From Salinirubellus salinus (GTDB taxonomy: Archaea; Halobacteriota; Halobacteria; Halobacteriales; Haloarculaceae): DNA of 64,000 bases. The translations under genes and the position numbers were made by a program. Shown here piece after piece: positions 1 to 64,000 of this stretch (position 1 is its first letter; each line of letters starts with the position of its first letter). Under the pieces are notes generated by a model. The model did not search any database and was not told where the DNA came from. It saw only the letters and a program-made list of their open reading frames with translations. The DNA lies in the NCBI RefSeq assembly GCF_025231485.1, contig NZ_CP104003.1, positions 2,604,001-2,668,000 on the forward strand, written 5' to 3'.

Positions 1-300
1 ACCCCTCCCCCGGGTGACGACCCGTTCTCCGTCTCGTTCGTCGCCTCCCTCGTCGGCCTCTTCTTCGGCGGCGGACTCCTGCTCGCCGCCGGCAGTGGCC
101 TCGTCTCGCTCGCGCTCGTCGAGCTGCTCGGACCGTTCGGCGACTGGACCCACCTCGCACTCCCGCTCCTGATCGTCGCGCCCCCGATAGCGGTGCTGGT
201 GACCACCGCGTTCGCGAATCTCTTCATCAATTTCACCTACGCCGGGGCCGTCGTGGGTGCCGTGGTCGCGGGAATCCTGCTCCGACGGCGCTACCGGTGA
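1..300 (+). CDS. C-terminal part of an integral membrane protein (partial)
   Basis: The window opens inside this reading frame, which stays open from base 1 to TGA at 298-300 (99 residues seen). The visible part is almost entirely hydrophobic: I count about three membrane segments rich in Leu, Val, Ala and Gly, the last ending in a basic tail (LLRRRYR). A short helix break (GPFGDWTH) separates the first two. The family cannot be named from this fragment; small haloarchaeal membrane families of this look are common. The start and N-terminus lie before the window. The next gene is convergent. Confidence 0.7.
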   Translation, partial: TPPPGDDPFSVSFVASLVGLFFGGGLLLAAGSGLVSLALVELLGPFGDWTHLALPLLIVAPPIAVLVTTAFANLFINFTYAGAVVGAVVAGILLRRRYR

Positions 301-334
301 GAGTGCCGGCTCCGTGGTCGGCCCCCCGGACCGC

Positions 335-913
335 TCAGAACTCGCCGGTGACGGTCCCGTCGGCGTCGAGCGTGACGATCCCCTCGAACAGGTCGCGATA
401 CCCCTCCAGTACCTCGGGTTCGTGGACCTCCTCGGCGAGGTGGAAGAGGCCGACGGCGTCGTGGTCTCGCAGGAGGTCGAGGATGCGCTCGACGGCCTCG
501 CGGGCGCGGTCCTCGTCGGCGTAGTAGGCCATCTCGGTGATGGAGTCGACGCTCACGCGGAGCTTGCCGTCGTGCGTCTCGAGGAACTGTCGTACCTGGT
601 CGACGATGCCGTCGAGGTCGTCCGGGGCGGCGACGTAGTGGACGCGGTCCGACGAGCGCCGGGAGTAGCCCCGTTCGACCGAGAGCGTGTCGAGGATGAC
701 CGCGCGGTCCTCGTCGACGCCGTAGTGTTCGAGTTTCTGCTGGACCTCGCGGGCGGTGGTGCGCGTCGAGACGACCAGCAGGTGGTCGGTGTCCGTCTTG
801 AGGAAGTCCGTGTCGATGCGGTCGGTCTCGCCGGTGCTCGGATGGACGAGCAGGATGCCCGTCCCGCCCGGGATGGTGTCCGGCGTGTTCTCAATGGCGA
901 GTTCGTAGTCCAT
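335..913 (-). CDS. RecA/KaiC-fold-like haloarchaeal protein without Walker A
   Basis: A 192-residue soluble acidic protein starting with ATG. The alternation of beta strands and helices (GTGILLVHP, HLLVVSTRT, RAVILDTLS, KLRVSVDSITEMAYY, AVGLFHL) resembles RecA/KaiC-type domains used by many haloarchaeal proteins, but the nucleotide-binding loop is replaced by HPSTGETDR with no GKT/GKS. The stretch VSVDSITEMAYYADED sits where a Walker B strand would be. I recall highly similar haloarchaeal proteins of unknown function (DUF7090-type, from memory). Role unknown; a regulatory or signalling ATPase relic is an inference. It is convergent with the membrane gene ending at 300 and stands alone. Confidence 0.75.
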   Translation of the reverse strand: MDYELAIENTPDTIPGGTGILLVHPSTGETDRIDTDFLKTDTDHLLVVSTRTTAREVQQKLEHYGVDEDRAVILDTLSVERGYSRRSSDRVHYVAAPDDLDGIVDQVRQFLETHDGKLRVSVDSITEMAYYADEDRAREAVERILDLLRDHDAVGLFHLAEEVHEPEVLEGYRDLFEGIVTLDADGTVTGEF

Positions 914-969
914 ACCGGGACGGGGAGTGCGAGCGTCTTAAATTCCACACCCAGCGGGCGGCCGTCGGG

Positions 970-1398
970 TCAAAAGACGCTGTCGGCGGTGGCCGCGCCG
1001 ACGACGGAGAAGATGGCGCCCACCGAGACGGCCTTTGCGGTGACGAGGACCTGATCGCGAGGGGCGACGTCGAAGTCGGCGAAGAACGTCGCCGGGGCAT
1101 CGAACACCAGCGCGAGGACGAGGACGGAGCCGAACGAGACCACCATCAGCGAGAGGAACCGCAGGGGGATACCCGCTAGGTCGGTCTCCCGGTCCGGGTC
1201 GCGTTCGTCGGCCTTGTAGAGCGCGCCGTAGCCGATGCCGAAGACGATGGCCACGGCGAGGAGCAACTGCACCTCGTTCATGTTCGTCGCCAGCTGCCAC
1301 ACCTCCGCGGTCACGACGAACGGGCCGGCCAGCAGGAACCCACCGACCATCTGCTGGGCCACGTCGGCGGTCTTGAATCGGCGTGCCGGTCCGACCAT
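970..1398 (-). CDS. DUF2391-type integral membrane protein
   Basis: 142 residues starting at ATG 1396-1398. The N-terminus is short and basic (GPARRFKTADVAQQM), followed by four hydrophobic segments: residues about 19-37, 45-62, 82-100 and 118-138. A charged cytoplasmic-type loop (KADERDPDRETD) separates segments two and three. This matches the DUF2391 (TIGR02587-like) membrane family as I remember it; function is unknown in that family. It is followed on the same strand after about 55 nt by the RecA-like gene, so they may share a transcript. Confidence 0.65.
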   Translation of the reverse strand: MVGPARRFKTADVAQQMVGGFLLAGPFVVTAEVWQLATNMNEVQLLLAVAIVFGIGYGALYKADERDPDRETDLAGIPLRFLSLMVVSFGSVLVLALVFDAPATFFADFDVAPRDQVLVTAKAVSVGAIFSVVGAATADSVF

Positions 1399-1440
1399 AC
1401 GGGCCGAGTCGGCGGGCAGGCCGTATAACGCTCCCGGCTG

Positions 1441-1740
1441 TCAGTCGAGCACCTCGGCCGGGAGGAGTCGTCGACCCGCGGCCACCCGGGCGCCCGTCAC
1501 GAGCGACTCCTTCTCGGAGCGCGACAGCTGTTTCACCGCGTACTCGCGGGACATCGCCCCCGATTTCGTGTCGAACCGCTCGACGTGGACCAGTTCGACC
1601 GGGGTGCGCCCGCGGGTGTACTTCGCGCCCTCGCCCGTGTCGTGTTCGGCGACACGCCGGGCCGGGTCGGTGGTGTAGCCGGTGTAGAGCGTGTCGTCGG
1701 CACAGCGCAGCACGTAGACGTAGTGGTCGGCGTCGGACAT
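1441..1740 (-). CDS. GIY-YIG nuclease-superfamily protein (UPF0213/YhbQ type)
   Basis: 99 residues. The N-terminus carries the family signature as YVYVLRC....LYTGYT (residues 7-23), followed by the conserved Arg of the second motif (DPARRVAEHDTGEGAKYTRGR, written here only as RRVAEH and YTRGR). The region GAMSREYAVKQLSRSEKE resembles the YhbQ/UPF0213 group of single-domain GIY-YIG proteins, which are proposed to act on DNA but whose substrates are poorly defined. The catalytic Glu expected near the end of the domain may be the one in SREYAVK. A TATA-like CTCTTATTG on the minus strand lies about 33 nt before the start. Confidence 0.88.
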   Translation of the reverse strand: MSDADHYVYVLRCADDTLYTGYTTDPARRVAEHDTGEGAKYTRGRTPVELVHVERFDTKSGAMSREYAVKQLSRSEKESLVTGARVAAGRRLLPAEVLD

Positions 1741-1809
1741 CGCGGTCGCTCACCCCTTCGCGCGCCGTCAATAAGAGGGCACCCTGTGATTTAGACCCGA
1801 TACCACGGT

Positions 1810-1965
1810 CTACGACCGTGTCTCGGACGCACGTTCCCTCGAGACCTCGGCGATCCCAGCGTTCGCAGAGCAGTTCGGACAGGCGTGAATCTGTCCCATT
1901 TCATCCGCGAACACCCGGGCGAAGCGGTCCGAGACGTGCGCCTCACAGTGATCACACCTGGGCAT
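1810..1965 (-). CDS. Micro zinc-finger protein, DUF7563-like (copy 1)
   Basis: 51 residues from the ATG at 1963-1965. Two CxxC pairs (CDHC at residues 4-7, CPNC at 31-34) suggest one zinc-binding ribbon: MPRCDHCEAHVSD..ARVFAD....HACPNCSANAG. An upstream in-frame ATG at 2037 would add 24 residues but overlaps the TATA-like stretch at about 2020-2030, so I chose the shorter start. A paralogue of the same design lies at 5519-5677. Small haloarchaeal zinc-finger proteins of this kind are numerous; some influence swarming or biofilm in Haloferax, but nothing specific can be said about this one. Confidence 0.8.
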   Translation of the reverse strand: MPRCDHCEAHVSDRFARVFADEMGQIHACPNCSANAGIAEVSRERASETRS

Positions 1966-2074
1966 TCTAGCTGCCGACTCGGCGGTGCCTCGCCGGCACG
2001 TGACTATACGGCACGAACCATCATATAATCTCGCCATGGGGTATCCCCGGTAGGGGCCGGGCGCGTGCCGCGAC

Positions 2075-2872
2075 TCAGACCTCGCTCACGTCGCGAGCGC
2101 GGGCGACCCCGCGAGCGACGAGGCCGGCCTGCGCCCCCGCGGTGAACCCCGCGTCGACGTTGACCACGGAGAGCGCCGTGCAGGACTGGAGCATCCCGAC
2201 CAGCGCGGCCTCGCCGTCGCCGCCCGCCCCGTAGCCGTTCGAGACGGGGAGGCCGACGAGGGGCACGTCGACGAGCCCGGCGAGGACGGTCGGGAGCGCC
2301 CCCTCGCGACCGGCCGCGACGACGAGCACGTCCATCTCCCGGAGGGCCGGGAGCGCGTCGAACAGCCGGGCGATGCCGGCGACGCCCACGTCGTCGACGC
2401 GCCGGACCTCGAGTCCCATCTCGCGGACCACCGCGGCTGCCTCGCCGGCCGGCATCGCGTCCGAGGTGCCCGCGGTGACGACGCCGACGACGCCGTCGAG
2501 TTCGGGCGGTTCGTAGTCGGGGGCGTGGACGACCACGGTCAGCGCCCGCGGATCGTACTCGACGCCGACGGCGGGGTCGTGCTCCTCGGCGGCGCTCCGG
2601 ACCGCCGCGGCCGTCGCCTCGTCCGCGCGGGTGACGAGCGCGTGGCCGGTCGTCTCGAGGGCGTCGGCCGCCAGCGCGGCGGTCTCGGCTGTCGTCTTGC
2701 CGTCGGCGAGCACCGCCTCGGGCACCCCACTCCGTGACTCGCGGGCGGCGTCGAACCGGCCCGCCTCCCCGGTCACGTAGCCGCCGAGGGCGGCCTCCGC
2801 GGCCGCCGCCGAGAGCTCACCCTCCGCGACGGCCTCCAGTACTCCGCGCAGGTCGCGGTCCGTCTCGTCCAT
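2075..2872 (-). CDS. larB: LarB, nickel-pincer cofactor synthase (AIR carboxylase-like)
   Basis: 265 residues from ATG 2872. LarB carboxylates and hydrolyses nicotinic acid adenine dinucleotide, the first step of the nickel-pincer nucleotide used by lactate racemase (family knowledge). The C-terminal half is a PurE-like Rossmann domain: GVVGVVTAGTSDAMPAGEAA, DVLVVAAGREGALPTVLAGL, and the family-typical SNGYGAGGDGEAAL near residue 210. The N-terminal 60 residues contain a helical region (LRGVLEAVAEGELSAAAAEAAL). The frame stays open to a GTG at 3047-3049, which would add 59 Arg/Ala-rich residues; I consider that a leader rather than protein. No LarC or LarE is in the window. Confidence 0.88.
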   Translation of the reverse strand: MDETDRDLRGVLEAVAEGELSAAAAEAALGGYVTGEAGRFDAARESRSGVPEAVLADGKTTAETAALAADALETTGHALVTRADEATAAAVRSAAEEHDPAVGVEYDPRALTVVVHAPDYEPPELDGVVGVVTAGTSDAMPAGEAAAVVREMGLEVRRVDDVGVAGIARLFDALPALREMDVLVVAAGREGALPTVLAGLVDVPLVGLPVSNGYGAGGDGEAALVGMLQSCTALSVVNVDAGFTAGAQAGLVARGVARARDVSEV

Positions 2873-2930
2873 GGCCGCCGGTCGCGGCCGACGGAGGTGT
2901 GCCTTCCGTCTCGTCCTGGCGGCGGCACGA

Positions 2931-2959
2931 CGCGCGCGAGCGTCAGACGCTCGCGCGCG
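2931..2959. promoter_or_regulatory. Perfect 13-bp GC hairpin upstream of larB
   Basis: Arms CGCGCGCGAGCGT (2931-2943) and ACGCTCGCGCGCG (2947-2959) are exact inverted complements around a 3-nt loop. It lies 59 nt in front of the larB start. A TATA-like GTTTAGGC on the minus strand near 3075 would place larB transcription start near 3049, so the hairpin would be in the 5' leader of the mRNA. Confidence 0.6.
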
Positions 2960-3115
2960 AGGTGGCCGACGAGCCGCGGTTGGGGCCGTGACTGGCCGAT
3001 TCGGGGTGCCGATCGGCCCGTCGTCGGGCTGTCTATCAGGGTCGTTCACGCTCTCGACCCCCTCGAACCGGCCTAAACCCCCGCGAGAACCGGCGAGGAC
3101 GCCCCTGAACGGGAA

Positions 3116-3125
3116 CTATTATAAA
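3116..3125 (+). promoter_or_regulatory. TATA box of the DUF1931 gene
   Basis: CTATTATAAA is centred 29 nt before ATG 3150, the spacing expected for a leaderless haloarchaeal transcript. It is among the most AT-rich spots in the neighbourhood. Confidence 0.75.
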
Positions 3126-3149
3126 GGGGGCTACTGTACGCCATCCCGT

Positions 3150-3317
3150 ATGGCAGACCTGATCGTCAAGGCCGCTGTGAAGGAAGCGCTCGATGACATG
3201 AACGTCGCCTCGGACTTCTACGACGCGCTCGACGAGGAAGTCGCCGAGCTGCTCGAGGACGCCGCCCGGCGTGCCTCGGAGAACGACCGCAAGACGGTCC
3301 AGCCGCGCGACCTGTAA
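3150..3317 (+). CDS. DUF1931 single histone-fold protein
   Basis: 55 residues, ATG 3150. The sequence MADLIVKAAVKEAL..MNVASDFYDALDEEVAELLEDAARRASENDRKTVQPRDL (abbreviated) is helical with the histone-fold ending T-V-Q-P-R-D-L, which is the last loop and helix cap of histone folds. The family is small, near-invariant across haloarchaea and related to archaeal histones, but lacks most basic DNA-contact residues (net acidic here), so a DNA-packing role is unproven. It has its own strong TATA box 29 nt upstream and is probably monocistronic. The gene is convergent with rpiA. Confidence 0.85.
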   Translation: MADLIVKAAVKEALDDMNVASDFYDALDEEVAELLEDAARRASENDRKTVQPRDL

Positions 3318-3375
3318 GCCGGTTAGACCCCCCAACTTTCTTTCGACGCCACCACCCGAGAGCCGCGCGGCTCGC

Positions 3376-4083
3376 CTACTCGTCGGTCCGTTCGAGCACG
3401 TCGACGCTGTCCTCGCGGCCGACGTACACCGCCGCCGTGCAGTCGACGAACAGGCCGTGTTCGACCACGCCCGCGAGCGCCGAGAGGTCGGCCGCCAGCG
3501 CCGCCGGGTCCGCGATGGACCCGAACGCGCAGTCGAGGACGAGGTTCCCGTTGTCCGTGACGACGGGGCCGTCCTTCCGCTCGGCGGCCCGGAGCGTCGG
3601 GTCGCCGCCGAGGTCGGCGAGGCGCGCCTCGACGACCGGTGCGGCGTCCGGGAGCACCTCGACGGGGACGGGGTGGTCCAGCGAGTCGGTACGCTTCGAC
3701 GGGTCCGCGACGACGAGCAACCGGTCGGCGGCGGTGTCGACCACCTTCTCGCGAGCGTGGGCCGCGCCGCCACCCTTGACGAGGTGGAAGGGGCCGCCGT
3801 CGTCGCCACAGAACTGGTCGGCGCCGTCGATGGCGAGGTCCGGCGTGGCGTCGGCCAGCGTCACGAGGGGGATACCGGCCTCGCGGGCGACCTGCCGGGA
3901 CTGGTGGGAGGTCGGGATGCCCGTCACGTCGAGGCCCGCGTCGACCGCCCGGCCGAGCACCCGGATGGCGTGGGCCGCGGTGCTCCCCGTCCCGAGGCCG
4001 ACGACGTCACCGTCCTCGACGGCCTCGGCGGCGGCCTCGCCGGCCCGCCGCTTCGCCGCCTCGCTGCCCCCGTTCGACTTCAT
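3376..4083 (-). CDS. rpiA: Ribose-5-phosphate isomerase A
   Basis: 235 residues from ATG 4081-4083. RpiA interconverts ribose 5-phosphate and ribulose 5-phosphate. Diagnostic motifs are in order: GLGTGSTAAHAI (phosphate loop, residues about 29-40), TSHQSRQ, AIDGADQ with the catalytic Asp region, and VKGGGAAHAREK carrying the catalytic Lys/Glu area; the C-terminal LFVDCTAAVYVG is also typical. Length matches the family. A TATA-like CTTTTTGTC on the minus strand (about 4104-4113) lies 26 nt upstream. It is divergent from the mutase gene at 4180, giving a shared 96-bp promoter region. Confidence 0.95.
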   Translation of the reverse strand: MKSNGGSEAAKRRAGEAAAEAVEDGDVVGLGTGSTAAHAIRVLGRAVDAGLDVTGIPTSHQSRQVAREAGIPLVTLADATPDLAIDGADQFCGDDGGPFHLVKGGGAAHAREKVVDTAADRLLVVADPSKRTDSLDHPVPVEVLPDAAPVVEARLADLGGDPTLRAAERKDGPVVTDNGNLVLDCAFGSIADPAALAADLSALAGVVEHGLFVDCTAAVYVGREDSVDVLERTDE

Positions 4084-4179
4084 ACTCGGCGGTGTCGCCC
4101 CGAGGACAAAAAGCGGGTGGGACTCCCACGGGGTCGCCGGACCGCCCACGCTTTTCCCGTCGGTCACCGTGTCTCCGCT

Positions 4180-5490
4180 ATGTTCGGAACCAGCGGCATC
4201 CGCGGCCCCGTCGGCGAGACGGTGACGGCCGACCTCGCGCTCTCGGTCGGGCGGGCGCTCGGCGTCGACGCCGACCGGGTCGTCGTCGGCCGCGACCCCC
4301 GAGAGAGCGGCGAACTCCTCGGCGACGCGCTGACGGCGGGCCTGCGCGAGCAGGGGACCGACGTAATCGACGTCGGGCTGGCAGCCACGCCGACCGTCGC
4401 CCGCGCCGTCGCGTGGGAGGACGCCGACGCGGGCGTGAGTCTCACGGCCAGTCACAACCCCGCCGAGGACAACGGCATCAAGCTCTGGCAGCCCTCCGGC
4501 CAGGCGTTCGACGGGCCGATGCAGGACGAGATGACCGAACGCGTGCAGGCGGCCGACTGGGAGCTCCAGCCGTGGGACGGCCTCGGGACGCGTGAACGGA
4601 CGTCGGCGACCGAGCGCCACGTCCAGACGCTCGTCGACCGGGTCGACCTCGACCGGCCGCTGTCGGTCGTCGTCGACCTCGGGAACGGCGCGGGCGGGGT
4701 CGGGCCGGCCGCGCTCTCGCGGCTCGGCTGCGAGGTGGAGACGCTGAACGCCCAGCCCGACGGCTCGTTCCCCGGCCGACCCTCCGAGCCGACGCCGGAG
4801 AACTGCGAGTCGCTGGCGACGCTGGTGCGCGAGGGGGACGCCGACCTCGGCATCGCGCACGACGGCGACGCCGACCGGATGCGTGCGGTGGCCGGCGACG
4901 GCACCTACCTCTCGGGCGACGTGCTGCTGGCGGTGCTGGCGGGGGCGGCCGTCGAGTCGGGCGACCGGGTCGCCGTCCCGGTCGACACCAGCCTCGCCGT
5001 CGAGGACTACCTCGCCGAGCGCGGCGCGAGCGTCGAGCGGACCCCCGTCGGAGACGTGTACGTCGCCGCGGCGGTCGCCGAGGGGGCGGCGTTCGGCGGC
5101 GAGCCCAGTGGGTCGTGGATCTGGGGGACCGAGACGCTCTGTCCGGACGGGCCGCTGGCGGCGGTGAAACTGGTCGAACTCGCCGCCGAGCGACCGCTCG
5201 CCGACCGGGCGGCAGCGGTGCCGGACTACCCCATCCGGCGGGCGAACGTCGAGACGGACGCGAAGGCGGCGGTGATGGAATCGGTGACTTCGCGCGTGCG
5301 CGAGGACTACGACGACGTGACGACGATGGACGGGGTCCGCATCGGCACCGACGACGGGTGGTTCCTCGTCCGGGCCTCGGGGACCCAGCCGATGGTCCGG
5401 GTGACCGCGGAGGCACGCGAGGCCGAGCGGACGGACGCGCTGTTCGAGACGGCGCGGTCGCTGGTCGAGGCGGCGGTGGAGGAGAACTGA
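4180..5490 (+). CDS. glmM: Phosphoglucosamine mutase / phosphomannomutase family
   Basis: 436 residues from ATG 4180. Alpha-D-phosphohexomutase family enzyme moving phosphate between C1 and C6 of a hexose phosphate. Active-site serine loop LTASHNP with Ser91; metal loop AHDGDADRMRA; sugar loop GGEPSGSWIW; phosphate-binding loop VRASGTQPMVRV at the C-terminus. The N-terminal GTSGIRG is also conserved. Archaeal members are annotated either GlmM or ManB; substrate (glucosamine-phosphate versus mannose-phosphate) cannot be decided from sequence here, so the symbol is tentative. TATA-like GCTTTTCCC about 26 nt upstream. It is divergent from rpiA. Confidence 0.9.
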   Translation: MFGTSGIRGPVGETVTADLALSVGRALGVDADRVVVGRDPRESGELLGDALTAGLREQGTDVIDVGLAATPTVARAVAWEDADAGVSLTASHNPAEDNGIKLWQPSGQAFDGPMQDEMTERVQAADWELQPWDGLGTRERTSATERHVQTLVDRVDLDRPLSVVVDLGNGAGGVGPAALSRLGCEVETLNAQPDGSFPGRPSEPTPENCESLATLVREGDADLGIAHDGDADRMRAVAGDGTYLSGDVLLAVLAGAAVESGDRVAVPVDTSLAVEDYLAERGASVERTPVGDVYVAAAVAEGAAFGGEPSGSWIWGTETLCPDGPLAAVKLVELAAERPLADRAAAVPDYPIRRANVETDAKAAVMESVTSRVREDYDDVTTMDGVRIGTDDGWFLVRASGTQPMVRVTAEAREAERTDALFETARSLVEAAVEEN

Positions 5491-5518
5491 GCGGGAGAGA
5501 CCAGAGCGGCCGGGACGT

Positions 5519-5677
5519 TCAGGTGCGTCGTGTCGAACGGGCCTGCCGAACGCTGGCACCGTCGCGTATCTTGTCCTCACACTTGGGACAGACCCGAGGG
5601 TCCTCGACGCCGTTTGGTGTGAAGACTCGTGCGTAGGCACTCGTCACGAAAGCTCCACAGTTCTGGCACTCCGGCAT
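5519..5677 (-). CDS. Micro zinc-finger protein, DUF7563-like (copy 2)
   Basis: 52 residues, ATG 5675-5677. CQNC (residues 4-7) and CPKC (30-33) form a likely zinc ribbon; the frame MPECQNCGAFVTSAYARVF matches copy 1 at 1810-1965 position by position in its Cys pairs and in YARVF/FARVF. The tail is basic (QARSTRRT), unlike copy 1. A TATA-like CATTATGTT on the minus strand is centred about 28 nt upstream, so the message is probably leaderless. Function unknown. Confidence 0.82.
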   Translation of the reverse strand: MPECQNCGAFVTSAYARVFTPNGVEDPRVCPKCEDKIRDGASVRQARSTRRT

Positions 5678-5943
5678 ACAACGAACGATGGAGCGACGGA
5701 ACATAATGATACCGTGGTAAGAAGGCACACGACACGGGGTTTCGGGGACGTAGCGGCGCGCTACCGGCAATGGAAGCCGGGAATCCCGGCGACACCGGTG
5801 AGGGACACTCTCCGACACGTGACCGGGGAACCGCCTCGAACCGACCGTTCGTCCACCTGCAGTGTCACGAACCGCGAGGGTCACCGGCTCCGGACCGGGG
5901 GGTGCCCGCCACCGCTGTGGCCCCACCTCGCCAGCGCGGCCGC

Positions 5944-6165
5944 TCAGAGCGGGAGGAACCGCTCGTAGAGGTCGTCGATCTGTTCGTTGAACCGCTCGCC
6001 GTCGCCGCCCCACGGGTTCCGGCTGAAGTAGTACGCCGAGGCGAGGACGACGGCGATGGTGACCGAGAGTCGGGGGAGCGCGACGCTGAGCGAGAACGCC
6101 GTGAAGCCCGCGATGAGCCCGGAGACGACGATATCGACCACCTGATAGGCGAAGGCCTTGGCCAT
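5944..6165 (-). CDS. Small two-segment membrane protein
   Basis: 73 residues, ATG 6163-6165. A short N-terminus (MAKAFAYQ) leads into two hydrophobic stretches (about residues 10-27 and 32-46), then an acidic-aromatic soluble tail with NPWGGDGERFNEQIDDLYERFLPL. I do not recognise a named family. It lies 54 nt downstream of... on the opposite side of the serine hydrolase gene, whose stop is at 6220, and on the same strand, so it could be the distal gene of that transcript. Confidence 0.6.
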   Translation of the reverse strand: MAKAFAYQVVDIVVSGLIAGFTAFSLSVALPRLSVTIAVVLASAYYFSRNPWGGDGERFNEQIDDLYERFLPL

Positions 6166-6219
6166 GGTGCTCGTTCGGCTGGGGTGGGTTTGGTTCTCGT
6201 GGTTCCGGGCGCGTCCCGG

Positions 6220-8190
6220 CTACAGGGGCACCACCCGGAGCAGGTACAGTTGCCACGCGAACAGGAGCGCGACGAGCGTCACGGCCGCGTAGTGGACCCG
6301 GAGCGGCCGGGTCCAGTAGCCCTCGCGCCACGCGAGGCCGGCCGCACCGACGGCGGCGACCGTCCCAGCGAGGGCGACGTAGCGGAGCACCTTGCCCGCC
6401 TGCAGCGCGAGCGACGGGGACGCGGCCTCCGCGTCGAAGTTGAGCCACGCGAGCAGGAAGACCACCAGCACGACGAGCCACAGCAGACTCACCGCGCCGA
6501 GGAGGCCTCTGGCGGCACGCTCGCCCTCGCTCGGGGGGTCGCGGTCGCGGAGCCGTCGCCACGCGAACCCACCGACCCAGAGTGCGAGGACGGAGGCGAA
6601 CGCCACCACTCCGGCGCCGACGACGCCCTGTAACACGGCCAGCGACTCGTAACACGGCACTCGCTCGTAGGTCGACGGGGCGAACGCGTCGCGGAACAGG
6701 TGGGTCGCTCGGCCGTCGTCGTCGAACCGGAAGACGAGCGTGTCGCTCCCGCCGCGTTCCTCGTAGACGCCGGGGCGACGTTCGACCCACGTCCGGGTCT
6801 CCTCCCCGAGCCGTCGGGTCGTGAGGGAGCCGTCGTCGGTCGCCCCGACCGTGTACGTCCGCGTCGTGACGCCGAGCAGGCGCTCCCACGACGACTCGGA
6901 GATGGTCAGCGAGCGGTAGTCACCGGCCAGCGCCGCGGCCCGCTCGGCGGCCCCGGCCGGTGGTTCGACGAGGGGGTCGTCGGAGCGCGGGTAGTAGCGG
7001 TCGACGAACGCGTCGAGGAACTTGAAACTTGCCGCGTGGCCGCCGGGCGCGTTGTAGACGACGAACAGGCCGACGTCGCGCTCGGGGAACAGCGCGAGCA
7101 GACTCCGGAACCGCGGGGTGGTCCCCCAGTGGCCGACGATACGCTCGTCGTTCCGGTCCATCTCGATGAAGCCGTAGGCCATCCCGTTGAGTTCGGGGAC
7201 GGCCGTCGACCGCGCGACGTGTCGGCGGTGCATCTCCGCGACCGAGTCGGGAGAGAGGATCCGGGCGTCGTCGACGGTCCCGTCGTTCAGGTGGGCCTGC
7301 GCGAACCGGCCCATGTCCGTCGCGGTCGTCCGGAGCGAGCCGCCCTCGGGCGGCAGCGTCCACACCACCGGGTCGTGGGGCTGGTACGAGCCGTCCACGT
7401 ACGTGTAGCCGATGGCTCGCCGCGGTTCGAGGCGGTCGGACAGCGGCTGTGCGTACGTGGTGTCGGTCATGCCGAGCGGGGTGAAGATGCGCTCGTCGAC
7501 GTACTCGACGAACGTCGTGTCGTACTGCTCCGCGAGGACGTGGCCCGCGAGGGCGGTGCCGTAGTTCGAGTAGGCGACGAACTCGCCCGGCGGCCGGACA
7601 CGGGCGGGTCGCTGGGCCGCGAGGGTCGCCTCCATCGACCGGATGGCGGCCGGGTCGTCCGCGACCATCCCGGTGAAGACGTCCTCGAAGCCCGCCGTGT
7701 GGGTCCCGAGGTGTTCGAGCGTGACGGGCCGCGGGTAGGTCTCGGGCACCGAGACCGCCGAGTCGGTCAGGTAGTCGTTCACGTCACGGTCGAGGGCGAG
7801 GCGGCCGTCCTCGACGCCCTGCATCACGGCCGTCCACGTCACGAGTTTGCCGGTGGAGCCGATGCTGAAGACGGTCGTCTCCGCGTCGACCGGGCGCTCG
7901 GCCTCGAGATCGGCGTAGCCGTACCCCTTCGCGAGGAGCGTCTCGTTCCCCCGGACGAGGACGACGGCGGCCCCCGGAACGTGATGTCGTTCGAGCTGGT
8001 CGGCGACCGTCTCGTCGACCCAGCGTTCGAGGCCGGCACGGTCGTCGAGGCCCGGTGCGTCGAGTTGCGCGGCCGCGGAGGCAGGGGACGAGCCACCGGG
8101 GTCCGGAACTCCGGCGAGGACGGGGGCGCTCACGAGGGCGAGGACGAGCGTCAGGACGACGGCGAGGCGTAGGGGGTGCTGGGAACTCAT
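6220..8190 (-). CDS. Secreted/membrane-anchored serine beta-lactamase-fold hydrolase
   Basis: 656 residues, ATG 8188-8190. An N-terminal signal peptide (about residues 1-27, hydrophobic VVLTLVLALVSAPVLAG) precedes a class C beta-lactamase/PBP-like domain: S112-x-x-K115 in SIGSTGKLVTW, the Y-x-N motif in AYSNYGTALAG, and HxG in IVGHWGTTPRF. After a roughly 100-residue beta-rich domain there are four to five membrane helices near the C-terminus (from about residue 520). The topology suggests an extracellular hydrolase anchored by a C-terminal bundle. Members act on D-amino peptides, esters or lactams; the substrate here is unknown (archaea lack peptidoglycan). Confidence 0.9.
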   Translation of the reverse strand: MSSQHPLRLAVVLTLVLALVSAPVLAGVPDPGGSSPASAAAQLDAPGLDDRAGLERWVDETVADQLERHHVPGAAVVLVRGNETLLAKGYGYADLEAERPVDAETTVFSIGSTGKLVTWTAVMQGVEDGRLALDRDVNDYLTDSAVSVPETYPRPVTLEHLGTHTAGFEDVFTGMVADDPAAIRSMEATLAAQRPARVRPPGEFVAYSNYGTALAGHVLAEQYDTTFVEYVDERIFTPLGMTDTTYAQPLSDRLEPRRAIGYTYVDGSYQPHDPVVWTLPPEGGSLRTTATDMGRFAQAHLNDGTVDDARILSPDSVAEMHRRHVARSTAVPELNGMAYGFIEMDRNDERIVGHWGTTPRFRSLLALFPERDVGLFVVYNAPGGHAASFKFLDAFVDRYYPRSDDPLVEPPAGAAERAAALAGDYRSLTISESSWERLLGVTTRTYTVGATDDGSLTTRRLGEETRTWVERRPGVYEERGGSDTLVFRFDDDGRATHLFRDAFAPSTYERVPCYESLAVLQGVVGAGVVAFASVLALWVGGFAWRRLRDRDPPSEGERAARGLLGAVSLLWLVVLVVFLLAWLNFDAEAASPSLALQAGKVLRYVALAGTVAAVGAAGLAWREGYWTRPLRVHYAAVTLVALLFAWQLYLLRVVPL

Positions 8191-8310
8191 CGGGGGACTC
8201 CTCCTGGAGGGTTGTCGGCGCAGACGCCGGGACTCGACGGGCGGCCGTGTGCCCGACCGGTCGACGAGCGGGGGTAAGCGAGGTGGGCGTATGAATGCAG
8301 AGACCGGTTC

Positions 8311-8409
8311 TCAGTCGGTGAGAGCGGCCGCGTGCGTCGTGTGAGCGGCCGCGACGCCGGTCCCGAGGAGGAGGGTGCAGACGGCGAGAGCGAGCGTGGA
8401 CCGGCGCAT
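8311..8409 (-). CDS. Possible 32-residue secreted micropeptide
   Basis: ATG 8407-8409 to TGA 8311-8313. The protein is nearly all signal-peptide-like: two Arg, then TLALAVCTLLLGTGVAAAH, then THAAALTD. Such a short exported peptide could be real, a signal peptide remnant of a decayed gene, or chance. It lies in the same direction and 120 nt upstream of the serine hydrolase gene. No homologue is known to me. Confidence 0.3.
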   Translation of the reverse strand: MRRSTLALAVCTLLLGTGVAAAHTTHAAALTD

Positions 8410-8587
8410 TCGGCGGCACTCGGTCGGGACGGGACAAGAGCGTTCCCCGAGCGGGGCGGTGCTGTGCGGTCGCAGTGTGGTCCAGCGCACCCACCACCGT
8501 CGGACTCGCTCCGCTCGTCCAACGAGAATCGCGAACTCTCCGAGTTCGCTCACCCGCGCCGAGCGCAGCGAGGCGCGCAGTTTTGGT

Positions 8588-8647
8588 CCAGTTTTTGCGA
8601 GGAGCGGTTCACGAGCGCAGCGAGCGAACCCGACGAGCAAAAACTGG
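8588..8647. repeat. 60-bp inverted-repeat element (type A, copy 1)
   Basis: Perfect 11-bp terminal arms CCAGTTTTTGC (8588-8598) and GCAAAAACTGG (8637-8647), with a nested GGTTC/GAACC pair inside. A similar element with arms CCAAAGTTTTGC and GCAAAAGTTTGG lies at 23468-23529 (62 bp). The element ends 9 bp before a TATA box, so it could act as a terminator for anything upstream or as a regulatory structure. Confidence 0.6.
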
Positions 8648-8655
8648 AAGATGGG

Positions 8656-8664
8656 TTTATTATA
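8656..8664 (+). promoter_or_regulatory. TATA box of the ACT-hom operon
   Basis: TTTATTATA is the strongest AT-run in the gap. Expected transcription start is near 8685-8688, exactly at an ATG (8688) that begins an 11-codon frame overlapping the GTG start of the ACT gene. Confidence 0.7.
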
Positions 8665-8687
8665 CACTCGGTGCCCTCACACCGACC

Positions 8688-8723
8688 ATGAGCGAGTGCC
8701 GAACGACGGAGGGGCGGCCGTGA
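8688..8723 (+). CDS. Possible 11-residue leader peptide (MSECRTTEGRP)
   Basis: ATG 8688 to TGA 8721-8723, overlapping the GTG of the next gene by 3 nt (GTGA junction). The frame begins where a leaderless transcript from the TATA box should start. It has two adjacent Thr codons (ACG ACG), and the operon it precedes encodes an enzyme of threonine/methionine synthesis. Its last codons contain the GGAGGGG that would serve as ribosome site for the ACT gene. It may be only a 5' UTR with a chance frame. Confidence 0.3.
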   Translation: MSECRTTEGRP

Positions 8724-9256
8724 GCGACGCCACGAGCGACGCGGTCCGTGCGTACACGGTCCGCCTCGAACTGGTAGACGAACCGGGCGAACTCCTGCGG
8801 GCGCTCGAACCCATCGCGGCGAACGGGGGGAACCTGCTCTCGATCTTCCACGAGCGCGGCAACCTCACCCCGCGGGGGCACATCCCCGTGGAGGTGGACC
8901 TCGAGGCGACGCCCGACCGCTTCGAGGCGGTCGTGGCGGCGCTGCGGGAGGCCGGCGTGAACGTCATCCAGGCCGGCGCCGAGCGCTACAGCGAGGAGGT
9001 CACGGTGTTGCTGGTGGGCCACCTCGTCGAGACGGACCTCTCGGACACGCTCTCGCGTATCGAGCACTGCGGGTCGGCGAGCGTCGCCGACGTCTCGCTG
9101 ACCGCGCCGGACGGCACCGACGAGGTGTCGGCCGCGCGCATCCGGCTGGTCGCCCACTCAGAGGGGACCGACCGGGCGCTGCAGACGGTCCGCGAGGTGG
9201 CCGCGGAGAAGGACCTCAGGCTGGTCGAACCGCTGACCGTGGGGGCAGAGGCGTGA
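8720..9256 (+). CDS. ACT-domain amino-acid-binding protein (regulator of homoserine dehydrogenase)
   Basis: 178 residues from GTG 8720, preceded by GGAGGGG at 8708-8714. The N-terminal part, VRLELVDEPGELLRALEPIAANGGNLLSI, is a clear ACT domain (residues about 11-85); a second, weaker ACT-like repeat follows (VTVLLVGHLVETDLSDTL..., residues 95-170). ACT domains bind amino acids and regulate enzymes. Its stop overlaps the GTG start of homoserine dehydrogenase by 4 nt, so the two are translationally coupled; the likely job is allosteric control of that enzyme by threonine or another end product (inference). Confidence 0.88.
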   Translation: MSDATSDAVRAYTVRLELVDEPGELLRALEPIAANGGNLLSIFHERGNLTPRGHIPVEVDLEATPDRFEAVVAALREAGVNVIQAGAERYSEEVTVLLVGHLVETDLSDTLSRIEHCGSASVADVSLTAPDGTDEVSAARIRLVAHSEGTDRALQTVREVAAEKDLRLVEPLTVGAEA

Positions 9257-10209
9257 AGGACGCTCGCCTCGCGGTCGTCGGGTGCGGTGCCGTCGGCCGG
9301 TCGGTGCTGGAACTGGCCGGCGAGTACGGCCACCGCGTCGTGGCCGTCGCGGACTCGTCCAGCGCGGCCGTCGACGCCGACGGACTGGACGCGGAGGCCG
9401 TCCTCGAGCGCAAGTCCGCTCGAGGTATCGTCGGCGACGCCGACCCCGACGCGGTGTTCGACGCACCCTACGACGTGCTCGTGGAGGTGTCACCGACGAC
9501 GCTCGGTGACGCCGAACCCGGCTTCTCGCACGTGAAGCGGGCCCTGGAGGCCGACCGGCACGTCGTCCTCGCGAACAAGGGTCCCGTCGCGGAGCGCTAC
9601 GACGACCTGCGCGAGCTGGAGGCCGCCTCGGCGGGGAGCGTGCGCTTCGAGGCCACCGTCGGCGGGGCTATCCCGGCGCTCTCGACCATCGACGACCTGG
9701 ACCCGGGGCACGTCACCGCGGTCCGTGGCATCCTGAACGGCACGGCGAACTTCGTCCTCTCGCGGATGGCCGCGGAGGGGCTGGACTACGAACACGTCCT
9801 CGCCGAGGCGCAGGACCTCGGCGTGGCGGAGGCGGACCCCTCGTTCGACGTGGAGGGGACGGACGCGGCGCTGAAGTGTGTCATCCTCGCGAACGTACTA
9901 CACGGCGGCGGGTACACGCTCGCAGACGCGGACGTGGACGGTATCGAGGACATCCCGGGGTCGGCGCTGGACCTCGCGAGCGAGGACGGCCGCACGGTCC
10001 GTCTCGTCGGCGAGGTGTCTGGTGGCGAGGTGCGGGTCGGACCGCGGCTGGTCCCGCAGAACGGCACGCTGGCGGTGTCGGGGACGATGAACATCGTGCA
10101 GATCGAGACGGAACACGCCGGGCCGCTGGCGATCTCGGGGCACGGTGCGGGCGGTCCAGAGACCGCGAGCGCGGTGCTGGCGGACGTGGGGCGACTGCCG
10201 CGGCTGTAG
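9253..10209 (+). CDS. hom: Homoserine dehydrogenase
   Basis: 318 residues, GTG 9253. It reduces aspartate semialdehyde to homoserine with NAD(P)H, the branch step to threonine and methionine. The N-terminal Rossmann loop is [10 protein letters not shown] (Gly10, Gly12, Gly15). The middle has [13 protein letters not shown] and the catalytic-domain signature [13 protein letters not shown] followed by [14 protein letters not shown] and the acidic EGTDAALK with the conserved Lys. No C-terminal ACT domain is present; the ACT function is supplied by the overlapping upstream gene. About 160 nt separate it from the EF-1A gene downstream. Confidence 0.95.
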
Positions 10210-10315
10210 GGGCCGGCGCCCCTCGCCGGCCTCGACCGTGCGCCGGCGTGCCGTGCGGTGGCGTGACGTGCCAACGGGGCCGTTCGCGCCGGATTTCGCC
10301 CTCCGTATCGAAATC

Positions 10316-10324
10316 GTTTTACGG
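10316..10324 (+). promoter_or_regulatory. Promoter of the EF-1A/S10 operon
   Basis: GTTTTACGG in the relatively AT-rich stretch 10300-10330 is TATA-like, about 54 nt before ATG 10374. That predicts a leader of roughly 25-30 nt, unusual among the mostly leaderless genes here but plausible for a translation gene. Confidence 0.5.
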
Positions 10325-10373
10325 AAATCGGGCTAGACTCTCCGATACAGCGCATTCCGCGCGTGAGAAACCA

Positions 10374-11639
10374 ATGGCTGACAAACCCCACCAGAACCTG
10401 GCCGTCATCGGCCACGTCGACCACGGGAAGAGTACGATGGTCGGGCGACTCCTGTTCGAGACAGGGTCCGTCCCCGAGCACGTCATCGAGCAGTACCGAG
10501 AGGAGGCCGAGGAGAAGGGCAAGGGCGGCTTCGAGTTCGCCTACGTCATGGACAACCTCGCCGAAGAGCGTGAGCGCGGTGTAACGATCGACATCGCCCA
10601 CCAGGAGTTCGACACCGACGAGTACTACTTCACCATCGTCGACTGTCCGGGCCACCGCGACTTCGTCAAGAACATGATCACTGGCGCGAGCCAGGCCGAC
10701 AACGCGGTGCTCGTCGTCGCGGCCGACGACGGTGTCCAGCCGCAGACCCAGGAGCACGTCTTCCTCGCCCGCACGCTGGGCATCGACGAGCTCATCATCG
10801 CGGTCAACAAGATGGACCTCGTCGACTACGACGAGAGCCGCTACAAGGAGACCGTCGAGGAGGTCACGAAGCTCCTGAAGCAGGTCCGCTTCAACACGGA
10901 CGACGCGAGCTTCGTCCCCACCTCGGCCTTCGAGGGCGACAACGTCTCCGAGAAGTCCGAGAACACGTCGTGGTACGACGGCCCCACCCTGCTGCAGGCG
11001 CTCAACAACCTGCCGGAGCCGCAGCCGCCGACGGACGCGCCGCTGCGCCTCCCCATCCAGGACGTCTACACCATCTCCGGCATCGGTACGGTCCCGGTCG
11101 GCCGCATCGAGACCGGGACGATGAGCCCGGGCGACAACGTGTCGTTCCAGCCGTCGGACGTCGGTGGCGAGGTCAAGACCATCGAGATGCACCACGAGGA
11201 GGTCGACCACGCGGGTCCCGGTGACAACGTCGGGTTCAACGTCCGTGGCGTCGGCAAGGACGACATCCGCCGCGGTGACGTCTGTGGCCCGGCCGACGAC
11301 CCGCCGAAGGTCGCCGAGACGTTCCAGGCCCAGATCGTCGTGATGCAGCACCCGTCGGTCATCACGGCCGGCTACACGCCGGTCTTCCACGCCCACACGG
11401 CGCAGGTCGCGTGTACCATCGAGTCCATCGACAAGAAACTGGACCCGGCCTCGGGTGAGGTCGCCGAGGAGAACCCGGACTTCATCCAGTCCGGCGACGC
11501 CGCGGTCGTCACCGTCCGCCCGCAGAAGCCGATCAGCCTGGAGCCGTCCTCCGAGATTCCGGAGCTCGGTTCCTTCGCCGTCCGCGACATGGGCCAGACC
11601 ATCGCGGCCGGGAAGGTCCTGAGCGTCAACGAGCGATAA
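10374..11639 (+). CDS. tuf: Translation elongation factor 1A (EF-1 alpha/EF-Tu)
   Basis: 421 residues, ATG 10374, the usual length in haloarchaea. This GTPase carries aminoacyl-tRNA to the ribosome. All G motifs are intact: G1 GHVDHGKST (residues 13-21), G2 region [13 protein letters not shown]3 DCPGHRDF, G4 NKMD, G5 TSAFEGDN. Domains 2 and 3 follow ([23 protein letters not shown] and the C-terminal beta barrel with [10 protein letters not shown]-like [13 protein letters not shown]). The S10 gene begins 1 nt after its stop, the classic tuf-rpsJ arrangement. Promoter as listed. Confidence 0.98.
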
Positions 11640-11640
11640 G

Positions 11641-11949
11641 ATGCAACAGGCACGCGTCCGCCTCGCGGGGACCAGCCCGCAGGACCTGGATACGATCTGC
11701 GGCGACGTCCGCGACATCGCGGAGAAGACGGGCGTCCAGCTCAGCGGCCCGGTGCCGCTGCCCACGAAGCACCTCGAGGTGCCGACCCGCAAGTCCCCCG
11801 ACGGTGAGGGGACCGCGACGTGGGAACACTGGGAGATGCGCGTCCACAAGCGTCTGATCGACATCGACGCCGACGAACGCGCGCTCCGCCAGCTGATGCG
11901 GATCCAGGTTCCCAACGACGTCTCCATCGAGATCGTCCTGGAAGATTAG
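11641..11949 (+). CDS. rps10: 30S ribosomal protein S10 (uS10)
   Basis: 102 residues, ATG 11641, one base after the EF-1A stop. Typical archaeal uS10: [20 protein letters not shown], the mid-region [18 protein letters not shown] (shown split: [14 protein letters not shown] and RKSPDGEG), then [28 protein letters not shown] and a beta-strand VSIEIVLED end. It assembles in the head of the small subunit. Co-transcription with tuf is clear from spacing. Confidence 0.97.
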
Positions 11950-12080
11950 TCGGGTCGGCCGACCGATCTCCGAGCGGGACTGGAAAACGCGGGGCTCCCG
12001 GACGCGCCTCTCACGCGCGGTCTTCGTGCGTGGTGCAAGACCGGAAGCTACAAACACGCGTCACTGTTACGACGCACTGC

Positions 12081-12152
12081 GGGCTCGTAGATCAGCGGCA
12101 GATCGCTTCCTTCGCAAGGAAGAGGCCCTGGGTTCAAATCCCAGCGAGTCCA
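12081..12152 (+). tRNA. tRNA-Ala (anticodon CGC)
   Basis: 72 nt without encoded CCA. Acceptor GGGCTCG (12081-12087) pairs with CGAGTCC (12145-12151) with one G-U; discriminator A12152. The anticodon stem CTTCC/GGAAG encloses TTCGCAA, anticodon CGC, reading GCG (Ala). The T arm has GGTTCAAATCC. No intron. D arm in TAGATCAGCGGCAGATC. Typical archaeal Ala tRNAs have the G3-U70 pair, and here position 3 G faces U, as expected for AlaRS recognition. Confidence 0.95.
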
Positions 12153-12153
12153 C
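12139..12153 (+). repeat. tRNA 3'-end direct repeat, left copy
   Basis: The 15 bases TCCCAGCGAGTCCAC at the end of tRNA-Ala recur exactly at 12226-12240. Confidence 0.75.
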
Positions 12154-12202
12154 TTCCCTTCGCTCACTTCGTTCGCTCCGGTCAGTGGACTCGCTGACCC
12201 TC

Positions 12203-12221
12203 GCGAACGCTCCGCGTTCGC
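12203..12221. repeat. 8-bp hairpin with TCC loop downstream of tRNA-Ala
   Basis: GCGAACGC (12203-12210), loop TCC, GCGTTCGC (12214-12221). It lies between the two tRNA-end copies and could help end the tRNA transcript; the same TCC-loop design recurs at 23488-23508. Confidence 0.5.
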
Positions 12222-12225
12222 TCAG

Positions 12226-12240
12226 TCCCAGCGAGTCCAC
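12226..12240 (+). repeat. tRNA 3'-end direct repeat, right copy (att-like)
   Basis: Exact 15-bp copy of the tRNA-Ala 3' end, 87 bp downstream. A further shared string, GCTCCGGTCAGTGG, occurs after each copy (12175 and 12257), so the tRNA end and its flank look partially duplicated in tandem. tRNA 3' ends are favourite integrase target sites, but no integrase gene lies nearby. Confidence 0.65.
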
Positions 12241-12387
12241 ACCGATTCGTACTTCTGCTCCGGTCAGTGGGGTCGCTGCACGCAGCAGGAGAGCTGGTGG
12301 ACCGCCGCGTCCGGTCGCGTCGCGGTCGCCGAGCGTCCGACGGAGAGGTGGTGCAGAGCGCCCCCGAGTACCGACCGGGCGAGGGAG

Positions 12388-12543
12388 TCAGGTCGCACCC
12401 GGCGGCCGCAGCACGGTGACGCTGATGGCGTACACCGCACCGCAGTCACAGTGCAGGTCGGTCGAGCACCCCGACAGTTCCTCCGCGGTCGGGGGTTCGA
12501 GTTCGTGATCGGTCTCACAGGGACACTCCCAGTGCAGGCGCAT
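12388..12543 (-). CDS. 51-residue Cys-rich micro zinc-finger protein
   Basis: ATG 12541-12543, TGA 12388-12390. Four-Cys design: CPC at residues 7-9 and CDC near 34-36 (MRLHWECPCETDHEL, then SGCSTDLHCDCGAVYAISV), with one more Cys between. The ending VTVLRPPGAT is non-polar. A TATA-like AACTTATCAT on the minus strand is centred 28 nt before the start, so the gene has its own leaderless promoter. Too short for usual gene callers; family not known to me. Confidence 0.7.
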   Translation of the reverse strand: MRLHWECPCETDHELEPPTAEELSGCSTDLHCDCGAVYAISVTVLRPPGAT

Positions 12544-12602
12544 GCCTGAGAAAATTCAGCCTCGATGATAAGTTTGGCGCTGGTCGCGACCGGCCGCGAC
12601 GG

Positions 12603-12746
12603 TCACACCTCGTACGTGGCGATCTCGCCGGAGCCACAGACCGGACAGCCGACCGCGGTCGTCTCGACGTTCGTCCCGCAGTCCCGGCACTCCCGGAACG
12701 GGCGGGGGTCGTCGGCCGCGAGCACCCGTTTCAGCCGTCGGATCAT
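12603..12746 (-). CDS. 47-residue zinc-ribbon protein
   Basis: ATG 12744-12746. A basic N-terminal helix (MIRRLKRVLAADDPR) precedes a zinc ribbon with CRDC (residues 20-23) and CPVC (34-37), then GSGEIATYEV. A TATA-like GCTATTTGTG on the minus strand lies 29 nt upstream, giving a leaderless transcript. Similar small haloarchaeal proteins with an RRLKR.L...C..CG motif exist; role unknown. Confidence 0.78.
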   Translation of the reverse strand: MIRRLKRVLAADDPRPFRECRDCGTNVETTAVGCPVCGSGEIATYEV

Positions 12747-12899
12747 ACCCCACGAGAGCAGTGGCACCCACAAATAGCTCTCCGGACCGGGTCGAAAGTG
12801 AAAACCGGGTGACTGCGTGGGCCTCGGCGGGCGGCGTCTGCCGGACGTCAGACGTTCCGAGACCCGAACGGGTATTCCGGTGGCCGGCGACGGGAGAGT

Positions 12900-13343
12900 A
12901 TGCTCGACGTAGGCGACGCGGCACCCGAGGTCAGCGCACAGAACCAGCACGGCGAGACCGTCACACCCGGCTTCGAGAAGCCGACGGTAGTGTACTTCTA
13001 CCCCAAGGACTTCACCGGCGGGTGTACCATCGAGGCCAACGAGTTCGAGGACGCCCTGCCGGAGTTCCGCGACGCGGACATCGACGTGTACGGCGTCTCG
13101 ATGGACGACGTGGAGACCCACGCCGACTTCGCCGAGGAGGAGGGGCTCTCGTTCGACCTGCTGGCCGACACGGACGGCGAGGTGGCCGCGGCGTTCGGGC
13201 TCGACACCAGCGAGGGGTACACCTCGCGGCTGACGTTCGTCCTGTACGGTGGCGAGGTGGTGGCGACGTACGACCCCGAACTGGCGGACCCCTCGGGGCA
13301 CGCTCGTGAGGTACTGGAGGAGACGCGCGAGGCGTACGTCTAG
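12900..13343 (+). CDS. Peroxiredoxin, BCP/PrxQ-like, single cysteine
   Basis: 147 residues, ATG 12900 with a TATA-like GGTATTCC 26 nt upstream. Thioredoxin-fold peroxidase reducing peroxides. The peroxidatic Cys is Cys42 in FYPKDFTGGCTIEANEF; the usual PxxxTPGC reads PKDFTGGC, and the resolving Cys five residues later in PrxQ proteins is Asn47 here. As Cys42 is the only Cys in the protein, it must use a 1-Cys mechanism with an outside thiol. The rest (VYGVSMDDVETHADFAEEE, FDLLADTDGEVAAAFG) fits the family. Confidence 0.92.
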   Translation: MLDVGDAAPEVSAQNQHGETVTPGFEKPTVVYFYPKDFTGGCTIEANEFEDALPEFRDADIDVYGVSMDDVETHADFAEEEGLSFDLLADTDGEVAAAFGLDTSEGYTSRLTFVLYGGEVVATYDPELADPSGHAREVLEETREAYV

Positions 13344-13349
13344 GCGGGC

Positions 13350-13559
13350 TCAGGCGTCGTCCTCGAGGAGGCCCATGTCCTCGGCGACGAGGTCGGCCAG
13401 TCGGTCGGCGACCGTGGGGTCGACGCGGGCGTGTTCCGCCCCGTCGTGACGCGTCTCGTTGTGTTTCTCGAGGCGCTCGGCGAGTTCGTCGAGCGGCACG
13501 CGGGCCTCGGTACCGCACTCCTCGCAGACGATGGGGACGCCCGATTGCTCAGTCGGCAT
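13350..13559 (-). CDS. Small C2H2-type zinc-finger-like protein
   Basis: 69 residues, ATG 13557-13559. CEECGT at residues 12-17 and a paired HNETRH about 18 residues later (LEKHNETRHDGAEHA) give a C-x2-C..H-x4-H arrangement like a C2H2 finger. The C-terminal half (DPTVADRLADLVAEDMGLLEDDA) is an acidic helix. Convergent with the peroxiredoxin, 6 nt apart. A regulatory or protein-binding role is only a guess. Confidence 0.7.
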   Translation of the reverse strand: MPTEQSGVPIVCEECGTEARVPLDELAERLEKHNETRHDGAEHARVDPTVADRLADLVAEDMGLLEDDA

Positions 13560-13604
13560 ACCAGCCGAGAGCGGGCGGCGGCTCTTAGCCCCGGCGGTCC
13601 GCGC

Positions 13605-13748
13605 TCAGAGCAGCGAGATGAACCCGAGGATGTCCACGAACAGCACGTACGCGATGACGAGGGCGGCCGCGAGTATCAGGAGCTTGATGCCGAGCGGGAG
13701 TCCGTCCGTGTCGTCGGTGCCGGCCGTCGTCGTCGGTTCGGTCGTCAT
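13605..13748 (-). CDS. 47-residue single-pass membrane protein
   Basis: ATG 13746-13748. A Thr-rich acidic head (MTTEPTTTAGTDDTDG) is followed by one long hydrophobic helix (GIKLLILAAALVIAYVLFVDI) ending GFISLL. Such tiny membrane proteins are common in haloarchaea and of unknown role. The reading frame extends upstream, but the Thr-rich ATG start is the natural one. Confidence 0.6.
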   Translation of the reverse strand: MTTEPTTTAGTDDTDGLPLGIKLLILAAALVIAYVLFVDILGFISLL

Positions 13749-13815
13749 GTACCCCCGTACGGCGGGGCCCCTCAAGGGGATACGGCCCGTTCCCAGGTCG
13801 TGGGAACGACCCGGT

Positions 13816-13953
13816 TCAGAACAGGCGAGCGGTCGGCGTCCCACAGCGCCCGCAGACTGCCGCGCGGGTCCCCTTGTACTCGCCGGCGGCCACCGGCCCC
13901 TCGCAGAACGGGCAGGCGGAGCCGGCGAGGCGGTCCAGCAACTCCTCGTTCAT
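13816..13953 (-). CDS. 45-residue zinc-finger protein (HVO_A0556-like)
   Basis: ATG 13951-13953. CPFC (residues 14-17) and CGRC (34-37) with the pattern ACPFCEGPVAAGEYKGTRAA then VCGRCGTPTARLF closely follows the small haloarchaeal zinc-finger family I know as HVO_A0556-type, with its Y-K-G-x-x-A-x-V-C core. Its start overlaps the stop of the 65-residue gene upstream by 4 nt (ATGA), so the two are an operon. Confidence 0.78.
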   Translation of the reverse strand: MNEELLDRLAGSACPFCEGPVAAGEYKGTRAAVCGRCGTPTARLF

Positions 13954-14147
13954 CCGGCGGCCTCCACGTCCACGTCGGCGTCGGCGTCGCCCTCCTCGGA
14001 CGGGAGGTCCGGGCCCCCCGTCGCGTCCGCGGGACGACCCTCCGTCTCGTCCTCGTCCGGCGTGAGGATGTGTGGGGTCCGCCGTCGCGGTGGCGTCTCG
14101 ACGAAGCGCTTGATGCGCCGCAGGTCCCGGTCGGTCAACCCGGCCAT
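13950..14147 (-). CDS. 65-residue acidic protein, operon partner of the zinc finger
   Basis: ATG 14145-14147. The N-terminal half is basic and helical (MAGLTDRDLRRIKRFVETPPRRR); the C-terminal half is acidic and probably disordered (DEDETEG..., then EEGDADADVDVEAAG). No motif that I recognise. Overlap of 4 nt with the downstream zinc-finger gene points to joint expression, and possibly joint function. Confidence 0.65.
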   Translation of the reverse strand: MAGLTDRDLRRIKRFVETPPRRRTPHILTPDEDETEGRPADATGGPDLPSEEGDADADVDVEAAG

Positions 14148-14256
14148 GTCCTTCGCTGGGCGGGGCCCCCATAGGTGGGTTGCTATGTCGACACTAGGGA
14201 CCTACCGAGGGCTGCCGAGCGGTGGGGAACGAGGCGGAGCAGGGGGGAGACGCGCG

Positions 14257-14267
14257 GTATTAAACCG
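14257..14267 (+). promoter_or_regulatory. TATA box of the PPOX-type gene
   Basis: GGTATTAAACC is centred 27 nt before the GTG at 14289, which supports GTG as the start of a leaderless message. Confidence 0.65.
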
Positions 14268-14288
14268 GTCGCGGGCGTAGTAGACGAC

Positions 14289-14753
14289 GTGTTCCCCGTC
14301 AGCGGCGACTGGACGGCGGCCCAGACCGAGGCCTACCTCACGGAGCGTCGCATTCCGATCAGACTCGCCTGTCGGACCCCGAACGGCGGGCTGTGGATGC
14401 TCTCGCTCTGGTACATCCTGCGAGACGGGGCGCTCCACTGTGCGACCGGCGCCAGCGCGGACGTGGTCCGGTACCTCCGGGCGGACCCGGGCGTCGCCTT
14501 CGAGGTGTCGGACAACGAACCGCCGTACTGCGGGGTACGCGGTGCCGGGCAGGTGACCCTCGAGCCGGACGAGGACAAGGAACTCCTGCGTGAGCTGATG
14601 GAGCGGTACCTCGGCGGGACCGACCACAGCCTCGGGCAGCGACTCCTCCAGCCGGAGCGCGAGGAGGTCCACCTCCGCATCGAACCCGAGCGGGCCTACA
14701 CGTGGGACTTCGGCGAGCGGATGGCCGACGTCGTCGCGGAGGCGGACGACTAG
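14289..14753 (+). CDS. Pyridoxamine 5'-phosphate oxidase-like FMN-binding protein
   Basis: 154 residues from GTG 14289. The split-barrel fold is suggested by RRIPIRLACRTPNGGLWMLSLWYILRDG (split: RIPIRLACRTPNG, LWMLSLWYILRDG), ALHCATGASADVVRYL, VAFEVSDNEPPYCGVRGAGQVTL and a C-terminal RIEPERAYTWDF. Such proteins bind FMN or F420 and reduce small molecules, or act as heme-utilisation-like proteins; the substrate is unknown. An upstream in-frame ATG exists but is separated by the TATA box. The stop overlaps the convergent SRPBCC gene by 4 nt. Confidence 0.82.
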   Translation: MFPVSGDWTAAQTEAYLTERRIPIRLACRTPNGGLWMLSLWYILRDGALHCATGASADVVRYLRADPGVAFEVSDNEPPYCGVRGAGQVTLEPDEDKELLRELMERYLGGTDHSLGQRLLQPEREEVHLRIEPERAYTWDFGERMADVVAEADD

Positions 14754-15283
14754 AGCGGCAGCGACGACGGCATCCGGTGGACGGTGTAGCCCACCTCCCG
14801 GTGTGCGCCCTCCAGTTCGTTGGCGACGCCCGACAGCAACGCCTCACACTCGCGGACGACGACGGGGCGGATCCGCTCCAGCAACCGCCCGAGCGGTAAC
14901 ACGCGGGTGACGCGGTGGCCGCGGATGGAGGTGGGGTCGAACTCCACGCGCAGGCCGAGTTCCGTCCCGACCTCGTGGGCGGCGGGCACCTCCGAGGGAG
15001 CGAGTTCGGCCATCGTCCAGTACCCCTTCGCCCGCACGTCCTCGGTGGTCCGCCACTCGATGCGCTCGTACGGCTCGGCCGCGGTCACGCGCGACGCGGA
15101 GGTCCACGAGAGCTTCCACCACGAGAGCGTGATGTGGTAGACGGTGCCCGGCCCGCCGTCCCCGGTCTGTTCGACCCCCTCCAGGTGTGGCGAGTACTCG
15201 CTGGCCCCCTCGTACCCCTGGATGAACTCGTACACGTCCCGCGGCGGCACGTACAGGTGTGTACTGGCCTCGATAGCGTCCAC
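14750..15283 (-). CDS. SRPBCC/START-like lipid- or ligand-binding protein
   Basis: 177 residues if translated from GTG 15281-15283. The sequence VDAIEASTHLYVPPRDVYEFI, then SEYSPHLEGVEQTGDGGPGTVYHI, WWKLSWTSASRVTAAEPYERIEWR and the C-terminal helix is the START/polyketide-cyclase (SRPBCC) pattern, a hydrophobic-pocket fold. A GTG at 15304 gives 7 more residues, but a TATA-like GCTTTATCG at 15306-15318 lies 27 nt before 15283 and so favours the shorter form as a leaderless gene. Ligand unknown. Confidence 0.8.
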   Translation of the reverse strand: MDAIEASTHLYVPPRDVYEFIQGYEGASEYSPHLEGVEQTGDGGPGTVYHITLSWWKLSWTSASRVTAAEPYERIEWRTTEDVRAKGYWTMAELAPSEVPAAHEVGTELGLRVEFDPTSIRGHRVTRVLPLGRLLERIRPVVVRECEALLSGVANELEGAHREVGYTVHRMPSSLPL

Positions 15284-15340
15284 ACCGGAGAGGAGGTGCG
15301 GCACGTCGATAAAGCTTCAGCAGGGGGCGTCGCTGGCCGA

Positions 15341-16087
15341 CTAATCTGTGCTGGCGGGCTCCCCGCCCTGCCCGCTCTCGCCGCCGACCGAGAGGTACTC
15401 CTCGAGGAGCTCCTCGTTGTCCTCTAACTCCTCGATGGTACCCTCCCACGCGTTGGCGCCCTTCTCGATGATGTAGGCGCGCTCGGAGAGGTTGAGCGCG
15501 AAATCCACGTTCTGCTCGGTGATGAGCACGGTCACGTCCTCGCTGACGACCTCCTCGAACACGTCACGGAGGTCGTCGACGATGACGGGCGCGAGCCCCT
15601 CGGTCGGCTCGTCGAGCAACAGGAGGTCGGGATTCTGGACGAGCGCCCGCGAGACGGAGAGCATCTGCTGCTCGCCACCGGAGAGGTTCCGGCCCTTGTT
15701 CTCCTGCAGCTCCTCGAGTTTCGGGAACACCTCGAACATGTCCTCGATCGGCCGCGGGTCGACGGCCGAGTCGTGAGCCACCTGCAGGTTCTCCATCACG
15801 GTCAGCGTGGGGAAGATACGGCGGTCCTCCGGGACGAGTTTGATTCCCTTCTTGGAGATGTCGTCGACGGAACTCGAGGAGATGTCCTCCCCGCGGAACT
15901 CGATGGTACCCTCGCGCCGCGGGACGGTACCGGTGATGGTACGCAGGGTGGTTGTCTTGCCCGCCCCGTTCCGGCCGAGCAGGGCGACGACTTCGTTCTG
16001 TTCGATCTCGATATCCAGGTCGAAGACGACGTGGCTGTTCCCGTAGTAGGAGTTCACGTCCTCTAGCGTGAGTATGGGTTCGCTCAT
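15341..16087 (-). CDS. livF: Branched-chain amino-acid-type ABC importer ATPase LivF
   Basis: 248 residues, ATG 16087. Cytosolic ATPase of a Liv-type importer. Walker A GRNGAGKTT (about residues 38-46), signature NLSGGEQQML, Walker B LLLLDEPTEGLAP, H-loop area VLITEQNVDFAL. LivF proteins typically lack the long insert of LivG and have the EGLAP after Walker B, as here. Its start overlaps the stop of livG by 4 nt (ATGA). Last gene of the livHGF operon. Confidence 0.93.
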   Translation of the reverse strand: MSEPILTLEDVNSYYGNSHVVFDLDIEIEQNEVVALLGRNGAGKTTTLRTITGTVPRREGTIEFRGEDISSSSVDDISKKGIKLVPEDRRIFPTLTVMENLQVAHDSAVDPRPIEDMFEVFPKLEELQENKGRNLSGGEQQMLSVSRALVQNPDLLLLDEPTEGLAPVIVDDLRDVFEEVVSEDVTVLITEQNVDFALNLSERAYIIEKGANAWEGTIEELEDNEELLEEYLSVGGESGQGGEPASTD

Positions 16088-16878
16088 TGTGCTTCACTCC
16101 CGAGGTACGCCTCGCGAACGCGTTCGTTGGCCATCACTTCTTCCGGGGTCCCCTCGGCGATGAGGGACCCGCCGTCGAGGACGAGGATGCGGTCGGAGAT
16201 GCCGAGGACGACCTCCATGTCGTGCTCGGTGAGCACGAACGTCGTGTCGGTCTCCTTGTCGAGCTCGCGCACCAGGTCGACCATCTTCCGGGTCTCCGTG
16301 GCGTTCATCCCGGCGGTCGGCTCGTCCAGCAGGACGACCGAGGGGTCGGTCGCCAGCGCCAGCGCGATCTCGACCTTCCGCTTGTCGCCGTGCGAGAGAT
16401 TATCGCACTTCTTGTCGGCGAACTCCTCGAGTCGCGTGAGTTCGATGATTCGGTCGACCCCTTCGTTCAGCTCGGGGTCCGCCGTCGCGATGGCACGGAG
16501 GTCGTTCGTCCGGCCGTCCCGCGAGATGCGGGCGATGCGGATGTTGTCCCGCACCGTCAGCCCGTCGAACACGTTGTTGATCTGGTAGGCACGGGCGAGA
16601 CCGAGTCGGTTGATGATGTACGGTTCCTTCCCCGTTATCTCGACGAGACCGTCCTCGTCTGTCTCGATGTCGGCCCCCTCGCGCGGGCGGAGTCGGATGC
16701 TCCCGGAGGTGGGCTTCAGCTGACCAGCCAACATCGTGTAGAACGTGGTCTTGCCGGCTCCGTTCGGGCCGATGATGCTCGTGATCTCGTCGTCGTCGAT
16801 GGAGACGGTGACGTCGTCGTTGGCGACGAGGAGCCCGAACTCCCGGCGGAGCTCCTTCGTCTCGAGCACGGTCGTCAT
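16084..16878 (-). CDS. livG: Branched-chain amino-acid-type ABC importer ATPase LivG
   Basis: 264 residues, ATG 16876-16878. Walker A GPNGAGKTT, signature LSHGDKRKVEIAL (LSHGD in place of LSGGQ, usual for LivG), Walker B VVLLDEPTAGMN, switch VLTEHDMEVV. The C-terminal EVMANERVREAYLGSE is the LivG-type tail. Overlaps livH by 4 nt and livF by 4 nt, so the three are one translational unit. Confidence 0.93.
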   Translation of the reverse strand: MTTVLETKELRREFGLLVANDDVTVSIDDDEITSIIGPNGAGKTTFYTMLAGQLKPTSGSIRLRPREGADIETDEDGLVEITGKEPYIINRLGLARAYQINNVFDGLTVRDNIRIARISRDGRTNDLRAIATADPELNEGVDRIIELTRLEEFADKKCDNLSHGDKRKVEIALALATDPSVVLLDEPTAGMNATETRKMVDLVRELDKETDTTFVLTEHDMEVVLGISDRILVLDGGSLIAEGTPEEVMANERVREAYLGSEAQ

Positions 16879-17753
16879 GCGTTCGCCCCCCCGAAGAGCC
16901 CCTCCGGACGAAACAGCAACACGAGAATCATCGCGACGAACGGGAACAGCTCCCCGGCCCCGGCGATGACTAGGCTCCCCAGCGCGACGAGCAGGCCGAT
17001 GAGGTACGCGCCCACGAACGCACCGGTGAACGAGCCCAGCCCACCGATGACGACGACGACGAAGGCGTTGATGATGACCTGGTTACCCAGCTCCGGGGAG
17101 ACCGACTGGAGCGGGGCAGCTAGTGCACCACCGATACCCGCGAGCACACAGCCGACGAAGAAGACGCCGGTGTAGAGCCGCGGGACGTTGATGCCGAGCA
17201 GCTGTGCCATGTCACGGTCCGAGGACGTGGCACGGACGACGCGACCGATGTTGGTCGTCCGGAGGACGACGAACAGTCCGGCGAGCACGAGGACGGACAT
17301 CAGGATGACGAACGCTCGGTAGCCCGGGATGGACAGGCCGGCGGGCAGGTCGAGCGAGAACTGGAGTATCGCCGGCCCGTCGACCGACCTCGATCCCGAA
17401 CCGAAGATGGTTCTGATCACGTCGGTCAGGATGAGCACGAACGCGAACGTCAACAGGAGTTGGTCCAGTTCCGGTCGGTCGTATATCCGGCGGATGAACC
17501 CCGCCTCCAGCGCGATGCCGACCACCCCCACGGCCAGTCCCGCGAGGATGACGCCGAGCCAGAAGCTCCCGACGGCACTCTCTATCGTCACGATGCCGAC
17601 GTAGGCCCCGATCATGAACAGGGCCCCGTGGGCGAAGTTCAAAATCTCCAGTACCCCGAAGATCAGGCTCAGGCCAACCGCCACGAGGAAGAGGCGGCTC
17701 CCGATACTGAGGCCAGTCACTATCTGGTCCCCTACCAGGCCAATGTCTACCAT
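16875..17753 (-). CDS. livH: Liv-type ABC importer permease LivH
   Basis: 292 residues from ATG 17751-17753. About eight membrane helices; the motif GLSLIFGVLEILNFAHGALFMIGAY (split: GLSLIFGVLEILNFAHG, ALFMIGAY) is typical of LivH, as is GRVVRATSSDRDMAQLLGIN, the EAA-type loop that contacts the ATPases. The frame could start 63 nt earlier, but the TATA-like GACTTAATCGG at 17775-17785 lies 27 nt before the ATG chosen, giving a leaderless transcript for livHGF. Confidence 0.92.
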   Translation of the reverse strand: MVDIGLVGDQIVTGLSIGSRLFLVAVGLSLIFGVLEILNFAHGALFMIGAYVGIVTIESAVGSFWLGVILAGLAVGVVGIALEAGFIRRIYDRPELDQLLLTFAFVLILTDVIRTIFGSGSRSVDGPAILQFSLDLPAGLSIPGYRAFVILMSVLVLAGLFVVLRTTNIGRVVRATSSDRDMAQLLGINVPRLYTGVFFVGCVLAGIGGALAAPLQSVSPELGNQVIINAFVVVVIGGLGSFTGAFVGAYLIGLLVALGSLVIAGAGELFPFVAMILVLLFRPEGLFGGANA

Positions 17754-17774
17754 ACCGTGCAGGTCATACACGGT

Positions 17775-17785
17775 CCGATTAAGTC
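17775..17785 (-). promoter_or_regulatory. Promoter of livHGF
   Basis: Minus-strand GACTTAATCGG, centred 27 nt before the livH ATG. Confidence 0.6.
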
Positions 17786-17858
17786 TTCCGGAGGGGGCGC
17801 CGTAGTTGCAGGTCACCTCGATTCGAATTAAAGTTGAGGCCGGTTATACTTGGGGAAG

Positions 17859-17866
17859 ATATAAGC
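17859..17866 (+). promoter_or_regulatory. Promoter of livKM
   Basis: GATATAAG centred about 33 nt before ATG 17896; another AT-rich box GTTATACTT lies at 17843-17851. Together with the livH box this makes a 140-bp divergent promoter region between the two halves of one transporter. Confidence 0.6.
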
Positions 17867-17895
17867 CAAAGACCCCCATTGGGACCCAACGAGCC

Positions 17896-19242
17896 ATGTC
17901 GAACAATGACAATAGTCGGGGAAGCAGCGGAACGAACCGACGACGCTTCCTCGCTGGTGCGGGGGCGGCGTCGGTCGCTGGACTCGCGGGGTGTCTGGAC
18001 AGTATCACTGGGGGCAGCGGTGGAGAAGGTCCCATCAGGCTGGGCGGCGTCTATCTCCTCTCCGGCGTCGCGGAGGCGCTCGGGGCGGCCTCGGCGGCGG
18101 CCGCGGAGGTCGCCGTGGACGTCATCAACGAGAACGGTGGAATCCTCGACCGCGAGGTCGAGATCCAGTTCCGTGACCACGGACAGAACCCCCAGCAGCA
18201 GATTCGCAGTCTGGTCCAGGAAGAGAACGTCGACGCGATGCTCGGGCTGACCTCCTCGGGTGTGACGCTGGCCTCGGGGCCGACCATCGAGCAACTGGGC
18301 GTGCCGTTCACACTGACCGACATCGGGACGCCGTTCCCGACGGAACACGACGTCGACACGTACGGCGACTACTACGAGGACGAGAACGGTACCGCCGCCG
18401 GGATCCCCAACCTGTTCCGGACGAACGCCAACACCTCTACCACCACCTACGGGATAGCCAAGTGGGCAGCGGACAACCTCGACGCGACCCGTGTGGCCAA
18501 CATCGGGCCCGACTACGCCTACGGGACCCAGACGTGGGACTACTTCAAGGCGTACTCCGACGGGCTCGGCGCGGACTACGAGTACGTCGAGAGCGTGTTC
18601 CCGAGTCTCGGGGCCTCGGACATGACTCCGCAGATCAACCAGGTGCTCAACGCGGACCCGGACATCGTGTTCACCTCCTTCTGGGCGGGGGACGTCACCA
18701 CCTTCGTCGGGCAGGCCGTGGAACAGGGGCTGTTCGAGCAGGTCGACGACGTGTTCGACACCATCGGGGCCGACCCGACCGTGTTCAGCGCACTCGGTGA
18801 CACGATGCCCGAGGGGTTCCACTACTCGGGCTGGTACTGGCACTCGGCCTACGACAACGAGAACAACCAGCGGTTCCTCGATGCGTACGCGGACGCCTAC
18901 GAGGACGACAGCGAGACCATCAGCATCCCCTCGTTCACCGGCGGGAGCACGTGGGCGGCCGTCTTCATCTACAAGCAGGCGATGGAGGCCGCCGGCAGCA
19001 CGAACCCGGACGACGTCATCTCCGAGATGGAGGGACTCACGTTCGCGGAGGACCCGCGAGGGTCCATCACGTTGGACGCGGACAGCCACCAGGCGACCGC
19101 CCCGATGGTCATCGGCGAGACCAGCCGGGACGACGACGTCCCCTACGACGGCGTCGGTCTGACGAACACCGAGACGTACACCCTAGACCGGAGCACCGCG
19201 ACCGACCTGCTCGAGGGGAGCGATCTCCCGCCGGGCGTCTAA
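17896..19242 (+). CDS. livK: Liv-type substrate-binding lipoprotein (Tat-exported)
   Basis: 448 residues, ATG 17896. Tat signal with twin Arg in NRRRFLAGAGAASVAGLAGC; the Cys of LAGC (residue 35) is the lipobox, so the protein is exported folded and lipid-anchored outside. The mature part is a periplasmic-binding-protein type 1 fold (IRLGGVYLLSGVAEALG, AAEVAVDVINENGGILDREVE, NVDAMLGLTSSGV, NIGPDYAYGTQTWDYF, VFTSFWAGD). Substrate could be branched-chain amino acids, amides or urea; sequence alone does not tell. Co-operonic with livM, 3 nt apart. Confidence 0.92.
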   Translation: MSNNDNSRGSSGTNRRRFLAGAGAASVAGLAGCLDSITGGSGGEGPIRLGGVYLLSGVAEALGAASAAAAEVAVDVINENGGILDREVEIQFRDHGQNPQQQIRSLVQEENVDAMLGLTSSGVTLASGPTIEQLGVPFTLTDIGTPFPTEHDVDTYGDYYEDENGTAAGIPNLFRTNANTSTTTYGIAKWAADNLDATRVANIGPDYAYGTQTWDYFKAYSDGLGADYEYVESVFPSLGASDMTPQINQVLNADPDIVFTSFWAGDVTTFVGQAVEQGLFEQVDDVFDTIGADPTVFSALGDTMPEGFHYSGWYWHSAYDNENNQRFLDAYADAYEDDSETISIPSFTGGSTWAAVFIYKQAMEAAGSTNPDDVISEMEGLTFAEDPRGSITLDADSHQATAPMVIGETSRDDDVPYDGVGLTNTETYTLDRSTATDLLEGSDLPPGV

Positions 19243-19245
19243 GCG

Positions 19246-20388
19246 ATGAGTGTCGGAGCCAGAGAACGCCTGCTCGAGGGCGGACGCACGAACGTGGTGT
19301 TGGCAGTCTTGGCTGTGCTGGCGATCGTCGCCCCGTTCGTCATCGGGTCGTTCCAGACGGCGCTGTTGGCTGAGATACTGATGCTGGCCGTGTTCGCCAC
19401 GGCGTTCAACCTCCTGTACGGATATACGGGGCTGCTCTCGTTCGGCCACGCGATGTTCGTCGCAACGGCGGCCTACGTGGTCGCGAAGGTGTTCAGGATG
19501 GTCGGCCCGGAGCTCGGGCTGGGTGCGTTCGGCGGGCTCGAGGTGCTGGCGACGCTCGTCGTCGCCATCCTGCTCGGGACGCTCTTCACGACGCTGCTGG
19601 CGGTCGGAATCGGCTACCTCAGCGTCCAGCTCACGGAGATCTACTTCGCGATGATCACGCTGTCGTTCAGCATGGCGATCTACGTGATCTTCAACCAGGA
19701 CATCCTCCAGCAGCTCGCGGAGGCGGCCGGGCTGAGCGGTCTGGCGGGGCTGGTCGAGACGAACGGCTCCGACGGGCTCACCATCTCGTTCAACGCACTG
19801 GGTGAGATCGACCTGTTTGGATTCACCTTCCAGCTCGTCGACATCACCAACTTCATCGCGGTCTACTTCGTCAGCCTGATCCTGTTCGTGCTGACGATGT
19901 ACGCGATGTGGCGCGTCGTCAACTCCCCGTTCGGGATGACCTGCAAGGCCATCCGCGAGAACCCGGGGAGGGCCGAGGCGCTCGGTATCGACGTCACCCG
20001 TCACTCCTGGAAGACGTTCATCCTCAGCGGTGGGTTCTCCGGCGTCGCCGGGTCGATGATCGCCGTCATCCAGAGCGGTGCGCTGCCGAACCTGGCCTAC
20101 TGGTCGTTCTCCGCCGAGCCGGTCATCATGACCGTCATCGGCGGGCCGACCTACTTCATCGGCCCCGTGCTGGGCGCGTTCACCTTCAGGTACCTGCGGT
20201 GGACCATCGACGCCCTCGGGTTCGGTGCCAACTGGCAGTTCCTCTTCGGGACGCTCCTGCTCGTCGTCGTCCTGTTCGCACAGGGCGGGGTCGCCGGAGC
20301 CCTCACCCGCGTCCGAGACCGGATTCTCGGCGGGGGGGGAGAGGATTCCGTGCCGGAGGCCGACCCGACCGTCGAGAGTTCGGACTGA
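19246..20388 (+). CDS. livM: Liv-type ABC importer permease LivM
   Basis: 380 residues, ATG 19246. About ten hydrophobic segments; ATAFNLLYGYTGLLSFGHAMFV (here split: AFNLLYGYTGLLSFGHAM) and IRENPGRAEALGIDVTRHSWKTF carry the LivM signatures, the latter being the ATPase-contact loop. The C-terminal cytoplasmic tail is acidic (GGGGEDSVPEADPTVESSD). LivM is on the opposite strand from its partner LivH, unlike the usual contiguous livKHMGF order. Confidence 0.93.
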   Translation: MSVGARERLLEGGRTNVVLAVLAVLAIVAPFVIGSFQTALLAEILMLAVFATAFNLLYGYTGLLSFGHAMFVATAAYVVAKVFRMVGPELGLGAFGGLEVLATLVVAILLGTLFTTLLAVGIGYLSVQLTEIYFAMITLSFSMAIYVIFNQDILQQLAEAAGLSGLAGLVETNGSDGLTISFNALGEIDLFGFTFQLVDITNFIAVYFVSLILFVLTMYAMWRVVNSPFGMTCKAIRENPGRAEALGIDVTRHSWKTFILSGGFSGVAGSMIAVIQSGALPNLAYWSFSAEPVIMTVIGGPTYFIGPVLGAFTFRYLRWTIDALGFGANWQFLFGTLLLVVVLFAQGGVAGALTRVRDRILGGGGEDSVPEADPTVESSD

Positions 20389-20502
20389 GCGGTCACATCG
20401 CACCTCCCTCCGTTCGTCTCCTCCTGCGACCCTCTACTGCTCCCGAGTCGCCTGACTCGCTCCGTACCGTACCGTTAGGTCCATCGCGCCCGAACGGCGA
20501 GT

Positions 20503-21381
20503 ATGCGCTGGCTCGTCGTGACACTGGTCCTCGTCCTCGCCGGATGTGGTGGCTACGGCGCCCCCACGGCTGACCCGAGGACAACGACGGTGACGCCGGC
20601 CCCCGTCCCGGCCGCGACACCAGCACCGAGTGCGACCACGCTGGCACCGGGGCTCGGGACCGGGGGCGTGTTCGACGCCGGTCGGCTCGCTGCGGCCCAC
20701 GCCGACGCGCTCGCCGGCCGCTCGTTCACGCTGAATCGGACCGACAGCCGGTACGTGAACGGGACGCTCTCCCAGCGCGATACGAGTCTCCTCCAGTACG
20801 CCACTGGTCGCGAGCGGTTCCGCTACGACCTGCGACAGACCGACCGGCGCGGCGGGGCGAACGCGACCAGCCGCATCGAACGCTACGCCGACGGCGAGCG
20901 GGTGTTCGTCGCCGTCACGCGGGGGAACGAGACGCGCTACGACCTCCTGCGTTCGAGCGACGGGTCGGCGTCCGCCCCGACGCTGGTGTTCCCCGAGAAC
21001 GCCACCAACGAACGCGGTATCGCGCGTCTGTTCGTCCTCATCGACACGGAGGTGACCGGCGAGCGGACCGTCGACGGCCGGAGCGTCTACCGGCTGGCGA
21101 GCCCCAGCCCGCAGACGGTGCCGCCGCTGCGCAACATCTCGTTCGTCGCGAACGTGACCGAGACGGGCCTGGTCCGAGACTACCGGGTGTCGTACGACGT
21201 GGTCCGGTCGGGGCGGCAGGTCCGGGTCGTCACACACACGAGCTACCGGGGGGTCGGCGAGACGACAGTGCCCGAACCCCCGTGGCTCGGCCGGGCGGAG
21301 GCGGCACTCCGGAACGGGACCGACACGTCGACGCTGACCCGGCGCGACGGCGGCGTGCTCAGCGCAGTTCCCGACGCTTGA
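20503..21381 (+). CDS. Haloarchaeal lipoprotein (DUF7537-like)
   Basis: 292 residues, ATG 20503, TATA-like CCGTTAGG about 27 nt upstream. Very short signal with lipobox LVLAGC (Cys at residue 15), then a Pro/Thr/Ala-rich linker of about 35 residues and a beta-rich domain (SFTLNRTDSRYVNGTLSQRDTSLL split, RFRYDLRQTDRRG, VFVAVTRGNETRYDLLR, RLFVLIDTEVTGERTVDG). The LolA/LppX-like pattern suggests a lipid- or ligand-binding outer-surface protein. I recall such proteins as DUF7537, function unknown. Its last 23 nt overlap the convergent acyl-CoA synthetase gene. Confidence 0.82.
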   Translation: MRWLVVTLVLVLAGCGGYGAPTADPRTTTVTPAPVPAATPAPSATTLAPGLGTGGVFDAGRLAAAHADALAGRSFTLNRTDSRYVNGTLSQRDTSLLQYATGRERFRYDLRQTDRRGGANATSRIERYADGERVFVAVTRGNETRYDLLRSSDGSASAPTLVFPENATNERGIARLFVLIDTEVTGERTVDGRSVYRLASPSPQTVPPLRNISFVANVTETGLVRDYRVSYDVVRSGRQVRVVTHTSYRGVGETTVPEPPWLGRAEAALRNGTDTSTLTRRDGGVLSAVPDA

Positions 21382-22999
21382 TCTTCCCGGTCGTCGTCTG
21401 CGGGAGCGTCTCGCGGAACTCGACGAGACGAGGGTACTCGTGTTTCGCGAGGCGGTCACGGACGAGCTGTTTGAGCTCCTCGCGGAGCGCGTCGTCGCCC
21501 GGGACGCCCGCGACCGGCTGGACGACGGCCTTGATCACCTCGCCGCGGGTCTCGTCGGGGACGCCGACGACCCCGACCTGTTCGACCTTCGGGTGCTCGA
21601 GGATGGCGCTCTCGACCTCGCCGGGGCCGACGCGGTAGCCGGCGGTGACGATGAGGTCGTCGTCGCGCGCCTTGAACCAGAGGTAGCCGTCCTCGTCCTG
21701 CCGGCCGAGGTCGCCGGTGAGGTGCCAGTCGCCTCGTCCATCGGCCGCCTCGAGTCGCGCCGCCGCCGTCTTCTCGGGCTTGTTCAGGTACTCCTGGAAG
21801 ACGACGGGGTCGTCGCCACGGCTGACGGCGATCTCGCCCACCTCGCCCGTCTCGCGGACGGCGCCCGTCTCTGGGTCCACCACCGCCACGTCGTGACCCG
21901 GCACGGGCTTGCCCATCGACCCGGCCTGCGCGGGGAACCACTGTCGGCAGTTCGTCACCAGCAGGTTCGCCTCGGTCTGCCCGTAGAGTTCGTTCACCGC
22001 CACCCCGTCGAGTTCGTCGGCCGCCCAGTCCAGAATCTCGGGGGTGAGCGGTTCGCCACCCGAGCAGACGGCCTTCAGGTCGAGGTCGTACCGCTCGGTG
22101 GGCCGGTCGACGTCCATCAGCATCCGGATGGCCGTCGGCGGGAGGAACGCGTCGGTGACGCCGAACTCCGCCAGCAGGGAGTAGGCCGTCCCCGAGTCGA
22201 ACCCGGCCATCGGGTAGCCGAGGACGGGCCGGCCGTAGTGCCACGCCGGGAACAGGAGGTCGCCGAGCGCACCGATCCACGCCCAGTCGGCGGGCGTCCA
22301 GCAGACCGACGCCGAGAGGTCGCGCTCGAAGTACATCTGGAACGCCGGACAGTGGCCCAGCCAGAGCGCGTGGCCGTGGAGGACGCCTTTCGGGGGTCCG
22401 GTCGATCCGGAGGTGTAGAGGACGGTGGCGGGCGTGTCCGGGCCGGTCTCGGCCCGGTCGTAGCTGCCGTCGTGCTCGCGGAGGGAGGTGAACGGGTGGT
22501 CGCCGGCCCCCTCGTCGGCGTCCACGGCGACGACGTGTTCGAGCGCGGGACACGCCTCGCGGGCCTCGTCGACGGCGCCGAGGACGGCCTCGTCGACGAC
22601 GGCCACCTTCGCGTCGGCGTCGTCCAGCCGGTAGGAGAGGCCGTCCGGACCGAACAACACGGAGAGGGGGATGGAGACGGCACCGAGTTTCCAGCAGGCG
22701 AGGTGGGTCAGCGGGTTCGCGGGTTTCTGCGGGAGGACGACGCCCACGCGGTCGCCCTCCTCGACACCGAGGGCCGCGAGGCCAGCCGCCACACGGTCCG
22801 AGAGCCGGTCGAGGTCGTGGAAGGTGTACGTCTCGCGTCGGCCGTCGGGGTACGCCTGGAACAGCGCGATGCGGGCCTTCGGGTCGTCGTGTTTCCCGAC
22901 GAGGTCGTGGGCCGCGTTGTAGTCGTCGGGGACGTCCCACTCGAAGGACTCGCGGGCGTCCTCGTACGTCTCGCCGTCGAGCGTGACGTGGTAGGTCAT
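21359..22999 (-). CDS. AMP-forming acyl-CoA synthetase
   Basis: 546 residues from ATG 22997-22999. Activates a carboxylic acid to acyl-AMP, then to the CoA thioester. Motifs: P-loop TVLYTSGSTGPPKGVLH (A3), GGEPLTPE, NELYGQTEANL (A5), HLTGDLGRQDEDGYLWFKARDDD (A7/A8, split when longer), and the C-terminal catalytic Lys in QTTTGKIKRREL (A10). The family-specific subgroup looks like acetyl/medium-chain acyl-CoA synthetases of haloarchaea. The reading frame goes 96 nt further upstream without support. Overlaps the upstream-facing lipoprotein gene by 23 nt at the 3' end. Confidence 0.93.
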   Translation of the reverse strand: MTYHVTLDGETYEDARESFEWDVPDDYNAAHDLVGKHDDPKARIALFQAYPDGRRETYTFHDLDRLSDRVAAGLAALGVEEGDRVGVVLPQKPANPLTHLACWKLGAVSIPLSVLFGPDGLSYRLDDADAKVAVVDEAVLGAVDEAREACPALEHVVAVDADEGAGDHPFTSLREHDGSYDRAETGPDTPATVLYTSGSTGPPKGVLHGHALWLGHCPAFQMYFERDLSASVCWTPADWAWIGALGDLLFPAWHYGRPVLGYPMAGFDSGTAYSLLAEFGVTDAFLPPTAIRMLMDVDRPTERYDLDLKAVCSGGEPLTPEILDWAADELDGVAVNELYGQTEANLLVTNCRQWFPAQAGSMGKPVPGHDVAVVDPETGAVRETGEVGEIAVSRGDDPVVFQEYLNKPEKTAAARLEAADGRGDWHLTGDLGRQDEDGYLWFKARDDDLIVTAGYRVGPGEVESAILEHPKVEQVGVVGVPDETRGEVIKAVVQPVAGVPGDDALREELKQLVRDRLAKHEYPRLVEFRETLPQTTTGKIKRRELR

Positions 23000-23082
23000 G
23001 GCACGCCGTTCGACGCCCCCCGACAAGAGCGTAGGGGGCAGGCCCACAAGAGACGTACCGACGGCGACGCCGAGTGACGGGT

Positions 23083-23340
23083 ATGGCCGGCGCACTCCGC
23101 GATGTCCTGCTGGTCCTCCTCACGACGGTGGGAACGTACGTCCTCGTCGGCGTGGCGTTCGTCGGGTCGTTCTACGCGCTCACGCTGCTCCCCGGGTGGC
23201 TGCAGGCGGCGGTCTGCCGAGGGCTGTTCTTCTGCTGGCCGGGGCTGGTGCTCGCGCTCGTCGTCTCGACGGCCGTGACGGTCGGGGTCATCGGGACCCT
23301 CTCGAGCCGGGGGTACCTGCGGGTGCCGGACGCGTGGTAG
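23083..23340 (+). CDS. Small three-segment membrane protein
   Basis: 85 residues from ATG 23083 (a GTG three codons earlier is also possible). Hydrophobic segments at about residues 8-28, 34-52 and 55-75, ending in RGYLRVPDAW. Two Cys (CRGLFFCW) are in the middle segment. I do not recognise the family. Divergent from the acyl-CoA synthetase gene. Confidence 0.6.
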   Translation: MAGALRDVLLVLLTTVGTYVLVGVAFVGSFYALTLLPGWLQAAVCRGLFFCWPGLVLALVVSTAVTVGVIGTLSSRGYLRVPDAW

Positions 23341-23467
23341 TGCGGTGGCGGAGGTGGAGCGGTGCGGGGCGGTGCGGTCGCGGAGGCTGAGCGGGGCGGG
23401 GCAGTGGGGCTAGCACACCCACCCGCGGCAGAGGGGCCGAAGGCCCCGATGCCGCGCCCTTTTGAAT

Positions 23468-23529
23468 CCAAAGTTTTGCCGCGAGTCGGGCGCGACTCCG
23501 TCGCGCCCCACGAGCGTGCAAAAGTTTGG
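23468..23529. repeat. 62-bp inverted-repeat element (type A, copy 2) with inner 9-bp hairpin
   Basis: Outer arms CCAAAGTTTTGC (23468-23479) and GCAAAAGTTTGG (23518-23529) match in 11 of 12 pairs; inside is a perfect hairpin GGGCGCGAC / GTCGCGCCC with TCC loop (23488-23508). The right arm touches the PolD stop codon at 23530. A second short hairpin GGGGCC-GAA-GGCCCC followed by TTTT lies at 23433-23463. It may end transcription of both convergent genes. Confidence 0.6.
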
Positions 23530-25191
23530 TCAGTTGAAGTTGTAGACGGTCAGATCGAGGGTGTCGAGGTCGACGACCGGCGCGTACGCGTGGTCCGGTT
23601 CGATACCGACGGACTGCTGGAAGCCGGTCTGTTCCTGCCAACAGCCCGAGTTGACGGCGAGGACGTTCCGGTACTTCCCGTAGCCGAGTTTGTGGACGTG
23701 GCCGGTGTGGAAGATGGCGGGCACCTCCTCCATCACGAGGTAGTCGCGTTCCTCCGGCGCGAGGCGGGTCCGCCCGCCGAACTGGGGGGCGACGTGGCGC
23801 TTCTTCAGGAGCTGGTACATCGCCTTGTGCGGTTCGTCGTAGGAGGCCTTCTCGGCTGGGAGTTCGGCGATGACCTCGTCGAGCGAGACGCCGTGGTACA
23901 TGTGGACCGAGACGCCCTCGACGGTGACGGTGGAGGGGTTCGAGACGATGCGGGCGTCGTGGGCGGACATGATGTCCCGCAACTCCTCGTCGAAGGCGGG
24001 CTGGGGTTCGGCGAGCCGGACGGCGTCGTGGTTCCCCGGGATCATCACGATCTCCACGTCACCGGGGACCGACTTCAGGTGCTCCGCGAACAGTTCGTAC
24101 TGGTCGTAGATGTCGATGACGTCCAGTTCCTCGTCCTGGTTCGGGTAGACGCCGATGCCCTCGACCATGTCGCCGGCGATGAGGAGGTACTCGACCTCGG
24201 CGGCGTCCTCGGTGTGGAGCCAGTCGGCGAAGCGCTCCCACGCGTCGGCCATGAACTCCTGTGAGCCGACGTGGACGTCCGATATGAGCGCCGCGCGGAC
24301 GTGTCGGTCGGCGGTCTTCGGCTGGAACGTGTGAGGGACGTCGGGGAAGTGGATGGCGTCGACGAACAGGATGCCCCGGTCGTCGCCGGACTTCTCCGAG
24401 AGGCTCCCGGAGACGGCGATGACCTCGTCGAGCAGTATCTCGTCGACGAGTTCGGCCGCGGGCTTGTCCTTCATCACCAGACAGGGGAACACGCCGGTCG
24501 TGTCCTCGAGGTCGATGATCCAGTGCCCGCCCGAGGTCGAGGAGATGTCGGCGACCATCCCGACCATCCCGGCGTCGGTGCCGCCGGGGTCCTGCTGGAG
24601 CGAGCGGGCGGGCCGGTGTTTCACGCGCCCCTTGAGCGTCCCGGAGAGCCGCTCGTAGCGGTCGCGGAACGTGGCGACGAAGTCCTTGTACTCGCCGGTC
24701 CCGGTCGAGCGGCCGGTCATGTCGCCGGCGACCTCGACCGAGCGCTTCGAGCGGTCGGTGTTCCGGACCGACTCGGCGGCGGCCGCCCCGCCGTTCGTGG
24801 CGCCCGTGGTCCCGGTCGTCTCGGCCGTGGCGCTCGGGTCGGGGGTCGGCGCGGCGTCCGTGGGACCGTCCGACGAACGGTCCACAGACCCCTCCGTTTC
24901 TGCTGCGGATTCCGTTGCAGTATATGATTCTTGCGTGTTTTCGGTTCCAGTCGAAACAGAGGTATCGTCGTTTCCGACGGCGGGCGGGTCGGGGACGGGG
25001 TCGTCGTCGAGGACGCGCCGGACGTGGTCGGCGGTGATCTTCACCGCGTCCTCGGGCACCGACTCGACGACGGCGAGGAGGGCGGCCTCGGTCTCCGACG
25101 CGCGGGCGAGCAGCGTCACCGCCTCGCGCTCGGCGTTGAAGCCGAGACTCGCGAGGCGGCGGGCGACCGTCGCGGCCTCCTCCAGTGGCAC
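23530..25191 (-). CDS. polD1: DNA polymerase D small subunit (DP1)
   Basis: 553 residues from GTG 25191. Proofreading exonuclease subunit of the archaeal replicative polymerase D. Residues 1-65 form a helical N-terminal domain, 70-160 a Ser/Thr/Ala-rich linker, about 200-290 an OB-type fold, and 298-553 a calcineurin-like phosphoesterase with SDVHVGS (Asp305, His307), LIAGDMVEG, IPGNHDAV and HTGHVHKLG metal sites. All metal ligands seen are present, so exonuclease should be active. Residues 77-100 (24892-24963) are encoded by an AT-rich patch unlike the flanks. The large subunit gene is not in the window. Confidence 0.96.
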   Translation of the reverse strand: MPLEEAATVARRLASLGFNAEREAVTLLARASETEAALLAVVESVPEDAVKITADHVRRVLDDDPVPDPPAVGNDDTSVSTGTENTQESYTATESAAETEGSVDRSSDGPTDAAPTPDPSATAETTGTTGATNGGAAAAESVRNTDRSKRSVEVAGDMTGRSTGTGEYKDFVATFRDRYERLSGTLKGRVKHRPARSLQQDPGGTDAGMVGMVADISSTSGGHWIIDLEDTTGVFPCLVMKDKPAAELVDEILLDEVIAVSGSLSEKSGDDRGILFVDAIHFPDVPHTFQPKTADRHVRAALISDVHVGSQEFMADAWERFADWLHTEDAAEVEYLLIAGDMVEGIGVYPNQDEELDVIDIYDQYELFAEHLKSVPGDVEIVMIPGNHDAVRLAEPQPAFDEELRDIMSAHDARIVSNPSTVTVEGVSVHMYHGVSLDEVIAELPAEKASYDEPHKAMYQLLKKRHVAPQFGGRTRLAPEERDYLVMEEVPAIFHTGHVHKLGYGKYRNVLAVNSGCWQEQTGFQQSVGIEPDHAYAPVVDLDTLDLTVYNFN

Positions 25192-25282
25192 ACCGTCGGG
25201 TGGGCGTACCCGGACAAAAACGTAGCGGAGCGACGCCGGGCGAGTCAGAACGTTGAAACGCGCGCCGGCGAATGTCGAGGTG

Positions 25283-26119
25283 ATGAGTGAGTCCGACCCG
25301 GAACCGGAGCGTCCCCGACCCGGTTCCGGCGAACCCTCCGCCTTCGGGCCCGAGGAGCCGGGGTCTCCGGTCGCCTGGCTCCAGTGGTTCTGGCGGACCG
25401 ACCACGGTGCCGTCAGCTACGTCCGCGAGATCCTCACGAGCGTCGGTGCCGTCCTACTGGTGGGGCTCCTCCTGTTCGCGGTCAGCGGGCTCTGGCCGCC
25501 GATGGTGGCCATCGAGTCGCCGAGCATGGAGCCGAACATGAAGACCGGCGACCTCGTGTTCGTGATGGAGGAACACCGCCTCGCGCCCGGGTCGGCGTAC
25601 GCCGAGACCGGCGTCGTCACCTACCGGACCGGACAGGAGACGGGCTACACGAAGTTCGCCCAGGGTGGTGACGTCATCGTCTACCAGCCGGACGGGAACG
25701 CCGCGACCACACCCATCATCCACCGGGCGATGTTCTACGTCAACGCCAGCGAGAACTGGTACGACAAGGCCGTCGCCGTCGACCCGCGGGCGGTCGGAGG
25801 TGCGGACGACTGTGGCGAGCTGGACTTCTGTCCGGCCCCCCACGGCGGCTTCATCACGAAGGGTGACAACGTGAACACGAACCGGCACTACGACCAGGTG
25901 AGCGGGCTGAGCGCACCCGTCCGTCCCGCGTGGGTCGTCGGCACCGCCGAGTTCCGCATCCCGCTGCTCGGGAACATCCGGCTGTGGGCCTCGGGCACCG
26001 TCGACGCGCCGACGCCGTGGGCGGTCGAACCCGCGGTCGGGGCACCGACCGGCCCGCACGACGGTCCGGACGCGACTGCCTCGAACGCGACGGCGGCCGA
26101 CCCGACAGCCGCAGTCTGA
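25283..26119 (+). CDS. Signal peptidase I (archaeal ER type)
   Basis: 278 residues from ATG 25283. Membrane protease cleaving Sec signal peptides outside. The N-terminal 45 residues are cytosolic and acidic-Pro-rich, then a helix (SVGAVLLVGLLLFAVSGL), the catalytic Ser81 in IESPSMEPNM and the His general base (His148) in TPIIHRAMFYV; the archaeal/ER type uses His instead of the bacterial Lys, and the later conserved Asp is in FITKGDNVNTNRHYD. It faces away from PolD small subunit. The 35-residue C-terminal tail is disordered and Thr/Ala-rich. Confidence 0.93.
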   Translation: MSESDPEPERPRPGSGEPSAFGPEEPGSPVAWLQWFWRTDHGAVSYVREILTSVGAVLLVGLLLFAVSGLWPPMVAIESPSMEPNMKTGDLVFVMEEHRLAPGSAYAETGVVTYRTGQETGYTKFAQGGDVIVYQPDGNAATTPIIHRAMFYVNASENWYDKAVAVDPRAVGGADDCGELDFCPAPHGGFITKGDNVNTNRHYDQVSGLSAPVRPAWVVGTAEFRIPLLGNIRLWASGTVDAPTPWAVEPAVGAPTGPHDGPDATASNATAADPTAAV

Positions 26120-26128
26120 CTCCTCGCG

Positions 26129-27091
26129 CTACTGCAGCGCGTCGCGCAGGTCCACACCGATGGTCTCGACCGCCTCGTGTGCCACCGTCAGGTCCGCCGG
26201 CGGCGCGAGCATCGTGATGAACCCGTGGATCATGTCCTCGTAGTTGTAGTGCTCGACCGGGACGCCGTCGGCCGCGAGCGCCTCGGCGTACGCGATACCC
26301 TCGTCCCGGAGCGGGTCGAACCCGGCCGTGAGCACCGTCGCTGGCGGCAGGTCCGCGTGGTTGTCGGCCTGCAACGGGAAGGCGTACGGGTTCGGCTCGT
26401 GGACGTCGCTCCCGAAGTAGCAGTCGGCGAACCACTTCATGTCCTCGGCGACGAGGAAGTACCCCTCCTCGTTCTGCTCCCACGAGGGGCGGTCCTCGCG
26501 CGGGTCGACGGCCGGGTAGACCAGCACCTGGTGGTCGATGGCCGGGCCGTCGCGGTCCCGTGCCATGAGCGTCACCGCGGCCGCGAGGTTGCCGCCGGCG
26601 CTGTCGCCCATCACGGCGAGGGTCCCGTCACCGTCCACCTCCTCGGGGTTCTCGGCGACCCACTCGGTGGCGGCGTAGGCGTCCTCCACCGCGGCCGGGA
26701 ACGGGTGTTCCGGCGCGAGCCGGTAGTCCACCGAGACGACGACACAGCCGCTCTCCCTGACGACGTGCCGACAGAGCGCGTCGTGGCTCTCGAGGTCCAT
26801 GATGACGAACCCGCCGCCGTGGAAGAACGTGACGACGGGGAACGGTCCCTCCCCCTCGGGGGTGTAGACGCGCACGGGGACCTCGTCGCGCTGGTCGCCG
26901 ACCCGGCCCTCGTAGCCGGGGACGGCGCGGTTGGTCACGTCGCCGACGGCCGGTTCCTCGCTGGCCATCCGGAAGTTCTTCATCAGGTCGCGGGCGGCCT
27001 GCGGTCCGTGCTGGGAGAGTGGGAGGACACCGAGTGCGTCTATCTGCTGGAGGAGTTCGCGTGCCTCGGGGTGGGGTCTGTCGGCTCGCAT
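26129..27091 (-). CDS. Alpha/beta hydrolase, hormone-sensitive lipase family
   Basis: 320 residues, ATG 27089-27091. Carboxylesterase/lipase fold of the HSL group: oxyanion loop FFHGGGFVI (residues about 89-97), nucleophile elbow GDSAGGNLAA, catalytic Asp in GFDPLRDEG and His in DMIHGFITM near the C-terminus. The N-terminal helical cap (LLQQIDALGVLPLSQ) is typical. Likely acts on short-chain esters. It is convergent with signal peptidase, 9 nt apart. Confidence 0.93.
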   Translation of the reverse strand: MRADRPHPEARELLQQIDALGVLPLSQHGPQAARDLMKNFRMASEEPAVGDVTNRAVPGYEGRVGDQRDEVPVRVYTPEGEGPFPVVTFFHGGGFVIMDLESHDALCRHVVRESGCVVVSVDYRLAPEHPFPAAVEDAYAATEWVAENPEEVDGDGTLAVMGDSAGGNLAAAVTLMARDRDGPAIDHQVLVYPAVDPREDRPSWEQNEEGYFLVAEDMKWFADCYFGSDVHEPNPYAFPLQADNHADLPPATVLTAGFDPLRDEGIAYAEALAADGVPVEHYNYEDMIHGFITMLAPPADLTVAHEAVETIGVDLRDALQ

Positions 27092-27534
27092 ACCTCGGCC
27101 TCCAGTGCCGGAGGGATAAGCGTAGGCCCGTGGGTGAGAGGCTCGGCGACCCCCGGCGTCGTGAGACGCGAGGGGAGTGCCAGCGCTGTCGCTCCGGGGC
27201 GGGCGACGACGCGAGAACGAGGGTCTAGGAGCAGTCGGGTACGAGCGGTGCGCCGACGGTGCGGTCCGGGAGTTCGCGGCGAGCGCCGCCGTCGGAGGCG
27301 ATCTCCGTCTCGGACTCTGTCTCGCGGCTGTTCGGCATCTCGGGCACCATCGGGGCGGGGGTGGTCCCTCGCATGATTAACCGTGAGAGACCCAGCACCA
27401 TAAACCTTCATGAACTATCATCGCCCACCACCTCACATCGAATCCCCCGGCCCACCGCCGCCCCGTCGCCCGGCCGTCCGCCGCCGGGCGGGGGCGACGG
27501 GCGGAGTTTTCATCGGGCCGTCCCAACGGCCGGT
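27092..27534. other. 443-bp gap between esterase and methyltransferase genes
   Basis: Contains the possible 49-codon gene (27225-27374) with its TATA box near 27396-27406, and otherwise GC-rich sequence that I can assign to no gene. GAGTTTTCATC at about 27515 may belong to the methyltransferase promoter. Confidence 0.5.
27225..27374 (-). CDS. Possible 49-residue small protein with its own promoter
   Basis: ATG 27372-27374, TAG 27225-27227. Sequence begins MRGTTPAPMVPEMPNSRETE and continues SETEIASDGGARRELPDRT; no Cys pairs or membrane segments except a single Cys near the end (VPDCS). A minus-strand TATA-like GGTTTATGG is centred 28 nt before the ATG, exactly right for a leaderless gene, which is why I list it. 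No family known. Confidence 0.42.
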   Translation of the reverse strand: MRGTTPAPMVPEMPNSRETESETEIASDGGARRELPDRTVGAPLVPDCS

Positions 27535-28176
27535 ATGACAGACTGGGCGTGGGACGAGCGGTTCCGCGAGGGGGAGTACCCCGTGAACGCCGAGCCGTCG
27601 CCCCTGCTGAAGCGGTTCGTCGCCACCCTCGATGGCGGTCGCGCACTCGACGTCGCCACGGGCACCGGCCGGAACGCCGTCTACCTCGCCGAGCACGGCC
27701 ACGACGTGGTGGGGCTCGACCGCTCCATCGAGGGGCTCCGCCTCGCCCGCGAGCGGGCGACCGAGCGGGGCGTCGAGGACCGCTGTGCGTGGGTGCAGAC
27801 CGACCTCGGGGAGCACACGTTCGCCGCCGAGGCGTACGACCTGATCACCGTCTCCTTCTTCCGGGTCGTCGACCGCCTGCCGGACGTGATGGAGGCGCTG
27901 CGGCCCGGTGGCGTCCTGTTCGTCGAGCACCACCTGCGGACGACCGACGAGGTGGCTGTCGGCCCCGTGGGCGAGCGCTACCGCTTCGGTGCGAACGAAC
28001 TGCTCCACGGGGCGCTCTCGCTGACGGTGCTCCACTTCGAGACGCGGACCGAGCGACGGGACGACGGCCGGCGTTCGGCGGTGGGCCGCGTCGTCGCGCG
28101 GAAGACCCACGGCCAGCGCCAGTCCTACCCCGAGGTGCCGGACTCGGTTCCGGACGCCGACTCGTCGTCCGAGTAG
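27535..28176 (+). CDS. Class I SAM-dependent methyltransferase
   Basis: 213 residues, ATG 27535. Rossmann methyltransferase: motif I LDVATGTGRNAVYLAEHG (residues about 36-53), acidic end VVGLDRS for the ribose, motif II region YDLITVSFFRVVDRL, then LRPGGVLFVEHH. It resembles the tellurite-resistance/ThiopurineMT-like small group; substrate unknown. The C-terminal 52 nt overlap the convergent MFS gene. Confidence 0.88.
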   Translation: MTDWAWDERFREGEYPVNAEPSPLLKRFVATLDGGRALDVATGTGRNAVYLAEHGHDVVGLDRSIEGLRLARERATERGVEDRCAWVQTDLGEHTFAAEAYDLITVSFFRVVDRLPDVMEALRPGGVLFVEHHLRTTDEVAVGPVGERYRFGANELLHGALSLTVLHFETRTERRDDGRRSAVGRVVARKTHGQRQSYPEVPDSVPDADSSSE

Positions 28177-29408
28177 TCGGCCGGTTCCACCATCAGGTAG
28201 CCCGCGACGACGACGACGAGGCCCCCCGCGGCGAGCAGGCCGAAGCCGGGGGCGAACGACCCCGTCGTGTCTCGCAGGCTCCCGACGAGGAACGGGCCGG
28301 CGAACCCGCCCACCTCGCCGACGGTGAAGACGAAGCCGTTTGCCGTGGCGGTCAGCCGCGGCCCGATGCCGTCGAGTTCGATGGGGACCGAGCGGACGAG
28401 CGGCGCCACGCCGCCGAGGCCGAGCCCGGCGACGAGCACCGCGCCGACGAGGAGGGAGACCTGCCCGGACACGACGAGGCCCGTCAGGCCGACGCCCGCG
28501 AGGACGCCACAGCCGACGATGGCGGGCCGCCGGAGGCCGATGCGGTCGGAGATGGCGGGGACCGAGAGCGTGCCGGTCGTCCGCGCGAGGACGAAGACGG
28601 TGGCGACGGTGGCCGCCAGCCCCGCGGCGACGCCGGCCGACTCCAGCGACGCCGCGAGCCACGTCTGCGTGCCGTGCGAGAGGAACAGGTGCATCGACCC
28701 GACGACGACGAGCAACCGGAGCTGTGGGTGCGAGAGCACGGTCCGGACGTCCTCGCGGGCCGACCCGAGGGTGAACCCGCCGACGTCGTCGCTCCCGAAG
28801 TGGTCGGTCCGGGACCAGAGCAGGTGGGAGACGACCAGCCAGAGCAGTCCGTAGGCGACGACGAGGACGCCGCTCCAGACGAAGACGGGGCGCCACCCGC
28901 CGAGCAGCGGTTCGAGGTAGGGCCGACCGAGCGCGAAGGCGACGGCCGTCCCGAGCGACGCGGCGACGAGGTACACCGAGGAGGCGGTCCCGGTCCGGTC
29001 CGGCGGGAAGAGGTCGGCGACGAGTTTGGGGAGTCCGAACGTGATGGCGGTGCCGCCGACGCCGAGGAGGAGTGTGGCCCCGAGGAGGGCGGGGAAGCCC
29101 GGGGCGACGCCGCGGAGCGCGTGGGCGGCCCCGAGAATCACGAGCCCGCCGCCGAGCGCCCGGCTCGCACCCACCCGGTCGACGACGAGACCGCTGACGA
29201 GCGCGAGCGGGACGTACGTGGCCTGCACGCCCCCCGAGACCAGCCCCGCCTGCGTGTTCGACAGCCCGAGTTGCTCGATGACGGGCGTGAGGAACGCCGG
29301 GAGGAGGAACCAGACGAACAGGAACAGGAAGTACGCGAGGCTCCCGAGCCCGAGGAGGGCGGAGGCCGCCGGCCGGAGTGCGGGGTCCGTGTCGCTCGCC
29401 TCTCGCAC
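28125..29408 (-). CDS. Major facilitator superfamily transporter
   Basis: 427 residues from GTG 29406-29408. About 12 hydrophobic helices. The loop between helices 2 and 3 has GLVVDRVGASRAL, an MFS motif A (G-x3-D-R-x-G-x-R/x), and the mirrored SDRIGLRRPAI follows helix 8. Located 4 nt after the alcohol dehydrogenase stop... that is, ADH lies upstream on the same strand, so these two could be co-transcribed. Substrate not evident; NarK/OFA-like proteins are nearest in feel. Its 3' end overlaps the methyltransferase gene by 52 nt. Confidence 0.85.
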   Translation of the reverse strand: MREASDTDPALRPAASALLGLGSLAYFLFLFVWFLLPAFLTPVIEQLGLSNTQAGLVSGGVQATYVPLALVSGLVVDRVGASRALGGGLVILGAAHALRGVAPGFPALLGATLLLGVGGTAITFGLPKLVADLFPPDRTGTASSVYLVAASLGTAVAFALGRPYLEPLLGGWRPVFVWSGVLVVAYGLLWLVVSHLLWSRTDHFGSDDVGGFTLGSAREDVRTVLSHPQLRLLVVVGSMHLFLSHGTQTWLAASLESAGVAAGLAATVATVFVLARTTGTLSVPAISDRIGLRRPAIVGCGVLAGVGLTGLVVSGQVSLLVGAVLVAGLGLGGVAPLVRSVPIELDGIGPRLTATANGFVFTVGEVGGFAGPFLVGSLRDTTGSFAPGFGLLAAGGLVVVVAGYLMVEPADYSDDESASGTESGTSG

Positions 29409-29412
29409 GGCC

Positions 29413-30456
29413 TCAGGCGTCCACCTCGACGAGCACCTTCACGGCCTCGCGTTCGTCCATCGCGGCGTACCCCTCGGGGACCCCGTCGAGGTCCACCGTC
29501 TTCGTGAAGACGGGCGACGGGTCCAGGGTCCCCTGCAGCACGTCGGCCAGCAGGTCGTCGGCGTAGGCACGGACGGGAGCGACACCGCCGGCCAGCGAGA
29601 CGTTCTTGCCGAAGAAGTCGTAGAGGTCGAGGCCACCGTCGAGGCCGTGGGGCACGCCGACGTAGCCGACGGTGCCGCCCGGCCGCGCGACCTCGACGGC
29701 CGTCTCCATCGACGACGCGGCACCGACGCACTCGAGGACGTGGTTCGCCCCGCCGTTCGTGAGGTCGCGTATCTCCTCGATGGCGTCCTCGCCGCGGGCA
29801 CTCACCGTGTCGGTGGCGCCCATCGCCTCGGCCATCTCCAGTCGGTCCTCGTGGTGGCCCGCGGCGACGATGCGCTCGGCCCCGAGCCGTCGGGCCGCCG
29901 CGACCCCACACAGGCCGACGGCGCCGTCGCCGACGACGACGCAGGTCGACCCCGCCTCGACGCCCGCCGAGACGGCCGCGTGGTGGCCCGTCCCCATCAC
30001 GTCCGTCAGGGGGAGGATAGAGCGCAGGACGTCCTCGTCGTCGGCGTACCGGTCGGGCATCCGGACGAGCGTGCCGTCGGCGTGCGGTGCGCGGACGTAC
30101 TCGCCCTGTGCGCCGCCGTTCTCGCCGCTCCACGAGTCGCCGTCCACACACGAGGTGTGCAGCCCCTTGCGACAGAACTCACACTGGCCGCAGGAGACGA
30201 CGAACGGGGCGAACACCCGGTCGCCCGGTTCGACCGAGCGGACGGCGTCGCCCACCGCCTCGACGACGCCCATCGGTTCGTGGCCGACCCGCGAGGGCGA
30301 CTCGCGGTCGCTCTGCCCGCGGTAGAACCAGAGGTCCGACCCGCAGACGGCGGTGTGGGTCACGCGGACGATGGCGTCCGTCGGGGATTCGAGTTCGGGC
30401 TTCGGGACCTCCTCGACACGGATGTCGCCGGGAGCGTGGTAGACGGCAGCGCGCAT
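29413..30456 (-). CDS. Zinc-dependent alcohol dehydrogenase (MDR family)
   Basis: 347 residues, ATG 30454-30456. Medium-chain dehydrogenase: catalytic Zn ligands Cys38 in TAVCGSDLWFYRG, His59-Glu60 in VGHEPMG; structural Zn Cys in CGQCEFCRKGLHTSC; Rossmann VVVGDGAVGLCGVAAARRLGAER for NAD(P). The insertion with GENGGAQGEYVR is seen in formaldehyde/sorbitol-type MDRs. Stop at 29413 is 4 nt before the GTG of the MFS gene. Natural substrate unknown; a polyol or alcohol plus its MFS importer is a guess. Confidence 0.92.
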   Translation of the reverse strand: MRAAVYHAPGDIRVEEVPKPELESPTDAIVRVTHTAVCGSDLWFYRGQSDRESPSRVGHEPMGVVEAVGDAVRSVEPGDRVFAPFVVSCGQCEFCRKGLHTSCVDGDSWSGENGGAQGEYVRAPHADGTLVRMPDRYADDEDVLRSILPLTDVMGTGHHAAVSAGVEAGSTCVVVGDGAVGLCGVAAARRLGAERIVAAGHHEDRLEMAEAMGATDTVSARGEDAIEEIRDLTNGGANHVLECVGAASSMETAVEVARPGGTVGYVGVPHGLDGGLDLYDFFGKNVSLAGGVAPVRAYADDLLADVLQGTLDPSPVFTKTVDLDGVPEGYAAMDEREAVKVLVEVDA

Positions 30457-30592
30457 ACCCGGGTGGACTCGTGGTAGGTACAAGAAGTGCGTGGGGCAGC
30501 CAGCGCGGCCCCGGGGGGTCCGTGGGTCGTGCGAACACTCATGTCGGTCCGCGAGGGTCACGGGACATGAACGGGGACTGGAGGTGGACCGC

Positions 30593-31165
30593 GTGAGCGA
30601 CGAGCTGGTCGACCCGCGCTGTCCGGACTGCGGTGAGCCGGTCGGCACCACCGCGACCTACTGCATGCACTGCTCGGCCGACCTGAGCGACCGGGGGCCG
30701 ATCGACGCGGCCGCCGAGCGGTCTGCGACGGGCCCGACGAGCACGGACGGTCGGGACGGCGACGACGGCCCCCTCCTCGACCCGGACGGGGCCGTCGACG
30801 ACTCGCTGACCGTCGTCGTCGGCGTCGTCGGTGGCCTCGTCGTCGGCCTCGTCGCGACGTTCGCCCTCCTCTTCTTCGACGCCGGGCTCGCGCTCCTCGG
30901 CGTCGTCGTCTGGGTCGGGGCGACGGTGTACCTCGTCCGCCGCCGGACGGTCCAGGCGGCCGTCTCGAAGGCGGCCTACGGCGTCGCGCTCGTGCTGTTG
31001 CTCGTCCCGCTGATACCGCTCAGCCCGGCCGTCGAGACGTCGACCGGCGGCGACCGGGTGGTCGGCGCCGTCGTCCTCACGGTCCTCGTCGGCGTCCCGG
31101 CGCTCGTCGCGGCGGGAGTGGGCTACCTCGCCTCGCGCTACGTGCCCGACTCGTCGGTGGCCTGA
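30593..31165 (+). CDS. Zinc-ribbon membrane protein (CxxC head, four TM)
   Basis: 190 residues from GTG 30593 (another GTG at 30584 is possible). Head CPDCGEPVGTTATYCMHCSADL carries two CxxC pairs (a DZR-type zinc ribbon, residues about 9-28), then an acidic linker (GRDGDDGPLLDPDGAVDD), then four hydrophobic segments (VVVGVVGGLVVGLVATF.. and on). Common haloarchaeal design of unknown role. Convergent overlap of 28 nt with the next gene. Confidence 0.75.
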   Translation: MSDELVDPRCPDCGEPVGTTATYCMHCSADLSDRGPIDAAAERSATGPTSTDGRDGDDGPLLDPDGAVDDSLTVVVGVVGGLVVGLVATFALLFFDAGLALLGVVVWVGATVYLVRRRTVQAAVSKAAYGVALVLLLVPLIPLSPAVETSTGGDRVVGAVVLTVLVGVPALVAAGVGYLASRYVPDSSVA

Positions 31166-33222
31166 CCGCCGCCGACCTTCTCTGACCCGCGGGCCTGATC
31201 GGCACGGCGACGGGCCTGCTCGAACCGGCGTTCAGACGCCCGGACCAGCGGGTCGGGGAGGTCCTCGCGCGCCTCGGTCAGCCGGGTCGCGGCCCGGTCG
31301 AGCGCGTCGGAGACCGCTTCGAGCGCCCGGTCTGCCCCCGGCGTATCACCCGTCTCGGCGCGCTCTGCGGCCCGGCGCGCCGCCTCCGCGATGGCGTCGA
31401 TCGCCCGTGCCAGCCCACGGACCGGGACGGCGTCGTCGGTCGAGTCGTCCTCCTCGGTCGCGCGGACGGCGGCCGCAGTCTCCGCCGCCACGTCCGCCAC
31501 GTACGTCGCCAGCGGGGCCTTCCCAGTCCGGGGGTTCGCCACCTCCTCGCGGGTGGACTCGGCGGGGTCCGGGTTGACGCGGAACGCACCCACCTCGTCG
31601 TTCTCGTCGCGGACCTCCGTGGTGTAGGCGCCGCCGCGGTGGACGTAGACCGCGTCCTCGCCGTCGAGCGGGGCGTCGTAGAGCCGGCCGGCGAAGTCGT
31701 CCTCGACGGCGAGACGGGTGAGCGCGTCGTCGCTCGCCGCCCCGTCGACGGCGAGTCTCGTCGCGTTCTCGCGGGCGACGAGCGGTATCTCGCCGTCGAC
31801 GCCCGCCACCGTCGGGCCATCCGCGGCGACACCGACCGTCTCGCTGTGGGGGGCAGTGCCGGCGGCGTTGACGGTCAGGCGGTGCTCGCCCTCGGGCACG
31901 TCCCGGACGGCGACGACCCCAGAGAAGGAGGGGACGGCCTCCGGGTCCGATTCGAGGAGGGCGAACGCCTCGACGGCGAGGTCGCCGGTCGTCACCCCCT
32001 CGCCGTCGGGGGCGTCGTCGTTCGAGACGGACTCGCTGACCGCCGCGAGGACGGCGTTGACCGGCGCCGGGTCGCCGATGGCCTCGTACCGGTCGGCCAG
32101 CGCCTGTCGGTGCCGCGGGTCGGTGATGTCCGCGGCGGGGTTCGTGTAGCGTGGCTGGCTCCACGGCGTGCTCGTGGTGGTGATGTGGCCGGCGACGGCG
32201 TCCTCGGCGAACTGGGGGACGGCGAACTCGAAGCTCAACTGCGGGCCGACGAACGCGTCGACGTCCTCGACCTCGCTCGCCGGGACGAGGTCGTAGCCCA
32301 CGTCGAACTCGGCGTCGCGGTCCGCGTGGCCGAACGTCCGACCCGTCCCGCGCAGTGGGAGGTCCTCGGGCGGGGAGGTGAGTTCGTCGAGCGACCGAAC
32401 CGTGAGCGACTCGTCGACGAGGTCGTCACGCGAGACGGCCGGGAGCCGCTCGTGGTCGTAGACCGGCGCTCCGTCGAGTTCCGGCACGAGGAACGGGAGG
32501 CGCCCACCCTCGTCGCGGGGGAGGCCGTAGGCGAACGGGAGGTCGGCGAGCGACTCGAGCCCGGAGACGGCGCTGTTGGTCACGTCCGCGAACGTGTCGC
32601 CAGTGGGCAGTCGCTGGAACCGGTCGAGCACGTCGTTCAGCGAGAGGGCGGAGGAGTGTGAGCCGAGTTCCGCGAGGACGCGGGGGGTCCGCTCGGGGTC
32701 CGGGTCGAGGAACTCGTTGTTGGGGACCCTCCGGGAGTGTGAGCTGGCGACGTGGAGCTGTGGGTCCCCTGTCTCCCGGTCCACGAACACGTGCAGCACC
32801 TCCCAGTCGTGCCAGTGGAAGTTCGTCGTGAACTGGTCGAACGCGGAGTAGAACCAGAACTGGACGACCGTGAGCGGGGACTCGTCGTAGCTGACGGCGT
32901 GGTAGAACACCGTCGGGTCCGGGGCGTCGGTCTCGCGGCGGGCCTCGGTGTAGCCGTTCAGCGCGTCGAAGCCGTCCACGACCGTCTCCCCCTCGCGCTC
33001 GCTCGCGTAGGGCCGCGGGTCCGTCGGGAACCAGACCTCCGCCTCGTCGAAGTAGAGCGTGGGGGCGAACCGCTCGGCGAGATCGCGGGCCTCGTCTCCG
33101 GGGACGGGCGTGGTCGTCCCGTCGTCGCCGGGCGAGAGGGCGGAACAGCCGGCGGCGGAGACGGTGAGCGAGGCCGCCACCGCGCCGAGCACCTCGCGGC
33201 GAGTGGCGTGGGCGCGTCGCAT
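31138..33222 (-). CDS. Tat lipoprotein with Vps62/necrosis-protein-like domain
   Basis: 694 residues from ATG 33220-33222. The Tat-type signal (RRAHATRREVLGAVAAS) ends with lipobox AAGC (Cys26). The next 170 residues (PTLYFDEAEVWFPTD, FYHAVSYDES, VVQFWFYSAFDQFTTNFHWHDWEVLHVFVD) recall the Vps62/DUF946 and NPP1-type beta-sandwich proteins, with the tell-tale HDWE. Then a long beta-rich part and, after residue 520, a helical Ala/Glu/Arg-rich tail (coiled-coil-like). A surface-exposed binding or enzymatic role is inference only. Confidence 0.75.
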   Translation of the reverse strand: MRRAHATRREVLGAVAASLTVSAAGCSALSPGDDGTTTPVPGDEARDLAERFAPTLYFDEAEVWFPTDPRPYASEREGETVVDGFDALNGYTEARRETDAPDPTVFYHAVSYDESPLTVVQFWFYSAFDQFTTNFHWHDWEVLHVFVDRETGDPQLHVASSHSRRVPNNEFLDPDPERTPRVLAELGSHSSALSLNDVLDRFQRLPTGDTFADVTNSAVSGLESLADLPFAYGLPRDEGGRLPFLVPELDGAPVYDHERLPAVSRDDLVDESLTVRSLDELTSPPEDLPLRGTGRTFGHADRDAEFDVGYDLVPASEVEDVDAFVGPQLSFEFAVPQFAEDAVAGHITTTSTPWSQPRYTNPAADITDPRHRQALADRYEAIGDPAPVNAVLAAVSESVSNDDAPDGEGVTTGDLAVEAFALLESDPEAVPSFSGVVAVRDVPEGEHRLTVNAAGTAPHSETVGVAADGPTVAGVDGEIPLVARENATRLAVDGAASDDALTRLAVEDDFAGRLYDAPLDGEDAVYVHRGGAYTTEVRDENDEVGAFRVNPDPAESTREEVANPRTGKAPLATYVADVAAETAAAVRATEEDDSTDDAVPVRGLARAIDAIAEAARRAAERAETGDTPGADRALEAVSDALDRAATRLTEAREDLPDPLVRASERRFEQARRRADQARGSEKVGGGQATDESGT

Positions 33223-33348
33223 GGCGCAGACCGACGGCCGGAACCCGGATACGTCTTCTGGCCTCGGTACCGCGCCGCTCGGACGCGATGGACGGGAGTG
33301 GGCGAGCGCCGAGTGTGTCGTTATGCCGCTCGAGATTCGAGGTTCGGC

Positions 33349-33792
33349 ATGCGATTCCCGGCCGTGAGCGGGTCGAACCTCGCGGGCGAGCGGTTCGCGC
33401 TCCCCGGCGACCTCGACCTCCCGGCGCTCGTCCTGGTCGCGTTCCGGCGTCACCAGCAGTCGACGGTCGACACGTGGCTCGACCTGGTCGACCCACTCGC
33501 CGAACGCGGCGTCGCGACGTACGAACTCCCGACCATCGGGCGCTACGCGCTGCCCGCCCGCTGGGTCATCGACGGCGGGATGCGCGCGGGCATCCCCGAC
33601 CGGGCCGCACGCGAGCGGACCATCACGCTCTACACGGACGTGCGGGCGTTCCGCGACACGCTCGCGCTCCCGGACGAGCGTGTCGTCGCGCTCCTCCTCG
33701 ACGCCGGGGGGGAGGTGGTCACCCGGTTCACCGGCGCCCGCGGCGAGACGACCGCCGAGGACGTGGCCACGGCGCTCGGGGCGGCCCCCTGA
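33349..33792 (+). CDS. Thioredoxin-fold-like haloarchaeal protein (no CxxC)
   Basis: 147 residues, ATG 33349, TATA-like CGTTATGCC 27 nt upstream. The sequence PALVLVAFRRHQQSTVDTWLD, PTIGRYALPARWVIDGG, ERTITLYTDVRAFRDTLAL and RVVALLLDAGGEVVTRFTG follow a thioredoxin/ATP10-like order: strand, helix, extended loop, strand, helix. The redox motif is missing (RRHQQST replaces CxxC), so it is unlikely to be an oxidoreductase. I cannot name the family. Confidence 0.65.
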   Translation: MRFPAVSGSNLAGERFALPGDLDLPALVLVAFRRHQQSTVDTWLDLVDPLAERGVATYELPTIGRYALPARWVIDGGMRAGIPDRAARERTITLYTDVRAFRDTLALPDERVVALLLDAGGEVVTRFTGARGETTAEDVATALGAAP

Positions 33793-33839
33793 GCGAACGG
33801 CGGCGGAACGCCGATGCCACTCGCGCCCGAACGGCCGGT

Positions 33840-34166
33840 ATGGAACAGCCCGAACCCGCCGAGGGGTGGCCCGACCGCCCGCTGACCGAGGCCGAGGCGA
33901 CCGACCTGCTCGAGGAACGCGACGCCGTCGCCGTCTGGGTGATGGACCCCGACAGCGACGTCCGGGGGGCCGTCGCTCCCGGCGCCGACGCGGACAGCGT
34001 CGTCGACGTGGTCGTCGAGACGAGCGAGGCGTTCGAGATGTACTCGTTCAGCGGTGGGCGCTGGCTCGACTACGGCACCCAGCGCAAGGACGACGAGGAC
34101 GCGCCGTCGATGGCCGGGACGCTCGAGGCGTACCGCGTGCTCGCCGGGGAGTCCGAGTCGTTCTGA
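33840..34166 (+). CDS. Acidic 108-residue haloarchaeal protein
   Basis: ATG 33840. Very acidic; small alpha/beta pattern (AVAVWVMDPDSD, SVVDVVVETSEAFEMYSFSGGRWLDYG). No known motif. 48 nt after the previous gene on the same strand, so both may be one transcript. The stop is 3 nt from the PolB2 stop on the other strand. Confidence 0.6.
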   Translation: MEQPEPAEGWPDRPLTEAEATDLLEERDAVAVWVMDPDSDVRGAVAPGADADSVVDVVVETSEAFEMYSFSGGRWLDYGTQRKDDEDAPSMAGTLEAYRVLAGESESF

Positions 34167-34169
34167 GGT

Positions 34170-36281
34170 TCAGAAGCTCCCCAGCCGTGCGTCTCGCGTC
34201 CCCGCGAGCCGTCGGCGGATACGCGACTCGTCCCACCCGAGCGGCGACAGGACGCTCTCGGCCGCCCGCACCAGCCGCGCCGCGTAGCAGTCGGCGTCGT
34301 ACCGGTCGGGCGACTCGTGAGCCAGCCGCACCCGGTCGACCGAGTCGGCGTCGTCGTCCGCCACCACGTAGCGCACGCGCTGGCCGGGGTGGACGGGGAG
34401 GCCCGCCCGTTCGGCCCGTTCGAGCGCCGCGGCGTTCCGGGTGGCGCGGTCGTACTCCTCAGCCGGCTTCGACACCCGCTGGACGATGGTGAGTTCGTCG
34501 GGGGGCACGTCGCCCGCCCGGAGCGTCTCGAGGTGGCGGGCCAGCCGGTCACAGACCGCCTCGGGCGACCGGGTGCGGTCGAACGCCCGAATCAGGTCGC
34601 GCTGGGCGTCCGCGACGAACGGGGAGGTGCCGTCCTGCCGGCACTCGATACCGCGGTACTTGAACGTCCGCTCGTCGCCCGAGACCCGCCCGAAGTACTT
34701 CGTCAGCGCCCCGCCCGCCCCCTCCCGACGGGGGACGAACGCCACCCAGTCGTACTCGGCCTCGTACTCCAGTTCGATGCGGACCTCCTCGCTGACGTCG
34801 CGGGCGAGTTCGCGGAGGGGTGTCGGGTCGGTCGCGTCCTCGGCCTCGGTCACCCACACGCTGTCGACGATGCCGTGGACGACCCGCCAGCCGCCGGCTT
34901 CGAGGCGCTCCTTCGCCGTCAGCATCACGTCGCGGGCGTAGGCGTTGATGGCCTCGTGGGCCTCGATACGGCCGAACTTGGCGTTCTTGAACCCCTGGTA
35001 GCCGAAGCAGGAGACGAGGATCCACTTGATGGCGTCGGCCTGCCCCTGCAGGACCTCGCGGCGGTCCGGGTCGGTCGTCTCTGCGAGTTCCGCCTTGACC
35101 TCGGCCCGGTCGGTCACGAGCGGTTCGAGCACCTCGGGCAGGTAGCCGTCCGCGTCGCAGATGGCGTAGCCCAGCTCGGGCACGTCCTCGCGCCCCCGGT
35201 GACAGGCACACCGCACGGTCTCGGGGCTGACGTTGCGCGTGACGATGACGTTCGGATACAGGGAGGCGAAGTCGAGTTCGTGGACCGACTCGTGGACGCC
35301 CACGTCCGGTGCGAACGTGAAGCCGCCACGGTCGGCGGTGTGGAGCTGTCGGGCGGTCTTGAACAGCTCCGGACGCCACGCGCGCCACGGGACCAGCACG
35401 CCACGCTCGCGGGCCGCGCGAATCTGGATGGCCGTCAGGACGGTGCCGATTGAGGCCCACGCGAGTTCCTGCAGGGGTTTCCACGACCGGCCGACGAGGT
35501 CCAGCGCCCCCGCGAGGTTCGCCGCCGAGAGGAGGAACGTGTTCGAGTGGTCCAGCACGACCCGTCCCGGGACGTTGTACCGCGCCGGCGAGTGCCCGAC
35601 CCGGCCGTACGAGGAGTAGGTCGAGCGCCCGGCCAACTGCTGGAACCCCGGCACGCGGCCGAGGCGGTAGTCCCGCCCCTGCTCGGCCGCGCGCTCGTGG
35701 AGCCCGGCGAGCAGGTCGCTCCCGGACACCGAGAGCACGTCCGGGTCCGCCGCGTGGACCCGCTCTTCGACCGTCGCCGCGAGGTCCGCCGGGTCGCCGG
35801 TCAGCGTCTCGCCGTCCAGTTCGACCTCCCGTGGTCCACCGTCACGCGCCCGTTCCACCTCGCTCGCCCGGAGTTCGAGGACGGAGAGTTCGCGCTCCGG
35901 CGTCGGGTCCAGCCCCCGGTCCAGACAGTAGCGGAACTCCCGCGAGTGGTCGACGCCGAACAGGCGGTAGGTGCCCGGGGCGCCCCACCCCGCGACGGTG
36001 CGGGCCACGTCGAGCACCCGGTCCACGTCACGCACGTCGGCCCGGAGCACCCGTTCGGCGTCGTGCCGGAACCCCCGTCGCCACCGCTCGTAGCGGGTCT
36101 CGGTCACGGCGGGCAGGTCGGCGACGTGCGGGCGGATGCGGTCCAGCGCCGCCGTGTCCCCGTCCTCGTGGGCGACCGAGACGGTCGGCCGGTAGTCGGT
36201 GTCGCGGTCGGGCCGTGCGCCGTCGTCGGTCAGCGACCACGCCAGCACCGCGCCGTCGCGGTGGTCAATCTTGAACGGCAT
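34170..36281 (-). CDS. polB2: PolB2-like family-B DNA polymerase with altered motif C
   Basis: 703 residues, ATG 36279-36281. Motif A is intact: DFASLYP (Asp337). Motif B reads K419-WILVSCFG, with Val and Phe where Asn and Tyr are usual. Motif C, canonically Y-G-D-T-D-S, is HGIVDS (residues 469-474): the first Asp is Ile471, only Asp473 remains. After it KYFGRV...KYRGIECRQ fits the KKxY-type thumb motif. The proofreading domain looks degenerate: no DxE in the ExoI area (LSVLELRAS) and no clear ExoII/III. At 703 aa it is shorter than replicative PolB1/3. This fits archaeal PolB2, once thought inactive; recent work on crenarchaeal PolB2 links it to DNA damage. Last gene of a three-gene operon. 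Confidence 0.85.
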   Translation of the reverse strand: MPFKIDHRDGAVLAWSLTDDGARPDRDTDYRPTVSVAHEDGDTAALDRIRPHVADLPAVTETRYERWRRGFRHDAERVLRADVRDVDRVLDVARTVAGWGAPGTYRLFGVDHSREFRYCLDRGLDPTPERELSVLELRASEVERARDGGPREVELDGETLTGDPADLAATVEERVHAADPDVLSVSGSDLLAGLHERAAEQGRDYRLGRVPGFQQLAGRSTYSSYGRVGHSPARYNVPGRVVLDHSNTFLLSAANLAGALDLVGRSWKPLQELAWASIGTVLTAIQIRAARERGVLVPWRAWRPELFKTARQLHTADRGGFTFAPDVGVHESVHELDFASLYPNVIVTRNVSPETVRCACHRGREDVPELGYAICDADGYLPEVLEPLVTDRAEVKAELAETTDPDRREVLQGQADAIKWILVSCFGYQGFKNAKFGRIEAHEAINAYARDVMLTAKERLEAGGWRVVHGIVDSVWVTEAEDATDPTPLRELARDVSEEVRIELEYEAEYDWVAFVPRREGAGGALTKYFGRVSGDERTFKYRGIECRQDGTSPFVADAQRDLIRAFDRTRSPEAVCDRLARHLETLRAGDVPPDELTIVQRVSKPAEEYDRATRNAAALERAERAGLPVHPGQRVRYVVADDDADSVDRVRLAHESPDRYDADCYAARLVRAAESVLSPLGWDESRIRRRLAGTRDARLGSF

Positions 36282-36525
36282 CCGGGTCGAGCGCCGCCTC
36301 CAGTTCGGCGATGCGTCGTTCCTGTTCGACGAGCGCCGAGACCAGCAGGGGAAACAGCGGTTCGGCGTGGTTGAGTTGCCCCGCGGCGTCGGCGTGCGCC
36401 CGGCCGTGCCCGAACACCGCGTCGAAGTGTGGCTGGTCGCGCCGCCGGAGCGCCCGACGGTAGGCCGACCACCGCGACTCCACCGCGGTCAGCGTGTCGC
36501 GGTAGGTGGGGTTGGTGCGGCCCAT
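36265..36525 (-). CDS. 86-residue coiled-coil protein of the PolB2 cassette
   Basis: ATG 36523-36525. The N-terminus (MGRTNPTYRDTLTAVESRW, then AYRRALRRRDQPHFDAVF) is basic and helical; HAEPLFPLLVSALVEQE and RRIAELEAALD form a coiled coil. It overlaps the RadA-like stop (ATGA, 36525) and the PolB2 start by 17 nt, so it is translated between the two. I know similar haloarchaeal proteins of unknown function. Its position suggests an adapter linking the recombinase-like and polymerase-like proteins (inference). Confidence 0.75.
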   Translation of the reverse strand: MGRTNPTYRDTLTAVESRWSAYRRALRRRDQPHFDAVFGHGRAHADAAGQLNHAEPLFPLLVSALVEQERRIAELEAALDPDAVQD

Positions 36526-37286
36526 CAGACGACCCCCGCGGCGGGGGTGCGGCCGTGGACGGCCTGCCGGCGTTCGAGCACCCGTGCCCAGAACGCGAGC
36601 GTGGTCTGGACCGTGCCGCCGTCGTCGGACTGCGTCCGACTGCCCGAGGGGCTCCGCCCCTCGCTGTCGTCGTAGACGAGCGTCTCGAACCCGTCGCCGA
36701 CGAACCGGGGGCCGAAACGCGTCTCTCGACACGTGACGGTGGCGTCCGCCCGGTCCGCGACGGGCGCGGTCAGCCCGTCTGCCGCGCGACGGGTGACGAG
36801 GACGGCCACCTCGCGTTCGTCAGCCAGCGCCGCGAGTCGCTCCGCGACCCTCTCGACCATCCGCCCGGCCTCGCGGTCGGTGCAGTCGCCGTCCCGGTAG
36901 TGCGCGTCGACCCACGGTACCACGACGAGCGACGCGGTCGGCGGGAACGACTCGCAGGCCCGGCGAACGAGCGTCTGGTGCTGGTAGGCGGTGAACGCAC
37001 GGGCCACCCGGACCCGTTCGAGGAGCGCGAGCGAGGGGGCGAGTCGGGCGAGGTTCCGGGTGGTGGCGTGCCCCCCGCTGTCGACCCAGACGGCCTCGCC
37101 GGCCCCCCGGAGCAGGTGGTCGAGGACGAGCGAGTCCAGCGGGCCGACCGCCCGGCTCTCGGCGTCGAGCAGGGTCAGCCCGGATTCGAGCGTCGGGAGC
37201 CGCGGGACGGCCTCGGGGGCGGGCGGGTCGGTGGCGTTCGAGTCACGCGGAGTCGGTGCGTCGAGTCTGGTCTGCCGTCGGTCCAT
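36525..37286 (-). CDS. RadA/RecA-like protein without Walker A (PolB2 cassette)
   Basis: 253 residues, ATG 37284-37286. The core is recognisable as a RadA relative: VARAFTAYQHQTL (residues 94-106; RadA has VARAYNSNHQ) and SLVVVPWVDAHYRD (119-132) at the Walker B strand. The expected P-loop is WVDSGGHATTRNL (67-79), without GKT/GKS, so ATP binding is probably lost. The C-terminal TVTCRETRFGPRFVGDGFETLVYDDSEG resembles the L2/beta-strand region. First gene of the operon; downstream overlap with the 86-aa gene is 3 nt (ATGA). Architecture parallels bacterial ImuA-ImuB-DnaE2 (analogy only). Confidence 0.75.
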   Translation of the reverse strand: MDRRQTRLDAPTPRDSNATDPPAPEAVPRLPTLESGLTLLDAESRAVGPLDSLVLDHLLRGAGEAVWVDSGGHATTRNLARLAPSLALLERVRVARAFTAYQHQTLVRRACESFPPTASLVVVPWVDAHYRDGDCTDREAGRMVERVAERLAALADEREVAVLVTRRAADGLTAPVADRADATVTCRETRFGPRFVGDGFETLVYDDSEGRSPSGSRTQSDDGGTVQTTLAFWARVLERRQAVHGRTPAAGVV

Positions 37287-37331
37287 ACAGAGACAGACGC
37301 CGGCCGACCGGGATGTACGTCGGCGCGTGGC

Positions 37332-37349
37332 TGCCGATAGTTCCGATAG
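37332..37349 (+). repeat. Tandem 9-bp repeats upstream of the RadA-like operon
   Basis: TGCCGATAG followed directly by TTCCGATAG (37332-37340, 37341-37349). The same period of nine with core CCGAT occurs three times in front of orc1 (38488-38514). The position is 46-63 nt before the RadA-like ATG, where a BRE/TATA or an operator would sit. Confidence 0.55.
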
Positions 37350-37406
37350 GGGACCGTTTCGGGTCGAACGGGCCGTCGCCCCGGCGCTCGCGGGGGTCGG
37401 GCGCTC

Positions 37407-37442
37407 TCCGATTCCGCTTCCACTTCCGATTCCGATTCCGCT
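37407..37442 (+). repeat. Six hexamer repeats at the end of orc1
   Basis: TCCGAT, TCCGCT, TCCACT, TCCGAT, TCCGAT, TCCGCT in a row, ending on the orc1 stop codon region (37442-37444). The hexamer shares the core with the promoter repeats nearby. Confidence 0.6.
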
Positions 37443-38443
37443 CAGGCCACCCGGTAGACCCGCCCCCGGTTCTCCCCCTCCGCGACGATGAGGTCGTAGG
37501 TGGCGAGCTTGTTCAGGTAGGTCCGCACGGTCCGGTCGGACCGGGGGTCCGAGACGCGCTCGCGGTAGGTGCCGTAGAGCGTGCCGGGGTCGACGGTGCC
37601 GTGCTCCTCGATAATCTCGTAGAGCACCTTCTGGTGGGGTTTCAGCTGGTCGAGGTTCTTGCGCTGTATCTCCTGTCGGGCCTCGGGGACGGCCCCGCGG
37701 ATGACGGACTCGGGGATGCGGTCCAGTCCCTGCCGGCCGGCCTCGCGGGCGGCGGCCCGGAGCGTCGAGATGGCGATGCGGGCGTCGCCGGCGGCGGCGT
37801 CGGCGATGTACCGGAGGTCGGCGTCGCGGACGGCGTCCTCGGTCAGCCCGCGGTCGACGCGCGCCCGGAGGATGGCCGCGAGTTCGTCGATACCGTACTT
37901 CTCGAAGCGGATACGGCGCGAGCCGTGGAGGCGGCTGACGAGGCGGTCGTCGAGGCCGGCGAACAGGTCCTCCTCGCGGTTGGCGACGAGCAGCATCGAC
38001 ACCTCGTGGGTCCGGTAGAGGTCGTAGAGCACGCTCGGCTCCTCCAGCTGGTCCACCTCGTCGAGGACGACGACGTACGGCGGGCCGTCGTACGCCTGCA
38101 CCCGTTCGAGGAGCACGTCCGTCGGCGTCGACTGCCGGTGGATGTCGATGGTCCGGTCGAGTCCCTCGAGGATGCGATAGAGCACCCGGTAGCGCGAGTA
38201 GTTCTGCCAGCAGTTGACGTACTGGGTCCGGATGTCGATGACCGCCTCGCGGAGCTGGCCGACGGTGTAGCGCGCGAGACAGGTCTTGCCGGTCCCGCTC
38301 GGACCGAACAGGAACGTCGTCTCGGCCGGTTCGCCGTCGGTGACCGGGTCCAGCGCGTTCGAGAGCGCGTCGACCTCGCCGTCCCGGTGGACGACCTCGC
38401 TGGGCACGAACTCCGGGTCGAGGACCCGCGCGTCTCGGATCAT
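37442..38443 (-). CDS. orc1: Orc1/Cdc6-type AAA+ ATPase
   Basis: 333 residues from ATG 38441-38443 (an ATG 27 nt earlier, 38470, is also open). AAA+ initiator: Walker A GPSGTGKT (residues 47-54), Walker B YVVVLDEVDQLE, sensor 1 LLVANREEDL, sensor 2 area GDARIAISTLRAAA with Arg, then a C-terminal winged-helix (QKVLYEIIEEHGTVDPG, RVSDPRSDRTVRTYLNKLATYDLI). Haloarchaea have many Orc copies and only some fire origins; this is a shorter type. I see no AT-rich unwinding element or repeated long ORB sequence nearby, so a non-origin role is possible. Confidence 0.93.
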   Translation of the reverse strand: MIRDARVLDPEFVPSEVVHRDGEVDALSNALDPVTDGEPAETTFLFGPSGTGKTCLARYTVGQLREAVIDIRTQYVNCWQNYSRYRVLYRILEGLDRTIDIHRQSTPTDVLLERVQAYDGPPYVVVLDEVDQLEEPSVLYDLYRTHEVSMLLVANREEDLFAGLDDRLVSRLHGSRRIRFEKYGIDELAAILRARVDRGLTEDAVRDADLRYIADAAAGDARIAISTLRAAAREAGRQGLDRIPESVIRGAVPEARQEIQRKNLDQLKPHQKVLYEIIEEHGTVDPGTLYGTYRERVSDPRSDRTVRTYLNKLATYDLIVAEGENRGRVYRVA

Positions 38444-38487
38444 GGGGGTGGGTTCCGGAGCCAGCGGCATAAGTGGAACCGGGCGGT

Positions 38488-38514
38488 TTCCGATTCTTCC
38501 GATACTACCGATTC
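38488..38514 (+). repeat. Three tandem 9-bp repeats upstream of orc1
   Basis: TTCCGATTC, TTCCGATAC, TACCGATTC in direct succession. They lie 45-71 nt before the orc1 ATG chosen at 38443. They share the nonamer period and CCGAT core with 37332-37349. Confidence 0.6.
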
Positions 38515-38661
38515 CTACTCCTCGCGGTCGGGCCGCGACGCCAGCCCGTCGATGCCGAGGACCAGTCCCGCCCAGAGCATCGCCCAGCCGAGCGGGGCGT
38601 CAGTCGTGAGGAGAGCGGCACCAGCCGCGACGAGCGCGCCAGCGAGTTCGACTCGTGTCAT
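38515..38661 (-). CDS. 48-residue membrane protein
   Basis: ATG 38659-38661. Two hydrophobic stretches (VELAGALVAAGAALLTT and LGWAMLWAGLVLGIDGLA) and a charged tail SRPDREE. Stop at 38515-38517 lies inside or at the edge of the repeats upstream of orc1. Unknown function. Confidence 0.55.
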   Translation of the reverse strand: MTRVELAGALVAAGAALLTTDAPLGWAMLWAGLVLGIDGLASRPDREE

Positions 38662-38707
38662 GGACTCCGAACTCGGCCGGCCGTCGGGATACGTTTCGGC
38701 GTGTGCC

Positions 38708-38747
38708 TTCCGGAAACCGGTTCTCGGCGGAATCGGAAGTTCCGGAA
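38708..38747. promoter_or_regulatory. Paired TTCCGGAA palindromes upstream of the small basic protein
   Basis: TTCCGGAA at 38708-38715 and again at 38740-38747, with ATCGGAA (38732-38738) between. The centre-to-centre distance is 32 bp, about three helix turns, as expected for a dimeric regulator binding on one face. Genes 38792 onward follow 45 nt later. Confidence 0.5.
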
Positions 38748-38791
38748 GACACACACCCGCGCTGATACCCCCGTCGCGAGAACGGGGGAGT

Positions 38792-39040
38792 ATGGAGACC
38801 GAGAGACGGGCGCGACGGCGCACGGAACGGCCGGTGGCAGCGGGTATCGTCCGCGCGGCGGAACGACGGGTGCGCGAGGAGTTGCGCGAGCGACGCCGGC
38901 GGGGCGAACGGGTCGTCACGCTCGCGGAACTGGCCGAGGCGACGGCGCTGGACCCGAACACGGCCGCGGCGGTGATGGGCCGACTGGAACCGGCGGTCAG
39001 GCGAATCGGAAGTGGAGAGTGTCGGTGGTATCTGGAGTGA
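38792..39040 (+). CDS. Small basic winged-helix-like protein
   Basis: 82 residues, ATG 38792. The Arg-rich helix (RARRRTERPVAAGIVRAAERR) is followed by a probable HTH: VVTLAELAEATALDPNTAAAVMGRLEPAVRR (split here: TLAELAEATALD and NTAAAVMGRLE), then a short wing SGECRWYLE. Likely DNA-binding. The GTG of the zinc-ribbon gene overlaps its stop (GTGA), so they form a pair. Confidence 0.65.
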   Translation: METERRARRRTERPVAAGIVRAAERRVREELRERRRRGERVVTLAELAEATALDPNTAAAVMGRLEPAVRRIGSGECRWYLE

Positions 39041-39204
39041 CCGGGGGGTACGGCTTGCCCGAGTGGGTCCGGTGTCCCGCCTGCGGCCACCCGTGGGTCC
39101 GGGTGGTCACGTTCGAGGCGTCGCGGGTCGGCCTGAAGTGCGAGGCGTGCGGCGAGAAGACCGTCGAGCGCGTGAGACGCGTCGAGGCACCCGCTCGGCG
39201 GTAG
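39037..39204 (+). CDS. 55-residue zinc-ribbon protein
   Basis: GTG 39037. CPAC (residues 13-16) and CEAC (35-38) form a zinc ribbon within WVRCPACGHPWVRV and VGLKCEACGEKTVERV. It overlaps the preceding HTH gene at GTGA. Looks like a small transcription or RNA-associated ribbon; function unknown. Confidence 0.7.
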   Translation: MTGGYGLPEWVRCPACGHPWVRVVTFEASRVGLKCEACGEKTVERVRRVEAPARR

Positions 39205-39304
39205 CCGAGTCCATCCAGTCGGCGGGGACGAGTTCCCCCCACGTCCACCTTCACCCGACGGGTCGACCACCGCGCGGGGAGTCAGAACGCGATTCACCCA
39301 GTAG

Positions 39305-39312
39305 TATTTTAT
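39305..39312 (+). promoter_or_regulatory. TATA box of the first histidine kinase gene
   Basis: TATTTTAT, about 30-50 nt before two possible GTG starts (39342 and 39357). Confidence 0.5.
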
Positions 39313-39356
39313 CAGCATACGACCACGTTCAGGCTACCCGAGTGGGGGGACAACGC

Positions 39357-41672
39357 GTGGAAGAGAGCGAGACACGACCGCATACAGCCCGAATCCACCT
39401 CCTCCACGTCGACGACGAGCCCGGCTTCGCGGAGACGGCCAGGGCGTTCCTGGAGCGCGAGGACGAGCGGCTGACCGTCGAGACGGCGAGGAGCGCCGCG
39501 GCCGGCCTCGAGCGACTCGCGGAGCGGCCGTTCGACTGCGTCGTCTCGGACTACGAGATGCCCGGTCGGGACGGCATCGAGTTCCTCGCCGCGGTCAGGG
39601 AGGCGTCCCCCGACCTGCCGTTCGTGCTGTTCACCGGGAAGGGGAGCGAGGAGATCGCCAGCGAGGCCATCTCGGCGGGGGTCACCGACTACCTCCAGAA
39701 GGGAGGCGGGACCGAGCAGTACGCTCTGCTGGCCAACCGGGTCGTGAACGCCGTCGAGGCGTACCGTTCACGACAGGGGTCCGAGCGGCGCAAGCGGCGC
39801 CTCGAGACGCTCATCAGCAACCTCCCCGGCTTCGTCTACCGCTGTCGGAACGAGCCGGACTGGCCGATGGAGCTGGTCGAGGGCGAGTGCGAGGAGCTGA
39901 CGGGCTACCCCGCCGCGGCGCTGGAGTCCGGCGATGTGGTCTGGGGCGACGACCTCCTCCACCCCGACGACGTCGAACCGATGTGGGAGACGGTCCAGTC
40001 GGCGCTGGAGGCGGGCGGCTCCTTCGAGGTGACCTACCGCATCGTCACCCGCGAGGGGGAGACCCGCTGGATGTGGGAGCGCGGCCGGGCGGTCACCGCG
40101 GGCGACGGCGAGCCGACCCGACTGGAGGGGTTCGTCACCGACGTGACCGAGGCGAAGGGTCGCGAGACCGAACTCGAGCGGGCGAACGCGCTCCGGAAGA
40201 CGCTGTTCGACGCGCTCCCGGTCGGCGTGCTCGCAGAGGACGCCGACCGCGAGGTGATGGCGGTCAACGAGTGGATGTTCGACGTGTTCGAACTGCCCGG
40301 GACGCCCGCGTCGGCCGTCGGGGCCGACTGTGCGGCGATGGCCGAGGCCGTGAGCCCCCGGTTCGAGGACCCCGAGCGGTTCGTCGAGCGGACCGAGGGA
40401 CTCGTCGCCGCGCGACGGCCCGTCGACGCCGAGCGGTGGCCGGTCGTCGACGGACGCACGTTCGAGCGGAGTTACCGACCCATCGAGCTGCCGGGCGGCG
40501 ACGGCCACCTCTGGGTCTACCGCGACGTGACCGAACGGGTCGAGCGCGAGGCGAAGCTCGACCGGCTCCGCGAGCGGACGCGGGCACTGATGCACACGGG
40601 GACCCGCGCGAAGACGGCGCAGGTGGCGACCGACGCGGCCGACGACGTCATCGGCGCCCCACTGAGCGGCGTCCACGTGCTCGACGAGTCGGGCGAGGCG
40701 CTCGAACTCCTCACGGCCGTCGACCGGGTGGACGAGGTGTTCGACGAGCCGCCGCACTACGAGCGCGGCGGCGAGCCGGGATCGCGTGCCGCGTTCGCGT
40801 GGCAGGTGTTCGAGTCGGGCGAGTCCGCCGTCGTCGAGGACGTCGCGGCCGACCCGCGGGTGACCGAGTCGACGCCCGCCCGGAGCCTCGTCGTCCACCC
40901 GCTGGAGCGCCACGGCATCTTCCTCGTCTCCTCGCCGGAGCCGGACGCGTTCGACGAGACCGACCGGATGCTGAGCGAACTGCTCGCCACCTCGCTGCGG
41001 ACGGCGCTGGACCGGGTCGAGCGCGAGGCACAGCTCCGCGAGCGCAACGAGCGACTCGACGAGTTCACCCGCGTCGTCTCACACGACCTGCGTAACCCCA
41101 TCGCCGTGGCGCGGGGCCACCTCGAGATCGCAGCCGAGGACGGGGCCGGTGACGACCCGCACGTCGCGGCGAGTCGGCGTGCCGTCGACCGGATGGCGAC
41201 GCTCGTCGACGACCTGCTGGCGCTCGCACGGCGCGACGAGGCGGTCACCGACCCACGGCCGGTGGCGCTCCGGTCGCTCGCCGAGGAGAGCTGGGCGAAC
41301 GTCGAGACCGGCGAGGCACGGCTGGTCGTCGAGGCCGACCGGACGGTGGCGGTCGACCCCGGGCGGGCCAAGCAGTTGCTGGAGAATCTCGCTCGCAACT
41401 CGGTGGAACACGCCGGCTCGGCCCCCACGGTCCGGGTCGGCGCGCTCCCCGACGGTTTCTACGTCGAGGACGACGGCCCCGGCATCCCCCTGGACGAGCG
41501 CGAGGACGTGTTCGTCGCCGGCTACGCCACCGACGGCGGGACGGGGTTCGGCCTCGCCATCGTCGAGCGCATCGCCGAGGCCCACGGCTGGACCGTCGCG
41601 GTCGGGGAGAGCGAGGCGGGCGGCGCCCGCTTCGAGTTCACCGGGGTCGGCGACGGGTCCGCCGACGACTGA
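39357..41672 (+). CDS. Receiver-PAS-PAS-GAF histidine kinase
   Basis: 771 residues if started at GTG 39357; GTG 39342 would add five. Order: receiver domain (residues 10-135, phospho-acceptor Asp65 in VSDYEMPG, Lys in FTGKG), PAS 1 (about 140-260, PGFVYRCRNEPDW), PAS 2 (260-390), GAF-like (410-540), HisKA with His in VVSHDLRNPIAVARG, HATPase with EDDGPGIP and GTGFGLAIVE. A receiver at the N-terminus means it may take phosphate from another kinase. Soluble, cytosolic. No response regulator gene lies next to it. Confidence 0.9.
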   Translation: MEESETRPHTARIHLLHVDDEPGFAETARAFLEREDERLTVETARSAAAGLERLAERPFDCVVSDYEMPGRDGIEFLAAVREASPDLPFVLFTGKGSEEIASEAISAGVTDYLQKGGGTEQYALLANRVVNAVEAYRSRQGSERRKRRLETLISNLPGFVYRCRNEPDWPMELVEGECEELTGYPAAALESGDVVWGDDLLHPDDVEPMWETVQSALEAGGSFEVTYRIVTREGETRWMWERGRAVTAGDGEPTRLEGFVTDVTEAKGRETELERANALRKTLFDALPVGVLAEDADREVMAVNEWMFDVFELPGTPASAVGADCAAMAEAVSPRFEDPERFVERTEGLVAARRPVDAERWPVVDGRTFERSYRPIELPGGDGHLWVYRDVTERVEREAKLDRLRERTRALMHTGTRAKTAQVATDAADDVIGAPLSGVHVLDESGEALELLTAVDRVDEVFDEPPHYERGGEPGSRAAFAWQVFESGESAVVEDVAADPRVTESTPARSLVVHPLERHGIFLVSSPEPDAFDETDRMLSELLATSLRTALDRVEREAQLRERNERLDEFTRVVSHDLRNPIAVARGHLEIAAEDGAGDDPHVAASRRAVDRMATLVDDLLALARRDEAVTDPRPVALRSLAEESWANVETGEARLVVEADRTVAVDPGRAKQLLENLARNSVEHAGSAPTVRVGALPDGFYVEDDGPGIPLDEREDVFVAGYATDGGTGFGLAIVERIAEAHGWTVAVGESEAGGARFEFTGVGDGSADD

Positions 41673-41725
41673 GCGGGTCCCGCGGCCGAGCCGTTATGTG
41701 ACCGGGGCGGGTACTCGCCGGTCGG

Positions 41726-42523
41726 ATGTCGCTCCGGCCGGAGACACGCGAGACGCTCGACGGGTACTGGGCCGACTGGCTCGGCTGCGAGCCGGCGGCC
41801 CTCTCGGGGAGCGGCGTCACCGTCGTCGCCTCGCGCTGGCCGAGCGAGCGCCGGGTCCGCTGTCTGTTCCGCGGGGACGCGACGGTGGCCGTCGCACCCG
41901 AGACCGGGGTCGAGGCGGTCCGCGCGCGGGCGGACGCCCTCGCCGACGTCGACGGCCGCGACCCGGCCGGGCTCCGGTCGGCGTTGGCCCTCGACGGCGG
42001 CCGGGTGACGCTCGGCCCGCAGTTCGTCGGCTACCTCGACGAAGCGACGCTCGCGGGGCAGAGGGCGGGCGACGGCGAGTTCGAGACCCGACCGCTGGAA
42101 CGACGCGACGCGCGGGCGCTCTCGCGGCTCCGCGTCGCCTGCCCGCACGAGGAGTGGGCAGAGCGCGTCGGCGGGTTCGACGTCGACGGTCACGAGGTGA
42201 TACACGGCCGGTTCGCCGACGGCAGGCTGGTCGCCGTCGCCGCCGCGGGGGCCGACGACGCCGTCGCCGGCATCGGCGTCGTCACCCACCCGGACCACCG
42301 GGGTCGAGGCCACGGGCGCACGGTGGTGGCGAGCGTCTCGCGCGAGCTACTGGCGCGTGGGCTGGTGCCGGAGTACCGCGCCCACGAGACGTGGACGGGG
42401 TCGCTGGCGCTGGCGCGTGGCGTGGGGTTCGAGCGGTACGGGACGTACGTGGCGCTCGACCCCGGCCGGACGGTGGGGACCGACGGGGAGGGCGAGACGG
42501 GGACGCCGTACACGACAATTTGA
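41726..42523 (+). CDS. GNAT-family N-acetyltransferase
   Basis: 265 residues, ATG 41726, TATA-like CGTTATGTG about 30 nt upstream. The C-terminal half holds the acetyl-CoA motif GIGVVTHPDHRGRGHGRTVV (residues about 174-193) and the following helix; a GNAT of the FR47-like group. The N-terminal half (SLRPETRETLDGYWADWLG) is the usual haloarchaeal accessory domain. Substrate unknown. Confidence 0.85.
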   Translation: MSLRPETRETLDGYWADWLGCEPAALSGSGVTVVASRWPSERRVRCLFRGDATVAVAPETGVEAVRARADALADVDGRDPAGLRSALALDGGRVTLGPQFVGYLDEATLAGQRAGDGEFETRPLERRDARALSRLRVACPHEEWAERVGGFDVDGHEVIHGRFADGRLVAVAAAGADDAVAGIGVVTHPDHRGRGHGRTVVASVSRELLARGLVPEYRAHETWTGSLALARGVGFERYGTYVALDPGRTVGTDGEGETGTPYTTI

Positions 42524-42548
42524 AGCGACACCCCCGAGAGCATCGTCC

Positions 42549-43757
42549 GTGTCCAGTGGTGTAGACGGTGCGGGCGTGACCGACCGCCGGCAGCGCCGGG
42601 TGCTGCTCGTCGGTGCCAGCCTGCTGTCGGTGTCGATGAGCGCGTTCGAGCTCGTTCCCGCGAGCGTCACGCCGCTGATACGCGACTCGATGGGCGTGAG
42701 CGCCGCGGAGGCGGGGCTCGTCGTCGGTACGATGTTCGGGACGGCCGTCGTGGCGAGCCTCCCGGTCGGCGCCGTCCTCGACCGGACCGACTCCCGGCTG
42801 GCGGTGGCGGCCGCCATCGGTCTCCTGCTGGTCTCCGGGGCGTGGGGCTACCTCGCCGGCACCGCCGGCGACTACCCCGCACTCCTCGCGTCTCGCGTCG
42901 TCGGTGGGCTGGCGTACGTCGTCGTCTGGAACGCCGGTATCGACATCGTCGGCCGGGCGTTCCCCCCCGCCACGCGCGCGACGGCCGTCTCGACGTTCAC
43001 CGCCAGCGGCCCCGTCGGGTTCGCGCTCGGACAGGCGCTCGGCCCCGTCGTCGCCGGCGTGTTCGGCTGGCCCGCCGTCTTCCCGGTGTTCGCCGTGAGC
43101 ACGCTCCTCGGGCTCACGCTGTTCTGGCCGGCGAGTCGAGGGACCGGGCGGGTCGAGGACCAGCCGGCGCCCACGCCAGCCGACCTCCGACGGGTCGTCA
43201 CGGACCGCCGCGTGGTGCTGGTCGGGGTGCTCGGCTTCCTCGCGTACTCGCTGTACCTGTTCGTCAACAGCTGGGCGCCCTCCTACCTCACCGAGGAGCT
43301 GAAACTGTCGCTCGCGCTCGGTGGCGCGCTCACCGCGCTGTTCCCCGCCGTCGGCGTCCTCTCGCGGGTGAGCGGCGGCCTGCTCTCGGACCGCCTGTTC
43401 GACGGCCGACGTACCCCGGTCGTGTTCGGCTCGTTCCTCGTCGCCACCCCCGTCGTCGCCGGGTTCACGAGCCTGCGAGGCGTGCCGGTCATCGTCGCCG
43501 CCCTGCTGGTCGCCGGCTTCGCCATCCAGCTGAGTCTCGGGCTGGTGTTCGCCTACGTCCGCGAACTCGTGGACCCCGCCGTCGCCGCCACCGCCGTCGC
43601 GTTCCTGACGAGCGTGGGACTGGCCGGTGCGTTCCTCGCACCCATCGCCGCCGGGGCCATCATCGAGCGGTCGGGCTACGAGACGGCGTTCCTCGTGGCC
43701 GGGGGGCTGGGACTGGTCGGCGTCGTCCTCGCGCGGGTCGCATCCGAACCGACCTAG
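42549..43757 (+). CDS. MFS transporter
   Basis: 402 residues from GTG 42549; GTG 42576 would shorten it by nine. Twelve hydrophobic helices; motif A DRTDSRLAVAAA (after helix 2: VGAVLDRTDSRLAV) and the mirrored GGLLSDRLFDGRRTP are MFS hallmarks. Substrate unknown. Positioned after the acetyltransferase gene by 25 nt, on the same strand, so they may be an operon (modification plus export of one compound is possible, inference). Confidence 0.85.
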   Translation: MSSGVDGAGVTDRRQRRVLLVGASLLSVSMSAFELVPASVTPLIRDSMGVSAAEAGLVVGTMFGTAVVASLPVGAVLDRTDSRLAVAAAIGLLLVSGAWGYLAGTAGDYPALLASRVVGGLAYVVVWNAGIDIVGRAFPPATRATAVSTFTASGPVGFALGQALGPVVAGVFGWPAVFPVFAVSTLLGLTLFWPASRGTGRVEDQPAPTPADLRRVVTDRRVVLVGVLGFLAYSLYLFVNSWAPSYLTEELKLSLALGGALTALFPAVGVLSRVSGGLLSDRLFDGRRTPVVFGSFLVATPVVAGFTSLRGVPVIVAALLVAGFAIQLSLGLVFAYVRELVDPAVAATAVAFLTSVGLAGAFLAPIAAGAIIERSGYETAFLVAGGLGLVGVVLARVASEPT

Positions 43758-43897
43758 CGGCGGGTCGAGCCGACGAGGGCGCCGGCGAGGTTCTCGGGGA
43801 CAGGTCGGACTGGCGTGCCCGACACGGAGGGTGTACGCAGCAGGTCGACCGGGGGACGATGGGTGTTAGAACACGGTGGCCTGAGAGACGTCCCCGG

Positions 43898-44197
43898 TCA
43901 TCCGGTTACGAGTTCGGGGGCGAAGAAGATGGCCGCGAGCAGACAGCACAGTACGAAGATCGCCGTGAGACGCAGGAGACCAGCGGCCTGCCGTCGGGAC
44001 TTCGGGAGGGATTCAGCGATTCCGGACAGCCCGCTCGCTGCTGCCACGAACAGTGGCCAGTTCCCTACTGGAGAGTTCTCTACGGCCACAACGTACAGGT
44101 ACAGCCCCGAGAAGAACAGGGCTCCACAGAACTGGAGTGCGGCGAATCTCCGACCGGATGGCTCACTGAACACGGTCTCGTCGATGATGGAGGGCAT
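43898..44197 (-). CDS. Small three-helix membrane protein
   Basis: 99 residues from ATG 44195-44197 (an ATG 51 nt earlier lies on the TATA box). A minus-strand TATA-like CCTATTTGTC is 29 nt upstream. Hydrophobic segments near residues 17-36, 48-62 and 74-93; the latter contains the paired Cys FVLCCLLAA. Base composition of the gene is less GC-rich than the flanks. No family recognised; signs of recent arrival are weak. Confidence 0.65.
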   Translation of the reverse strand: MPSIIDETVFSEPSGRRFAALQFCGALFFSGLYLYVVAVENSPVGNWPLFVAAASGLSGIAESLPKSRRQAAGLLRLTAIFVLCCLLAAIFFAPELVTG

Positions 44198-44391
44198 CGA
44201 ACGTCTCGTTCCGCGGGAGAGACAAATAGGAACTGGGTGTGCCACCACGGGTGGGTATCCCGTCTACGTTGGACGGGCGGTGACGGGTACACCTCGGATT
44301 CGCCCCGGCTCTGCAGCACGGCGGCGTCGAGTTCGGGCTGGAGCCGTTGAACTGGCCGCTCGGTAGCCGCGAGGGGTCGCGAGAGGCGCCG

Positions 44392-44709
44392 TCAGGACTC
44401 GCGCCACTTGCGGCCACACTCGGCGCAGGTGAACAGCCGAACCTCGTAGGAGCCGCCCGGCTTCGGCATCATCTCGTAGTGGGCCCGGTCGCTGTCGCAG
44501 TCGTCCGCCGGACAGGGCTCCCGCACCGTCTCGGTGGTGCCCTTGGTCGCGTCGACCACGGCGGGTGCTCCGTCGTCCCGCTGTCTATCTTGGGTCGCCA
44601 TCGCCGCTTCCGCTCGCGAGTCGCGCGGCGCCTCGTTCTCACAGGAGCGACACACCCACGTGTCGCCCGCCGTGTGCATCATCGAACCACACTCGTCACA
44701 GAATTGCAC
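44392..44709 (-). CDS. tfs: Transcription factor S-like zinc-ribbon protein, acidic finger missing
   Basis: 105 residues from GTG 44707-44709; minus-strand TATA-like CACATATATCC is 30 nt upstream, supporting it. The N-terminal ribbon (QFCDECGSMMHTAGDTWVCRSC) and C-terminal ribbon (CPADDCDSDRAHYEMM ... LFTCAECGRKWRES) are the TFS/RPB9 layout. TFS proteins rescue backtracked RNA polymerase using an Asp-Glu pair in the loop before the FxxC..C; here that loop is KPGGSYEVRLF, with no DE pair. It is therefore probably not a cleavage factor, but could bind the polymerase and modulate it. Confidence 0.82.
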   Translation of the reverse strand: MQFCDECGSMMHTAGDTWVCRSCENEAPRDSRAEAAMATQDRQRDDGAPAVVDATKGTTETVREPCPADDCDSDRAHYEMMPKPGGSYEVRLFTCAECGRKWRES

Positions 44710-44888
44710 GTCGAGGAGGAAGACACGGCTGTCGGATATATGTGTCAACTCCCGATGGTCGTGGGGGACAGGCAACTGCGCGTGCTGACTGTATCGACCG
44801 GTTCTCTCTGCCCGCCACTCGCGGAGGTCGTCGTGCGAGACGCGCGCTATGCAGCACGGCTGTCCGGACCCACCACCGGTCGAGAGGT

Positions 44889-45845
44889 TCAGCGAGGGCT
44901 GTCCGACAGGAACCCCAGTATCGCCCGCTCGTTCTCCTCGTAGATGGCGAGGTGGCCCTGCCCCGGGTAGAAGTGTGCCTCGGCGGTCGGTATCTCGCGG
45001 GCGAGGTAGTGACCCATCGCCTCCGGGACGATGCTGTCGGCCCGGCCGTACCAGAGGCCGACGGGCATCTCCACCGCCGAGAGGTCGACCCCCCACGGGC
45101 TGCCGTAGATGGCGGTATCCTGCACGAGGTGGTCCAACCCCTGCCGGGCGGCCTCGACGGCGCTCCGGTGGATGACCTGCCCGGTCTCGCCCGTCCAGAG
45201 GTCGCCGTCCCGCGGCGGTGCGTCCTCGGCGGTGTCGGCGAGGAAGGCCTCGCGGTTGCCGCGAGCCCGCCGCACCAGCCCCCACAGCGCCAGTTTCGAC
45301 AGCGGCGGGGCGAACCGGGCGGTGTAGTACCAGAGCCGTTCACGCACCGGCACCGACGCCATCGGCGCGAGGCCGCAGACGATGGCGGTCCGGTCGACCC
45401 GGTCGTCCAGTCGCGCGGCGGTGACACCGGCGTAGGGCCCGCCGCCGGAGATCCCCATCGCCACCGCTCGGTCGACACCGAGGGCGTCGAACAGGTCGCG
45501 CACGTCGTCGGGCCAGTCGGTCAGTTCGCGGTCGGGGAGCGGGTCCGACACGCCGACCCCCGGCCGGTCCGGACAGAGGACGCGGAACCCCCACTCCCGG
45601 CCGGCCTCGTCGAACAGCGCCCCGAACACGCGCGAGTTCGGGAAGCCGTGGTAGACGACGAGCGGGGTGCCGTCCGGGTCGCCACACTCGCTGTACGCGA
45701 GCGTCCGGCCGTCCCGGAGCGTGACGGTCCGCGGGTTCCGTGCCATCTCCTCGGCGAGCGCGAGCGTCTCGCTCCGTTCGCCCTCGTCCGTCGGCTCGTC
45801 GTCACCGCCGACGAGTCGCTCGGCGACGAACTGCGTGAGTCCCAT
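44889..45845 (-). CDS. Alpha/beta hydrolase
   Basis: 318 residues from ATG 45843-45845. Fold: HGFPNSRVFG (oxyanion), CPDRPGVGVSDP, nucleophile elbow GISGGGPYAG (Ser as in GxSxG), Asp in YGRADSIVPE and His in GQGHLAIYEE. The N-terminal QFVAERLVGGDDEPTDEGE is a haloarchaeal acidic extension. A frame runs 102 nt further upstream through a bidirectional TATA region (45912-45922), so the downstream ATG is chosen; the mRNA then has a leader of about 50 nt. Confidence 0.9.
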   Translation of the reverse strand: MGLTQFVAERLVGGDDEPTDEGERSETLALAEEMARNPRTVTLRDGRTLAYSECGDPDGTPLVVYHGFPNSRVFGALFDEAGREWGFRVLCPDRPGVGVSDPLPDRELTDWPDDVRDLFDALGVDRAVAMGISGGGPYAGVTAARLDDRVDRTAIVCGLAPMASVPVRERLWYYTARFAPPLSKLALWGLVRRARGNREAFLADTAEDAPPRDGDLWTGETGQVIHRSAVEAARQGLDHLVQDTAIYGSPWGVDLSAVEMPVGLWYGRADSIVPEAMGHYLAREIPTAEAHFYPGQGHLAIYEENERAILGFLSDSPR

Positions 45846-45911
45846 GACGTCACGGGCGGCCGACACGACCAAGGCTCTGTCGGCGGGCGGAACGGTGGCG
45901 TAGTCGACCCG

Positions 45912-45922
45912 ATAGATTATAC
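45912..45922. promoter_or_regulatory. Divergent TATA region between the hydrolase and kinase genes
   Basis: ATAGATTATAC reads as TATA-like on both strands; 5' of the kinase (start near 45945) and of the hydrolase. Confidence 0.55.
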
Positions 45923-45958
45923 GCGGGTACGCCGACGCGGGGGACATGGTAGCAGCCG

Positions 45959-47827
45959 GTGACGTGGGTGGGCGCTGATACGCGGCTGGACGTCCTCGAG
46001 GACCTGTTCTTCGAGTTCGACGAGACGGGGGCGTTCGTCGACTGGAACCGCTTGGTCCCCGAGGTGACGGGGTACACCGACGCGGAGCTGGCGGAGCTGA
46101 CGCCGCGGGCGTTCTTCGACGACGAGCACGCGGCGCGGGTGCTGACCGCCATCGAGGCGGTGTTCGACGAGGGCGAGGCGACCGTCGAGGCGCCGCTGGT
46201 CACGGCCGACGGCGAGCGCATCCCCTACGAGTTCCGAGCGACGCGGCTCCCCGACGACGGCGACGGCCCCGCCCGGTTCGCCGGCGTGGGCCGCGACGTG
46301 AGCGAGCGGGTACGGGCCGAGCGCGAGCGGATGCAGGCGCTCGACCGGATGGGCGACGGCTTCTTCTCGCTCGGACGGGACTGGACGGTGACCGAGACGA
46401 ACGAACGTGGCCGGGCCATCCTCGCGGCGGCGATGGGCGAGACCCCGGCGACCGCCACCGTCGAGGGGGTCGACCTCTGGGAGGCCGTCCCGGCGGCCGT
46501 CGGGACGCGGTTCGAGTCGGCGTACGAGCGGGTGCTCGAGGGCCGCGAGGTCGTCACGTTCCGCGAGCACTTCCCGCCGCTGTCGGCGTGGTTCGACGTC
46601 CGGGCCTTCCCCTCGGAGACCGGCGTCGACGTCTACTTCCACGACATCACCGAGCGCGAACGCCAGCGCGAGGCGCTCGAGGACCGCGCCCGTGTCCTCC
46701 GCGAGATGCACGACGTGGTCGCCGACCGGGAGCGGCCCTTCGACCGGCAGGTGACGGCGCTGGTCGAACTCGGCCGACGCGAACTCGGCGTCGAGTACGG
46801 GGCGCTCTCGACCGTCGCCGACGACGCCCGGACCGTCTCGGCAGCCGCGTCCACCGAGGGTGTCGAGACCGACGCGGAGCCGGCACTCGCCGGGTCGGTC
46901 TGTCGGCGCGTCGTCGAGAGCGAGCGGACTGTCGTGGCGGGAGCGCCGACCGGAGAGTCGGACCCGGCCGCCACGCTCGACGGAGCCGAGGACGAGGTGT
47001 ATCTCGGCTCGCCCATCTTCGACCGGGACGGCGCCGTGACGGCGACGCTCTGTTTCGTCGGCGGGACGCGCCGCGAGACGTCGTTCTCCGACTGGGAGGT
47101 GACGCTGACGGACCTCCTGAGCCGGTGGATCGGCCACGGACTCGAGCGCGAGCGGGCCAACGACCGACTGGAGCGGCAGAACGAGCAGCTCGAGCGCCTC
47201 ATCTCGATGACCTCACACGACCTGCGGAACCCGCTGAACGTGCTCGAGGGGTCGGTCCAGCTGGCCGCCGAGACGGGGGAGTCGAAGTACTTCGAGAACA
47301 GTCGGCGGGCCGTCGACCGGATGACCGAACTCGTCGAGGACGTCCTGACGCTCGCACGGGTCGGCGCGGACGTGAGCGAGTACCATCCGGTCGACGTCGA
47401 CGAACTCGCCGAGGGGAGCTGGCAGAGCGTCCCAACCGACGGGGGCCGTCTGGTGGCCGACAGCGGCGTGACCGTCGAGGCCGACCGGATGCGGCTCCGG
47501 CAGCTGTTCGAGAACCTCTTCGGGAACGCGATTGAGCACGGCGGTTGGGACGTGACGGTCCGGGTCGGCTCCCTCCCGGGCGCGGGGTTCTACGTCGAGG
47601 ACGACGGCCCCGGCATCCCACCCGAGGACCGCGAGCACGTGTTCGACCGCGGCCACTCCGGCACGCCCGCCGGGACGGGGCTGGGACTCGCCATCGTCCG
47701 CGAGATCGCCGGCGCGCACGGCTGGTCGGTCGAGGTGGTCGAGAGCCCGGACGGCGGGGCCCGCTTCGAGTTCGAGGGCGTCACGACCCGCGCGGAGGAG
47801 GGTAATCTCGAAGGGGAGGGCGACTGA
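45959..47827 (+). CDS. PAS-PAS-GAF sensor histidine kinase
   Basis: 622 residues from GTG 45959. PAS 1 (residues 10-115: EDLFFEFDETGAFVDWNRLVPEVTGY), PAS 2 (125-230), GAF-like (about 235-395), HisKA with MTSHDLRNPLNVLEGS, HATPase YVEDDGPGIPPEDREHVFDRG then GTGLGLAIV. Cytosolic. Very like the 39357 kinase in its last two domains. A short ATG frame (10 codons, 45946-45978) overlaps the start; I judge it part of the leader. No adjacent response regulator. Confidence 0.9.
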   Translation: MTWVGADTRLDVLEDLFFEFDETGAFVDWNRLVPEVTGYTDAELAELTPRAFFDDEHAARVLTAIEAVFDEGEATVEAPLVTADGERIPYEFRATRLPDDGDGPARFAGVGRDVSERVRAERERMQALDRMGDGFFSLGRDWTVTETNERGRAILAAAMGETPATATVEGVDLWEAVPAAVGTRFESAYERVLEGREVVTFREHFPPLSAWFDVRAFPSETGVDVYFHDITERERQREALEDRARVLREMHDVVADRERPFDRQVTALVELGRRELGVEYGALSTVADDARTVSAAASTEGVETDAEPALAGSVCRRVVESERTVVAGAPTGESDPAATLDGAEDEVYLGSPIFDRDGAVTATLCFVGGTRRETSFSDWEVTLTDLLSRWIGHGLERERANDRLERQNEQLERLISMTSHDLRNPLNVLEGSVQLAAETGESKYFENSRRAVDRMTELVEDVLTLARVGADVSEYHPVDVDELAEGSWQSVPTDGGRLVADSGVTVEADRMRLRQLFENLFGNAIEHGGWDVTVRVGSLPGAGFYVEDDGPGIPPEDREHVFDRGHSGTPAGTGLGLAIVREIAGAHGWSVEVVESPDGGARFEFEGVTTRAEEGNLEGEGD

Positions 47828-47894
47828 GCCGGGACCGGGGAGCGTGCTGTCGGCCGCGCAACACTCTTGCCCGTGCCGTGAGAAACCGTGATAG

Positions 47895-48833
47895 ATGCGT
47901 GTTCTCGTGGCCGGCGCGACCGGTTTCGTCGGCGAACAGCTCGTCAGGGCGTTGCTCGACCGTGGCGACGAGGTGGTGGCGTTCTCGCGGAGCGCGAGCG
48001 AGACCGAGTTCCCCGCGGGGGTCGAACCGTTCGAGGGAGACCTCGGCGACCCGGCGTCGCTGGCGGGCCTCTGTGCGGACGTGGACGTGGCGTACTACCT
48101 GATCCACTCGCTGACGCGGGAGAACTTCGCCGAACGAGACCGACGGTACGCCGCGCGCTTCCGCGACATCGCGACCGGGGCGGGCGTCGACCGGGTCGTC
48201 TACCTGAGCGGCATCAGTGGCGACGAGGACGACCTCTCGCCACACCTCGCGTCGCGGCGCGAGGTGGAGGAGGTGCTGGCCGAGGGGTCGTTCGACCTCA
48301 CCGTCCTGCGGGCGGCCATCGTCGTCGGCCCGCGGAGCGCGAGTTTCCGCATCGTCGACGACCTGACCGACCGCCTGCCCGTGATGGTCGTCCCCGAGTG
48401 GGTCAGGACGCCGTGCCAGCCGATCGCCGTCGAGGACGTCGTCGCGTACCTCGTGGACCTGCTCGACGAACCCGCGACCCGCGGCGAGACGTACGACGTC
48501 GGAGCACCGGGGGAGTGGTCCTACGAGTCGCTGTTGCGGCTCACCGCCGACCTGAAGGGGAACCGACTGGTGATGGTGCCGGTGCCGGTGATGACCCCGG
48601 AGCTCTCCTCGCACTGGCTCCGGTTGACGACCGACGTCCAGTACGACATCGCGCGGCCGCTGGTCGAGTCGATGCGCCACCCGGTCACGGTGGACCCGGA
48701 GCGGGACCTCCAGCGTGTCGTCCCCGTCGACCGGACGCCCGTCCCGGAGGCCATCGAGCGGACGCTGCGGGAGGGGACCGCAGACGGCACCTCAGGGCGG
48801 ATCGCCCGCCTCCTCGACCGGGATCCGGTGTGA
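47895..48833 (+). CDS. NAD(P)-binding atypical short-chain dehydrogenase/epimerase
   Basis: 312 residues, ATG 47895. Rossmann start MRVLVAGATGFVGEQLVRAL (Gly7-Gly10-Gly13 pattern) and the NmrA/epimerase features DVDVAYYLIHSLTRENFAE, YLSGISGDEDDLS, ITVLRAAIVVGP and CQPIAVEDVVAYLVDLL. Catalytic Tyr is not in the YxxxK form, so it belongs to the atypical group: quinone- or steroid-type or regulatory. The last 42 nt overlap the convergent gene. Confidence 0.85.
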   Translation: MRVLVAGATGFVGEQLVRALLDRGDEVVAFSRSASETEFPAGVEPFEGDLGDPASLAGLCADVDVAYYLIHSLTRENFAERDRRYAARFRDIATGAGVDRVVYLSGISGDEDDLSPHLASRREVEEVLAEGSFDLTVLRAAIVVGPRSASFRIVDDLTDRLPVMVVPEWVRTPCQPIAVEDVVAYLVDLLDEPATRGETYDVGAPGEWSYESLLRLTADLKGNRLVMVPVPVMTPELSSHWLRLTTDVQYDIARPLVESMRHPVTVDPERDLQRVVPVDRTPVPEAIERTLREGTADGTSGRIARLLDRDPV

Positions 48834-49214
48834 CTCCCGGAGGGGTGCGAGCGCCTCGCTTGCCGCCTCGGTGAGCGGGAACGTCCCCGCGATGGCGGCG
48901 GGTTCGCGCCCGTGGACCACGCGGCCGAACGGCCCCGCGACCTCGGGGTAGAGCCGACCGAGCGCCGCCACGACGCGCTCGGGGGCGCCGCGGGCACGGA
49001 GCGCTCGTTCGACCGACTCGCGGCCGACGTGGACGGCGTCGGCCTCGACGAGGCAGAAGACGAACGGTCGGTCGTCGAACTGCGCCGCGAGGAACGACTG
49101 GACGGCGGGGTCGGCCCACGGGACCGGGCGGAGGTCGGTCCGGCGGGTGAACAGCGCCGCCGCGGCCCGGAAGGCCGGGCGCGAACCGTCGTAGACGAGG
49201 AGCGGCCGAGACAC
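48792..49214 (-). CDS. DCC-like (DUF393) protein lacking its cysteines
   Basis: 140 residues from GTG 49212-49214. Starts PLLVYDGSRPAFRAAAALF; in the DCC thiol-disulfide family the motif reads YDGxCxxC. Here Ser-Arg-Pro-Ala replaces the Cys pair, while PVPWADP, FVFCLVEADAVHVGRESVERAL and AALGRLYPEVAG are as in the family. It cannot be a Cys-based redox protein. The frame goes further upstream (to 49313) without support. 3' overlap of 42 nt with the epimerase gene. Confidence 0.7.
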   Translation of the reverse strand: MSRPLLVYDGSRPAFRAAAALFTRRTDLRPVPWADPAVQSFLAAQFDDRPFVFCLVEADAVHVGRESVERALRARGAPERVVAALGRLYPEVAGPFGRVVHGREPAAIAGTFPLTEAASEALAPLRESHRIPVEEAGDPP

Positions 49215-49315
49215 GACGGAAGGAGGGGCGCCCGGGGTTTGAACCCTCGGCCGGCGGCGAGCGGCGGCCCGAGGGCACCCGAACGAACTTGCCGCCGCCC
49301 GGTGAGAGGCCACCC

Positions 49316-50209
49316 ATGGACACGTTCCGCGTCACCGAGGGCGTCCACGGCATCGACATCGGCCTGTTCGACGACGGGGTCACCGCCGTCTACCTGTTCG
49401 ACGACGAGGAACCGGCGCTGGTCGACGCGGGGACCGCCGTCGCGGCCGACGACATCCTCGAGGGCATCGCCGAGTGCGGCGTCGACCCGGCCGACCTCCG
49501 GCACCTCGTCGTCTCGCACGTCCACGCCGACCACAGCGGGGCCGCCGCCGACCTGTGCGAGGCCGCCCCCGACGCCGAGGTCTACATCCACGAGTCGACG
49601 GCCGACCACCTCGTCGACCCGTCGGGGCTCGTCGCCAGCAGCCGGCGGGCGATGGGCGACCTGTTCGAGCAACTCGGCGCGCAGGGCCCCGTGCCCCGCG
49701 AGCGCGTCGTCGAGGTGGGCGACGACGGCCTGACGCTCGACCTCGGCGCGAACACGCTGGAACTCCGCCACCACCCGGGTCACTCCCCGGACCACCTCGC
49801 GGTCTGGAACCCCGAGCGCGACCTGCTGTTCGCCGCCGAGTGTGCCGTGATGTACCTCGCGCGGGCCGAGCGGTGGCTCCCGCCGGCGACGCTCCCGAAC
49901 TTCGACGCCGACCTGGTCGCCGAGGCCATCGAGGAGCTGCGCGACCTCGACCCGGAGACCGTCGTGTTCCCGCACTTCGGCGAGTCACCGCTCGCGGGCG
50001 ACGAGCTGTTCGACCTCGCGGCCCGCGAACTCGACCGGTTCGACGAGCGCATCCGCGCGCTCTACGACGAGCACGGTGACCTCGACGCGACGAAGGCGGC
50101 CGTCGCCGCGGAGCTCATCGACTGCTCGCCGCCGTACGACCCCGCCGTCGAGTCGTTCTACGCGAACCTCGTCACCGAGGGGTTCCTGCGCCACCACGGA
50201 GCCCTCTGA
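49316..50209 (+). CDS. Metallo-beta-lactamase-fold hydrolase
   Basis: 297 residues, ATG 49316. Zinc-binding HVHADHSG (HxHxDH, residues about 71-77), later H in HHPGHSPDH, D in LFAAECAVMYL (often Asp, here Glu-Cys), and the C-terminal His in PHFGES. The family includes glyoxalase II and lactonases; substrate unknown. The C-terminal helical domain (residues 215-297) fits the haloarchaeal glyoxylase-like subgroup. Confidence 0.92.
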   Translation: MDTFRVTEGVHGIDIGLFDDGVTAVYLFDDEEPALVDAGTAVAADDILEGIAECGVDPADLRHLVVSHVHADHSGAAADLCEAAPDAEVYIHESTADHLVDPSGLVASSRRAMGDLFEQLGAQGPVPRERVVEVGDDGLTLDLGANTLELRHHPGHSPDHLAVWNPERDLLFAAECAVMYLARAERWLPPATLPNFDADLVAEAIEELRDLDPETVVFPHFGESPLAGDELFDLAARELDRFDERIRALYDEHGDLDATKAAVAAELIDCSPPYDPAVESFYANLVTEGFLRHHGAL

Positions 50210-50254
50210 GTCGGCCGGCCGACTCGGGGGCCCGGTCCGGTCGCGTACGACCCG

Positions 50255-50260
50255 TTTTTT
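50255..50260 (+). promoter_or_regulatory. T6 tract: promoter of ppc or terminator of the MBL gene
   Basis: CGTTTTTTGG is 28 nt before the GTG at 50286, fitting a TATA-like element for a leaderless ppc, and 46 nt after the MBL stop, fitting a U-tract terminator. Both readings are possible. Confidence 0.4.
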
Positions 50261-50285
50261 GGGCCTAGACGTCGTATGTCAGTAC

Positions 50286-51764
50286 GTGACAGACCCACCC
50301 AGACTACTGAGCACGCAGCATCCGGACAACGCGACGCTCCCCTTCTTCGCCGGCGGCGACGTCATCGAGGCCGAAGACGAGATACAGGAGGCCTACTACG
50401 TCTACTCGCACCTCGGGTGCGACGAGCAGATGTGGGACTTCGAGGGGAAGGAGGGCGACGAGTACGTCGTCCAGAAACTGCTCTCGCGCTACGACGACTA
50501 CTTCTCGGACACCCGGCTGGGCGAGGACGTCCGCCTGACCATCCGGGGGCCGAACCCGGCCGTCGAGGAGTCAGCCGCGAAGGTCCTCCTCGAGATACTG
50601 GAGAGCGTCCCCCGGTCGTACGACGCCGCGGCCACCTTCGCCGCGGAGTACGACCTCCCGACGACCACGCCCATCCACGAGGTCATCGTGCCGATGGTGA
50701 CCGACGCGTCCCAGATCAACGCCGTCCACCGCTACTACGAGGAGTTCGTCGTCGGCAAGGCCGACAGCGAGGTGGCCGACGGGCTTTCGGTCGCCGACTG
50801 GGTGGGGTCGTTCGACCCGGAGGCCATCCGCGTCATCCCGCTGGTCGAGGACCGCGAGTCGATGCTCCACGCCCACGAGATACTCCGTGACTACGCGACC
50901 ACCCACGACCAGGACGCGGTCCGGGTGTTCCTCGCCCGGTCGGACCCGGCGCTCAACTACGGCTGTCTGGCCGCCTACCTCATCAACAAGGTGTCACTCG
51001 CACGACTCTACGAGGTCGCCGCCGACCTCGGGATCGACGTCCACCCGATGCTCGGGGCCGGCCCCGCCCCGTTCCGGGGGCACCTCACCCCACCCAACGC
51101 CGGGAGCGTCGTCGAGGCCTACCCCGAGGTGGAGACGTTCACCATCCAGTCCGGGTTCAAGTACGACCACCCGGTCGAGACGGTCCGCGAGGGGCTGGCG
51201 ACCATCCGCGAGGCCGATCTCGGCGACCCGCCAGCGCCCATCGACGAGGAGCGCGCGCTGGCGGTGGTCGACCGGACGGCCGAGTCCTACGCCGAGCAGG
51301 TCGACGCCATCGCCCCCACGGTCGACCGGCTCTCGCGGTACGTCCCGAGTCGGCGCTCGCGGAAACTCCACGTCGGGCTGTTCGGCTACTCCCGCGAGGT
51401 GGGCGAGAACCACCTCCCGCGGGCCATCGGCTACACCGCCGCGCTCACCAGTGTGGGGTGTCCGCCCACGCTCCTCGGCCTCGACGGCCTCACGGAGGCG
51501 GACGTGTCGTTCCTCGAGGCGGCGTTCCCGGCGTTCTTCGAGACGCTGGCGGCGGCCGCCCGCTACTACAACCCGCGCTGTACGGACCTGCTCGACCTGG
51601 ACCGCGAGTCGCTGGAGGCCGGCCTCGCGTACGTGGACGTCGACCCGGACGCGCGCCACCGGGAGGCGACCGACGCGGTCGTCGACGCCGTGCTGGCCGA
51701 GGACGACGACGCGGCCCGTGCCGGCGTGGAACGGGCCGCCCGCGTCCGCCGGTACCTCGGGTAG
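50286..51764 (+). CDS. ppcA: Phosphoenolpyruvate carboxylase, archaeal type
   Basis: 492 residues from GTG 50286. Carboxylates PEP to oxaloacetate. Archaeal PpcA proteins are about half the size of bacterial PEPC. The N-terminal STQHPDNATLPFFAGGD is the family hallmark, as are DEQMWDFEGKEGDEYVVQKL and the glycine/arginine loops (RLTIRGPNPAVEES, VFLARSDPALNYG, GAGPAPFRGHL). It replenishes the TCA cycle. Monocistronic by spacing. Confidence 0.95.
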   Translation: MTDPPRLLSTQHPDNATLPFFAGGDVIEAEDEIQEAYYVYSHLGCDEQMWDFEGKEGDEYVVQKLLSRYDDYFSDTRLGEDVRLTIRGPNPAVEESAAKVLLEILESVPRSYDAAATFAAEYDLPTTTPIHEVIVPMVTDASQINAVHRYYEEFVVGKADSEVADGLSVADWVGSFDPEAIRVIPLVEDRESMLHAHEILRDYATTHDQDAVRVFLARSDPALNYGCLAAYLINKVSLARLYEVAADLGIDVHPMLGAGPAPFRGHLTPPNAGSVVEAYPEVETFTIQSGFKYDHPVETVREGLATIREADLGDPPAPIDEERALAVVDRTAESYAEQVDAIAPTVDRLSRYVPSRRSRKLHVGLFGYSREVGENHLPRAIGYTAALTSVGCPPTLLGLDGLTEADVSFLEAAFPAFFETLAAAARYYNPRCTDLLDLDRESLEAGLAYVDVDPDARHREATDAVVDAVLAEDDDAARAGVERAARVRRYLG

Positions 51765-51806
51765 AGCGGAGGACCGTTCAAGCCCGTCGCGCCCCTCGGG
51801 AGACGC

Positions 51807-52112
51807 GTGGCGTACATATACGCGCGACACGAGGTCGAGTCGTACGAGCGGTGGGAGCGGGTCCACGAGGCGAACGCCGAGACCCGTGCGGCACACGGCT
51901 CGCTTGGGTCGACGGTGTACCGACCGACGCGCGGCCGGGACGAGGCGGGAACGGAGGTGGTGCTGGTGGTCCTCGAAGTGGCCGACGACCGGCTCGACGA
52001 GATGCTGGCGTACTCCCGCTCGTCCGAGTTACGGGAGACGATGGAGGCCGCGGGGGTAGTCGGGATACGGGACTCGGCCGTCGTGGAGAAGGTCCACGAG
52101 ATGGACGCCTGA
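51807..52112 (+). CDS. Dimeric alpha/beta-barrel-like protein (ABM/EthD type)
   Basis: 101 residues, GTG 51807. Repeat of strand-helix pattern: YIYARHEVESYERWERVHEANAE, TVYRPTRGRDEAGTEVVLVVLEVADDRLDEML (split), and the final helix-strand VGIRDSAVVEKVHEM. It matches the small dimeric ferredoxin-like folds seen in antibiotic-biosynthesis monooxygenases and EthD-like proteins. Function unknown. The 3' gene is convergent, 21 nt away. Confidence 0.7.
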   Translation: MAYIYARHEVESYERWERVHEANAETRAAHGSLGSTVYRPTRGRDEAGTEVVLVVLEVADDRLDEMLAYSRSSELRETMEAAGVVGIRDSAVVEKVHEMDA

Positions 52113-52133
52113 CCGCCGCCGGGCGGCGGGCGA

Positions 52134-53201
52134 CTACTCCCGGTCGGCGGGCGTGGCGCTGCCGGCGTGCTCGGCCGGTGAGCGCTTGCGACAGTGGACG
52201 ACCTGCGAGTCCGAGAACGCGCGGTCCTCGACGGGCTGGGCGCACCCCTCGTCCGCGATGGGACAGCGGGTGCGGAACTTGCAGCCCGACGGCGGGTCGA
52301 TGGGCGAGGGCACGTCACCCTCGAGGACGGCACGGTTGCCCCGGAGTTCGAGGTCGGTCGAGGGGATGGCCTCCAGCAGCGCGTCGGTGTAGGGGTGCTG
52401 GTGGTGCTCGAACACCTCCTCGGTCGTCCCGCGCTCCATGATCTCGCCGAGGTACATCACCGCCACGCGGTCACAGAAGTACCGCACCACGCTCAGGTCG
52501 TGGGTGATGAACAGGAACGTCAGGCCGAACTCGTCCTGCAGGTCGTCGAGCAGGTTGAGGATCTGGGCCTGCACGCTCACGTCCAGCGCGGAGGTCGGCT
52601 CGTCGGCGACGATGAACTCGGGTTCCACGGCGAGCGCCCGCGCGATGGCGACGCGCTGTTGCTGGCCGCCGGAGAACTCGTGGGGGAAGCGGTCGAGCTG
52701 GTCGACCGAGAGGCCGACGCGCTCGACGAGTTCCTCGACCCGGCGGTTCCGGTCGGCCCGCGAGTCGCCGATGCCGTGGACCTCCAGCGGCCGCCGGACG
52801 ATGTCGCGGATGCGCCGGCGCGGGTTCAGACTCGCGCTCGGGTCCTGGAAGATGACCTGCACGTCCTTTCGGAGTTCGCGCATCCGGGACTTCGAGGCGG
52901 TGTCGATGCGCTCGCCGTCGTACCAGACCTCGCCCTCGGTGGGGTCGGTCAGCCCGAGGATGGTCTCACCGAACGTCGACTTCCCGCAGCCGGACTCGCC
53001 GACGAGCCCGAGCGTCTCCCCGCGCTCGATGGCGATGTCCACCCCGTCGACCGCCCGGACCTGCTCGTTCTCGCGGGAGAGCAGTCGGCTCAGGAGGCCC
53101 GTCTCGACGGGGAAGTGCTTCTTCAGCCCACGGGTCTCGACGAGCGGCTCGGTGCCGGCGTCGGTCCCGGTGACGGACTGGGGGTCGGCGTCGGTGCTCA
53201 T
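52134..53201 (-). CDS. dppF: Dipeptide/oligopeptide ABC importer ATPase DppF
   Basis: 355 residues, ATG 53199-53201. Walker A GESGCGKST (residues about 71-79), signature SGGQQQRVAIARAL, Walker B FIVADEPTSALDV; the C-terminal CKFRTRCPIADEGC is the iron-sulfur-like Cys cluster typical of Opp/Dpp ATPases. The N-terminal VETGLLSRLLSRENEQ is an extra turn. Overlaps dppD by 4 nt (ATGA). Last gene of the operon. Confidence 0.95.
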   Translation of the reverse strand: MSTDADPQSVTGTDAGTEPLVETRGLKKHFPVETGLLSRLLSRENEQVRAVDGVDIAIERGETLGLVGESGCGKSTFGETILGLTDPTEGEVWYDGERIDTASKSRMRELRKDVQVIFQDPSASLNPRRRIRDIVRRPLEVHGIGDSRADRNRRVEELVERVGLSVDQLDRFPHEFSGGQQQRVAIARALAVEPEFIVADEPTSALDVSVQAQILNLLDDLQDEFGLTFLFITHDLSVVRYFCDRVAVMYLGEIMERGTTEEVFEHHQHPYTDALLEAIPSTDLELRGNRAVLEGDVPSPIDPPSGCKFRTRCPIADEGCAQPVEDRAFSDSQVVHCRKRSPAEHAGSATPADRE

Positions 53202-54355
53202 CGGTCACCCCCCTCGGACTCGCTCCGCTCGTCCGTCGAGGCTCGCAGTCCTTCGGACTGCTCACCCCCATCCGTGGCGGCCGCACCCGCCTCGCCCCCG
53301 GCCTCCCACGGCAACTCGCCGGCCTCCGCGTGCAGGACACACCGGGCCTCGTGGCCCGCCGAGACCGTCTCGCTGTCGGGGACGCCCTCGTAACACGCCT
53401 CGTGGGCGTGTGGACAGCGGGGCGCGAAGTAACAGGCCTCGGGCATGTCGACGAGGTCGGGAACGTTCCCCTCGATTGCCCGGAGTCGGCCCTCGCCGCG
53501 TTTCGCGTCCGGGATGGCGTCGAGCAACCGCCGGGTGTAGGGGTGGGCCGGGTCCGCGAACACGTCCTCGACGCTCCCGCTCTCGACGATCTGCCCGGCG
53601 TACATCACGGCCACCCGGTCGCACGTCTCGACGACGACGCCGAGGTCGTGGGTGATGAGCAACACGCCCATCCCGCGCTCCTCCTGCAGTTCGGCGAGTC
53701 GCTCGAGTATCTGGGCCTCGATGGTCACGTCGAGTGCGGTGGTCGGCTCGTCCGCGACGAGCAGGTCGGGTTCGCAGGCCAGCGCCATGGCGATCATCGC
53801 GCGCTGTTGCATCCCCCCGCTGAACTGGTGGGGGTACTCCTTCGCCCGCTGTTCGGGTTCGGGGATACCGACCTGTCGCATCATCTCGACGGCGTGTTCC
53901 CACGACCTCGGGTGGCGCTTGCGGGCGCTCCGGCGCGGGAGGAAGTTGCCGAGCAAGCTCTGTTCGAGCCAGTCGACCCCCTCACCCTCGAAGCGGCCGT
54001 GGACGCGGGCGGCCTCCGCGATCTGCTCGCCCACCGTGAGGACGGGGTTCAGGCTCTCCATCGGGTCCTGGAACACCATCCCCACGTCGTTACCGCGGAG
54101 CTCCTGCAGCCGTCTCTCCGAGGCGTTCCGGAGGTCCTCGCCGTCGAACTCGACGGTGCCGTCGGTGACGTGACCGGGCGAGTCGACCAGCCCCAGCATC
54201 GAGAGGGCGGTGACGGACTTGCCCGAGCCACTCTCGCCGACGATGCCGACCGTCTCGCCGCGCTCGACGGTGAGGTCGACGCCGTCGACGGCCTGCACCA
54301 CGCCCTCGTCCGTGCGGAACTCCGTCCGGAGCCCGCTGACCTCGAGCAGGCTCAT
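53198..54355 (-). CDS. dppD: Dipeptide/oligopeptide ABC importer ATPase DppD
   Basis: 385 residues, ATG 54353-54355. Walker A GESGSGKSV, signature FSGGMQQRAMIAMAL, Walker B LLVADEPTTALDV, C-terminal CYFAPRCPHAHEAC cluster. It has a longer C-terminal tail than usual, EQSEGLRASTDERSESEGG, encoded by a palindromic sequence with hairpin GCAGTCC-TTC-GGACTGC at 53245-53261; the tail looks inserted. Overlaps dppC and dppF by 4 nt each. Confidence 0.93.
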   Translation of the reverse strand: MSLLEVSGLRTEFRTDEGVVQAVDGVDLTVERGETVGIVGESGSGKSVTALSMLGLVDSPGHVTDGTVEFDGEDLRNASERRLQELRGNDVGMVFQDPMESLNPVLTVGEQIAEAARVHGRFEGEGVDWLEQSLLGNFLPRRSARKRHPRSWEHAVEMMRQVGIPEPEQRAKEYPHQFSGGMQQRAMIAMALACEPDLLVADEPTTALDVTIEAQILERLAELQEERGMGVLLITHDLGVVVETCDRVAVMYAGQIVESGSVEDVFADPAHPYTRRLLDAIPDAKRGEGRLRAIEGNVPDLVDMPEACYFAPRCPHAHEACYEGVPDSETVSAGHEARCVLHAEAGELPWEAGGEAGAAATDGGEQSEGLRASTDERSESEGGDR

Positions 54356-55275
54356 ATGCTCCCCCCGCTCTCGGTGTCGTTCTGCGGGTCGAGCGTGTCA
54401 CGCAGGCCGTCCCCGAGGAAGTTGAACCCGAGGATGGTCACCATGATGGCGAGGCCGGGGAACAGCGCGGTCCACGGCGCCGACTCCATGAAGTTCCGGG
54501 AGTCGGACAGCATCCGGCCCCACGAGGGTGCCGGCGGCGGCGCCCCCAGTCCGAGGAACGAGAGCGCGCTCTCGGCGAGGATGGCGAACGCGAGACTCAC
54601 CGTCGCCTGGACGATGATGGGCGCGACGACGTTCGGGAGGATGTCGCGCGCGAGGATGCTGGCGTTCGAGTCGCCGATGGCGCGTGCGGCGTCGACGAAC
54701 GTCTCCTCGCGGACCGAGAGCACCCCCGACCGTGTCACGCGGGCGAACACCGGGGTGTAGGTGATGCCGATGGCGATCATCACGTTCAGCGTCGACTGCC
54801 CGAGGATGGCGACCATCGCGATGGCGAGCAGGATGGCCGGGAACGAGAAGACGACGTCCATCGCGCGCATCACGGTCTCGTCGGTGTAGCCGCCGTAGAA
54901 GCCGGCGATCAGCCCGAGCGGGACGCCCGCGAGCATCGCGACGCCGACGGCGATGACGCCGACCTGGACGCTCAACTGCGCCCCGTAGAGCACCCGCGAG
55001 AGGACGTCGCGGCCGAGCTGGTCGGTCCCCATCGGGTGTTCGAGGCTGGGGCCGACGAGCTGTGCCTCGGCGATGTTCTGTGCGGTCGGGTCGTACGGGG
55101 CGATGAGTGGGGCGAACGCCGCCACGAGGACGACCCCGACGGTGATGACGAGGCCGAGCAGCGCCAGTCGGCTCTCGGCGAACACGCGCCGGGCGGTCCC
55201 GACGGCGGCCGCGCCGGGGAGCGGGCGGCTCGTGTCCTCGCTCGCTCGGTCGGTCGTGGTGTCTGTCTCAGTCAT
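54352..55275 (-). CDS. dppC: Dipeptide/oligopeptide ABC permease DppC
   Basis: 307 residues, ATG 55273-55275. Six to seven membrane helices; the ATPase-contact EAA loop is DAARAIGDSNASILARDILPN, and HPMGTDQLGRDVLSRVLYGA is the DppC N-terminal signature. It is read in an overlap of 8 nt with dppB and 4 nt with dppD. Confidence 0.95.
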   Translation of the reverse strand: MTETDTTTDRASEDTSRPLPGAAAVGTARRVFAESRLALLGLVITVGVVLVAAFAPLIAPYDPTAQNIAEAQLVGPSLEHPMGTDQLGRDVLSRVLYGAQLSVQVGVIAVGVAMLAGVPLGLIAGFYGGYTDETVMRAMDVVFSFPAILLAIAMVAILGQSTLNVMIAIGITYTPVFARVTRSGVLSVREETFVDAARAIGDSNASILARDILPNVVAPIIVQATVSLAFAILAESALSFLGLGAPPPAPSWGRMLSDSRNFMESAPWTALFPGLAIMVTILGFNFLGDGLRDTLDPQNDTESGGSI

Positions 55276-56221
55276 ACTTGATGCGTGGGTCGAGGTACGC
55301 GTAGAGCAGGTCCGTCGCGAGGTTCACCAGCGCGAACAACAGCGCGATGACCAGCAGCGACCCCTGCAACACCCGGTACTCCCGGGTGAGGATGGCGGTC
55401 AGGGTGAGCCGGCCGAGGCCGGGGATGGCGAATATCTGCTCGACGATGACGACCCCTCCGAGGAGGTAGCCGAAGTTCAGCCCGACGACGGTCACCGTCG
55501 GGATGAGCGCGTTCTTCACGGCGTGCTTGTTCGTGACGAGCGCGCGGCTCAGCCCCTTCGCGCGGGCGGTGCGGATGTACTCCTCGGAGAACACCTCCAG
55601 CAGCGAGGAGCGCATCATCCGCATCACCACCGCGGAGATGGCCGTCCCCACCGTGACGGCGGGGAGGACGAGCGTCTTCAGTCCCTCGGCCGGGTCCGAC
55701 AGCGGGCTGACGAACCCCGAGGAGGGGAAGATGGGCACGTACAGCGAGAAGACGAGGATGAGCACCAGCCCGAGGAAGAAGTTCGGGATGGAGAGCCCGA
55801 GGAACGCGAGGAACGTCGCGAGGTAGTCCTGCGGCTCGTAGTGGTTGACGGCGCTGACGATGCCGGCCGGGATGCCGATGACGACGCTCACGAACGCCCC
55901 GCTGGCCGCGAGCCAGATGGTCGGCGGGAGACTGGTCGCGAGCAGGGTCGAGACGTCGCGCTCGGTCCGGATGGTCTGGCCGAAGTCCTGGTTCAGGACG
56001 ATGTCGCCCAGCCAGTCGAAGTAGCGGACGAGGAACGGCCGGTTCAGTCCGTACTGCTGGCGTAACTGCTCGACCAGCTCCGGGTTCGCCCGCGTCCCGA
56101 ACGCCGCCTCGACCGGTCCCCCCGGCAGTAGCTCGAGCGCCCCGAACGAGATGAAACTCACCCCGAACAGGATGGGGACGATGAGGAGTACGCGCTTGAG
56201 GACGTACGCACCGTAGCCCAT
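55268..56221 (-). CDS. dppB: Dipeptide/oligopeptide ABC permease DppB
   Basis: 317 residues, ATG 56219-56221. Typical DppB: N-terminal MGYGAYVLKRVLLIVPILFGVSF, PGGPVEAAFG, and the EAA loop EEYIRTARAKGLSRALVTNKHA, then VEQIFAIPGLGRLTLTAI. Six membrane helices. 6 nt after dppA. Confidence 0.95.
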   Translation of the reverse strand: MGYGAYVLKRVLLIVPILFGVSFISFGALELLPGGPVEAAFGTRANPELVEQLRQQYGLNRPFLVRYFDWLGDIVLNQDFGQTIRTERDVSTLLATSLPPTIWLAASGAFVSVVIGIPAGIVSAVNHYEPQDYLATFLAFLGLSIPNFFLGLVLILVFSLYVPIFPSSGFVSPLSDPAEGLKTLVLPAVTVGTAISAVVMRMMRSSLLEVFSEEYIRTARAKGLSRALVTNKHAVKNALIPTVTVVGLNFGYLLGGVVIVEQIFAIPGLGRLTLTAILTREYRVLQGSLLVIALLFALVNLATDLLYAYLDPRIKYD

Positions 56222-56227
56222 CAGTAG

Positions 56228-57901
56228 TTACTGCTCCAGCCAGACGTTCTTGAACCGTGGGGTCCCCGTGGAGATGTGGGTGAAGTTCTTCACGCTGGTG
56301 CCCCACGCCGCGAGTTCGTCGTTGAACTCGAGGAACGTGTAGGGCACCTCGCGGGAGATGATGTCGATGGCGTCGTCGTAGTACTGGGCGCGCTCCTCGC
56401 GGTCACCGGCGGCCTGCCGGCCCTGTTCGAGCAGCTCGTCGACCTCCTCGTTCGAGTAGTTCGACTGGTTGAACGTCTCGCCGGAGTGGAACTGCAGGTA
56501 CATCATGTCGTCCGGGTCGACGAAGCCGGACCAGCCGACGATGGTCAGGTCGTAGGCCCCCTCGTTGAGGTTGCTGATCATCGTCCCGAAGTCCGTCGGC
56601 TGGACGGTGGCCGTGATGCCCACCTCCCCGAGCTGTTGCTGGATGATCTCCGCGATGTTGACCTGCGCGGGGTACTGCTGGCCGACCTGGATGGTCAGCT
56701 CCTCGCCGTCGTAGTCGGACTCGTCGACGAGCGACTGGGCCTGTTCGAGGTCCTGCGAGTACGGCTCCTCGACCGAGACGAGGTCCTTCCAGACCGACGA
56801 GGGCGGGATGGGGTCCTGCGTCGGCGTGGCGTAGCCGAACCGGGCGCCCTGGACGATGGACTCGCGGTCGATGGCCCACGAGATGGCCTGCCGGAGGCGC
56901 ACGTCGTCGAGCGGCTCCTGGGTCGTGTTGTGCCCGAGGTAGTCGTAGAACGTCCCGGGGATGTTCGAGAGGGTGACCGAGCTGTTCCCCTCGAGCTGGC
57001 TGGCCTGCGAGGGCGGCACCGTCACCGCCCAGTCGATGCTGCCGGACTGGAGGTTCGTCAACCGGGCCTGCCCCTCGGGGATGACCTGGAACTCCACCTC
57101 GTCGAGGTAGGGCAGGGCGTTGTCGTCGCCGTCGGTCTCGTAGTAGTCCTCGAAGGCCGTGACGTTCGTCCGGGCCTGCGCGACGTTCTCGTCGAAGACG
57201 AACGGGCCGGTGCCGACCGGCTGGTCCGAGATGTCGTAGTCGCTCGCGTCGTCGGCCCCCTCCGGCAGGATGTACCCGCCCGAGGAGAGCTTGAACAGGA
57301 ACGGCGCGTACGGCTCGTCGAACTCGAAGACGACCGTGTAGTCGCCGTCGGCAGAGACGTTCGCGATGGGGGTGAAGTTCGACCGCCACGGCGAGCCGGT
57401 CTCCTCGTCGAGCAGGCGCTCGAAGGAGTAGACCACGTCGGCCGCCGTCAGTTCGCGGCTCACCGGCGGGTGGAACATCACGCCCTCGCGGAGCTGGAAC
57501 GTCCACGTGAGGTCGTCGTCGCTGACCGTCCAGTCCGTGGCGAGCTGCCCGACCGGCTTCAGGTCCTGGTCGATCTCGACGAGCTTCCCGTAGATGTTCT
57601 CCAGCACGCGGAGTGTCGAGGCGGCCTGCACGAGGTGCGGGTCGCGGCCGTCGAGCCCCGACTGCATCCCGGCGACCAGCGTCCCCCCCTGCTGCGCCGC
57701 GGCCGGGTCGGGCGTCGGCGTGCTGTCGTCGCCACCGCCACCACCGCCGCCCGAGGTGGGGGTCGGGGTCCCGTCACCGCCGCTCGAACACCCGGCGAGC
57801 GCCGTCGCCGTCGCGGTCCCTGCGGCCGCGACGAACGTCCGCCGTGAGACGCGACTGTCGTCGTTCTCCTCGCCCGCGTCGCTCTTGCGATGCATACTCA
57901 T
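56228..57901 (-). CDS. dppA: Dipeptide/oligopeptide-binding lipoprotein DppA (Tat-exported)
   Basis: 557 residues from ATG 57899-57901. Tat signal SRRTFVAAAGTATATALAGC with lipobox Cys, then a Gly/Asp/Thr-Pro-rich linker (GGDGTPTPTSGGGGG) and an SBP type 5 domain: QSGLDGRDPHLVQAAS, LTWTFQLREGVMFHPPVSREL and KNVAQARTNVTAF. Type 5 binding proteins take peptides, nickel or sugars; which one is unknown. The minus-strand TATA-like GGTATATTTATC lies 24 nt upstream, so the operon is leaderless. Confidence 0.95.
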   Translation of the reverse strand: MSMHRKSDAGEENDDSRVSRRTFVAAAGTATATALAGCSSGGDGTPTPTSGGGGGGGDDSTPTPDPAAAQQGGTLVAGMQSGLDGRDPHLVQAASTLRVLENIYGKLVEIDQDLKPVGQLATDWTVSDDDLTWTFQLREGVMFHPPVSRELTAADVVYSFERLLDEETGSPWRSNFTPIANVSADGDYTVVFEFDEPYAPFLFKLSSGGYILPEGADDASDYDISDQPVGTGPFVFDENVAQARTNVTAFEDYYETDGDDNALPYLDEVEFQVIPEGQARLTNLQSGSIDWAVTVPPSQASQLEGNSSVTLSNIPGTFYDYLGHNTTQEPLDDVRLRQAISWAIDRESIVQGARFGYATPTQDPIPPSSVWKDLVSVEEPYSQDLEQAQSLVDESDYDGEELTIQVGQQYPAQVNIAEIIQQQLGEVGITATVQPTDFGTMISNLNEGAYDLTIVGWSGFVDPDDMMYLQFHSGETFNQSNYSNEEVDELLEQGRQAAGDREERAQYYDDAIDIISREVPYTFLEFNDELAAWGTSVKNFTHISTGTPRFKNVWLEQ

Positions 57902-58314
57902 ACGCACGGCGTCTGGAAGATAAATATACCGGATATGTACACTACTACCCACCTATCAGGCAGGACCTTCCGCTTTTACATATGAAAAACGCCCAATTGC
58001 CCATTTCAGGAGCACCAATCCGTCCTCTCGTTCGGGTCTCAGAGCGATAGGCCGTGCGAACCACACGATACGCTCGCACGAAGCAAAATTCCCCACAATC
58101 GGTCGGCGAGTGCCAGCGCCTCACACTGCTCGAAATGTGAACGGCAATCGGTACGGACTGGCAGCGACGAGAGTCGCTCTGAGGCCCGTTTCTCGGCAGC
58201 ACGCCGGTCGTCGAGGCGGTGCGGTGCCGCTCACGGGCGCCACGCCGGGGCTCGGACGGTGTCCAGTGTTCTCCGAATGCGAACAGGGATATGCCTCCGT
58301 CGGATAGGCCGAGT
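57902..58314. other. 413-bp divergent gap between dppA and the IclR-type gene
   Basis: The sequence between 57960 and 58140 is the most AT-rich part of this end of the window (ACATATGAAAAACGCC, AGCAAAATTCCCC). It holds the dppA promoter; a 22-codon frame starting at ATG 57982 is open but has no TATA box at the right distance. I see no other gene; operators of the divergent regulator are plausible. Confidence 0.5.
57919..57930 (-). promoter_or_regulatory. Promoter of the dpp operon
   Basis: Minus-strand GGTATATTTATC, centred about 24 nt before the dppA ATG. IclR-type gene 58315 is divergent and only 413 bp away, so it may bind here. Confidence 0.65.
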
Positions 58315-59139
58315 ATGGCCGACCGGCCCGACTCCACCTCCCCGCGGACGCTGAAGACGGTCCAGCGGGCGTTCGACGTCGTCCGGGCGCTCCAGGACCT
58401 CGACGGGGCGGGCGTCACGGAGCTCGCAGAGGAGCTGGGGCTCTCGAAGAGTTCGACGTACAACTACCTGAGCACGCTCCGCGAGCACCAGTACGTCGTC
58501 AAGGAGGACGACACCTACCGGCTCTCCTATCAGTTCCTGCACATCGGCGAGTACGTCCGCGGCCAGACCGACATCTACCGCCACGGCCGCGAGGAACTCG
58601 ACATCCTGGCCCACGAGACGGGTCGGTACGTCCACCTCGCGACCGAACAGCACGGGCTCGGGGTGAACCTCTACAAGGTCCGCGGCGAGGAGGCCATCGG
58701 CAGTCGCTACCAGCAGAGCAAGCTCCAGCGGCCCGACTACCTCCACTTCTCGGCGACGGGGAAGGCCATCCTCGCCCACCTCCCGCGCGAGCGGGTGGAG
58801 TGGATACTCGACGAGTACGGACTGGTGCGCAAGACGGCCAACACGATCACCGATCCCGAGGAGCTGTTCGCCGAACTCGAACGCACCCGCGAGCGGGGCT
58901 ACTCGATCAACGCGGAGGAGGAGATCGAAGGGATCCGGGCGGTCGGCGCCCCGATCCTCGCACAGGACGGCGAGGTGCTCGGCTCGGTCAGTGTCTCCGG
59001 TCCCGCCCACCGGCTCCGGCAACCGGAGCACCGCGAGCGGCTGGTCGAGGCCGTGACGGACACCGCCAACGTCGTCGAGGTGAACATCGTCACGCAAGAC
59101 TCCGACGACGACGAGTTCCCCGACTTCCGGGACGCCTGA
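58315..59139 (+). CDS. IclR-family transcriptional regulator
   Basis: 274 residues, ATG 58315. N-terminal winged HTH TVQRAFDVVRALQDLDGAGVTELAEELGLSKSSTYNYLSTL (shown shorter: GVTELAEELGLSKSSTYNYL) and the C-terminal IclR effector domain (ILAHETGRYVHLATEQHG, RPDYLHFSATGKAILAHL, GAPILAQDGEVLGSVSVSGP). IclR proteins sense small carboxylates or aromatics. Divergent from the dpp operon, which suggests control of the importer, though many haloarchaeal IclRs are unlinked. Confidence 0.9.
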   Translation: MADRPDSTSPRTLKTVQRAFDVVRALQDLDGAGVTELAEELGLSKSSTYNYLSTLREHQYVVKEDDTYRLSYQFLHIGEYVRGQTDIYRHGREELDILAHETGRYVHLATEQHGLGVNLYKVRGEEAIGSRYQQSKLQRPDYLHFSATGKAILAHLPRERVEWILDEYGLVRKTANTITDPEELFAELERTRERGYSINAEEEIEGIRAVGAPILAQDGEVLGSVSVSGPAHRLRQPEHRERLVEAVTDTANVVEVNIVTQDSDDDEFPDFRDA

Positions 59140-59180
59140 ACGGACACAACGCTCAGGGTCCCCGCCCCCCAAGCGCCGCC

Positions 59181-59630
59181 ATCGACCGCCCGACCATCCG
59201 ATTTCCCCCGTCGCTCGTCCTGTCGTTCGACGCGAGTGTCCACTACGGCCCGGCGCACGCCCGGCCCGTCTCGGGGGCCATCGGCTACCTCGTCGAGGAG
59301 GGGACCGAGACCCTGCTCCGTGGCTCCGAGCGGGTCGACCACCTCGTCTCGAGTTCGGCGCTGGAGTTCCGCGCCCTGCTGGAGGCGGTCCGGGCGGTCG
59401 ACGCGACGTTCGACCGGGTCGCCTCACTCCACGTCCGCGGGGACGCCGACTTCGTCGTCGACGCCGTCGACCCACGGCTGGACCCGATGCCGAAGTGTCC
59501 GGTCTCACGCCGCCGGGTCGAGCGCATCCGGGAACTGCTCGCCCCCGTCCCGACCGTGACCTACCGGGTCGTCCCGCGGGGGCACAACGAACGCGCCCAC
59601 CGCCTCGCGCGGGCCGGCCACGCCCGCTGA
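59181..59630 (+). CDS. RNase HI-like protein (start uncertain)
   Basis: Coding is clear: LSFDASVHYGPAHARPVSGAIGYLVEEG (Asp first), ALEFRALLEAVRAV (Glu), ADFVVDAVDP (Asp), then GHNERAHRLARAGHAR, where the RNase HI ending is NERADxLA; here the fourth acidic residue is His. The protein cleaves RNA in hybrids in its family. No ATG or GTG is found at the conserved N-terminus: upstream only ATC, CTG and TTG occur before the sequence enters the IclR gene. 59181 marks the ATC of AIDRPTIRFPPS; the true start is unknown. Confidence 0.75.
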   Translation: MDRPTIRFPPSLVLSFDASVHYGPAHARPVSGAIGYLVEEGTETLLRGSERVDHLVSSSALEFRALLEAVRAVDATFDRVASLHVRGDADFVVDAVDPRLDPMPKCPVSRRRVERIRELLAPVPTVTYRVVPRGHNERAHRLARAGHAR

Positions 59631-59696
59631 GTCGCTCGTTCTCGCGGACTGGGAGCCACCACCCGTAGATACGTGTCACCGAGACAGAGAGAGCGT

Positions 59697-60104
59697 ATGG
59701 ACCAGACCACCAAGACCACCCTGAAGAACGCCGCCATCGGTGCCGTCGTCACCATCGGGCTCACGCCGACGGGGTTCTCGGCGCTGCTCGGGGGCGGTAT
59801 CGCCGGCTACCTGCAACGCGAGTCGCCGAAACGTGGAGCGCGGGTCGGCGCCATCTCGGGCGCACTGGCGAGTCTCCCCGTCCTCCTCGTCCTCGTCCTC
59901 GGGGTGGGACTGTTCCTGCTCCCGTCGACGCAGTTCGGGGTGCCCGGTGGGCTGGAACTGGCGATCATCCTGTTCGTCATGTTCCCGCTGCTGTTCCTCT
60001 GGACCATCGGCCTGAGCGCCGTCGGGGGCTACCTCGGTGCGTACCTCCGGACGGACCGCCGGCCGACCGGTGAGGAGGGACCGACGGCGGAGTCGCGTAC
60101 CTGA
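59697..60104 (+). CDS. DUF5518-like membrane protein
   Basis: 135 residues, ATG 59697. Four hydrophobic segments; TTKTTLKNAAIGAVVTIGLTPTGFSALLGGGIAGYLQRE (shortened: GFSALLGGGIAGYLQRES), then GARVGAISGALASLPVLLVL. The pattern GGxxAGYLQ and GARVGAISG are the DUF5518 hallmarks as I remember them. Function unknown; common in haloarchaea. Confidence 0.75.
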   Translation: MDQTTKTTLKNAAIGAVVTIGLTPTGFSALLGGGIAGYLQRESPKRGARVGAISGALASLPVLLVLVLGVGLFLLPSTQFGVPGGLELAIILFVMFPLLFLWTIGLSAVGGYLGAYLRTDRRPTGEEGPTAESRT

Positions 60105-60172
60105 GACGCGGGGCCGCTCGCCCCTGCGGCACGCCCGCGACTTCGATTCGCTCGACCGACACGACACGTACT

Positions 60173-60180
60173 CTTATTTC
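60173..60180 (+). promoter_or_regulatory. TATA-like box of the AI-2E-type gene
   Basis: CTTATTTC centred 28 nt before ATG 60205. Confidence 0.5.
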
Positions 60181-60204
60181 ACGGCCCGTCTACCGAATCC
60201 ATAG

Positions 60205-61320
60205 ATGAACGAGAAGCGCCTGGTAGTGGCCGTCTTCGGGGTCGTCATCGCCGTCCTCCTGGGGTACCTCGCGTTCACGTTCGTGGCGGCGCTCACCGTC
60301 GCCGTCTTCGTCTACTACTCCACCCGCCGCTACTACAAGTTCCTCCGCCGGTTCCGCCTCCCCGCCCGGGTGCGGGCGATGGTGACGCTGGCCTCGCTGG
60401 CCGTCCCGCTCCTCCTGCTGGTGAGTTACACGCTCGTCCTCCTGGTCGTCGAGGCCCGGCGGTTCGTCGAGAACTCCGACCTCGTCGCCGTCGCCGCCGA
60501 CACCGCCCCGTGGCTCGGCAACGTCAACGACGTCCCGGAGTTCACCGTCGGCGGGATGATACAGGCGTACCGCTCGGGTGACCTCGACCCGTTCATCCAG
60601 TTCGCCACCGAGAACGCGGAGTTCCTCACCAGCGTCGTGAGCGGGTTCTTCCTCAACGCGTTCATCGTCGTCATCGTCGTCTACTACATGCTCGTCGACG
60701 GCGAGCGCATCAAGGCGTGGCTGCTCCGGTTCGACGACGACGCCATCGTCCGCGAGTACCTCGAGGCGGCCGACCGGGAGCTGGAGGCGGTGCTGTTCGG
60801 CAACCTCCTCAACGTCATCGCCACGGCGCTCATCGCCATCACCGTCTACCACGGCTACAACGCGTTCGCCCCCGACCCCGCGATGGTCCCCTACCCGACG
60901 CTCGCGGGCGCGCTGACCGGACTGGCGAGTCTCGTCCCCGTCGTCGGGATGAAGATCGTCTACCTGCCGCTGACCGGTATCGCCGCCATCCCCGTCCTGA
61001 TGAGTGGCGTGAACCAGGCGTTCCTCGTCTACGTCCTCGGGTTCCTCGTCGTCACCGTCGTCGTCGTCGACACCATCCCGGACATCGTCCTCCGGCCCCT
61101 GCTGTCGGGCGAGACGACCCACGTCGGCCTGTTGATGCTCGCGTACACGCTCGGACCCGTCGTGCTGGGGTTCTACGGCCTCTTCTTCGCCCCCATCCTG
61201 CTGGTGGTGACGCTGACGTTCGCGAACACCGCGCTCCCGCGGCTGCTCGGGGCCGAACCCGAGACGAAGTCGACGGGCGAGGGCCTCCACCCGAACCAGC
61301 TGAAGCTCGACCAGTTCTGA
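60205..61320 (+). CDS. AI-2E/PerM-family membrane protein
   Basis: 371 residues, ATG 60205. Eight hydrophobic helices in the PerM (UPF0118) arrangement: a pair at the N-terminus, a long amphipathic loop (ENSDLVAVAADTAPWLGNVNDV), then a cluster of six. Family members were named for AI-2 export but many may carry other small molecules or Na+/H+. The C-terminal GEGLHPNQLKLDQF tail is cytosolic. Confidence 0.85.
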   Translation: MNEKRLVVAVFGVVIAVLLGYLAFTFVAALTVAVFVYYSTRRYYKFLRRFRLPARVRAMVTLASLAVPLLLLVSYTLVLLVVEARRFVENSDLVAVAADTAPWLGNVNDVPEFTVGGMIQAYRSGDLDPFIQFATENAEFLTSVVSGFFLNAFIVVIVVYYMLVDGERIKAWLLRFDDDAIVREYLEAADRELEAVLFGNLLNVIATALIAITVYHGYNAFAPDPAMVPYPTLAGALTGLASLVPVVGMKIVYLPLTGIAAIPVLMSGVNQAFLVYVLGFLVVTVVVVDTIPDIVLRPLLSGETTHVGLLMLAYTLGPVVLGFYGLFFAPILLVVTLTFANTALPRLLGAEPETKSTGEGLHPNQLKLDQF

Positions 61321-61373
61321 GTCGGTGAGAACCACCGCTACCGTTGACGTTCACTCGTGTTGTCACTAGTGGC

Positions 61374-62276
61374 ATGAACACCCTCCGTTCGTGGATAGAC
61401 CGGCACCGACTCGCGAGCTTCCTCCTCGTCACGTACGCGTTCACCTGGACGGTGCAGGCCGCGCTCGTGCTGGCGGGGCTGGAGGCGTCGTGGCTGCTCT
61501 CGATACTCGTCGGGCTCGGTGGGTTCGGTCCACCCGTCGGCGCCGCGGTGGTGGTGTGGGCCAGCGGCGGGAGCCTCTGGGCGTGGTTCTCACAGATGCT
61601 CGACTGGCGCATCGGCTGGCGCTGGTGGCTCGTCGTCCTCGGCCTCCCGCTGGTGATACTGGCGGCCGGGAGCGCGCTGTTCGTGCTCGCCGGTGGACCC
61701 GTCGACCTCGGGTCGATGGTGTCGCCCGCCGTCTACCTGTTCGTGCTCGCGTGGGGCACCGTCCTCGGTGGCGGGCAGGAGGAACTCGGCTGGCGCGGGT
61801 TCATGCTCCCGGTGTTGCAGGAGCGCTACAGCGCGCTCGCGTCGAGTCTCGTGGTCGGCGTCGCCTGGTCCGGCTGGCACCTCCCGCTGTTCCTCAACGC
61901 GAACACCACCCACGGCGGCTGGGCGCTCTCCCAGCAGCTGCTCTGGGTCGGGAGCATCCTCGCAGGGTCGGTCATCTGGACGTGGCTCTACAACGGCACC
62001 GGCGGGAGCGTCCTCGCGGTGGCCGTGGGCCACGCGGGCGTCAACGCGATGGGCGTCTACCACCCCGCCGACCTCGCGGCGCTCGCCCCCGGCGGCGTGC
62101 CGGACCCGTGGCTGAACCTACTCGCGGAGGTCACCGGCGCCGTCCCCATCGTCGTCCTCGCCGTCGTCATCGTGGGGGTGTACGGCGGCCGGCGACTCGC
62201 GCCCCGGGAACGGCCGGGCGTCGAACGGGTGGGCCTCGATCGGGCCAGCGGCCCGTCCCCGGCGGTCTCCGACTGA
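61374..62276 (+). CDS. CPBP-family intramembrane metalloprotease (CAAX-like)
   Basis: 300 residues from ATG 61374 (TTG 61344 is also open). Eight membrane helices; the catalytic motif is GGGQEELGWRGFM, the EExxxR of CAAX-like proteases; further His in SGWHLPLF and in VGHAGVN are the metal ligands. Role in archaea unclear; related bacterial proteins process prenylated or bacteriocin precursors. Confidence 0.85.
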   Translation: MNTLRSWIDRHRLASFLLVTYAFTWTVQAALVLAGLEASWLLSILVGLGGFGPPVGAAVVVWASGGSLWAWFSQMLDWRIGWRWWLVVLGLPLVILAAGSALFVLAGGPVDLGSMVSPAVYLFVLAWGTVLGGGQEELGWRGFMLPVLQERYSALASSLVVGVAWSGWHLPLFLNANTTHGGWALSQQLLWVGSILAGSVIWTWLYNGTGGSVLAVAVGHAGVNAMGVYHPADLAALAPGGVPDPWLNLLAEVTGAVPIVVLAVVIVGVYGGRRLAPRERPGVERVGLDRASGPSPAVSD

Positions 62277-62319
62277 CCGACCACAACGTTCAGGCTCACC
62301 GACAGCCTCCGCCGGCACG

Positions 62320-62808
62320 ATGTTCGAACTGGTCCCGATGACCCCCGCCTACGCCGACGAGGTCGACGGCTGGCGCTACGACCCGCCGTACGACTTCTAC
62401 GACCTCCGGGCCGACCCCGGGGACCGCGCCGAGTTCCTCGACCCCGACGGCTGGGAACACACGCGGGCCGTCCTCGACGGTCCGGACGGCAACCTCGTCG
62501 GGTTCGTCCAGTTCGACCCGAAACCGGGAGCCGTCGAGGTGGGACTGGGGATGGCGCCCACCGAAACGGGGCGAGGCCGGGGCCGCGCGTTCGTCGAGGC
62601 TGGACTGGACTACGCCCGCGAGCGCTACGACCCCGAACGGTTCGAACTCGCGGTGGCCGCGTTCAACGAGCGGGCCATCACGGTCTACGAGCGGTGTGGG
62701 TTCGAGCGGGTGGGGACCGACGCCGTCGAGACGAACGGTGGGGAGTACGCGTTCGTGCGGATGGCGCGAGCGGCGAAACGGGGGGCGCGGCGCGGGCGGA
62801 GCGCGTGA
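62320..62808 (+). CDS. GNAT-family acetyltransferase (small)
   Basis: 162 residues, ATG 62320. Similar to RimI/RimJ-like proteins; the acetyl-CoA loop is GLGMAPTETGRGRGRAF, and FELAVAAFNERAITVYERCGFERVG is the final GNAT part. Substrate unknown. The C-terminal tail is Arg-rich (AKRGARRGRSA). Confidence 0.88.
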   Translation: MFELVPMTPAYADEVDGWRYDPPYDFYDLRADPGDRAEFLDPDGWEHTRAVLDGPDGNLVGFVQFDPKPGAVEVGLGMAPTETGRGRGRAFVEAGLDYARERYDPERFELAVAAFNERAITVYERCGFERVGTDAVETNGGEYAFVRMARAAKRGARRGRSA

Positions 62809-62812
62809 CGGG

Positions 62813-63679
62813 CTAGTGGGCAGGGCGACCCTGTACCTGCGGGCCGAACCCCGGGATGCCACGGTCACGCGCCCAGCGGCGGTAGTACCACAGCCCGACG
62901 CCGAACGCCGGGAGCGCGAGGAGCAACGCGCGGTCGAGCGACGCGTCGGCGACGAAGAGGAACGACCAGTTGAACGTGCCGTGGAGCAAGCCCCCGAGGA
63001 CGACGTTCCGCGTGTACTCGTAGAGCAGGCCGAGTAGGGTGCCGAGCACGGCGACCACGACGAGCGTCCCGACGATGCTCCCGAGGTCGGTGATGCCCTG
63101 GGCGAACACCCGCTGGGGGACGTGCCAGAGCGCGAACAGCACCACGCCCAGCAGGATGCCCACCGCCTTGCGAGCGCGGTCCGCACCGCCGCCCACCGCC
63201 GCGACGAGCTTGTTCTGGACGTACGCGCGGAACGCGAACTCCTCGGTCGGACCGACGAAGAGCAGCTGGACGAGCGCCATCGCGACCCACGCGCTCGCGG
63301 AGACGCCCTCCGGGACGACGAACTCGACCGACCCCGTCGCGAGGTAGGTCGAGGCCGCCGCGAAGCCGTTGGCGAGGAGGTAGAGTCCACCCACGGCGAG
63401 GAGACCGGGGAGGACGTCGGCGCGACCGAGTCCGACAGACGCGGCGCTGACACCCTCGTACCGCAGGGTGGCCCACGTCATCCCGGCGAGGATGGTGAAC
63501 GCGAGTGCCATCGCGGCGAGCGCGACTGGACCGTCCAGCCGTGGGTAGACGTACAGCGGGAACAGCGCAGCGACCACGGTGGTCGCGACGAGGAGCGCCA
63601 CGAGCGGGCCGAGTCCGCGGCCGAACGAGATGGGTGACGGTCCGGCGTCGACGGCGGGAAGTGTCTGTTCGTCATCCAT
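62813..63679 (-). CDS. CPBP-family intramembrane protease-like protein (second)
   Basis: 288 residues from ATG 63677-63679; minus-strand TATA-like CGTTATATGC at 63703-63712 lies 28 nt upstream. Eight helices with GPTEEFAFRAYVQNKL (EExxxR) and the His in FALWHVPQRVF and LLHGTFNW. Convergent with the acetyltransferase gene, 4 nt apart. Same family as 61374-62276 but not close in sequence. Confidence 0.82.
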   Translation of the reverse strand: MDDEQTLPAVDAGPSPISFGRGLGPLVALLVATTVVAALFPLYVYPRLDGPVALAAMALAFTILAGMTWATLRYEGVSAASVGLGRADVLPGLLAVGGLYLLANGFAAASTYLATGSVEFVVPEGVSASAWVAMALVQLLFVGPTEEFAFRAYVQNKLVAAVGGGADRARKAVGILLGVVLFALWHVPQRVFAQGITDLGSIVGTLVVVAVLGTLLGLLYEYTRNVVLGGLLHGTFNWSFLFVADASLDRALLLALPAFGVGLWYYRRWARDRGIPGFGPQVQGRPAH

Positions 63680-63784
63680 ACGCGCCGATGTGTCACACGA
63701 GAGCATATAACGACACACCAGGTCCCAGGGCGCGAGACCGGGAGGCGGGGGTGTCGTTTTCCGACGCCGAGTCCCGAAGCGCAG

Positions 63785-64000
63785 TCAGAGCACGAGCGAG
63801 AACAGGCCGTAGGAGCAGACGACGGCGACGGTCGGCGTGAACACCCACATGAAGACGATGCGACCCGCAGCGGTGGGGTCGAACAGGCTCTCGTGGGGGA
63901 TGTGGTCCGGGTCCTCCTCGCCGACGTGGGGGACGCGGGCCTCGCCGCCGTCCGCGACGGCGGGGCTGGACTCCTTCCCCGCGGCCAGTTCGCCGACCGT
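63785..64000 (-). CDS. C-terminal end of a membrane protein (partial)
   Basis: 71 residues then TGA, running out of the window. Acidic soluble stretch (AVADGGEARVPHVGEEDPDHIPHESLFDP is about here; shortened: PHVGEEDPDHIPHESLF) then one membrane helix RIVFMWVFTPTVAVVCSYGLFSLVL. The end MWVFTPTVA is reminiscent of PiT-type phosphate permeases, but too little is visible to be sure. Confidence 0.5.
   Translation of the reverse strand, partial: TVGELAAGKESSPAVADGGEARVPHVGEEDPDHIPHESLFDPTAAGRIVFMWVFTPTVAVVCSYGLFSLVL

Follow-up and report, generated by a model that had tools for sequence, protein, structure and literature searches.

A probable haloarchaeal PolB2 mutasome operon in Salinirubellus salinus and a direct repeat common to its promoter and that of the adjacent orc gene

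Gene content of the locus

The window analysed here is a stretch of 64,000 nucleotides from the chromosome of Salinirubellus salinus (contig NZ_CP104003.1). It contains a single minus-strand operon with the gene order iRadA-PPB2-PolB2, and an orc gene is localized directly upstream on the same strand. The features are the following (positions of the window):

34170-36281, minus strand: PolB2, a family-B DNA polymerase of 703 amino acids with a predicted decayed exonuclease domain
34860-34877, minus strand: motif C of PolB2, HGIVDS, where the first Asp is replaced by Ile and the second Asp is kept
36265-36525, minus strand: PPB2 (arCOG07300 type), a putative helical protein of 86 amino acids starting with MGRTNPTYRD
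36514-36525, minus strand: MGRT N-terminal arm of PPB2
36525-37286, minus strand: iRadA, 253 amino acids, Rad51/RadA fold without Walker A, a PolB2 partner of the arCOG07763 type
37332-37348, minus strand: direct repeat of the iRadA promoter (TATCGGAACTATCGGCA); the TATA-like sequence TACAT (37313-37317) follows 14 nt downstream
37442-38443, minus strand: Orc1/Cdc6 paralogue, starting at the conserved MIRDARVL, with Walker A (GPSGTGKT) and Walker B intact
38488-38513, minus strand: direct repeat of the orc promoter (AATCGGTAGTATCGGAAGAATCGGAA); TTAT (38469-38472) follows 15 nt downstream

The stop codon of iRadA and the start codon of PPB2 share one base (TGATG), and PPB2 and PolB2 overlap by 17 nt. 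A first reading, made from the sequence only, had described a minus-strand operon with overlapping ends that combines a RadA-like protein, an 86-residue protein and a family-B polymerase; all these points are confirmed, and the operon context reaches further upstream than this reading had placed it, to the Orc/Cdc6 gene. PolB2 is recognized by the NCBIfam PolB2-type model NF004418 with 1015.5 bits (cut-off 692). In Pfam, iRadA matches Rad51 (E=1e-5) and PPB2 has no significant match. The AlphaFold model of iRadA (m975663d1dc05, pLDDT 83.5) resembles the cores of DMC1, RadA and Rad51 (Foldseek, E 4e-10), and no Walker A motif (P-loop) is present in the sequence, as the sequence-only reading had noticed. 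iRadA is thus predicted to be a Rad51/RadA homologue devoid of ATPase residues and of the N-terminal domain. Concerning the short motifs, an xGRT N-terminus is found in 62 of 65 PPB2 homologues. A check for clamp-binding (PIP) motifs detected a QTTLAFW-type motif in 62 of 64 iRadA sequences, of which the spacing is unlike that of QxxLxxFF and which is possibly structural. A scan for promoters of the bacterial type was uninformative, which is unsurprising in an archaeon.

An operon including the haloarchaeal arCOG07763/arCOG07300 pair, an inactivated RadA and an arORC2 neighbour was described by Makarova in 2014 (PMC4104785). PPB2 and iRadA were named by Timinskas in 2025, where the PolB2 mutasome was modelled as a heteropentamer of one PolB2, one iRadA and three PPB2, with the MGRT arm placed between PolB2 and iRadA (PMC11791011). 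The locus displays the diagnostic features of this family, namely the MGRT arm, the HGIVDS sequence, an iRadA without Walker A and the upstream Orc/Cdc6 gene, and very probably represents a haloarchaeal PolB2 mutasome operon. The three-gene system is already known, and the locus is an added, well-supported member of the published mutasome family. The mutasome-like complex put forward in the sequence-only reading was therefore right in kind (a recombinase-fold protein without ATPase and a small partner) but not new, since both papers had described it.

Conservation and copies of the cassette in Halobacteria

A scan of named genomes with a single protein detected only seven relatives, and co-conservation was therefore studied by whole-genome profile searches of 97 Halobacteria genomes. 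PolB2 is present in 71 of them, PPB2 in 67 and iRadA in 67. The first reading had proposed to survey whether the triplet recurs in Halobacteria, and it does: for 74 of the 78 near-full polB2 genes, all three genes lie on the same strand within 8.5 kb. Tight triplets account for 56 of the 78 (44 genomes) and interrupted same-strand cassettes, where the gap between PPB2 and PolB2 is comprised between 0.7 and 8.1 kb, for 18; the other four have different arrangements, one being perhaps split by a contig end. This three-gene arrangement is far beyond chance. The suggestion of an independent haloarchaeal equivalent did not hold: crenarchaea and bacteria have orthologues too, and the system is therefore not a separate invention of haloarchaea.

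The orc gene neighbours iRadA in the loci of many relatives, and haloarchaeal plasmids commonly carry the PolB2 cassette. The genome of the window contains three cassettes, the chromosomal one and two others, one intact and one frameshifted, on a second contig of 249 kb:

31395-33536 of the second contig (L006) and 224484-226624 of the second contig (L007): extra PolB2 cassettes, one intact, the other with frameshifts in both polB2 and iRadA

Several other arrangements were observed. Genes (transposase-like and others) are inserted between PPB2 and polB2 over up to 8 kb in 12 loci. In one locus (L112), iRadA-PPB2 is followed by orc and polB2 is absent; this locus resembles the extra two-gene module of Makarova 2014, with orc replacing the polymerase. 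In Halalkalicoccus sp. CGA53 (L021, positions 2644-3330), a gene for an SRAP protein (SOS response-associated peptidase) is inserted on the opposite strand between orc and iRadA.

A gene of about 215 codons, not present in the window, often follows PPB2 in the interrupted operons of a mostly plasmid-borne sublineage (ten loci, e.g. L071, positions 474-1130). The protein matches RNase_H_2, and DNA_pol_B_exo1 is above the cut-off in one member. It keeps the residues D10, E12, D102 and D185 (DEDD), and its model is nearest to the exonuclease domains of PolB. Among the best 13 matches to this protein in the 97 genomes, 12 directly follow PPB2. It may proofread in trans for PolB2; proofreading would then become a separable option of a translesion machine. 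No mention of such a stand-alone exonuclease was found in the main texts of PMC4104785 and PMC11791011.

A direct repeat in the promoters of the operon and of orc

The two upstream sites of the window belong to an element, the direct repeat [G/T]GAA-N4-5-GGAA, which is found in the orc and iRadA leaders of many relatives. In the window, the second half-site of the iRadA repeat is degenerate (CGGCA). The repeat was detected in 35 of 52 non-redundant iRadA leaders (dinucleotide shuffles: 1.09 expected, maximum 4) and in 15 of 26 non-redundant orc leaders (0.41 expected, maximum 3), counts that are inflated by kinship among the leaders; about a third of the iRadA leaders are without the element. 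When a TATA-like box is required downstream, the repeat is still found in 27 of the 52 iRadA leaders (0.04 expected) and in 14 of the 26 orc leaders (0.05 expected), and the opposite orientation is near chance (2/52 and 2/26, respectively). Wherever repeat and box were both found, the spacing is 15 nt for iRadA (all 29 leaders) and 14-15 nt for orc (all 14 leaders); this constancy was not imposed, because the TATA box was searched between 8 and 25 nt. In at least 11 loci, such an element is present both at orc and at the operon.

The pattern TATCGGAANNATCGGMA was searched with up to two mismatches in the 4.4-Mb genome. The two exact sites lie at the iRadA and orc promoters; they match by construction, since these sites of the window served to define the pattern. 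The informative part is the scarcity of other sites: an overlapping site with two mismatches in the orc leader and two sites with two mismatches elsewhere in the genome. Within the window, there are three matches versus 0.04 expected. From the 150 sites of the pattern TCGGAANNNTCGGAA listed in the 97 genomes, 19 are localized within 3 kb upstream of iRadA. Twenty other sites were inspected: for four of them the gene immediately downstream is an orc paralogue, and another five precede an integrase-like gene (four of these five genes were put through Pfam, one being slightly under the cut-off). A conserved leader of about 120 nt precedes the five integrase-like genes, without any match in Rfam. 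The control with reversed patterns is weak for TCGGAANNNTCGGAA, of which the composition differs on reversal, and useless for ACTTTCACTTTCAC, of which the reverse is nearly the same repeat. No report of a promoter element linking the operon to orc was found in the open-licence literature, an absence that is no proof of novelty.

A second direct repeat, TTTCACTTTCA, was reported by Boubriak (2008; PMC2556686) for Halobacterium promoters induced by UV-B, including that of radA1; its regulator was not named there. The sequence ACTTTC is a form of the hexanucleotide A(N)TTTC of Sulfolobus UV promoters, which is bound by Orc1-2 (PMC9738581, PMC5817253). TTTCACTTTCA occurs in 4/52 iRadA and 1/26 orc leaders of the relatives, with none expected. 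It is present five times in the genome of the window, once upstream of radA, and the genome scan did not find it at the locus of the window, where the GGAA repeat is found; the locus thus has an element of its own at the position occupied by the general motif in other lineages. Thirty haloarchaeal loci with the pattern ACTTTCACTTTCAC were inspected, and radA, an RPA-like gene and top6B are among the genes that follow it, as assigned by reading the sequences. The tandem TTTCAC/ACTTTC was seen upstream of radA, the RPA-like gene and top6B in haloarchaea (eight loci), radA of the genome of the window included.

The Orc paralogue and other candidate readers of the repeat

The Orc/Cdc6 protein of the window scores 188.3 bits against TIGR02928; its AAA+ motifs are intact and its winged-helix match in Pfam is weak. 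The Orc1-2 protein of Sulfolobus recognizes ANTTTC in the promoter of its own gene, and other damage-response promoters contain the motif as well (PMC9738581, PMC5817253). ANTTTC is not present in the orc promoter of the window, which contains the GGAA repeat instead, and the tandem ACTTTC form is found at the orc and iRadA promoters of some relatives only. The occurrence of the close form of the repeat at only these two promoters of the genome suggests a damage switch controlled by Orc. By analogy with Orc1-2 of Sulfolobus, we give about an even chance to the reading in which the repeat is bound by the neighbouring Orc paralogue, which would thereby activate its own gene as well as the operon. 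A broader version is more tentative, and we place it a little below even: the Orc would be a dedicated, self-regulating damage factor acting on the GGAA repeat, and related Orcs would be the regulators of the UV motif TTTCACTTTCA, seen as a tandem of Orc1-2 boxes. From the Sulfolobus precedent we infer that, in haloarchaea, one motif or the other may be read by an Orc; if true, an Orc-based damage response would be common to crenarchaea and haloarchaea.

The element could also be a damage operator read by another transcription factor, orc being merely one of its targets. The regulator left unnamed for the Halobacterium UV motif leaves room for such a factor, and in the genome of the window this motif is upstream of radA and of other genes but not at the locus; the joint presence of the element at orc and the operon in at least 11 loci and the precedent of Orc1-2 argue against it, and we regard this reading as rather doubtful. 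It is somewhat less probable still, and in our view unlikely, that the repeats are replication-origin or incompatibility sites read by Orc, which would then be the initiator of an integrated replicon. Archaeal origins do have repeated boxes bound by Orc proteins, many copies of the cassette are plasmid-borne, and among solved structures the Orc of the window is closer to the initiator Orc1 (2qby_A, E 4e-22) than to ORC2 (1w5s, E 6e-15). However, the element faces the gene at a fixed distance of 14-15 nt from the TATA box, its opposite orientation is near chance, and similar sites are found upstream of integrase-like genes.

The Orc switch remains the preferred reading. The element provides a testable answer to a question open since at least 2008, the trigger of the haloarchaeal DNA-damage response, and if the Orc paralogue is the switch, two distant groups of archaea would employ a replication-initiator fold for damage regulation.

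Catalytic residues of PolB2 and proposed function

Motif A of PolB2 (DFASLYP) is intact. Motif C has a single aspartate, as stated in the sequence-only reading, and the first Asp is absent in 46/46 full-length PolB2 relatives; the close relatives with a standard motif C that would have spoken against this reading were thus not found. This loss characterizes the family as a whole and cannot be taken as a sign of inactivity. From an alignment of ten PolB2, we observe that Asp337 of motif A and Asp473, the second Asp of motif C, are invariant. Pfam detects the polymerase domain only, without a match for the exonuclease domain, and the proofreading domain is read from its sequence as probably inactive. 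The purified Dpo2 of Sulfolobus, which has the same change in motif C, shows robust polymerisation, extends primers in translesion synthesis and has no exonuclease activity, and the second Asp of motif C coordinates the metal (PMC8764526). Dpo2 is damage-inducible and the sole source of damage-induced (targeted) mutagenesis in Sulfolobus (PMC7390963). Since Dpo2 polymerises robustly despite the same change, the haloarchaeal PolB2 is more likely active than dead. The phrase "two defective active sites" of the first reading was correct for the missing Walker A and first Asp but overstated as to activity. The proposal that PolB2 is a catalytically dead scaffold, in a complex acting only by remodelling stalled replication forks or by bringing in another polymerase, can appeal to the universal loss of the first Asp, to the unmatched exonuclease domain and to a 2020 review labelling the H. 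volcanii PolB2 as predicted-inactive, but is very improbable given the two invariant aspartates and the efficient Sulfolobus enzyme. The polB2 gene of H. volcanii (HVO_A0065) is localized close to a radA-like gene and can reportedly be deleted.

The cassette probably copies past damaged DNA. Following the Sulfolobus work for the polymerase activity and the published models for the architecture of the complex, PolB2, PPB2 and iRadA would be made together after DNA damage. iRadA would dock on PolB2 where the neighbour in a RadA filament would sit, and a PPB2 trimer would put an MGRT arm into the cleft between PolB2 and iRadA, close to the DNA. PolB2 would then extend distorted or mismatched primer ends beyond the lesion.

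Comparison with known systems

The bacterial ImuA-ImuB-DnaE2 and Pol V mutasomes contain a family C or Y polymerase and other small subunits. They share with the locus the association of a recombinase-fold protein, a small or scaffold partner and a translesion polymerase. The likeness to ImuA-ImuB-DnaE2 noted in the sequence-only reading is that of an analogue; homology is ruled out because the polymerase of the locus belongs to family B and not to the C-family DnaE2.

The published PolB2 mutasome (PMC4104785, PMC11791011) agrees with the locus in its three families and their gene order, in the MGRT arm, in the loss of the first Asp and of the P-loop, and in having orc as a neighbour. In contrast, the window presents a chromosomal copy with two more on a second contig, the promoter element is absent from those descriptions, and the PIP motif is not clear here. 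No report of the promoter repeat or of the stand-alone exonuclease was found in the open-licence literature, and both appear new, unlike the three-gene system. The Dpo2 of Sulfolobus (PMC8764526, PMC7390963) shares the PolB2 family, the change in motif C and the iRadA and PPB2 partners; this enzyme is known in vitro and in vivo, whereas the PolB2 of the window is known from its sequence alone.

Concerning regulation, the Halobacterium UV-B motif TTTCACTTTCA (PMC2556686) is likewise a direct repeat upstream of a TATA box and is also found at some iRadA and orc promoters, but the locus of the window has the GGAA form instead. Finally, in the Orc1-2/DDRE system of Sulfolobales (ANTTTC; PMC9738581, PMC5817253), as here, one motif recurs immediately before the core promoter of both orc and the damage genes; the element of the window differs in being a GGAA direct repeat, and the tandem ACTTTC is restricted to some relatives.
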